A stretch of DNA of 33,548 nucleotides from positions 1 to 33,548 of the forward strand of contig JABDNZ010000488.1 in assembly GCA_013043565.1 (NCBI GenBank), given 5' to 3'. How positions within the stretch are numbered: the first letter of the stretch is position 1; every line of letters starts with the position of its first letter. The position numbers and the translations under genes are program-made. This stretch comes from Gemmatimonadota bacterium (lineage in GTDB: Bacteria; Gemmatimonadota; Gemmatimonadetes; Longimicrobiales; Gaopeijiaceae). The notes below the pieces were generated by a model, which saw nothing but the letters and a program-made list of their open reading frames with translations, was not told where the DNA came from and did not search any database. Below are positions 1 through 33,548 of the stretch, piece by piece.

Positions 1-215
1 GTGGTGGAGTGGCATCCATCGTGACCCCGGATGTGGGCGTCCTGGCCCCCAGGGATCCCGCCGCGTTGGGTGGTGCGATTGAGGGCCTACTGGACGACGA
101 GGAGAGGCGCCTGGCCATGGCTGAGGCCGCACGCCTCCGGGCCGAGGAACACTTCGACACAGTTAAACTGGCCGGTGTGTTGGAGGAGTGGTTGGCCGGA
201 TTCTGCTCCGACTGA
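1..215 (+). CDS. Glycosyltransferase family 4/group 1, C-terminal fragment (5' end outside window)
   Basis: Open frame runs to the window edge. The translation GGVASIVTPDVGVLAPRDPAALGGAIEGLLDDEERRLAMAEAARLRAEEHF resembles the C-terminus of GT-B fold group 1 glycosyltransferases. Stop TGA at 213-215. Confidence 0.7.
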   Translation, partial: GGVASIVTPDVGVLAPRDPAALGGAIEGLLDDEERRLAMAEAARLRAEEHFDTVKLAGVLEEWLAGFCSD

Positions 216-315
216 GTGCGGCGTCCGGGGATCATAGAAAACAAATCCGTGCCCCGCAGGAAACCAGCGCTTAAGTTGCGCCAAGGATCTCCTCTATTCT
301 GATCAGGCGCGGTCC

Positions 316-2973
316 ATGCCCCGTCAGCTCACAGCCATCATGTTTGCCGACCTGGTCGGCTACACTGCCCTCATGCAGGAAGACGAAAGGAGAGCCAAGC
401 TCCTTCGTGACCGGCAGCGTGAGGTTCTGGAACAGCGAGTAGCCGAATTCGAGGGTGAGATCCTCCAGTACTATGGCGACGGGGCCCTTTGCGGTTTCCA
501 GAGCGCGATCCAGGCCGTGGAATGCGGAATCGCAGTACAGGTTGACCTCCGTGAAGAGCCGCCCGTACCGGTCCGAATCGGGATTCACCTGGGAGACGTG
601 GCTTTCGACAAGACCGGTGTCTACGGCGATGGTGTAAACGTCGCGTCCCGGATCGAGTCCTTGTCGGTGGCGGGCGGGGTGCTGGTTTCCGGCAAGGTCG
701 CTGACGAGGTGAAGAACCAGCCGGAAATCTCTACGCAGTTCCTTTCGGAAGTTGCTCTCAAGAACGTCCAGGAGCCCCAAAGGGTTTTCGCCGTCACGAA
801 CTCCGACTTGGCCGTTCCCGGGCCAAAGGAGATGAAGGGTTGGCCGAAACCAGGGCGGAGGAGTGGGGCTGGCGGTCGGGGTTGGGTGAAGTGGGCGGCG
901 GGTGTCGTTGTGGTTGCCGGATTGGCGGGGGCTTATGCGTTGGCGACTGGTGGTGATGGCTCCGAGCCCAGGGAACTCAACTCCACTTCGAGCCTTCTTA
1001 CCGAAAGGTCAATTGCGATTCTACCGTTCGTTTATAACGGTCCGGACGAGTTCAAATACCTCGGCCCGGGGGCTGCCACACAGCTATCGATGCCGCTGAC
1101 GAGTGGTGTGTTTATGCCGGTAGACCAGATGTCGATCCCGGGCTATCTGGACAACCTCGGACCGAACCACCCTCGTAACCAGGAATTCCGGGAGGGGGTC
1201 GCAACGAGGTTCGATGCGGACCTTGTCCTCGACGGGACAGTCACCCATTCGGGCGGATTCCTAACGGTTGAGGCCCAGCTGTACGCTCCGCTCGAGGAGA
1301 CCGATCCCCTTCTCACCGAATATGCTCAGGGATCGACGGATGAGTCCCACGCCGTTTTCAAAGACTTGGCGAGGAAGCTTCTGCTGCGTGGAAGCGGGGT
1401 CGACACGACGCTCGTGGTAGAGGCGATGACGGAATCGGACGAGGCTCTGGACTTTTGGGTCCAGGGGGACCAGCAATATCGGTCCGGGAACTACCCTCTG
1501 GCCGTTGACCTCCTCAAGACAGCAACAGAACGAGATCCTGGTTTCGCCCTGGCCCACTATCGGCTCTCCCAGGCGGCTGTCTGGGCTTGGGAATTCCCAC
1601 TTGCTAGGAACTCGGCGGAGAGGGCTCGGAGCAGAGGTTCCAACCTATCCGATTGGCACTGGCGTCTTGTGGATGCCTGGCATGACTTCCTAGGGCCCCG
1701 ACCAGACCAAGCCGAACGAACCTTCGGGCAGTTGATTACCCCTATCGAAACTGTGGAGGTCACCTCTGGCATTGGCGAAGTCAACGTGCACTACAACCTC
1801 CTCCGGGGCCTTCCGACCACCGATGCCGAGGGATGGTTCAACCGGGCGTTGGCGCTTGACCCGAACTACGGTGAAGTGCGTTTCCACCTATTGGAATTTG
1901 CCGCCCGAGCAGGGGACGTCGTGCGGTTTGACTCTTTGGAAAGGGGGGTGGATCCAGCCAGTGAACAAGCCTTGGCCTGGGCGGCGGTGAGGGCCTTCGG
2001 ATGGGGCACGGAATCGGACCGCCTGAGTGCCCTAGAAGATCTTGCCAACGCGGGAGAACGGGAGGTCGAACTCGCGGCCAGCAGGGTAGCGGCTTTCCTA
2101 CATGATTTCGACGGTGCCCAAGAGATTGCCGAGCTCCTAACCAGGGCTGGCCGTCCTCGCACTTATCAGGAGGGGATGCCCGCCTTCCTTGGGATGATGA
2201 AGGTCGCCGGAGGCCAGTGGGAGTCAGCAAAGGATAACCTCCATCTTGTCAGACAGGTCGAAAGAGAATGGGCGCTGGAGATGGAGGGATTGGTCTCCAC
2301 TTTCCCACTTTTCGAGGAATCGGAATCAGACTTGCGAGCGCTACGTCAGGAGATTCAGGACTGGAACCCGGCCGATTCCACCCATATGCCGAGGATCGTA
2401 TACCTGTTCGGTGCCCACCATGGTGTACACAAGATCTTACGGTCCTATGTGCTTAGTCTTCTTAGCTTGACCATCGGAGAGTTCCACGAAGCCGAGACTC
2501 ACCGCGAAGACATCCGCGCCTCGGCCAGGTCCGACGAGGATCTTGCCTTTGCTGGCGCTTTAAGGGAGAGCATCAATGCACGCCTGGCCCTGGCGAGGGG
2601 AGACTCAACTGCGGCGCTCGGGATTTTGGAGGGAGTGGAGTACTACCCGTACCTCGAGCTGATCCCAACCTCTCCGTTCTATTCCAGGGCCCTGGATCGA
2701 TGGTTACGGGCGGAACTGTATGCGAAACAAGCGCGGGAACCGGATGCGCTAAGGTGGTATGAGACTCTCACCGATGGATTGTATGAGTTCCTCTTCGCCG
2801 CCCCGGCCCATCTCCGCCAGGCCGAGATCTACGCGAGCCTCGACAGCACCGCCGCCGCCATCCACCACTACGATGAGTTCATCCGGCTTTGGGGTGGAGC
2901 GGACGAAGAACTGCAGCACCTGGTGTTGGAGGCCCGGTCAGCCAAGGAAGACCTGGAGAGCGGCGGAGGGTAA
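316..2973 (+). CDS. Class III adenylate/guanylate cyclase domain + TM helix + TolB-N/FlgO-like domain + TPR repeats (885 aa)
   Basis: N-terminal TAIMFADLVGYTALMQEDE, YYGDG and VYGDGVNVASRIES cyclase motifs; TM segment WVKWAAGVVVVAGLAGAYALA; 'SIAILPFVYNGPDEFKYLGPG' domain; alpha-helical TPR-like C-terminus. Confidence 0.88.
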   Translation: MPRQLTAIMFADLVGYTALMQEDERRAKLLRDRQREVLEQRVAEFEGEILQYYGDGALCGFQSAIQAVECGIAVQVDLREEPPVPVRIGIHLGDVAFDKTGVYGDGVNVASRIESLSVAGGVLVSGKVADEVKNQPEISTQFLSEVALKNVQEPQRVFAVTNSDLAVPGPKEMKGWPKPGRRSGAGGRGWVKWAAGVVVVAGLAGAYALATGGDGSEPRELNSTSSLLTERSIAILPFVYNGPDEFKYLGPGAATQLSMPLTSGVFMPVDQMSIPGYLDNLGPNHPRNQEFREGVATRFDADLVLDGTVTHSGGFLTVEAQLYAPLEETDPLLTEYAQGSTDESHAVFKDLARKLLLRGSGVDTTLVVEAMTESDEALDFWVQGDQQYRSGNYPLAVDLLKTATERDPGFALAHYRLSQAAVWAWEFPLARNSAERARSRGSNLSDWHWRLVDAWHDFLGPRPDQAERTFGQLITPIETVEVTSGIGEVNVHYNLLRGLPTTDAEGWFNRALALDPNYGEVRFHLLEFAARAGDVVRFDSLERGVDPASEQALAWAAVRAFGWGTESDRLSALEDLANAGEREVELAASRVAAFLHDFDGAQEIAELLTRAGRPRTYQEGMPAFLGMMKVAGGQWESAKDNLHLVRQVEREWALEMEGLVSTFPLFEESESDLRALRQEIQDWNPADSTHMPRIVYLFGAHHGVHKILRSYVLSLLSLTIGEFHEAETHREDIRASARSDEDLAFAGALRESINARLALARGDSTAALGILEGVEYYPYLELIPTSPFYSRALDRWLRAELYAKQAREPDALRWYETLTDGLYEFLFAAPAHLRQAEIYASLDSTAAAIHHYDEFIRLWGGADEELQHLVLEARSAKEDLESGGG

Positions 2974-3009
2974 CCTCAGAAACCGGCTGCGTCGGTGCAG
3001 GCCGAAGGC

Positions 3010-5589
3010 CTAACCTCGGTAGATCCCTCCCTCAGGCCCGTACCTCTCGATCAGAGCTTGTATCCGCGGATGGTCGAAGACTTTCTCGAAATCTCGGGTG
3101 AACAGGGAGGGCACGGCTCGGACTCCCGGGACCGAGAAAACCGTCTCCAGGGCATCGGCGGTCTCTTCCGCCATCCCGAGAGCCGCGTAGATGTAGGCGG
3201 CCGTCTCGAGGAGATCCCTTCCAAACACCGGATCTTTCGTTATTGGCAAGATTTCTCGAACCAGCCCGACCTGCTCCAAGGCTTCTTCGCGACGTCCGAG
3301 GAGTGAATAGGCTCGTCCCAGGGAGGCATGGATCCTCGGGTCGCCGGGCTGGAGTTCCAGGGCCGACAAAGAAATCTCGATGCTTCTTTCGAAGGCCCTG
3401 TCTGCCCGGGCCGAGTCGATGTGCTGGTATGTCCAGCCCTCGATCAGCTCCCGGGGAGCCCACCAGAACCCGCCGAAATCCAGGATCGGGTCCTGGATCT
3501 TTTCAAAGGCTTCGATCTTGTCCTCAGGTTCAGGTGTGATCAGCCACTCGAAAAAATCCCTGAGCCCGTAAACGTTGGATTCAGGCGGCAGCTTGGCCAG
3601 GGCTTCCAATCCGGGTCTGTGGTCTCCGCTGTAACGCCACTCCAACCACCCCATGGTGAAGGTGGCCTCGTGGAAGTCCGGATAAGCGTCCAGGAGCCTG
3701 GCCATGACGGCATCGGAATCGTCCCACCGGTCATGTTCGGCATAGGCGGAGGCCAGACCGAGTTGTAGCTCGGGGTTCCGAGGGTCCAGAAGAGCCGCGC
3801 GTTCTCTGCTGGCTAGGGATCCGGCCCAATCCCAGTTCCGGGTTTGGAGCTCGGCTTTCAGGCTGAGGAGGGCTGCCCAACCCGGAGCGATCTCCTCGGC
3901 TCGGGCCAACGACTCCATGGCCTCATCGTTCTGATAAAGCAGGTAGTGGAAAAAAGCCCGGGCCGAGTGGATCTCGGCCGATTCCGGATTGATCTGTAGC
4001 CCTCTCTCTGTAGCCTCCCAAGCTTCTGCTAGATGGCCGGGATCGCGGTCGTAGTAGAGGTAGAGGTAGCAAAGCGTGGAAGCCAACCCGGCATGGGCCA
4101 TGACGAAGTCAGGATCAAGCTCGGCGGCCTGGGCGTACATGGTTCGGGCCGTTTCCAGGTCGTCCGGTTCCCAGCCTGGACGGTTTAATGCGTCTTCTCC
4201 CCGACGCCAGAAGGTGTAGGCCGCCAGGTTGTCGGTGGGCATTTCATCCAACCGGGCCTGATCTGCGGGAGCCAGTTCCGCCTGGAGGGCCTGAACCACT
4301 TGTTGAGCCAGATCGCTCTGGATCGCGAAGACGTTTTCGACCGTGAACTCCCTGTCGTACGTCTCCGCCCAGAGGTGGGCATCGGTCTGGGTGTCGATGA
4401 GCTGGACGTTCACCCGGATCTGCCCGCCCGCCCTCATCACGCTTCCTTCCAGAACCGAATGGACCCCCAACTCCTGTCCGATGGTCGGGATCGTCTTCTC
4501 GGTATCTGCATACTACATCACCGATGTGCGGGCGATGACGTCCAGGCTGGGAACCTTCGACAGTTTTGTCAGGAGGTCGTCGTGGAGCCCCAAGGCGAGG
4601 AAGGCTGCTTCCCCCTCGGCGTCAGCGCTCATGTTCTCGAAGGGCAGAACGGCGATTGCCGGCCGCTCGCGGGCTTCCGCAGTGGTCCCGACCACCCCTG
4701 GGGCTCCGACCGGGCCCCCTCCCGGAGCGAACACCGCCACGGTTCCACCGGCTATGGTCAGCAGGAGGGCGATCATCAAGAGTTCGGGCCCCGTGATCCT
4801 TTGGCGGCCGGGCTCGCCGTGGTACCAGGCAACTACGACGGTGATGAAGAAGCCCGCCGCAACGAGGATGGCGGTGGCTTTTGGGACGAGGGCCGGCCAA
4901 AGGAACTGGTTCCCGGCGAAGCCGACGATCTCCAGCAGGGCCCAGGCCCCGGCCAGGTACGCCAGGGCCCACGGTACCACAGCACGGTCTTTGATTTGCT
5001 GGAAAACGGTGTCGGCCCGGGTTTCCGGCCGGCCGTGAACCGGCGCTTCCGCCTTCGCCTCTGGTTCCTGGCTGGGTACGGTCAGACCCTCATTGGAAAT
5101 GGCATAGACGGATACGGGGTCCACGACGTTCTTCAGCTGGACCGATCCGAGGGAAACAGCCGAAATCGACGGATGGTTCTTGATCTCGTCGAAGACTTTT
5201 CCGGAAACCGTCACTCCCCCGGGCGAAGCGAGCCCCTCGATCCGCGAGGCCAGGTTCACACCGTCCCCGTAAACACCGTCCTCATCGTGAACGATGTCGC
5301 CGGTATGGATCCCGATTCTCAGGGGGATGACGTCTTCTTCGCCCACGGCCCGCTGAACGGCTACCGCGCACTCGACGGCCTCGACCGCGCTGGAAAAAAT
5401 GCTGAGAGTGCCGTCCCCGTAGTATTGGAGGATCTCCCCGTGATGTCCTTCCACTGCGGAGGAGATGAGTACCCTGTGTTTGTCCCTCTGGCGCCTTGCT
5501 TCCGCCTCATCTTCCTGCATGAGGGCGGTGTAGCCCACCATGTCCGCAAACATGATGGCCGCTAGTTGGCGTTTCCCTGGTTCAGCCAT
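3010..5589 (-). pseudogene. Class III cyclase domain + TM helices + TolB-N-like + TPR protein, interrupted by an in-frame TAG (ORFs 4513-5589 and 3010-4470 are in the same frame)
   Basis: Reverse-strand reading across the gap gives ...SLDVIARTSVM*YADTEKTIPTIGQELGVHSVLEGSVMRAGGQIRVNVQLIDTQTDAHLWAETYD..., which is continuous homologous sequence on both sides of the stop at 4513-4515. The downstream ORF 'start' at 4470 is a TTG inside the conserved domain. Confidence 0.8.
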
Positions 5590-5671
5590 GACCCCCCGGC
5601 TCTCCGGGCCTCAAAGAGTGGTTCCAGAAACAACGGTAAACCGGATTGCACTACTTCTCAAACCATTTCAA

Positions 5672-6841
5672 CTATTGTCCTCGACCCATCCATGTCAGCA
5701 GGGCTTCCCCGTAGTGGAAGATTCCAGGGGTGCCGCCGGTGTGCACGAATACGACCGTGTCTTCCTCACGGAAAAAACCAGCCTCTACCAACCCGATAAG
5801 GCCTGACATCGCCTTCCCGGTATATACGGGATCGAGGAGAATGCCCTCACTCCGGGCCACCTTCTTAATGGCGTCCACGGTGCCGGCCGTGAGCATTCCG
5901 TACCCCTCCCCCACGTAGTCGTCGAAGACGATGATGTCGTCGGGCTGGAAGGCGAGGTTCAGGCCCAGCGCAGCGGACGTCTGGGTGGCGATGTTCGCCA
6001 CGTTCTCTCTGATGGACTCGGCTGATCCGGAGACGCTGATCCCCACGATCTTCGTCTTGGCGCCGATGGCAGCCGCACCCACCACAAGGCCCGCCTGGGT
6101 GCCACCCGATCCTGTGGCCATCACCAGGTAGTCCGGTTCCGCTCCTCGATCCATGGCTTGGCGGTGGGTTTCCAGGAAGGCCGTGATGTAGCCCATGGCA
6201 CCCAGAGGCTGGTCCATGGATCCCCCGGTTCTGGACCCGCCTACCGAGACGATGTAAGGCCTGCGCCCGCCAGCCCTCTCGGAGGCCGCGATCTCCTCCG
6301 CTACGGTGGCAGGGTCTGATCCGGGCTCCAGCAGATGGATCTCCGCCCCCAGGATCTCATCCAGTAGGTGGTTCCCATCCACGACCACCTCCCCCTCGTC
6401 CCGCTTGGACAGGAGTAGGACCGCCCGCATCCCCAACATGGCCGCGCCGGCGGCGGTCTGCCGGCACCAGTTGGACTGCAGTCCGCCCCAGGTGATGACC
6501 ACATCGGCTTCCTTGGCCTGGGCGTCGGCCAAGATGTATTCCAGCTTCCTCGCCTTGTTGCCCCCGGTGGCCAGCCCGGTCTGATCGTCTCTCTTTATGA
6601 GGATGGTGGGGCCGCCGAGGTCGGCACTGAGAGTCTCCATCTCTTCCAACGGAGTGGGCAGGTGCGCTAACTGGGCCCGGTCGAATCGTTGGGACAGAAC
6701 CCGGGCCACGGCGTTTGGTGCCAAGTTGGATCGGGGCCCGGGGTCTCGAGGAGCCCTGGGGGCTCCGGGGGCACAAGCTATGACACCCGTCAGGAGGGGA
6801 AGAGCGAGGAGCCGGCTCCAGCGGAAGGTGCGAATCGACAT
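5672..6841 (-). CDS. PLP-dependent D-cysteine desulfhydrase / 1-aminocyclopropane-1-carboxylate deaminase family protein with N-terminal lipoprotein-like signal (389 aa)
   Basis: LPTPLEEM, IKRDDQTGLATGGNKARKLEYILADA (PLP Lys region) and GGLQSNWCRQTAAGAA motifs; N-terminus MSIRTFRWSRLLALPLLTGVIAC resembles a lipobox. Confidence 0.85.
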   Translation of the reverse strand: MSIRTFRWSRLLALPLLTGVIACAPGAPRAPRDPGPRSNLAPNAVARVLSQRFDRAQLAHLPTPLEEMETLSADLGGPTILIKRDDQTGLATGGNKARKLEYILADAQAKEADVVITWGGLQSNWCRQTAAGAAMLGMRAVLLLSKRDEGEVVVDGNHLLDEILGAEIHLLEPGSDPATVAEEIAASERAGGRRPYIVSVGGSRTGGSMDQPLGAMGYITAFLETHRQAMDRGAEPDYLVMATGSGGTQAGLVVGAAAIGAKTKIVGISVSGSAESIRENVANIATQTSAALGLNLAFQPDDIIVFDDYVGEGYGMLTAGTVDAIKKVARSEGILLDPVYTGKAMSGLIGLVEAGFFREEDTVVFVHTGGTPGIFHYGEALLTWMGRGQ

Positions 6842-6933
6842 GGTTCACCTGCTGCTTGGGAGAAGGGCGTTCAATCTGCAGGGTAGGGTGGGAGGGGAGG
6901 GATACGGGGGCAAGGGCGTATGCGGGTCGGAGC

Positions 6934-6968
6934 AAAAAGGGCGGGCCCTTTCGGGGCCCGCCCTTTTT
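6934..6968 (-). terminator. Rho-independent (potentially bidirectional) terminator downstream of the aldo/keto reductase
   Basis: Perfect 15-bp inverted repeat aaaaagggcgggccc (6934-6948) / gggcccgcccttttt (6954-6968) with a 5-nt loop and flanking A/T tracts. It sits 30 bp past the stop of the minus-strand gene 6999-7988. Confidence 0.9.
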
Positions 6969-6998
6969 CATGGTTTGTCCCTCGTCAACCGGCCTTGC

Positions 6999-7988
6999 TC
7001 AGATCAGGGTAATCGACTCCGGAAGATCCTCCCCGATCCGGGCATACTCATCTCCACTGAGCCGGAACTCCATGGCTCCCGCGAACCCGTCCACCTGCTC
7101 TGCGCTCCTGGCTCCGACAATGGCTCCGGTCACGGCAGGGTGGTGAAGGGCCCAGGCCACCGCCACTTCCGCGGCTGACCGCCCGTGGGCATTGCCGATC
7201 TCCTTCAGCACCTCCACCAGTTCCAGAATCTGGGAAAAGAGTGGCTCCTGGAAAGGCGGGGATTTGAATTGGACTCGCCAATCTGTTGGTGGAAGAGCTT
7301 CGTACCGTTCTCTCGTCCAACGGCCGGTGAGGAGGCCGTTCTGCATCGTGGAGTAGGGAAGCACTCCAATGTTGTTCTCCAGGCAGAACGGCAGGATGTC
7401 GTCTTCGATCTGACGCATCAGCATGGAGTACGGGGGTTGAAGGGATGTGATCGGTGCGATCGCCTGGGCCCGTTCCATTTGGACGACATCAAAGTTGGAA
7501 ACCGCGATATGCCGAATCTTTCCCTCGGCTTTCAGCTCCGCCAGCGTGGTCCACCCTTCCTCGAGGTCCGGATCCGGGGCGCCGACGGGCCAGGAGGGAC
7601 GGTGCACTTGAGCCAGGTCCAGGACATCCACGTCCAACCGCTCGAGGCTGTCCTCGACCTCTTTTCGGACGGAGCCGGCTTTGAGGCTGTGGTCGACGTT
7701 CTTCTCGTCGTCCCACACGATGCTGCACTTGGTGAACACCATGGGCCGATCTTCGGGATTCATCTCCTTCAACGCTCGGGCGACGATCTTCTCCGAGTGT
7801 CCCATCCCGTAGATGGGTGCGGTGTCAATCCAGTTGATCCCTCTTTCCACGCTCCGATGGATGGCCGCCACCGACTCCGCGTCCTCCTGGGGCCCCCACC
7901 CGAAGACTCCCTCTCCGCCCATGGCCCACGCTCCGAGTCCCACGGGGGTGATGTTGAGATCGGACTTTCCTACTTGCCTCAGCTCCAT
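6999..7988 (-). CDS. Aldo/keto reductase (329 aa)
   Basis: GLGAWAMGGEGVFGWG, INWIDTAPIYGMGHSEKIVARAL, FTKCSIVWDD, DLAQVHRPSWPVG and IVGARSAEQV motifs of the AKR superfamily. Confidence 0.93.
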   Translation of the reverse strand: MELRQVGKSDLNITPVGLGAWAMGGEGVFGWGPQEDAESVAAIHRSVERGINWIDTAPIYGMGHSEKIVARALKEMNPEDRPMVFTKCSIVWDDEKNVDHSLKAGSVRKEVEDSLERLDVDVLDLAQVHRPSWPVGAPDPDLEEGWTTLAELKAEGKIRHIAVSNFDVVQMERAQAIAPITSLQPPYSMLMRQIEDDILPFCLENNIGVLPYSTMQNGLLTGRWTRERYEALPPTDWRVQFKSPPFQEPLFSQILELVEVLKEIGNAHGRSAAEVAVAWALHHPAVTGAIVGARSAEQVDGFAGAMEFRLSGDEYARIGEDLPESITLI

Positions 7989-8021
7989 CGTGTCCTCCCT
8001 ACTCAGCGTTTCGGGTACCCC

Positions 8022-8867
8022 TCACCCCCCGACCGGCTCACCGATATCCCGGATGCAAAGCCAACTGCCATCGTCCTGTTGCTCGTACACGGCAAGCCAG
8101 TTCGATAGAGAAGTGGTGGTGTCACCGCTGCCAGGAGGAGAAACGGTGCAGGTGTCCCTCCCCCAGCCGACGCCGATGGATCCCACCATCTCGAAACCGT
8201 CGAAGCTCCCGGAACAGACCTCGTCCGATTCGGCCCACGAGGCTTCAAAGCGAGCAATGATGGCCTCCCGCCCCAGGGCGTCGCGGAGCCGCGCGTCGGC
8301 GGTGTAGATGTCAGCCAGCCGCTCGGCATCCCTGGAATTGAAGGCATCATACCATTCTGACAGGAGATCCGCTGCCCATGAAGGTGCTCCGCCGTTCGGA
8401 GTGGTCTCCAGGGACATATCCGCCACCACTTTCCAGCCGCCAGCGATCTTCCGATACACGGTCATGTATCGGCCGCCAATGCCTCCGGGGCTCTCGAATC
8501 CCCCATGTTCGACAGCGAGGTCACCGGAAGCGGCGATATCGTAATGATCCGGCCCCCATGAGCCCTCGTTATTGGGATTGAATGCGTAATTCTTGGCCAT
8601 AAAGGACTCGACTGCTTCCGGGCCGGAGATAAGCTCCCCCTGCTCCCAAGCAAGGGTGCCTTCCGGGCCAAACAAGCCTGCCACGCCTGCGGCATTCTGT
8701 TGGTCGTCAAAGGCCTGCCATTGGTCCGACACGGCTCGGAGGGCGGCTTCTTCTTCCGCCAGATCCACCGGGGAGCCCCCCGTCGGGGGTCCACATCCGG
8801 AAAAAACGATCAGACCGGCGGGGATCAAGATCGAAAGACCTGCTCTGGTGAATTGATGAAAGAACAT
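8022..8867 (-). CDS. Lipoprotein with two tandem NTF2-like (SnoaL/DUF4440-type) domains (281 aa)
   Basis: N-terminus ...LIPAGLIVFSGCGPP (lipobox-like). Two segments of NTF2-like character: 'EEAALRAVSDQWQAFDDQQNAAGVAGLFGPEGTLAWEQGELISGPEAV...YMTVYRKIAGGWKVVADMS' and 'LLSEWYDAFNSRDAERLADIYTADARLRDALGREAI...'. Confidence 0.75.
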   Translation of the reverse strand: MFFHQFTRAGLSILIPAGLIVFSGCGPPTGGSPVDLAEEEAALRAVSDQWQAFDDQQNAAGVAGLFGPEGTLAWEQGELISGPEAVESFMAKNYAFNPNNEGSWGPDHYDIAASGDLAVEHGGFESPGGIGGRYMTVYRKIAGGWKVVADMSLETTPNGGAPSWAADLLSEWYDAFNSRDAERLADIYTADARLRDALGREAIIARFEASWAESDEVCSGSFDGFEMVGSIGVGWGRDTCTVSPPGSGDTTTSLSNWLAVYEQQDDGSWLCIRDIGEPVGG

Positions 8868-8899
8868 GGTTGACTCCTCGTTATTCGGTTGAGCTGGGC

Positions 8900-11800
8900 C
8901 TAATCTATCTCAATCCCGGTGAGGTTCCCTACCCGACCCCTTTCCACCTGGGCCCCCTGCCAGATGAAATAGATGACCGGTACGACGACCAGTGTGAGGA
9001 CGGTCGCGGACACCATCCCGCCCACCATGGGGGCGGCGATCCTCTTCATGACGCTTGCTCCGGTGCCCGATCCCCAGAGGATGGGCAAGAGCCCCACGAT
9101 GATCGTGGTGACGGTCATCACCTTGGGCCGGACCCTCATCACCGCTCCCTCCATCACGGCGTCATGAAGCCCCTCCAGGCTGATCCTACCTCGGCGAATC
9201 CGGTCGTCCCAGGCGTGGTTGAGGTAGAGGAGCATGATGACGGCTGTTTCGGCGGCGACCCCGGCCAGGGCGATGAACCCGACCCCCGTGGCCACCGACC
9301 AGTTGTAGCCCAGGAAGAACATGATCAGGATGCCACCTACGAGGGCGAAAGGGAGGGAGCCCATCACGATGAGGGTTTCGCCTACCCTGCCGAAATTCAG
9401 GAAGAGGAGGATGAAGATCAAAAGCAGGGTGGCGGGCACCACCAGGGCCAAACGAGCCCGGGCTCTCTCCATGAACTCATGCTGTCCGGACCATTCGAGC
9501 GTGTATCCCGGGGGAAGGGTGACCATGGCGTCCACCATGTCTTGTGCCGCCCGTACATACCCACCGATGTCATCGGAATCAACGTCCACGAATACCCAGA
9601 CGGTCGGGAAGGCCCCCTCGGTTTTGATGGACATGGGGCCGTCGGCGATCTCGATGGTGGCGATCTGACCCAGAGGAATCTGCGTTGCTCCACCCGGGTC
9701 CATGGCCGATGGCATGCCGTTCCCGACCCCGGTGCCTGCCGTCTGTCTGACCGGCACAAGGATTTCCGAGATCCTCTCCGGTCGGTCCCGCAGTTCTTGC
9801 GGGTAGCGTACCCTCACCCCGTATCTCTCTCGCCCCTCTACCGTCTGTGTGATCTCCATTCCGCCAACAGCCGAGGCGATGACCATGTTCGCATCGCGGA
9901 CGTTCACGCCGTAGCGGGCAGCGGCGCCCCGGTCGAGTTTGATGTTGAGGTATCGTCCCCCCAACGGCCGCTCCGACACGGCCGACCGAGTGCCGGGCAC
10001 CATAGCCACGGCATTCTCCACCTCCCTACCCAGTCGTCCCAACTCAGCCAGATCGGGCCCGAAGATCTTGATCCCAACGGGGGTTCGGATTCCGGTGGCG
10101 AGCATGTCGATCCGGCCTTTGATGGGCATGGTCCAGGAATTCGGGATGCCCGGGAATCGGATGGCTTCGTCCATCTCCTGGATCAAACCGTCCCAGGTCA
10201 GACCTTCCCGCCAATCCTCCTCCGGCTTAAGGACGATGGTGGTCTCGAACATGGCCAGGGGTGCCGGGTCCGTTGCCGTGTTGGCCCTGCCGGCCTTCCC
10301 GAAAACGGATTCCACTTCAGGAAAAGTCGCCAGGATGCTGTCCTGCTTCCGCATGGCTTCATGGGCCGTACGAACGCTTATCCCCGGAAGGGTCATGGGC
10401 ATGTACATCATGGACCCCTCGTTCAGGGGCGGCATGAACTCGGAGCCGATGCGCTGAAGGGGGATCATGCTGAGGATGACCACGGCGAGGGTCACTCCGA
10501 GTACGGGCCACCGCCAGCGGAGGGCGAACTCCAACACAGGCTTGTACACCCAGACCAGGAATCGATAGACCGGGTTTTTCTCCTCCGCCGTGAGGGTGCC
10601 TCGCACGAAGAGCCCCATGGTCACTGGAACCATCGTGAGAGCCAGAAGGCTCGCTCCCCCCATAGCCAACGTTTTCGTCCAGGCCAGAGGTTTGAAGAGC
10701 CGTCCCTCCTGGGCCTCCAGGGCGAAGACCGGAAGGAACGACACCGTAATGATGAGGAGGCTGAAGAAGAGGGCTGGCCCGACCTCTTTCGAAGCCCGGA
10801 GGACGATACTCCATCGTTCTCCGGAGCTGAGCAGTGAGGTAGGGAATCGCCCCTCGGGTATGCCAAACCCCGGGTCCCCCGGTCCCGCCCTTCGGCACTT
10901 TTCCCCGATCTCCCTCTCGAGGTGTTTGTGCATGTTCTCGATCATGACGATGGCGGCGTCGACCATGGCGCCAATGGCGATGGCGATTCCCCCGAGGCTC
11001 ATGATGTCGGCGTTGATCCCCAGAAAGCGCATGGCGATGAACGCCATGAGGATCCCCAGCGGGAGGGTGAGAATCACGACCAGCGCGCTTCGGACGTGAA
11101 AAAGGAAAACCAGGCACACGAGAGCCACGACGATGGACTCCTCGATGAGCTTCTCACGAAGGGTGTCGATGGCTCGGAGGATCAGCTCGGACCGATCGTA
11201 TACGGGTTTTAGGGTCACGCCCTCAGGAAGGCCGGCCTGGATTTCGGCGATCTTCTCTTTGACCAGGCCGATGGTGGCGAGGGCGTTTTCTCCAAACCTC
11301 ATGACGACGATGCCGCCCACCACGTCCCCTCTCCCGTCGAGATCGGCCACCCCCCGCCTGACCTCGGGGGCGAGTTGGACATTCGCCACGTCGGCGATAC
11401 GGATGGGTGCCCCTGTCTCCGAGGCGGCCAGTACCACCGACTCGATGTCGCCCAGGCCCTCGATATAGCCCAGTCCCCGGACCATGTATTCCCGGTCCGC
11501 CATCTCCAGTACCATGGCCCCCACGTCCTGGTTGGCGGACCGAATGGCTTCCATGACCTGGTGGACTGAGACGCCAAAGCCTCTGAGACGATCAGGGTCG
11601 AGCGTGACCTCATAGGCCCGCTCGAATCCCCCCACCGAAGCCACCTCGCTGACTCCCGGGACCGAGGTCAGCTGGTACCGGAGGAACCAATCCTGGATAG
11701 ATCTCAGGTCGGCCAGGGAGTGGGTCCCCGAGTTGTCTTCCAGGACGTACTGGTACACCCACCCAAGTCCTGTGGCATCGGGCCCCAGAGCCATTTCGGC

Positions 11801-12172
11801 ACCCTCGGGAAGTCGGCTCTGAATCCCCGACAGGTACTCCAGAACCCGGCTGCGGGCCCAGTAGATGTCCGTTCCGTCTTCGAAGATGATGTAGACGAAG
11901 GAGACCCCGAAGAATGAGTATCCCCGGACTGTTTGGGCGCCGGGGACCTTCAGCATCTCGGAAGCGATAGGATAGGTGACCTGGTCTTCCACCAACTGGG
12001 GGGCTTGGCCCTGGTAGTCCGTCTGGATGATGACCTGGACATCGGAGAGATCCGGGATGGCCTCCAACGGTGTTCTGATCATGGCCAGGATCCCGGCCCC
12101 TGCCGTGATCAGGCCCAGGATCAGCACGAGGACCTTATTGCGGACCGACCATTCAATCACCCGTTTCAGCAT
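8900..12172 (-). CDS. cusA: Heavy-metal efflux RND permease, CusA/CzcA family (1090 aa)
   Basis: MLKRVIEWSVRNKVLVLILGL..., SLGGIAIAIGAMVDAAIVMIENMHKHLE, EGSMMYMPMTLPGIS, RIDMLATGIRTPVGIKIFGPDL, GFIALAGVAAETAVIMLLYL; HME-type RND signatures. Confidence 0.95.
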   Translation of the reverse strand: MLKRVIEWSVRNKVLVLILGLITAGAGILAMIRTPLEAIPDLSDVQVIIQTDYQGQAPQLVEDQVTYPIASEMLKVPGAQTVRGYSFFGVSFVYIIFEDGTDIYWARSRVLEYLSGIQSRLPEGAEMALGPDATGLGWVYQYVLEDNSGTHSLADLRSIQDWFLRYQLTSVPGVSEVASVGGFERAYEVTLDPDRLRGFGVSVHQVMEAIRSANQDVGAMVLEMADREYMVRGLGYIEGLGDIESVVLAASETGAPIRIADVANVQLAPEVRRGVADLDGRGDVVGGIVVMRFGENALATIGLVKEKIAEIQAGLPEGVTLKPVYDRSELILRAIDTLREKLIEESIVVALVCLVFLFHVRSALVVILTLPLGILMAFIAMRFLGINADIMSLGGIAIAIGAMVDAAIVMIENMHKHLEREIGEKCRRAGPGDPGFGIPEGRFPTSLLSSGERWSIVLRASKEVGPALFFSLLIITVSFLPVFALEAQEGRLFKPLAWTKTLAMGGASLLALTMVPVTMGLFVRGTLTAEEKNPVYRFLVWVYKPVLEFALRWRWPVLGVTLAVVILSMIPLQRIGSEFMPPLNEGSMMYMPMTLPGISVRTAHEAMRKQDSILATFPEVESVFGKAGRANTATDPAPLAMFETTIVLKPEEDWREGLTWDGLIQEMDEAIRFPGIPNSWTMPIKGRIDMLATGIRTPVGIKIFGPDLAELGRLGREVENAVAMVPGTRSAVSERPLGGRYLNIKLDRGAAARYGVNVRDANMVIASAVGGMEITQTVEGRERYGVRVRYPQELRDRPERISEILVPVRQTAGTGVGNGMPSAMDPGGATQIPLGQIATIEIADGPMSIKTEGAFPTVWVFVDVDSDDIGGYVRAAQDMVDAMVTLPPGYTLEWSGQHEFMERARARLALVVPATLLLIFILLFLNFGRVGETLIVMGSLPFALVGGILIMFFLGYNWSVATGVGFIALAGVAAETAVIMLLYLNHAWDDRIRRGRISLEGLHDAVMEGAVMRVRPKVMTVTTIIVGLLPILWGSGTGASVMKRIAAPMVGGMVSATVLTLVVVPVIYFIWQGAQVERGRVGNLTGIEID

Positions 12173-13494
12173 TATCGGCTCCCGGCCGTGTCAGGGGGCA
12201 TGACATGGCCGGAGTGGTCCATCTCAGCGCCGGTTGTGTCGGCCGGCGGATCCCCCATCTGGTGCTGGGAATGATCCATGCCCTCATCACCTGCGGGTTC
12301 CCCCCCCATATCCATCATCGAGTGGTCCATCCCGGCCATGGCGGCCATGGCGGCGCCCAGATTGGATTCGGCGTCGATGAGGAACGTGGCCGACGCCGCG
12401 ACCACGTGGCCCTCACGCAGGCCCGACAGGACTTGGATCTGATCACCACTACTCAACCCGGTCACTACCTCCATGGGATGCAGCTGCCCGTTGGACATCC
12501 GATGGAATACCACCGATCGCTCCCCGGTCTGTAGCACCGCCGAACGGGGGACCAGAAGGGTCTCTTCCATGTTCCCCCCGTGAAGCTCCACCTGGGCATA
12601 CATCCCCGGCTTGAGCTTGAGGCCGGGGTTGGGAAGCTCGAGGCGGACTCGTCCGGTCCGAGAAGAAGCGGACACCGTGGGGTAGATGTAGGTGACCGAG
12701 CCGTGGAACATCTCCCCGGGGTATCCCTCGAAGCTCACCATGGCGTGTTGCCCTTCCCCTACAATGGAGATGTCCTTCTCGAACACCTCCGCGTCCACCC
12801 AAACCCGGCCGAGGTCGGCCAGCTGGAACAGGTCCATTCCCGGAGCGATCCGGGCACCCACGACGACGTTTTTCTCCACGACGACTCCTGAAGCCGGAGC
12901 CCGGAGGGTCAGGGTTTTGGCAACGGTGCCTCGGTCTTCCAGGGCTTGGATCTCCGCCTCGGGGATGTCCCAGTAGGCCAGCCGGCGACGGGCGGCTGTC
13001 AGGAGCTCATCGGCACTCTTCATGGCCCGGTCGCCTCCCCCTGCCTGGGCTTCCTCCAGAAGGCCCTTCGCCAGAAGAAGCTCCTCCTGGGCCGTGACGA
13101 GTTCCGGGGAATAGACCTCCATCAGCGGCTGGCCGGCCCGGACATTCGCACCGGTGAAGTCCACGAAGAGCCGCTCCACCCACCCCTTGATCTTCGGGCT
13201 CACGGAGCTGAGCCGGGTTTCGTCGTACGTAACGAAGCCCACGGTGTTCACGGTTCGAGGCAGTGACCCGGTGACGACGGTGGCGTAGGTCACGCCGATT
13301 CTGGCGGCGGCATCAGCGCTCAAGCTGACCGGCTGGGCTTCGTCGCTGCCCGCCGACATTGCCGAGTGGTCGTGCCCTTCCATGTCCTGATTGGCAGGGA
13401 CTTCCGAGCCTCCCCGAAGGGAGAAGGCGGCCAATGTCACCGCGGAGAGGATCACGATAGTCAGTGCCAAGAAGACCTGAGAACGCGTTTTCAT
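12172..13494 (-). CDS. cusB: Efflux RND periplasmic adaptor subunit, CusB type, with Met/His-rich termini (440 aa)
   Basis: GFVTYDETRLSSVSPKIKGWVERLFVDFTGANVRAGQPLMEVYSPELVTAQEELLLA; MDHS-rich tail; TAATG overlap with cusA. Confidence 0.93.
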   Translation of the reverse strand: MKTRSQVFLALTIVILSAVTLAAFSLRGGSEVPANQDMEGHDHSAMSAGSDEAQPVSLSADAAARIGVTYATVVTGSLPRTVNTVGFVTYDETRLSSVSPKIKGWVERLFVDFTGANVRAGQPLMEVYSPELVTAQEELLLAKGLLEEAQAGGGDRAMKSADELLTAARRRLAYWDIPEAEIQALEDRGTVAKTLTLRAPASGVVVEKNVVVGARIAPGMDLFQLADLGRVWVDAEVFEKDISIVGEGQHAMVSFEGYPGEMFHGSVTYIYPTVSASSRTGRVRLELPNPGLKLKPGMYAQVELHGGNMEETLLVPRSAVLQTGERSVVFHRMSNGQLHPMEVVTGLSSGDQIQVLSGLREGHVVAASATFLIDAESNLGAAMAAMAGMDHSMMDMGGEPAGDEGMDHSQHQMGDPPADTTGAEMDHSGHVMPPDTAGSR

Positions 13495-14849
13495 TGGATC
13501 TCCAAAATGAAATCGCCGCTGACCGGGAGGTCGCGGCCGATGGTCTGTTCCAGTTGAGCCACAGCGGAACCGTAGTCCGCGAGAAGGTCGAAGTACTCTC
13601 CGTCAAAGCGGTTGACCGCCATTTGGGCATCGACGAGGGCCATGAAGTCCAGAGCTCCCACACGGTAGGAGGCAAGGGAGGACTCCACGCCCGCCCGGGC
13701 TTGCGGAAGGATGTCCTCCCTGTACAACCGGAGGAGGTTCCTGGCACGGTCCAACTCGGCCAGGGTCTGGTTTATGCTCGCGTTCACCAATGTCCGTGCC
13801 TCCTCCAACCGGACCGCCGCGAGGCTTTCCAGGACGGTCGCCTCTTCCCTGAGCTTTCTCTGCCGCTTCCCGGCGTAGAGGGGGACGCTGAACCCGACCG
13901 AAGCGCCTCCCATGTTGGTGGGGTCGCCTTCCATGCGACCCAGGGCGTAGTGGAGTCCCACCGTGAGGTCCGGCCAGATGGCTTTCTCGGCAAGCCGGCG
14001 GTTGGAGGTCGCTCGCTCGGCGGCCAGCTCCATTCCCTGCAGTGCCGGTCGGGTTTCAAACGCCCATTCGGTGAGTGCAGCCAGAGATGGAAGGTCGGCG
14101 GGTAGATTCGGCAGTTCGGGGGAAGGGAGTGGTGTGTCGGCCGATTGGTTCACCACGGCGTTCAGCTTGGACTCGGCTCCCCTCCTCAGAGCCGAGAGGC
14201 GCTCAATGTCGGCCTCCATCCTGGCAGCGGCCACTCCGGCTCTCAAAACATCGGCTTGGGGGCCGGTACCTGCTCCATATCTCGAGAGGGCCACGGTTTC
14301 GAAATCCTCGAGAAGAGACAGGGTCTCCCGGAGGACCTCGATTCCGCGGTCGATTCGGTAGAGTTCGTAGAACCCGACCGCGGCTTCGGTCCGTACGCCC
14401 CACCAGGTCTCCTCGGCCAGCACTGAGTCGATCGCCGTGGACTGTTTGGCGATTTCGTCTCGCACCGACCGTTTTCCGGCAAGGGGGAACCGCTGGGCCA
14501 GTTGGAAGGACGGGGCCATGGACGCGGGCATCGTGGCTGAGAACTCCGGGAGAGCCAGGTTCGCGACGCCGACCATGAACGTGGGATCGGGCAGCAATCC
14601 GGCCTCGGACTCCCGGGTTCTGGTTGCGTCCACCTGGAGGGCGGCCGCTCGTAGCCCCGGGCTCCGCTCTCGGACAAGCGCGAGGAGGCTTCCGAGGTGG
14701 AGCTTCGCCTCTTCGACGTCGGACTCCGGGGTTTCAGAGGACTGAGGGGTACGCGGTGGCCGGCCCTGCGCACCCAAAGGCTGGTGGATAGGCAGGACGA
14801 CGAGAAAGAAGGCGGCCAGGCCGGCCGCCAGCATGGTGTTCTCCTTCAT
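13491..14849 (-). CDS. cusC: TolC/CusC-family outer-membrane efflux protein (452 aa)
   Basis: Signal peptide MLAAGLAAFFLVVLPIHQPLGAQ; paired outer membrane efflux repeats (LRAAALQVDATRTRESEAGLLPDP..., LQGMELAAERATSNRRLAEKAIWPDLTVGLHY). 4-bp ATGA overlap with cusB. Confidence 0.9.
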   Translation of the reverse strand: MKENTMLAAGLAAFFLVVLPIHQPLGAQGRPPRTPQSSETPESDVEEAKLHLGSLLALVRERSPGLRAAALQVDATRTRESEAGLLPDPTFMVGVANLALPEFSATMPASMAPSFQLAQRFPLAGKRSVRDEIAKQSTAIDSVLAEETWWGVRTEAAVGFYELYRIDRGIEVLRETLSLLEDFETVALSRYGAGTGPQADVLRAGVAAARMEADIERLSALRRGAESKLNAVVNQSADTPLPSPELPNLPADLPSLAALTEWAFETRPALQGMELAAERATSNRRLAEKAIWPDLTVGLHYALGRMEGDPTNMGGASVGFSVPLYAGKRQRKLREEATVLESLAAVRLEEARTLVNASINQTLAELDRARNLLRLYREDILPQARAGVESSLASYRVGALDFMALVDAQMAVNRFDGEYFDLLADYGSAVAQLEQTIGRDLPVSGDFILEIQ

Positions 14850-14915
14850 GACCCTCGACCCCGGAGGAAGGGAGAATGGAATTTCTAGGCTAGCCCAAGA
14901 AGGGTAGGGTTTGCT

Positions 14916-14948
14916 GGGTGAAGTGAGGATGAAGAGAGTATGAAGAAG
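14916..14948 (-). promoter_or_regulatory. Candidate OmpR/PhoB-family response-regulator operator: three 11-bp direct repeats upstream of the efflux operon
   Basis: gggtgaagtga / ggatgaagaga / gtatgaagaag in tandem. TGAAG occurs at 14919, 14930 and 14941, a spacing of exactly 11 bp, in the 107-bp gap between the kinase stop and the cusC start. Confidence 0.6.
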
Positions 14949-14956
14949 TCTTAATC

Positions 14957-16405
14957 TTATTTAGGGGATCGGGCCGCGTCCCCAACCGCCGCGTGCGGCA
15001 GGCTTGCACGGAATAGGGCTCCACCTTCTGGCCGATTCTCGGCTTTGATCGATCCATGGTGGAGCTCCACGATGGCCTGAGCGATGGCGAGCCCAAGGCC
15101 CGTGCCGGATTCGAGCTCCCCAGGGGTCCGGGATTCGTCGGTCCGGTAGAATCGTTCGAATATCTTTTTCAGCTCATCCTCCGGGATTCCCGGGCCCTGG
15201 TCGGCGATCTCCACCAGAGTGGCGCCATCGGTTCGAACGAGATGAACCTCCACCCGGCCACCCTGGGGTGAGAACTTCACTGCGTTTCCGAGAAGGTTCC
15301 AAACGACGCGGTCGAAAAGATCTGGATCCACACTCGCCTCGACGGGAGAGCCCCCTGGACCCAAAAGCTCGATCCCCTTCTCCTGGGCTTCGTTGGATAA
15401 CCTGGACACGGTCCGGTTGATTCGGTCCACCAGATCGACCTTCCGGAAGTGGGGCTTCAGTACCCCTGCCTCCGACCGGGTGAGGGTGAGGAGGTCCTCT
15501 GCCAACCGTGATAGGCGCTCCGACTCTTCCAGAGCGCTGTCCAGGACTTTCACGTACTCCTCGGCGGTCCGATCCCGCCTGAGGGCGACCTCGATCTCCC
15601 CTCGGAGTGCGGTCAGCGGCGTCCGAAGCTCATGGCTGGCATCAGCGGCGAATCTCTTTTGGGTTTCCAGGGCAGCGCTGAGACGGCCCAACATGTCGTT
15701 CAACCCCTGGACCAGGCGTTGATACTCCAGGGTGTCGGCGTAGGCGTCGATCTTTCGGCTGGGTCCCCCTCGGGCGATGCCCTCGGCCTGGTCGATGATG
15801 CGGTCCACAGGCCTCACTACCTTGCCCGCCAACCACCACGATCCGGCAAAAGTACTTGCACCTATGGTCCCGAGGATGCCGAGAAGGAGAAGGCCGACGC
15901 TCTTGAGCATCCGGTTCCTCTCCTCCATGGGTGCCGCGACCTGGAGGACATGCCGGGTGTGAAGCTCCCCCAATCTCTCCAGTGGGTAGTACAAGGCTCG
16001 GATCGGTCTCCCCTGGAAGGTGCCCCGAGTCCAAACCAATTCGTCTGATGCCGCCCGTCCCAGCGCGGCAGAGTCGAGAGGCAGGTCATCGGTGATGTAG
16101 CGCCCCCGTACCAGGCTCTCACCGTCGGCGCTCCAGATCTGGGCGTAACGGTTCAGCTCTCGTACGGAGGCGGCCTCTTCGGGCGTAAGCTCCCACTCGG
16201 GGAATCGCATCGTCCCCGTAGGATCGTCCGTCACCGCAGCCGCCTGGATCGTGGCGACGTTCAGGAGCGAAGCGTCCAGCTGGCGGTCCAGCCCCTGCCG
16301 GAGGCTCAAGTAGCTCAGAACGGCTACCGCCCCCACCGCCGCGATCACGGCGGCCGTCACCCGGACGCCGAGCAGGACACGAAAAGACCGCATCTTCGAG
16401 CTCAT
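14957..16405 (-). CDS. Two-component sensor histidine kinase, CusS/heavy-metal-sensor type (482 aa)
   Basis: Two TM segments, HAMP-like region, H-box RFAADASHELRTPLTALRGEIEVAL, N-box VWNLLGNAVKFSPQGG, G-boxes DQGPGIPEDEL and GTGLGLAIAQAIVELHHGSI. Confidence 0.93.
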   Translation of the reverse strand: MSSKMRSFRVLLGVRVTAAVIAAVGAVAVLSYLSLRQGLDRQLDASLLNVATIQAAAVTDDPTGTMRFPEWELTPEEAASVRELNRYAQIWSADGESLVRGRYITDDLPLDSAALGRAASDELVWTRGTFQGRPIRALYYPLERLGELHTRHVLQVAAPMEERNRMLKSVGLLLLGILGTIGASTFAGSWWLAGKVVRPVDRIIDQAEGIARGGPSRKIDAYADTLEYQRLVQGLNDMLGRLSAALETQKRFAADASHELRTPLTALRGEIEVALRRDRTAEEYVKVLDSALEESERLSRLAEDLLTLTRSEAGVLKPHFRKVDLVDRINRTVSRLSNEAQEKGIELLGPGGSPVEASVDPDLFDRVVWNLLGNAVKFSPQGGRVEVHLVRTDGATLVEIADQGPGIPEDELKKIFERFYRTDESRTPGELESGTGLGLAIAQAIVELHHGSIKAENRPEGGALFRASLPHAAVGDAARSPK

Positions 16406-17082
16406 GCCGGTTCTTTTTCGCTCAGGATGTATCCCACTCCCCGAACTGTGTGAAGCAGCGGCTTATCGCCGTCCGATCGGAGCTTCTGCCGAAGCTTCGC
16501 CACATGGACATCCACCACGTTGCTCATGGGATCGAAACGCAGATCCCAGACCTTCTCCAGAAGAAGGGTTCGGCGCACCACTGCTTCCGGGTGTAGAAGG
16601 AAGTGTTCCAGCAATTGAAACTCCTTCGCTGTCAGCTTCAGGTCCCGGCTCCCTCGGTACGCGACATGTTGGATCCGATCCATCTCCACGTCTGCGTATC
16701 TGAGCCGCTCCGACCTGTGAGATCCACCCCTGCGGATCAGCGCTCGCACTCGTGCCAGAAGGACTTCGAAGCTGAAGGGCTTCGTCAGATAGTCGTCGGC
16801 TCCCGAGTCCAATCCGCGAACGATGTCTTCGGCCGTGTCCCGAGCGGTGAGCATGAGGATCGGGACCACGGACCCCTCTCTCCGTAGCTCTCGGAGGATC
16901 TCCATTCCGGTCTTACCGGGCAGCATCAGATCCAAAACCAGGAGGTCGTAATCGTGGACATGAGCCATGAGGGCTCCTTCCGTGCCGTCATGAGCCACAT
17001 CCACCGAATAGCCATCCTCCCTGAGCCCCTGCTCCAGGAAGCTGGCGACCTTCTTGTCGTCCTCCACCACGAGGATGCGCAT
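16402..17082 (-). CDS. OmpR-family two-component response regulator (226 aa; start chosen at MRILVVEDD)
   Basis: MRILVVEDDKKVASFLEQGLREDGYSVDVAHDG, DLLVLDLMLPGKTGMEILRELR, and a C-terminal winged helix (LTAKEFQLLEHFLLHPEAVVRRTLLLEKVWDLRFDPMSNVVDVHVAKLRQKL). The ORF-track start at 17205 adds 41 non-homologous residues. ATGA overlap with the kinase. Confidence 0.95.
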   Translation of the reverse strand: MRILVVEDDKKVASFLEQGLREDGYSVDVAHDGTEGALMAHVHDYDLLVLDLMLPGKTGMEILRELRREGSVVPILMLTARDTAEDIVRGLDSGADDYLTKPFSFEVLLARVRALIRRGGSHRSERLRYADVEMDRIQHVAYRGSRDLKLTAKEFQLLEHFLLHPEAVVRRTLLLEKVWDLRFDPMSNVVDVHVAKLRQKLRSDGDKPLLHTVRGVGYILSEKEPA

Positions 17083-17120
17083 GGATGGGAGCCTCCCGTC
17101 GCTGGGGAAGGGTGAGCGCA

Positions 17121-17136
17121 ACCTGAATTTGCAGGT
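17121..17136. promoter_or_regulatory. Inverted repeat ACCTG-N6-CAGGT upstream of the response regulator
   Basis: acctgaatttgcaggt, 38 bp from the response-regulator start codon in the divergent intergenic region. Confidence 0.3.
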
Positions 17137-17229
17137 CCTCCGGGTGTTCACACCACTGGTAACCAAAGGGTCCAAACGGGGTAGTCGGGAGAACCTTGAT
17201 CGCAACTTTCAATCTTGGAGTCGGAAGAA

Positions 17230-17646
17230 ATGATGGGTCGTAGAAGAGCGGGAGTGTTCTCCGCAGGTTTGAGCCTTGCCTTGGTCACGTTTGTCGCCGC
17301 TTGTGCTGGAGAGCCGGCCGCCCAGGCGGGCTATTTGGACATTTCTGTCGAGCAGCTTCGGGAGATGATGAACGAGGAGGATCTCACTCTGGTCAACGTT
17401 CACATCCCATTCGAGGGCGACATTCCAGGCACCGATGAGAGCATCAAGTTCGATGAGATCGCGTCCCACCTGGACCTCCTCCCCGAGGATAGAGATGCGA
17501 AGATCGTGCTCTATTGCCGCAGCGGAAGAATGAGCGAGGAGGCCGGAAGCACCTTGGCGGACCTCGGCTTCACCAACGTGTTCAACCTCGAAGGTGGATT
17601 CCGAGCCTGGGCAGCGGCGGGGTATGAGCTGGAGGGGGTCTCCTAG
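17230..17646 (+). CDS. Rhodanese-like domain lipoprotein (138 aa from ATG 17230)
   Basis: [27 protein letters not shown] (lipobox VAAC); rhodanese active-site loop [32 protein letters not shown]. Confidence 0.85.
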
Positions 17647-17719
17647 CAGGGAAGCCCACCCCAGCACTTGAGAACCTGCGGCGCAGGCCAGACATTAGCC
17701 CCTCATCCCATACTCCAGC

Positions 17720-18214
17720 ATGGGGGGTCCTATGCCCGGACTCGGAAGCGGACCGGTTCTCTCTTCCCTTCGCGAGCCGCTTCGTGCAGTTGGCAGCGTG
17801 GTTCTACCATCTCCGGATGCTCTGGACGAGGAAGGGTGGGCTGAAGCGGAGCGAATCATCGAGAGAGCTCTTGCCCCCAAACCCGCCGGGGTGAGGCTTC
17901 AGCTCCGCCTTTTCCTCAGGGTGTTGAACGCCCTTCCCCTGGTCACGACCGGACGCACGTTCGCGGCACTTCCATTGGACCGGAGGGCCGCTTTCCTCCA
18001 ACGCCTGCACAGCTCTCCCGTACTGCCTTTGCGCCGGGGGCTTTGGGGGGTCCGAACCCTTCTTTTCATGGGCTACTACAACCAACCTCGGATCCGGGAA
18101 GCGATCGGGTACTCCGCAAGCCCCTGGGGGTGGACGGCCCATTTCGGGAAGGAGTTGGAGGGGGAGAAACACCCAGAAAACGGGCCGGAAAGTAGGGAGG
18201 AGGCCGACGCATGA
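17720..18214 (+). CDS. Gluconate_2-dh3-like / GMC oxidoreductase small-subunit-like protein (about 160 aa)
   Basis: ALPLDRRAAFLQRL...LRRGLWGVRTLLFMGYYNQPRIREAIGYSASPWGW resembles the N-terminal or small-subunit partner of GMC dehydrogenases. ATGA overlap with the GMC gene. The start could instead be 17735. Confidence 0.6.
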   Translation: MGGPMPGLGSGPVLSSLREPLRAVGSVVLPSPDALDEEGWAEAERIIERALAPKPAGVRLQLRLFLRVLNALPLVTTGRTFAALPLDRRAAFLQRLHSSPVLPLRRGLWGVRTLLFMGYYNQPRIREAIGYSASPWGWTAHFGKELEGEKHPENGPESREEADA

Positions 18215-19704
18215 ACACCGTCACCGCGGACGTGGTGGTTGTGGGCTCCGGGGCCGGCGGCGGGACGGTGGCGAAGGAGCTGGTGCCGCTGGTCCAGTCG
18301 GGCAAGCGGGTCCTGGTACTTGAAAGAGGCCCCCGGTTTCGGGATGAGGAGTTCGATGGGCGGGAATTGGAGATGGCCGAAGGGCTGTACCTGGATAGTG
18401 GGGGGTTCCTCACTTCCGACGGTGCCATGACCCTGGCGGTGGGCCAAGCCTACGGCGGGTCGACCGTGACGTACACCGGAACTTCCATGTACCCTCCGGA
18501 TCGGATCATCGAAGCATGGAACGTCCCGGGCTTGAGGCATGACGACCTGATGGAACGGGCCCGAAAGTATGTCCGGGAGAACAACGTTCATCTGCTGCCG
18601 GAAAAGGAGATCAACGACAACAACCGCCTCTTTTTCGAGGGCGCCAGGGCCGCCGGGTTTTCTCCCGAACAGTTCCCGGTGAACGTGAAGGGCTGTTTGG
18701 GATCCAGCCTCTGCAACCTGGGATGTCCCAACGGCGCCAAGCAGGGCACGCACAAGGTCCAGCTGCCGGAGGCCGAAGCCGGGGGCGTGGAGGTCGTGAC
18801 CCGGGCCGACGTCCTGGAAGTGGGTGATCGCCGGTTGAAGGTGCGGGTTCGTCCGAAGGCTTCGGAAGCCATGGGTACCCCGTCTGAATGGGAGCCCGGC
18901 GACTATCTCGTAAAAGCGGATGTTGTGGTTCTCGCCGGGGGGGTTCTGGGTACTCCACCCCTGCTGTTCCACAGCGGGTTCGACTCACACCTGCCAAGGT
19001 TGGGACAGGGCTTCACTTGTCACCCGGCTTTCATCCTCGTTGGCGAGCACGCGGAGGAGATCACCAATGACGTCGGGCATCCCAAGAGTTTTTTCGTGGA
19101 TCGCGGGGAGGAAGAGGGGTACGTCCTTGAAACGTGCATGTACTTCCCGTTCGTCACGGCAAAGAACCTGACGGGTTTCGGGACCGACCACGCGGTGTTC
19201 ATGGATGCCTATCCCCGGCTCCAGATGATCTTGGTTCTGGCGTGCGACCGGGCGATCCTCCAGAACCGTGTGGTCGCAGACAGGGCCGGGAACCCCATCG
19301 TCCACTACCGGTTCACGAAGGCGGTGAAGGAGTCGCTGGCCGCGGCAACTAGAGCAGCCGCCAGGATCTTCTTCGCCTCGGGTGCAGTCCGGGTCCATGC
19401 GCCCTTGGCCGATCCCCCCAGGTTGGAGAAAAGGGAGGCGGACCGCATCGATTCACGGGTCCTCGCCAAACACTTTCTCCCGGGGTCCGTATCCGTTTCC
19501 GCGGCCCATCTGATGGGTGGGGCGGGAATGGGGGTTTCCATCGAGGATTCCGTGACGGACTCCTGGGGCAAGGTCCACGGTTATCCGTGGCTCAGGGTGG
19601 CCGATGCCAGCCTCTTCCCCGACGCCCTGGAGATCAACCCGTACCTGACGATCATGGCGCTGGCCGACCGGGTCGCCGAGGGAGTCCTGGAGACTTACTC
19701 GTGA
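18211..19704 (+). CDS. GMC-family FAD-dependent oxidoreductase (497 aa)
   Basis: ADVVVVGSGAGGGTVAKEL (FAD Rossmann motif), KGCLGSSLCNLGCPNGAKQGTHKVQLPEA, and C-terminal His/Asn region SAAHLMGGAGMG...ADASLFPDALEINPYLTIMALADR. Confidence 0.9.
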   Translation: MNTVTADVVVVGSGAGGGTVAKELVPLVQSGKRVLVLERGPRFRDEEFDGRELEMAEGLYLDSGGFLTSDGAMTLAVGQAYGGSTVTYTGTSMYPPDRIIEAWNVPGLRHDDLMERARKYVRENNVHLLPEKEINDNNRLFFEGARAAGFSPEQFPVNVKGCLGSSLCNLGCPNGAKQGTHKVQLPEAEAGGVEVVTRADVLEVGDRRLKVRVRPKASEAMGTPSEWEPGDYLVKADVVVLAGGVLGTPPLLFHSGFDSHLPRLGQGFTCHPAFILVGEHAEEITNDVGHPKSFFVDRGEEEGYVLETCMYFPFVTAKNLTGFGTDHAVFMDAYPRLQMILVLACDRAILQNRVVADRAGNPIVHYRFTKAVKESLAAATRAAARIFFASGAVRVHAPLADPPRLEKREADRIDSRVLAKHFLPGSVSVSAAHLMGGAGMGVSIEDSVTDSWGKVHGYPWLRVADASLFPDALEINPYLTIMALADRVAEGVLETYS

Positions 19705-21518
19705 AGAGGACCGGCGCGGCCGTCGTGGTCCAGGCCCTGGAAGATGAGGGGGTCCCATTCACCTTCGGGATTCCCGGGACCCACAACATCGAGCTCTACG
19801 ACGCCCTGGCCGAGTCCGAATCGGTTCATGCGGTTCTTGTAACCGACGAACAGAGCGCTTCGTTCATGGCGGATGGCCTATGGCGAGCCTCTGGGCACTT
19901 GGGGTGCGTGAATGTTGTCCCCGGTGCGGGCCTCACCCATGCCCTGTCGGGTATTGCCGAGGCCTTCATGGACCATGTTCCCCTCCTCGTCCTGGGGTGT
20001 GGGATTCGACGTGATACTGGCCGGGCCTTCCAGCTTCACGACGTGGACCAGCAGGCCTTGGTTGGGCCCCTGGTGAAAGCCAGTTATCTGGTGGAGAAGG
20101 CCGAGGACCTGTACAGCACGGTGAGGACGGCCTGCCGGACAGCCCGGGATGGGGTCCCTGGGCCGGTGTTCGTGGAGGTGCCGGCCAACCTCTATCTGGT
20201 GGCGGAATCAGGGGTTGGTTCGGAGCCGGCAGCCGGGGGCGCGGAGGTCACTGCGGAGGGTGACGGCGCTGACCGTCCGTCGGAAAGCGGGACGGAGTCT
20301 GAGGCCACAACCCCGGATCTCGCCGGCGGCGTTGCCGCGGTGGCGAAGACGCTCTGGGGAGCCCGGCGCCCCCTCCTCTACGTCGGTGCCGGGGCGGCAG
20401 GAGCAACGGCAGAGGTGCTCAGGCTGGCCGAGCTTCTTGAAGCTCCTGTTTCCACCACCTTCCAGGGCAAAGGCGTCTTTCCAGAAACCCACCCCCTCTT
20501 CCTATGGCCTGGTTTTGGTGAGGCCGCCCCGAAGTTTGTCCGGAGGGTGGCCCAGAGCTGCGATATGGTATTGGCCGTCGGATGCCGGTTCGCCGAGGTG
20601 GGGACCGGCTCCTATGGCCTGACAATGCCTGGCCCCCTCCTTCATGTCGATTTGGATCCGGAGGTTTTTCAGAAGAATTACCCGGCGGAAGTCACGGTCG
20701 AGGCCGATGCTCGTGAGTTTCTCCTGGCCCTCTTGGCCAAGTTGGAAGACCGTGGCGAAATCGGGGGGCAGCGCGGTGAGGCGGAAAAAGCCCCCGATCA
20801 GGAGCTGAGGCGGACGATCCGGGTCGGGCATGAATCTGTCTGGAAAGATTTGCTCCGAACCGTCGGGGGTCCGAGGGTGACTCCAGCCCTCCTTCTCAAG
20901 AGCCTCCAGGAGCGTCTGGGTGCCGACGCCATCTACACCACCGATAGTGGGAACGGGACCTTCCTGGCCATGGAGTGCCTGAGGTTGGACGGCCCTGGGA
21001 AGTTTCTTGCGCCGGTGGACTTCTCCTGCATGGGCTACTCGGTCCCAGCCGCCATCGGGGCGAAGCTCGGTGAACCCGACTTCCCGACAGTGGCCTTGGC
21101 GGGCGACGGGGCTTTCCTCATGACCGGCCTGGAGTTGTTGACGGCCGTCCAGGCCGAGATCGGCGTGATCGTGATGGTCCTGAGAGACAGGGAGCTGGCC
21201 CAGATCGCCCAGTTCCAGGACACGGCTCTCAGCCGGAAGGTGGCCAGCAGTGTGGCGGACTACGATCTGAAGAGCCTGGCTGCCGGGATGGGGGTGGCCT
21301 TCCTCGATCTCCCGTCCGACGATGAGATCCCGGGAGTGATCGACAAAGCCATGGCGGTTTCGGAGTCGGGCCAACCCGTGCTGGTGGACGTGGCCATCGA
21401 CTACACGCGGAAGACGTTCTTCACCGAGGGAGTGGTAAAGACGAACCTCCTCCGACTTCCCCTGAAAGACCAGGTCCGGTTTGTCGGCAGAGCCATCAAG
21501 CGGCGGCTTTTGGGATGA
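19701..21518 (+). CDS. ThDP-dependent enzyme, acetolactate synthase large-subunit-like (605 aa from GTG 19701)
   Basis: GAAVVVQALEDEGVPFTFGIPGTHNIELYDAL, TDEQSASFMADGLWRASG (catalytic Glu region), ALAGDGAFLMTGLELLTAVQAEIGVIVMVLRDRELAQI (ThDP/Mg motif). The ORF-track start at 19587 lies inside the GMC gene; GTG 19701 overlaps the GMC stop (GTGA). Confidence 0.88.
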   Translation: MKRTGAAVVVQALEDEGVPFTFGIPGTHNIELYDALAESESVHAVLVTDEQSASFMADGLWRASGHLGCVNVVPGAGLTHALSGIAEAFMDHVPLLVLGCGIRRDTGRAFQLHDVDQQALVGPLVKASYLVEKAEDLYSTVRTACRTARDGVPGPVFVEVPANLYLVAESGVGSEPAAGGAEVTAEGDGADRPSESGTESEATTPDLAGGVAAVAKTLWGARRPLLYVGAGAAGATAEVLRLAELLEAPVSTTFQGKGVFPETHPLFLWPGFGEAAPKFVRRVAQSCDMVLAVGCRFAEVGTGSYGLTMPGPLLHVDLDPEVFQKNYPAEVTVEADAREFLLALLAKLEDRGEIGGQRGEAEKAPDQELRRTIRVGHESVWKDLLRTVGGPRVTPALLLKSLQERLGADAIYTTDSGNGTFLAMECLRLDGPGKFLAPVDFSCMGYSVPAAIGAKLGEPDFPTVALAGDGAFLMTGLELLTAVQAEIGVIVMVLRDRELAQIAQFQDTALSRKVASSVADYDLKSLAAGMGVAFLDLPSDDEIPGVIDKAMAVSESGQPVLVDVAIDYTRKTFFTEGVVKTNLLRLPLKDQVRFVGRAIKRRLLG

Positions 21519-21547
21519 ACTAGATGAGGCCGGCGACCTGCAACGGG

Positions 21548-21565
21548 CCGGCGAGTCACCGCCGG
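21548..21565. terminator. Possible hairpin between convergent genes
   Basis: ccggcg-agtcac-cgccgg, 6-bp stem in the 51-bp convergent gap. There is no clear T tract. Confidence 0.25.
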
Positions 21566-21569
21566 TTCA

Positions 21570-22610
21570 TCACACGTTGAATCGAACGCACACGAGGTCT
21601 GCGTCAGAGACGACGTAGTCTTTCCCCTCCACCTGCAGGAGGCCCGCCTCCTTCACGGCCTGTTCCGATCCGTGGTCCATGAAAACCGGGAAGGGGATCA
21701 CCTCGGCCCGGATGAACCCGCGCTCGAGGTCGGAGTGGATTTTTCCAGCCGCCTTCCGTGCCGGGGTTCCCCGGCGAATGGTCCAGGCCCTTACCTCGTC
21801 TTCTCCCACCGTGAAGAAAGAAATCAGGTCTACCAGCCCATAGGCGGTCCGGATAAAGCGGGAGAGGGCCGGGTCGGCCAGGCCCAGGTCTTCCAGAAAC
21901 GCCCTTTGGTCTTCGGGATCCAGGTCGGCAATCTCTGCTTCGACACTGGCCGAAAGAGACATGCCAGCGGCTTTGATGGCCTCGATCCGATCGGTGAGGT
22001 CCGGGGGTATCTCCTCCCCGGCCTTTTCCTCTTCCCGGTTGATTGCCACCAGGAGAGGTTTGTCGGTGAGGAACCCATAGCCGGCAAGGGCCGCACGGTC
22101 CAACTCTTCCTCCGGCACCGCCCTGAGAGGGAGTTCTTTCTCCAGCGTGGCCTTCATTCTCTCGAACGCCGCGATCTCTTGAGCTGAAGCCTGTTCCTTC
22201 CGTGCCCGCTCCAGGCGGCGTTCCACGATATCCAGATCGGCCAAAACACATTCGGTATGAAATGCCACCACATCGCCAGTGGGATCCGGGTCGGTATCCA
22301 GGGCCGGGTTCGGGAAGTCCCGCACGACCAGACAAAGAGCTTCCTGATCCCTGATTTGCTGCAGTGTTCGTTGGGAAAGGCCGGTTTTCTCTGCTCCGTG
22401 CTCGCCAGGAATATCCGCGAAACTCATCTCGGCATAGGTGGTCTTTTTGGGGGAGAAGATCTCCGAGAGTCGATCGATCCGGTCATCCGGAACCGTGGCC
22501 CTGCCCAGCCGCACGTCCCCACCAAAACCCACGGGTGCGTCCAGCCCCGTGAGAGAGTTGAAGACCGTTGTCTTTCCTGATCCTGCGAAACCCACCAGAC
22601 CGATTTTCAT
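21570..22610 (-). CDS. YchF/OBG-family P-loop NTPase with C-terminal TGS-like (DUF933) domain, divergent (346 aa)
   Basis: MKIGLVGFAGSGKTTVFNSLTG, FADIPGEHGAEKTGLSQ, LLVAINREEE, and DLISFFTVGEDEVRAWTIRRGTPARKAAGKIHSDLERGFIRAEVI typical of the YchF C-terminus. Confidence 0.87.
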   Translation of the reverse strand: MKIGLVGFAGSGKTTVFNSLTGLDAPVGFGGDVRLGRATVPDDRIDRLSEIFSPKKTTYAEMSFADIPGEHGAEKTGLSQRTLQQIRDQEALCLVVRDFPNPALDTDPDPTGDVVAFHTECVLADLDIVERRLERARKEQASAQEIAAFERMKATLEKELPLRAVPEEELDRAALAGYGFLTDKPLLVAINREEEKAGEEIPPDLTDRIEAIKAAGMSLSASVEAEIADLDPEDQRAFLEDLGLADPALSRFIRTAYGLVDLISFFTVGEDEVRAWTIRRGTPARKAAGKIHSDLERGFIRAEVIPFPVFMDHGSEQAVKEAGLLQVEGKDYVVSDADLVCVRFNV

Positions 22611-22663
22611 TGTCGCGTCTCTTTATCCCGAACCGGCTTTCAGACTGACCGGATCCCACACTC

Positions 22664-22696
22664 AAAAAAATCCCACGCCGGTCCTGTTGGCGTGGG
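22664..22696 (-). terminator. Minus-strand intrinsic terminator, located upstream of the YchF-like CDS
   Basis: On the minus strand, cccacgcc-aacaggacc-ggcgtggg is followed by ATTTTTTT. 8-bp stem, 9-nt loop, strong U tract. Confidence 0.7.
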
Positions 22697-22830
22697 TGAT
22701 TTCGCCTGCCTGATCAAGCATGACGTTTGCCACGAGGAACAAAGTTAATCGAAGTGTTTAACGGTGGAAGTCCCAACCGCGTCGAACTGGAGCTTGGCGC
22801 GGCGCCGATCACCTATCGTTGAGGGTCCCA

Positions 22831-23391
22831 ATGAACCAGAAGATGATTGCCTTGACCATGGTCCTGGCTTTTTCCGGCCCTTTGGCCTATCCGCCCTCGG
22901 CCCTCTCGGCCCAGGGAGGCCCGCCGCCCCAGGAAGGTCGGTCCAGCAGTTTTTTGGTGGGCCTCACTGCAGGTGCCGGTGCGGTGGACAACAAACGCCG
23001 GGAGGATGCCTGGGATTTCGGGCCCGTCTTCGGGGGCAGGTTTGGGTGGTCCCGAGGGGGGTCGGCGGTACTCCTGACGGTCGATGCCCAGCCCTTCCGG
23101 GCCGGACGAACCAACCAGGCAGGGGATTTCCGGGCAGTCTACATCTTACCGACTTATGCTGTCGGCTCTCCTGGCCGAAGGCTCGCTATCGGCCTCGGCA
23201 TGGGGGTTTTCGACCTGACGTCCGAATTCGGGGAGGATAACCGAAAAGTCGGGTTCGTGCCCAGCCTATCCGGGTCGACCCGGGTGTCGCGAAGCATATC
23301 TGTTGAGGTGGGGTGGAAGAGGATCCGAAACGTGGAGGGGATCAAGGCGAATCTCTTTACGCTCCAGCTTGTCCAGCTCTGGAGGTTTTGA
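22831..23391 (+). CDS. Small secreted/outer-membrane beta-barrel-like protein of unknown function (186 aa from ATG 22831)
   Basis: Signal peptide MNQKMIALTMVLAFSGPLAYPPSALSAQ; alternating hydrophobic/Gly-rich strands; C-terminal aromatic residue (LVQLWRF) as in BAM substrates. Confidence 0.6.
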   Translation: MNQKMIALTMVLAFSGPLAYPPSALSAQGGPPPQEGRSSSFLVGLTAGAGAVDNKRREDAWDFGPVFGGRFGWSRGGSAVLLTVDAQPFRAGRTNQAGDFRAVYILPTYAVGSPGRRLAIGLGMGVFDLTSEFGEDNRKVGFVPSLSGSTRVSRSISVEVGWKRIRNVEGIKANLFTLQLVQLWRF

Positions 23392-23419
23392 GCCGGCCCT
23401 CAGGTAAACGGCCCCGACC

Positions 23420-24163
23420 TCACCCCATCTCCCTGACTCGGACTTCGATCCCTTCCACGCCGGCAAGGAGCTTTTCCAGCTCCTCGGGATCGGTTTGGCC
23501 GAAGTGGTACGGATAGAGGATCTTCGGCTGAAAGGCCCTTGCCGCATCGGCCACCATCTCAGGCGTCATGGTATAGGGCAGGTTCATGGGTAGAAAAGCC
23601 ACGTCGATGTCCTGAAGGGCCTTCATCTCCGGGGTATCCTCCGTATCCCCTGCCACATAAACCCGGACGTCGCCGAAGGTGATGATGTACCCGTTTCCAT
23701 TCCCCTTGATGTGGTAGGGGGTCCCATCCGACCGTAGGCTTGTGATGTTGTAGGCCGGGACCGCTTCCACCTGGAACCCGGCGACGGTCGTTGCGTCACC
23801 GTTTTCCATGGTCCTGGCTCCCTCCAATCTCCCCTCACACGACCGGGAGACCACGACTTCGGTGCCGTCTTTGGAGATCTCCGCCACGGCTGCTGCGTCC
23901 AGGTGGTCCCCGTGCTCATGGGTGATGAGGATCAGATCCGCGTCCGGGAGGGCGGTGTAGTCGGCTTCCCTGCCCACCGGATCGACATGGATCACGTTCT
24001 CACCGAGGGTGAACATGAGGGTTCCATGACCAATGAATGCGATTGTCAGGTCTCCAGCTGATGTAGGGATCACGTCCTTCTGGACCTCGTCCTGGGCAGC
24101 CAGAGGGGAGGCCGAGACGGCGGCCATGAGCGCCAACGGCAGGAACAGCCTGCGCGTTTTCAT
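23420..24163 (-). CDS. Exported MBL-fold metal-dependent hydrolase (UlaG-like, 247 aa from ATG 24163)
   Basis: Signal peptide MKTRRLFLPLALMAAVSASPLAAQ; THEHGDHLD (HxHxDH), VAGDTEDTPEM, YPYHFGQTDPEEL. The ORF-track extension to 24469 is not homologous. TAATG overlap with the upstream gene. Confidence 0.9.
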   Translation of the reverse strand: MKTRRLFLPLALMAAVSASPLAAQDEVQKDVIPTSAGDLTIAFIGHGTLMFTLGENVIHVDPVGREADYTALPDADLILITHEHGDHLDAAAVAEISKDGTEVVVSRSCEGRLEGARTMENGDATTVAGFQVEAVPAYNITSLRSDGTPYHIKGNGNGYIITFGDVRVYVAGDTEDTPEMKALQDIDVAFLPMNLPYTMTPEMVADAARAFQPKILYPYHFGQTDPEELEKLLAGVEGIEVRVREMG

Positions 24164-25407
24164 TATCCCTCCCATGCTTCGATGAATCGGCTTCCGCCCT
24201 CGGCCCGGGCAATGATCTCCTCGATGATGGCACGGAGCTGGTCGTAGGGTAGGGTCCCGATGACCATACGCCCGTTGATGATCATGGTCGGCGTGGAGCG
24301 GATGCCGTAGGAAAACTCCTCCGCCGTCTTCTCGTATTCCTTCCCAGTCTGGATCAGTTCCTGTACTCGGCCTTGGGTGGCTGGATCGGTCATCCCTGCC
24401 GAAACGCCGAACTGCTCTCCCAATTGTTGGATCCATTCGACCCGCTCGGCGCCCCGGGGCGGTGGCCAATTCCCCCAGACGTGGTCGTAGATCTCCTTGA
24501 ACTTCCCAGGGTCATGTGCAGCCAAGTAGTGGATGTTGCAGGCCTCGGGATGAAGGTCCTTTTCCACTACGTCGTTGCAGAGGGCCTCCAAGGGGAAAGG
24601 CTGGAAGACCACGTTCATCTTCCCGGGGAACTCCTCTGCAAGCTGCCCGATCTGATCAGCGAGCCTTTTACAGTCAGGGCAGAGAAGGTCCGCATACTCG
24701 ACGATCTGGACCGGGGCCTCGCTGAACTCCTCCGTCGAACGGATGGCCCAGGTTTCGGAGAGGATGCTGGGCGGTCCCACGTCGGGAAGGCTGAAGTATT
24801 GTTCGATGATGCGGGCCTGTACGCCTCCGGTTTGGGCATCGGCTTTGGCCTCATGGAAGTGGGCGAACCCGAATGCGCCCACCAAGGTCACGACGGCGAA
24901 CGTCAGAAGGTGCAGGATCGATGGCCGCGCCCACTTTCCGAAGAACCCCTGTGCGCCCCCATCGATTCCGTATTTCCAGAAAAGGAGAAAACTGATGATC
25001 GAAAAAAGGTAGAAACCGCTGCACAGCAAGCAGAGGCTTCCCAGGACAAAGACGGAGTAGGACAGGAGGGTCAGAACCCCGATCACGTTGAGGAGCGAAA
25101 TGCTCTTGTTGCTCCGCTCGAACCTGGGAGAGGGGAACAGGGTGCCGAGGAGGACCAGCGATCCTACCACCACCCCGAAGAACCCCAGGGGCACACCGCC
25201 AATCTGGGAGATCTCCGAGAACGCCGAGCTGTCACAGTTGAAGAAGGCGTTGATGTCGCAGAACGACCCCTCGAAGATCGTTTCGGGGAAGTTGGCTGCG
25301 AAGTAGTGGTCTATGGTCATGACGGAGGCCACGATCATCCCGAGCCCAGAGACAAAACTCAGGATCCGAGGGACAGTGACTCCGTTTAGGGTCAGGGACC
25401 GCTCCAT
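24163..25407 (-). CDS. Vitamin K epoxide reductase (VKOR) domain fused to a DsbA-like thioredoxin domain (414 aa from ATG 25407)
   Basis: VKOR: FCDINAFFNCDSSAFSEISQIGGVPLGFFGV and GSLCLLCSGFYLF (CxxC). DsbA-like: IVEYADLLCPDCKRLADQIGQL, YGIRSTPTMIINGRMVIG. Confidence 0.92.
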   Translation of the reverse strand: MERSLTLNGVTVPRILSFVSGLGMIVASVMTIDHYFAANFPETIFEGSFCDINAFFNCDSSAFSEISQIGGVPLGFFGVVVGSLVLLGTLFPSPRFERSNKSISLLNVIGVLTLLSYSVFVLGSLCLLCSGFYLFSIISFLLFWKYGIDGGAQGFFGKWARPSILHLLTFAVVTLVGAFGFAHFHEAKADAQTGGVQARIIEQYFSLPDVGPPSILSETWAIRSTEEFSEAPVQIVEYADLLCPDCKRLADQIGQLAEEFPGKMNVVFQPFPLEALCNDVVEKDLHPEACNIHYLAAHDPGKFKEIYDHVWGNWPPPRGAERVEWIQQLGEQFGVSAGMTDPATQGRVQELIQTGKEYEKTAEEFSYGIRSTPTMIINGRMVIGTLPYDQLRAIIEEIIARAEGGSRFIEAWEG

Positions 25408-25503
25408 GAGGAACTCCGTTTGAGAAAGGCCGGTATTCAAACCACCATGACTACGGGGGTTTCCCCTCCCGGGCAAGATGACCGGATGTGGCCTGCTCCG
25501 CCC

Positions 25504-26148
25504 TTACTTGTACTTGACGGAGCAGCCGTACGGTTGGGTGGTGGGTTGGCTCACGGGATTACCAGACATAGCCTCGGACATAGCCTGGACCAGGTAGTTC
25601 TGGGCTCCGTCTATGTCCGACAGGCGGGAAGAGGGGCGGTCATCGATGGCGCCGTTGTAGAGAAGGACTCCCCCAGGATCGATCAGATACATCTGTGGAG
25701 TAGTTCTGGCCCCAAAGGCTCGACCCACAACTCCCTCGGGGTCGAGAAGGACCGCGGCTGCCTGGTTCCCGTTCGTTTCGTTCATGGCGCCCATCTCGGC
25801 AGCTTCGTAGTACCCTTGCTCGCCCGGTGCCGAAGAGACGACGGAAAGCCAGACCACTCCCTTTCGGCCGTATTCGGCCTGGAGTTTCTGCATGTTCCCG
25901 CTTCCGTAGTGCTTCTGCACGAACGGGCAGCCGTAGTTCAGCCATTCGAGGACCACCCATTTTCCCGCGTAGTCCGAGAGGCTGTGTTCCCGCCCGTCGG
26001 TGTCGGGAAGGGTAAAGGTCGGGGAAGGTGCACCGATCTCAGGGTCCTGCAACTGGCCGGAGAGATCCGAAGCCGGGGCCAGCATGGGAAGACCAAAAAG
26101 CAAAAGGGCCGCAACAACTCGCATCGGAGTTTTCCTATTCGTTGACAC
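25504..26148 (-). CDS. Exported redoxin/AhpC-TSA-like thioredoxin-fold protein (about 206-214 aa)
   Basis: IGAPSPTFTLPDTDGREHSLSDYAGKWVVLEWLNYGCPFVQKHYGSGNM with an N-terminal signal (MRVVAALLLFGLPMLAPASDLSGQ). The start could be the internal ATG at MRVVAALL. Confidence 0.88.
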   Translation of the reverse strand: MSTNRKTPMRVVAALLLFGLPMLAPASDLSGQLQDPEIGAPSPTFTLPDTDGREHSLSDYAGKWVVLEWLNYGCPFVQKHYGSGNMQKLQAEYGRKGVVWLSVVSSAPGEQGYYEAAEMGAMNETNGNQAAAVLLDPEGVVGRAFGARTTPQMYLIDPGGVLLYNGAIDDRPSSRLSDIDGAQNYLVQAMSEAMSGNPVSQPTTQPYGCSVKYK

Positions 26149-26205
26149 GGGGGTCGAACCGTGCAGCTGTACTCTCGACTCCGGATCGAAGGTGAGAACC
26201 GATTT

Positions 26206-28443
26206 TCACGGAGAGAGAACCTCTTCCAGGGCATCCAACACGATCTGTGCCGTGAGAATGGCTGGGAGCAGGTTGGGTTCCGAACCCGATTCCCCTCGAT
26301 AGAGGACATACACCGGGACCCCGGTTCGCCCCAGGGCTTCGAGGGCTTCGGTGATCTCCGGATCGTACCGGGTCCAGTCCGCTTTGAAAAGCGCGACGTT
26401 CCGGTCCTCGAAAGCCTGCTGAACAGCATCGGTATTCAGGACGACCCGCTCGTTCACCTGGCACGTTAGGCACCACGCGGCGGTGAAGTCCAAGAAGACC
26501 GGCGTGCCCTGAGCCAGCGTGCGATCCACCTCGGCCTGGGAGAAAGGAGCCCACCCTTCCGTTACAGCCATCAGGGGAGCCTCCTGGGCCGCGCCCCGAG
26601 CGACCAAAGCAATGGCGGCGGTCCACATTACAAGTGAGAGCGCCCTGGCGATCACACCGCTCCTTTTGTCGGTTCTCTGCCACCGTCCCACCATCCATCC
26701 GGCTGATGTCACAAAGAGGAGGGCCGACAACAGATAGGTGGCCCCACCGATGCCCGTCTGTTGACCAAATACCCAGATCAGCCAGATGACCGTGGCGAAC
26801 ATGGGGAAAGCCATGACATGCCGCAGGGTTTCCATCCACGGGCCGGGTTTCGGCAGTTTCTCCAGGAGCCCAGGGGCCAGCGACAAGACCAGATACGGAA
26901 GCGCCATCCCGATTCCCAGGAATCCGAAGATCAGGAGGGTTTCCGGGACTGAACGAGTTAACGCAAAACCGAGAGCGGCTCCCATGAACGGAGCGGTGCA
27001 GGGGGTGGCGATGATCGTGGCCAGGACCCCGGAAGCCAGGGATTCACTGTAGCTGCCTGATTCGCCCACCTTGCCGCCGAGGCGGGTCAGGGTAGCTCCG
27101 ACCTCGAAGAGGCCCATCAGGTTCAGGCCGATGGCGAAAAAGAGAGCAGCCATGAAGGCCACGAAGGCCGGGGATTGGAGTTGGAATCCCCATCCCAACT
27201 GGTTTCCTCCGGCCCGAAGAATGATCAGGACCCCGGCCAGGACCAAGAACGCCAAAACCACACCCAGGGCGAACAGGAGGCCCTGATTCCTGACCTGACC
27301 TCGGTCCTCCCCGCCCTGACTGGCGGCGCCGAGGATCTTCAGCGAGAGGATGGGGAATACGCAGGGCATGAGGTTCAGCAGGATCCCGCCCAGGAATGCG
27401 AAGACCAGGGCGAGGGTCAGCGTGAACCCGTCAGCCCCGGGAGCTAGGGTCGCCCCGGAGGATTCCGTGGCATTCCCGGCCGTAGGGTCGGCCTCCGACC
27501 CGGCTTCCTGGACAGGGGGGGCGCCTTCCACGGCGGCTTCGACGAGGAGACCTGGCACCATTCCATCCCCGCTCCAACTGCTCCCGTCTTCGGCTTTCAG
27601 GATGCCTCGTAAAGTGGTCGCTGTCGCCGTGGAGTAGGTCGAGCGGGTCAACTCCAAGCTCAGGCCGTTCCCTTCGACCGCCATCACCTGAGGCGCGGCC
27701 GGCTCCACCACCTCGCCTGCGTACGAGAAGAAGTACACGGAGTCGGGCAGGGAGGCGTTCTCGTCGGCCGACTCGATCGAGAGGCGATATCCCCCCTCCG
27801 TCACCTCAGCGCTGGCCGACCAACCAGGGACCGATTTCGGGAGTCGGTCTCGAGCGGTCTGAAACAGGTCTGCCCATTGGCGGTCCAGCTGGGGAGGATC
27901 TTCGGAGACCTGAAGCTGCAAGGAGACCTCCGCATAATCGGGATCGCAGAGAGCTTCGCAGATCAGCCAATCAACCTGAGCGGCGAGGGTGATGGCCTCC
28001 CCGGGCGTGAGGTCGAACGGAGGAGTGACCTCCACCATGAGAGCCAGCCCGTCCCCGTACACGTAGTCGAGCAGGGGGCCTGCCCGGTACTGGGAGGGAA
28101 CCGGCCATTGGATCTCCCCGGTTTCCCACCCCGATGGGAGAAACCACTCGATCTCCGTGGGTAGTCCGGTATCCCCCACATTCACGAAGTAGTTGTGCCA
28201 TCCGGGGTCCATCTCGAATCGGACGGCCACGGTGAAGGGGGTCCCGGGCTGGATGCTGGAGACCTCCGAGACCAGGTATGCGTCGCTATGGGTGCTGTTG
28301 AATCCCTGACCAGAGAGGAGGCCCGGGGAACCGGCCAAGGCCAGGACTACAGCCCAGTGAGCGGCCAGGCCGGCCGAGGCTGGCAGGGTAGCCGGGGAAG
28401 TGGCCCTTGGCCACTGGAAAAAACGTCTCTTCAAGAAGCGCAC
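26206..28443 (-). CDS. dsbD: Protein-disulfide reductase DsbD-family protein (745 aa)
   Basis: N-terminal DsbD-alpha-like domain (VDWLICEALCDPDYAEVSL), multi-TM core (LGGILLNLMPCVFPILSLKILG, ATPCTAPFMGAALGFAL), C-terminal thioredoxin domain (LDFTAAWCLTCQVNERVVL). Confidence 0.93.
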   Translation of the reverse strand: MRFLKRRFFQWPRATSPATLPASAGLAAHWAVVLALAGSPGLLSGQGFNSTHSDAYLVSEVSSIQPGTPFTVAVRFEMDPGWHNYFVNVGDTGLPTEIEWFLPSGWETGEIQWPVPSQYRAGPLLDYVYGDGLALMVEVTPPFDLTPGEAITLAAQVDWLICEALCDPDYAEVSLQLQVSEDPPQLDRQWADLFQTARDRLPKSVPGWSASAEVTEGGYRLSIESADENASLPDSVYFFSYAGEVVEPAAPQVMAVEGNGLSLELTRSTYSTATATTLRGILKAEDGSSWSGDGMVPGLLVEAAVEGAPPVQEAGSEADPTAGNATESSGATLAPGADGFTLTLALVFAFLGGILLNLMPCVFPILSLKILGAASQGGEDRGQVRNQGLLFALGVVLAFLVLAGVLIILRAGGNQLGWGFQLQSPAFVAFMAALFFAIGLNLMGLFEVGATLTRLGGKVGESGSYSESLASGVLATIIATPCTAPFMGAALGFALTRSVPETLLIFGFLGIGMALPYLVLSLAPGLLEKLPKPGPWMETLRHVMAFPMFATVIWLIWVFGQQTGIGGATYLLSALLFVTSAGWMVGRWQRTDKRSGVIARALSLVMWTAAIALVARGAAQEAPLMAVTEGWAPFSQAEVDRTLAQGTPVFLDFTAAWCLTCQVNERVVLNTDAVQQAFEDRNVALFKADWTRYDPEITEALEALGRTGVPVYVLYRGESGSEPNLLPAILTAQIVLDALEEVLSP

Positions 28444-28561
28444 CAGCGTCGTAAGCTCCTGATTGAAGTCGGGTTATCAAATCCTGACGGAGAGGAGTGT
28501 ACTGGAAAACGAGGGGGGATTCCAGGGGACGCGGGAGACGGTTCGCGGTTGGGGTCCGGGG

Positions 28562-29605
28562 TCAGGTGTCCCGGTGCTCTTCCAGAAAGTCGTCCGCCCC
28601 TTCTGGGAGAAGGAGATTGTCGGAGATTTCAGCGATTTCTTCGGCCTGTTTCCATACCGCTTCAAGGGCTTTTAACTCACCCTGAAGGGCTCGCCGCTCC
28701 TGTTCTTCATGAAGGGCCATCTCGAGGGCCAGCCTGGACGGCCTGGGCAGCCGATGCACCAGCCCGTAGTGCTTCTCTTTGATGGGCTTCCAGGAACCGT
28801 CCCCCACGGGACGGGTCCAGATATTGTCGGCCTCGTCCTTCCGCTCCAGCGAGATCCTCCGAATAAATTCAATGGGGTGCCCGGCGTCCTCGATTTCCCG
28901 CACCGCGTCCTGGACGACGCCTTTTCCGGCTCCTCCTCGGTTGATCCCCGTGATGAGGCGGTTAGCGACCTTCACCGCTTCGGCCCCCTCCCACCGCTTG
29001 TCCAGCTTACCCCTTTTGATCTCGACCACCCATTCGTCGTCTTCCCCTGCCGAGAGGAGCTTGGCCTTCTCCAAGTCCGGGGCCTTGAGCTTCAAGACCT
29101 TCCCGTTCTCATCCTTAAGCCTCACCAGGGTCCGGGAGTTTCTGATGATGTTCACGAAATTCCCGGATTGGCCCAGCAGTGCGCCGGAGAGGACCCCTGT
29201 GGCGACCCCGGCGATGGCCACCGTTCCGACCACTGCCCCGACCCCGACCCCGTAGAGGACGGCCTTCTTCCTCCGCCGACCGAACTGGTCCCCGTAGCGC
29301 CAGGCCGCGAACTCCGGCCGCAACGGGACGCCGATCCGAACCAGCTCCGTGCCCTCCAGATGTCGAGCCATCCCGATGTTTTCCGATGAGGCCCGCATTC
29401 GGGTGCTGTGGAAGAGGATCTCACAGTCTTCGATGGCCTCCCACCGCTCCTCGATGGGAGAGAGGTTCCAGCGCTCGCATTTCCTGCAAACTACCCAGAG
29501 TCGGCCTTTGGCGGAGTCGAAGGCCAGACGCCGACCCACGGGGAAGTGCTCCACGATCTGGTTTTCCCCCAGCGGGTGGTGGCAGAACATGCAGGTGGAA
29601 TACAT
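28562..29605 (-). CDS. Uncharacterised protein: N-terminal CxxC/CxxC zinc ribbon plus membrane segment (347 aa)
   Basis: MYSTCMFCHHPLGENQIVEHF...LWVVCRKCERWNLSPIEERWEAIEDCE; Gly/Ala-rich hydrophobic segment AVLYGVGVGAVVGTVAIAGVATGVLSGALLG. Confidence 0.75.
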   Translation of the reverse strand: MYSTCMFCHHPLGENQIVEHFPVGRRLAFDSAKGRLWVVCRKCERWNLSPIEERWEAIEDCEILFHSTRMRASSENIGMARHLEGTELVRIGVPLRPEFAAWRYGDQFGRRRKKAVLYGVGVGAVVGTVAIAGVATGVLSGALLGQSGNFVNIIRNSRTLVRLKDENGKVLKLKAPDLEKAKLLSAGEDDEWVVEIKRGKLDKRWEGAEAVKVANRLITGINRGGAGKGVVQDAVREIEDAGHPIEFIRRISLERKDEADNIWTRPVGDGSWKPIKEKHYGLVHRLPRPSRLALEMALHEEQERRALQGELKALEAVWKQAEEIAEISDNLLLPEGADDFLEEHRDT

Positions 29606-29703
29606 GACCGGGCGATTTCTCTCAAAGGATCGGCGGGAACCTCGTGTCCCCGCCCGCTTTGATTACGTCCGAAATCTAGCCTGTCTTCAGGGATGCCAGG
29701 GAG

Positions 29704-30072
29704 TCACCCCCGGATCTGGCTCCGCCATATCCAGCCACCCAGGAAGAGTGCCGCTACCAGGAATAGGGGACCGGAAATGGCGATGTACGCCGAAATGTGG
29801 AATCTTCCCCATGCCCAGAAGATGTAGAGCAGGCCAGAACCAGCGAACGCCACGGCCCCGATCCATTCCCATCGCCAGGCCAGAAGAAGGATGGCGAGTA
29901 CCACCATGTTGGGAATGAGATGCATGAACAGGGCGACCAGGGTCTGCCAGAACGTGTGCCCCTCGCCGAAGACATCCAGGGCGAAGAGGCCCAGGAAGAG
30001 GATGTAGAGGATCGTAAGACCCCTGGGGGTCCAGAAGAGCAGGAATCGCAGGCTGTCGTTCATGAGTGCCAC
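29704..30072 (-). CDS. Small integral membrane protein, DUF7670-like (about 119-122 aa)
   Basis: Four hydrophobic segments; MNDSLRFLLFWTPRGLTILYILFLGLFALDVFGEGHTFWQTLVALFMHLIPNMVVLAILLLAWRWEWIGAVAF. Family name is from memory. Confidence 0.65.
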   Translation of the reverse strand: MALMNDSLRFLLFWTPRGLTILYILFLGLFALDVFGEGHTFWQTLVALFMHLIPNMVVLAILLLAWRWEWIGAVAFAGSGLLYIFWAWGRFHISAYIAISGPLFLVAALFLGGWIWRSQIRG

Positions 30073-30088
30073 CTCCCGGTTCTTGCCG

Positions 30089-32176
30089 CTACCCGCTCAG
30101 GACCTTCCGTGCCGTCTCCACCACCGCCGAGGTCGTGATGCCGAACTTCTCGAAGAGGGTGGTCCACGGCGCAGAGGCTCCGAAACGGTCGATGCCGACC
30201 GCCTTCCCCTCGGCTCCCAACCAGCGCTCCCATCCCAGAGTCGTTCCGGCCTCCACCGACACCCGGTGTCGAACGGCGGGTGGCAGCACGTGGTCCCGGT
30301 AGGCCGGGCCTTGAGCCATGAAAAGCTGCCAACTGGGCATGCTTACGACTCGAGTCGGGATCCCTTCGGACTCGAAGACCGCTCTGGCCTCCACAGCCAT
30401 GTGGAGCTCCGATCCGCTGGCCAGCAGGACGAGTTGAGGGGTACCGTTCGTGGCTTCCTGCATGATATAACCGCCCATGCGCAGGTCTTCCGCGCCGTTG
30501 GCGTTGCTCCGCTCCAGGCAGGGGACCCCCTGCCTCGTCAGCGAAAGGAACGCCGGCCGGTCCTCCTGCTCCACGGCCACCTTCCAGGCCACGGCGGTCT
30601 CGGCGGGATCCCCAGGCCGGAGGTCGATGAGGTTCGGGATGGCCCGGAGCGCCATGAGGTGCTCCACCGGCTGGTGGGTCGGACCGTCCTCTCCCAGGCC
30701 GATGGAGTCGTGCGTGAAGACGTATGTGACGGGGATCTCCATCAGGGCCGCCATCCTGATGGCCGGACGCATGTAGTCGGAGAAGACCAGGAAGGTGCCT
30801 GCAAAGGGACGGACGCCGCCGTGGAGGGCCATCCCGTTCAGAAGTGAAGCCATGGCGTGCTCCCGAACCCCGAAATGGATGATTCTGCCGCCGGGGTTGT
30901 GGGCCAGGAGGTCGCCCCCTCCCTTGATGTCGGTTTTGTTCGACCCGCCCAGGTCCGCCGACCCTCCGATGAGGTTCGGAATCCGCCCGGCGAGGGCCTG
31001 AAGAACAGTCCCTGAGGAGGCTCGAGTGGCCTGTGGTTTCTCCAGCTTCACCAGGTCCGGAACGTCGGAATCCCAGTCCTCCGGAAGCTGCCCGGCCATC
31101 ACGCTCTCGAACTCGGTGGCTTCTTCGGGGAAATCGGTCTGATAGTCCCCGAAGCGCTCTTCCCAGTCCTCCTGGAGCTTCCGGCCTCGGATCCGGCACT
31201 CGTCCCGGCACCACGCCAGGGCCCCCGGATCCACATGAAAAGCGTCCTGAGACGGATACCCCAGGTTCTCTTTTGTTGCCTTGATTTCGTCCTCGCCGAG
31301 AGGGGCTCCGTGGCTGGACTCGCTCCCGGCCTTGTTGGGGCTACCGAATGCTATCTGGGTTCGGAGAATGATCAGGGTGGGTTTGTTCGTTTCGGCCCGG
31401 GCCTCCTGAAGGGCCCGGTCCATGGCTGCACGATCGTTCCCGTCACCCACCTTCAAGACGTGCCATCCGTACGAACGGAACCGTAACTCCTGATCGGTGG
31501 AGGAGGCGAGATCGGTGTCGCCCTCGATGGAGATCTGGTTGTCGTCGTAGATCCAGATCAGCTTCCCGAGCTGCTGATGCCCCGCCAACTCTGCGGCCTC
31601 ATGAGAGATGCCTTCCATGAGGTCCCCATCCGAGCAGAACACATAGGTGAAGTGGTCTACGATCGTATGCCCTGGTTTGTTGAATCGAGCGGCAAGCCAG
31701 CGTTCCGCCATGGCCATGCCTACGGAGTTCGCGACACCCTGGCCCAGGGGCCCCGTGGTGGTTTCGACACCTGGAGTGATTCGGTATTCGGGGTGGCCCG
31801 GAGTCCTGGAGCCCCACTGCCGGAACTCCCTGATGTCGTCCAGGCCCAGGTCGTATCCGGTGAGGTGGAGAAGGGAGTAAGCCAACATCGACGCATGACC
31901 CAATGACAGGACGAACCGATCCCGGTCGGGCCACGTGGGGTCCAGAGGGTTGTGTCGGAGATGCCGAGTCCAGACCTCGTACCCGAGGGGGGCGAGGCCC
32001 ATGGGCGCCCCTGGATGCCCCGAGTTGGCCTTCTGGATAGCGTCCATGGAGAGGACACGGATTGCGTCGACGAGGTGTTGGTCTCGGGCGGGGCCTTCGA
32101 GGGATGGCATTCGGCTTGACTCCATAGCGTGAAGAAGCCGCCCGGACTCTTCTTGTCCGCGGCGGCCTTCGTTCAT
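30089..32176 (-). CDS. tkt: Transketolase (695 aa; start may be internal)
   Basis: [101 protein letters not shown]. Confidence 0.96.
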
Positions 32177-32204
32177 GGTTCTCGATTCTTCAGGGATAGG
32201 TTAT

Positions 32205-33548
32205 TCATCCCACCACGAAGTTCAGGAGGCGGTTCGGAACGAAGATGACCCGGCGCACCGTCGTTCCGTCCAGGTGCCGGGTGACGTTCTCCTGGGCTCG
32301 AGCCAGAGCTTCTGCTTCTTCCTGGCTCGCACCGGCGGGAGCCTCCACGGTTCCGCGGAGCTTCCCATTTACCTGCACAGCGATCTTGACTGTTTCCTCC
32401 GAGACCTTCTCCGGATCGAAGGCTGGCCAGTTGGCCCCGTCGAACACCGATTCGCCGTGGCCCATCCGCTCCCACAGCTCTTCCGACAAGTGGGGCGCGA
32501 AAGGAGCAATGAGGGGAACCAGGGCTTCCACCTCAGCCCTGACCGCCTGCCTGCCTCCGGCTCGGACGGCATTCAGGTACTCCATCATCGCCGCGATAGC
32601 GGTGTTGTACTGGAGCTTCGGCAGCTGTTCCCCCACCTGCTTGATCGTTTTGTGCAGCTTCTGCTCGACCTGAGGATCGGGCGGCGCGTCGGGTTCGGAG
32701 GCGGCGATGGCCGACACCACCGTGTCGAACAGACGGTGCAAAAACCCGAAGGGTCCCTGGATGCCTTCGTCCCGGTAGTCACCTCCCTCGGCGAACGGTC
32801 CCAGGAACATCAGGTAGATGCGGAAGGTGTCGGCCCCGACCTGCTCGATGATCGGGTCCGGGACAATGACGTTTCCTTTGCTCTTGGACATCTTGGCCCC
32901 CTCACGGATGATGAGGCCGTGCTTGCGGAACTTCAGGAACGGTTCTTCGAAACCCACATGGCCCATGTCTTTCAGGGCCATGGTGATGAACCGGGCATAG
33001 AGAAGGTGCAGTACGGCGTGTTCTTCCCCACCGATGTAGCAATCCACCGGGAGCCACCGCTGGGTGATCCCCGGGTCCATGGGGACGTCCTCATGGTCTG
33101 TCGAGGGGTACCGAAGGAAATACCAGGATGAGTCCAGGAAGGTATCCGACACGTCCGTCTCTCGCCGGGCACCTCCACCACATTCGGGGCACTGGGTCTT
33201 GTACCACTCCTCCACCCTGGCGAGAGGGCTGACTCCGGAGTCGTCCGGCTTGAAGTCCTCCAACCTCGGGAGAACGACCGGGAGGTCCTCTTCGGGCACC
33301 GCCACGGGACCGCACTGGTCGCAATGGATGATGGGGATGGGGGGACCCCAGTACCTCTGTCTGGAGATGCACCAATCGTGGAGCCGGTAGTTCACCTGGG
33401 GCTCGGCCAGGCTCTGGGTTTCGAGCCATTCCACGATGGCCCTGGCGCCCTCCCGCCAGGGGGCACCATCGAATCGTCCTGAGTTCACCAGGATACCGTC
33501 GCCGACGTAGGCTTCCTCGAGGGGGGTGTCGGAGTCATCGCCTGGTCC
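32205..33548 (-). CDS. leuS: Leucyl-tRNA synthetase, C-terminal part (5' end outside window)
   Basis: Frame stays open to the window edge (PGDDSDTPLEEAYVGDGILVNSGRFDG...). WCISRQRYWGPPIPIIHCDQCG, DVSDTFLDSSWYFLRYPSTDHEDVPMD, IREGAKMSKSKGNVIVPD (KMSKS), anticodon-binding region. Confidence 0.96.
   Translation of the reverse strand, partial: GPGDDSDTPLEEAYVGDGILVNSGRFDGAPWREGARAIVEWLETQSLAEPQVNYRLHDWCISRQRYWGPPIPIIHCDQCGPVAVPEEDLPVVLPRLEDFKPDDSGVSPLARVEEWYKTQCPECGGGARRETDVSDTFLDSSWYFLRYPSTDHEDVPMDPGITQRWLPVDCYIGGEEHAVLHLLYARFITMALKDMGHVGFEEPFLKFRKHGLIIREGAKMSKSKGNVIVPDPIIEQVGADTFRIYLMFLGPFAEGGDYRDEGIQGPFGFLHRLFDTVVSAIAASEPDAPPDPQVEQKLHKTIKQVGEQLPKLQYNTAIAAMMEYLNAVRAGGRQAVRAEVEALVPLIAPFAPHLSEELWERMGHGESVFDGANWPAFDPEKVSEETVKIAVQVNGKLRGTVEAPAGASQEEAEALARAQENVTRHLDGTTVRRVIFVPNRLLNFVVG

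Follow-up and report, generated by a model that had tools for sequence, protein, structure and literature searches.

What switches on the efflux operon that follows a two-component gene pair in this member of the Gemmatimonadota (family Gaopeijiaceae), and to which metal does the switch respond? The question is raised by three short tandem repeats in the window, that is, the whole stretch of 33,548 nucleotides analysed here (contig JABDNZ010000488.1), which a preliminary description had placed at 14916-14948 and proposed as a candidate operator of the neighbouring response regulator. TGAAG is indeed present on the plus strand at exactly the positions given there, 14919, 14930 and 14941, with an 11-bp step, and the gap between the stop of the histidine kinase gene (14957) and the start of cusC (14849) is 107 bp, as described. 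As the efflux operon is encoded on the minus strand, the functional reading of the repeats is CTTCAT/CTTCAT/CTTCAC, and the operon strand carries CTTCAT-N5-CTTCAT-N5-CTTCAC directly behind the histidine kinase stop codon. We found that the repeats belong to a conserved promoter switch with four half-sites, of which they form three. Very probably, they are the promoter-operator core of the CusCBA-like efflux operon and the predicted binding site of the regulator encoded at 16402-17082.

Anatomy of the site

The three repeats within 14916-14948 are real, but this span is too short, as it omits an inverted half-site (14950-14955) and a -10 element (14901-14906). Along the minus strand, the site from 14955 to 14901 reads ATTAAG ACTT CTTCAT ACTCT C TTCAT CCTCA C TTCAC CCAGCAAACCC TACCCT, corresponding to the operator/promoter module RTGAAG-N4-CTTCAY-N5-(C)TTCAT-N5-(C)TTCAC-N11-TACCCT, the consensus of which was derived from 145 sites. 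The inverted upstream half-site, ATTAAG (consensus RTGAAG), is followed by half-site 1, CTTCAT (14940-14945), which doubles as the inverted pair's right arm, by half-site 2, CTTCAT (14929-14934), 11 bp downstream, and, another 11 bp on, by half-site 3, CTTCAC (14918-14923), which adjoins the position expected for a -35 hexamer. The -10 element, TACCCT (NANNNT), lies 12 bp past the third TTCA. It ends 52 bp upstream of the cusC ATG (14849), and the distance from the last TTCA to the cusC start is 70 bp.

TGAAG-N6-TGAAG has two overlapping matches in the window versus 0.06 expected from dinucleotide shuffles. TTCATN6TTCATN6TTCA occurs a single time in the organism's own 4.4-Mb genome (an assembly of 579 contigs), and with up to 3 mismatches allowed no site besides that of the window was found in this genome. 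The window was left out when a 55-bp weight matrix was built from 90 other sites; this matrix gave 47.1 bits for 14901-14955 (-2.8 for the next site in the window; 10.0 for the best of 30 Markov shuffles), a score that overstates the independence of the match because the triplet had been used to select the matrix sites; the independent support therefore comes from the unselected positions, namely TTAAG, the C at 14945 and TACCCT.

A conserved promoter rule

The 145 aligned sites had been chosen by the triplet alone, and two further elements emerged from the alignment unsought: an inverted TGAAG that precedes the first CTTCA by 4 bp (-31 to -27, counted from the first T of the third TTCA), and, in the same numbering, an A at +18 and a T at +22, representing the -10 element NANNNT. 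Among 91 sites from families with a close relative of the kinase, TGAAG with at most one mismatch was present at the exact offset of the window site in 78, compared with no more than 12 at other tested offsets, while NANNNT was found at one offset in 72 and at any other in no more than 5. These 91 sites also have the 6-4-6 inverted geometry RTGAAG-N4-CTTCAY (the Y of CTTCAY belonged to the search pattern; TGAAG did not). Between the TTCAY units, the spacers are low in information. As read from the aligned sites, the promoter rule is TGAAG-N4-CTTCAY-N6-YTCAY-N6-TTCA-N12-NANNNT, from which the window site departs by one mismatch, within TGAAG (TTAAG).

There is no -35 consensus: at positions -5 to -1, which had no part in the selection and correspond to the place of a -35 hexamer, the information is at most 0.1 bit. 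This points to activator-dependent promoters. With a site abutting a conserved -10 element at a fixed distance and no -35 consensus, the arrangement is that of a class II (PhoB-like) promoter. The strict geometry and the fixed -10 distance are direct observations, as are the conservation and the intergenic position described below.

Several loci (L066, L088, L099 and L104) carry divergent double operators, with two triplets on opposite strands standing back to back. The gap from TGAA to TTCA in these is always 6 bp, so that the divergent genes are separated by a symmetric 3+3 array. On this basis, an ordinary site may be regarded as a TGAA-N6-TTCA core with an extension on just one side.

Conservation and link to the adjacent two-component system

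According to the preliminary description, loss of the repeats at orthologous loci would speak against an operator. No such loss was seen: the repeats, the 11-bp step and their place are kept across genera and families. Relatives of the kinase were collected from 59, then 394 genomes, and many of them have YTCA triplets at 11-bp steps behind the kinase stop codon, even when the next gene is a different one. In 40 larger regions, the triplet often lies directly behind the kinase gene or precedes the regulator gene by 79-176 bp. The flanks of 20 of the 37 loci with relatives of the kinase/regulator pair contain YTCA triplets at the 11-bp step; at the 16 other steps between 6 and 22, none of the 37 loci does, and reversed letters gave none either. 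At a matrix threshold of 12 bits, a flanking site was present at 23 of these loci and was not found at the other 14. A search of 395 genomes of the phylum for the composite operator pattern, allowing no more than one mismatch, was positive in 40, versus none for the reversed pattern.

The response regulator (16402-17082, minus strand), the probable binder, is of the OmpR/PhoB family, as had been proposed, since it carries Response_reg and Trans_reg_C domains (PF00072 and PF00486). Its best-scoring NCBIfam model is that of heavy-metal response regulators, TIGR01387 (250 bits, below the curated cut-off of 279.2). The sensor kinase (14957-16405, minus strand; 2CSK_N, HisKA and HATPase_c domains), the stop codon of which is 1 bp before the operator, likewise scores best against the heavy-metal sensor kinase model TIGR01386 (263.6 bits, below the cut-off of 292.55). 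Of 34 genomes with a close kinase, 31 have triplet sites, versus 83 of the 360 without one (Fisher p = 2e-15, which is indicative only, as the genomes are related by descent and not independent). The sites also co-localise with the system: 30 of 89 sites in positive genomes fall within 1 kb of the kinase gene, versus 0.08 expected. Whenever a regulator gene stands behind a site (9 of 9 cases), it is an orthologue of the window regulator, with 66-72% identity.

A site upstream of the regulator gene is present at 15 of 37 related loci, unlike in the window, where no autoregulatory site was found upstream of this gene (17083-17240; best matrix score, -14 bits). No close kinase was found in the related genus members G001 and G002. 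Searches of named genomes returned distant kinases only (28-34% identity), and those of plasmid records, Cupriavidus and Variovorax kinases only (36-38%). One kinase among the collected loci (L018/L080, G011:C255) is 49% identical to that of the window.

Target genes and the likely metal

The first target gene encodes a TolC-like outer-membrane efflux protein (cusC-like; 13491-14849; PF02321). It is followed on the same minus strand by genes for a CusB-like membrane fusion protein (12172-13494; PF16576 and PF13437) and a CusA-like RND pump (8900-12172). The pump scores 1164.5 bits against TIGR00914 (CusA/CzcA heavy-metal RND), above the cut-off of 701.45, and its closest relative is CusA, with 1168 bits for E. 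coli CusA versus 497 for ZneA. The three metal-relay methionines of CusA, in LLYMPST, PLEMVET and RIDMLST, have their counterparts in M591, M641 and M690 of the window pump. Judged by these comparisons, the pump resembles CusA and not ZneA/CzcA, and, with the three CusA methionines kept, Cu(I)/Ag(I) would be the likely signal. The lineage-specific metal-response site suggested in the preliminary description can thus be narrowed to a copper (silver) site on the strength of the CusA-like pump and the copper genes downstream of the related sites, with the metal response itself being predicted from these genes.

Of 136 sites, 134 are intergenic, as called with a home-made mini gene finder, although noncoding DNA makes up 13%, and the next start is mostly within 150 bp. 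The module stands before other genes and divergent genes too, on either strand. Behind 80 sites of the positive families, the first genes include those for a TolC-like outer-membrane efflux protein (11), the regulator itself (9), multicopper oxidase (6), PCYCGC protein (6), DUF5676 (4), LTXXQ (4), CopC (3), HMA (3) and P-type ATPase (3). Copper genes as targets across related genomes are observed directly, as is the co-localisation with the two-component system. In one genome (G186), 10 sites lie within 20 kb, with two more before the regulator gene. This island (L159 and L160; G186:C20:194000-222000) contains genes for a P-type ATPase with an HMA domain, an HMA protein and CopC, together with PCYCGC, DUF5676, DUF2933 and PLD genes. 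Its unknown families are candidates for a copper-related function.

A SnoaL/DUF4440-like gene (8022-8768) lies downstream of the pump gene on the same strand, and in a relative a DUF4440-like gene is found directly behind an operator (L066:8942-9394). Elsewhere in the window, genes with a guanylate-cyclase-like catalytic domain are present at 316-2973, where TPR repeats are also encoded, and at 4513-5553.

Alternative explanations

The site could be a true operator that is bound mainly by another OmpR-family regulator of the genome, or by several cross-binding ones. The genome has many kinases (26 matches), and one box is common to CusR, CopR and CzcR of Pseudomonas (PMC11195947). In families without a close kinase, the triplet and the -10 element are present while TGAAG is mostly absent. 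Such sites (L105-L131 and L178-L197, in families f6, f7 and f10) stand before genes unrelated to copper, among them those for 2Fe-2S proteins, hemerythrin and Phd/YefM antitoxins. They are probably the operator of another OmpR-family regulator, and they indicate that a different regulator can use a similar sequence. Nevertheless, the clustering of sites at this particular kinase is far above chance, every regulator gene behind a site is an orthologue of the window regulator, and the presence of sites tracks the two-component system, so we consider it unlikely that another regulator is the main binder here.

We regard it as still less probable that the conserved sequence works in RNA, as a terminator or leader between the kinase gene and cusC, without binding a protein. 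Such a role would fit a sequence that begins 1 bp past the kinase stop codon. On the other hand, it would not account for a module that also precedes other and divergent genes on either strand with its -10 element at a fixed distance, and the conserved pattern consists of direct repeats about one helical turn apart rather than of a long stem with T residues after it. The least credible explanation, to which we give practically no weight, is that of chance repeats or a local tandem duplication lacking function. Short tandem repeats are common, and matches in family f7 were treated cautiously because several are simple tandem arrays with identical spacers. Conservation at orthologous loci refutes this explanation for the site studied here: TTCA and the step are conserved while the spacers are not, orthologous sites occur in many genera, and the controls are near zero.

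Proposed mechanism

Most likely, the Cu(I)/Ag(I) efflux operon is activated by the phosphorylated regulator, acting at a site that overlaps the -35 region. The kinase would sense periplasmic Cu(I)/Ag(I) and phosphorylate the regulator. From the anatomy of the site, the phosphorylated regulator would then occupy four half-sites on one face of the helix, these being the inverted pair ATTAAG-N4-CTTCAT and two direct half-sites at 11-bp steps, the last of which may reach the -35 region. PhoB recruits sigma70 polymerase at the -35 region in a class II manner. As the last half-site would reach the -35 region of a promoter that has a conserved -10 element and no -35 consensus, the window regulator would recruit sigma70 polymerase in the same class II fashion.

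Comparison with known operators

The PhoB boxes of E. coli are tandem direct repeats, 11 bp centre to centre; they differ from the window site in letters and signals, and no inverted half-site is described for them. The ArcA boxes of E. coli are also direct repeats 11 bp centre to centre, often 3-5 of them, but they differ in letters and signals, have no fixed place against the promoter, and are described without an inverted half-site (PMC3798270).

The preliminary description regarded the site as unlike the palindromic CusR box of E. coli. This is correct for the letters but not for the geometry, since the fourth half-site creates the 6-4-6 inverted arrangement that CusR ATGACA-N4-TGTCAT has in common with RTGAAG-N4-CTTCAY (PMC11195947). 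As predicted for the window site, the CusR box AAAATGACAAnnTTGTCATTTT, quoted in that source, lies next to the regulator genes and governs cusC(F)BA; it has TGACA instead of TGAAG, is a perfect palindrome, and is presented there with no tandem half-sites. The CusR sequence TGACAAnnTTGTCA is absent from our sites, the consensus of which is TGAAGNNNNCTTCA. The AgrR box of Cupriavidus metallidurans, ATKACANNNNTGTMAT, combines a 6-4-6 inverted repeat with in-phase direct repeat(s), as here; both kinds of repeat contribute to activation from a class II position, and the targets include metal-resistance genes and, through autoregulation, the promoter of the regulator gene itself, as for the sites in this study (PMC7380067). 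Its half-site letters, ATTACA, differ, and its extra direct repeat is imperfect and confined to some of the operators (PMC7380067); in the present sites, two strict direct repeats are the norm.

The box of CopR, a copper-responsive two-component regulator of Corynebacterium glutamicum, is TGAAGATTTnnTGAAGATTT, with TGAAG direct repeats at an 11-bp period as here and with binding demonstrated by EMSA and mutations (PMC3140484). Like the window site, it is a single site beside the regulator genes, and it activates copper genes; however, it has two repeats of a longer unit (9 bp), no inverted partner has been described, and it is placed upstream of cg3286, 266-285 bp from the mapped start, and is not fixed against a -10 element (PMC3140484). 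Two TGAAGATTT repeats with a 2-bp linker, which define the CopR box, are not present in the window site, which shares TGAAG and the 11-bp step but not ATTT. The putative CopR site of Synechocystis, TTCATN4-5TTCAT, consists of TTCAT direct repeats, as here, and occurs at the promoters that drive the regulator operon and copBAC, which encodes an RND copper pump; it differs in its period (9-10 bp as written), in having two repeats, and in that no inverted half-site is mentioned (PMC4182526). No operator was found in the literature on Myxococcus CorSR, and no description of the composite site was found among open-licence papers. Having parts in common with several known boxes, the site is not a member of any one of them; by its sequence, the operator is one that unites the inverted geometry of CusR/AgrR with the 11-bp direct repeats of Corynebacterium CopR.

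Implications

The switch precedes copper-defence genes and travels with an adjacent copper-type two-component regulator in a mostly unstudied bacterial group. For a lineage whose genomes often consist of hundreds of contigs, it yields a rule by which copper regulons can be read from sequence. One efflux operon is given a likely trigger, and dozens of genes in relatives, several of them without a known function, are predicted to be co-regulated. How one OmpR-family regulator combines inverted and tandem half-sites could be tested on this natural case.

We consider it an evenly balanced question whether a copper regulon extending over several families of one class is controlled by an obligate hybrid operator, made up of a CusR-type inverted pair and a PhoB-type tandem extension. 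If so, the inverted pair would nucleate one regulator dimer and the tandem extension would bring further subunits to the -35 region, with the TGAA-N6-TTCA core being extended on one side for one promoter or on both for divergent promoters. The PCYCGC family, DUF5676 and DUF2933 proteins encoded behind the sites would then be copper-defence proteins, and what are classically two types of operator in this regulator family would be halves of one machine.
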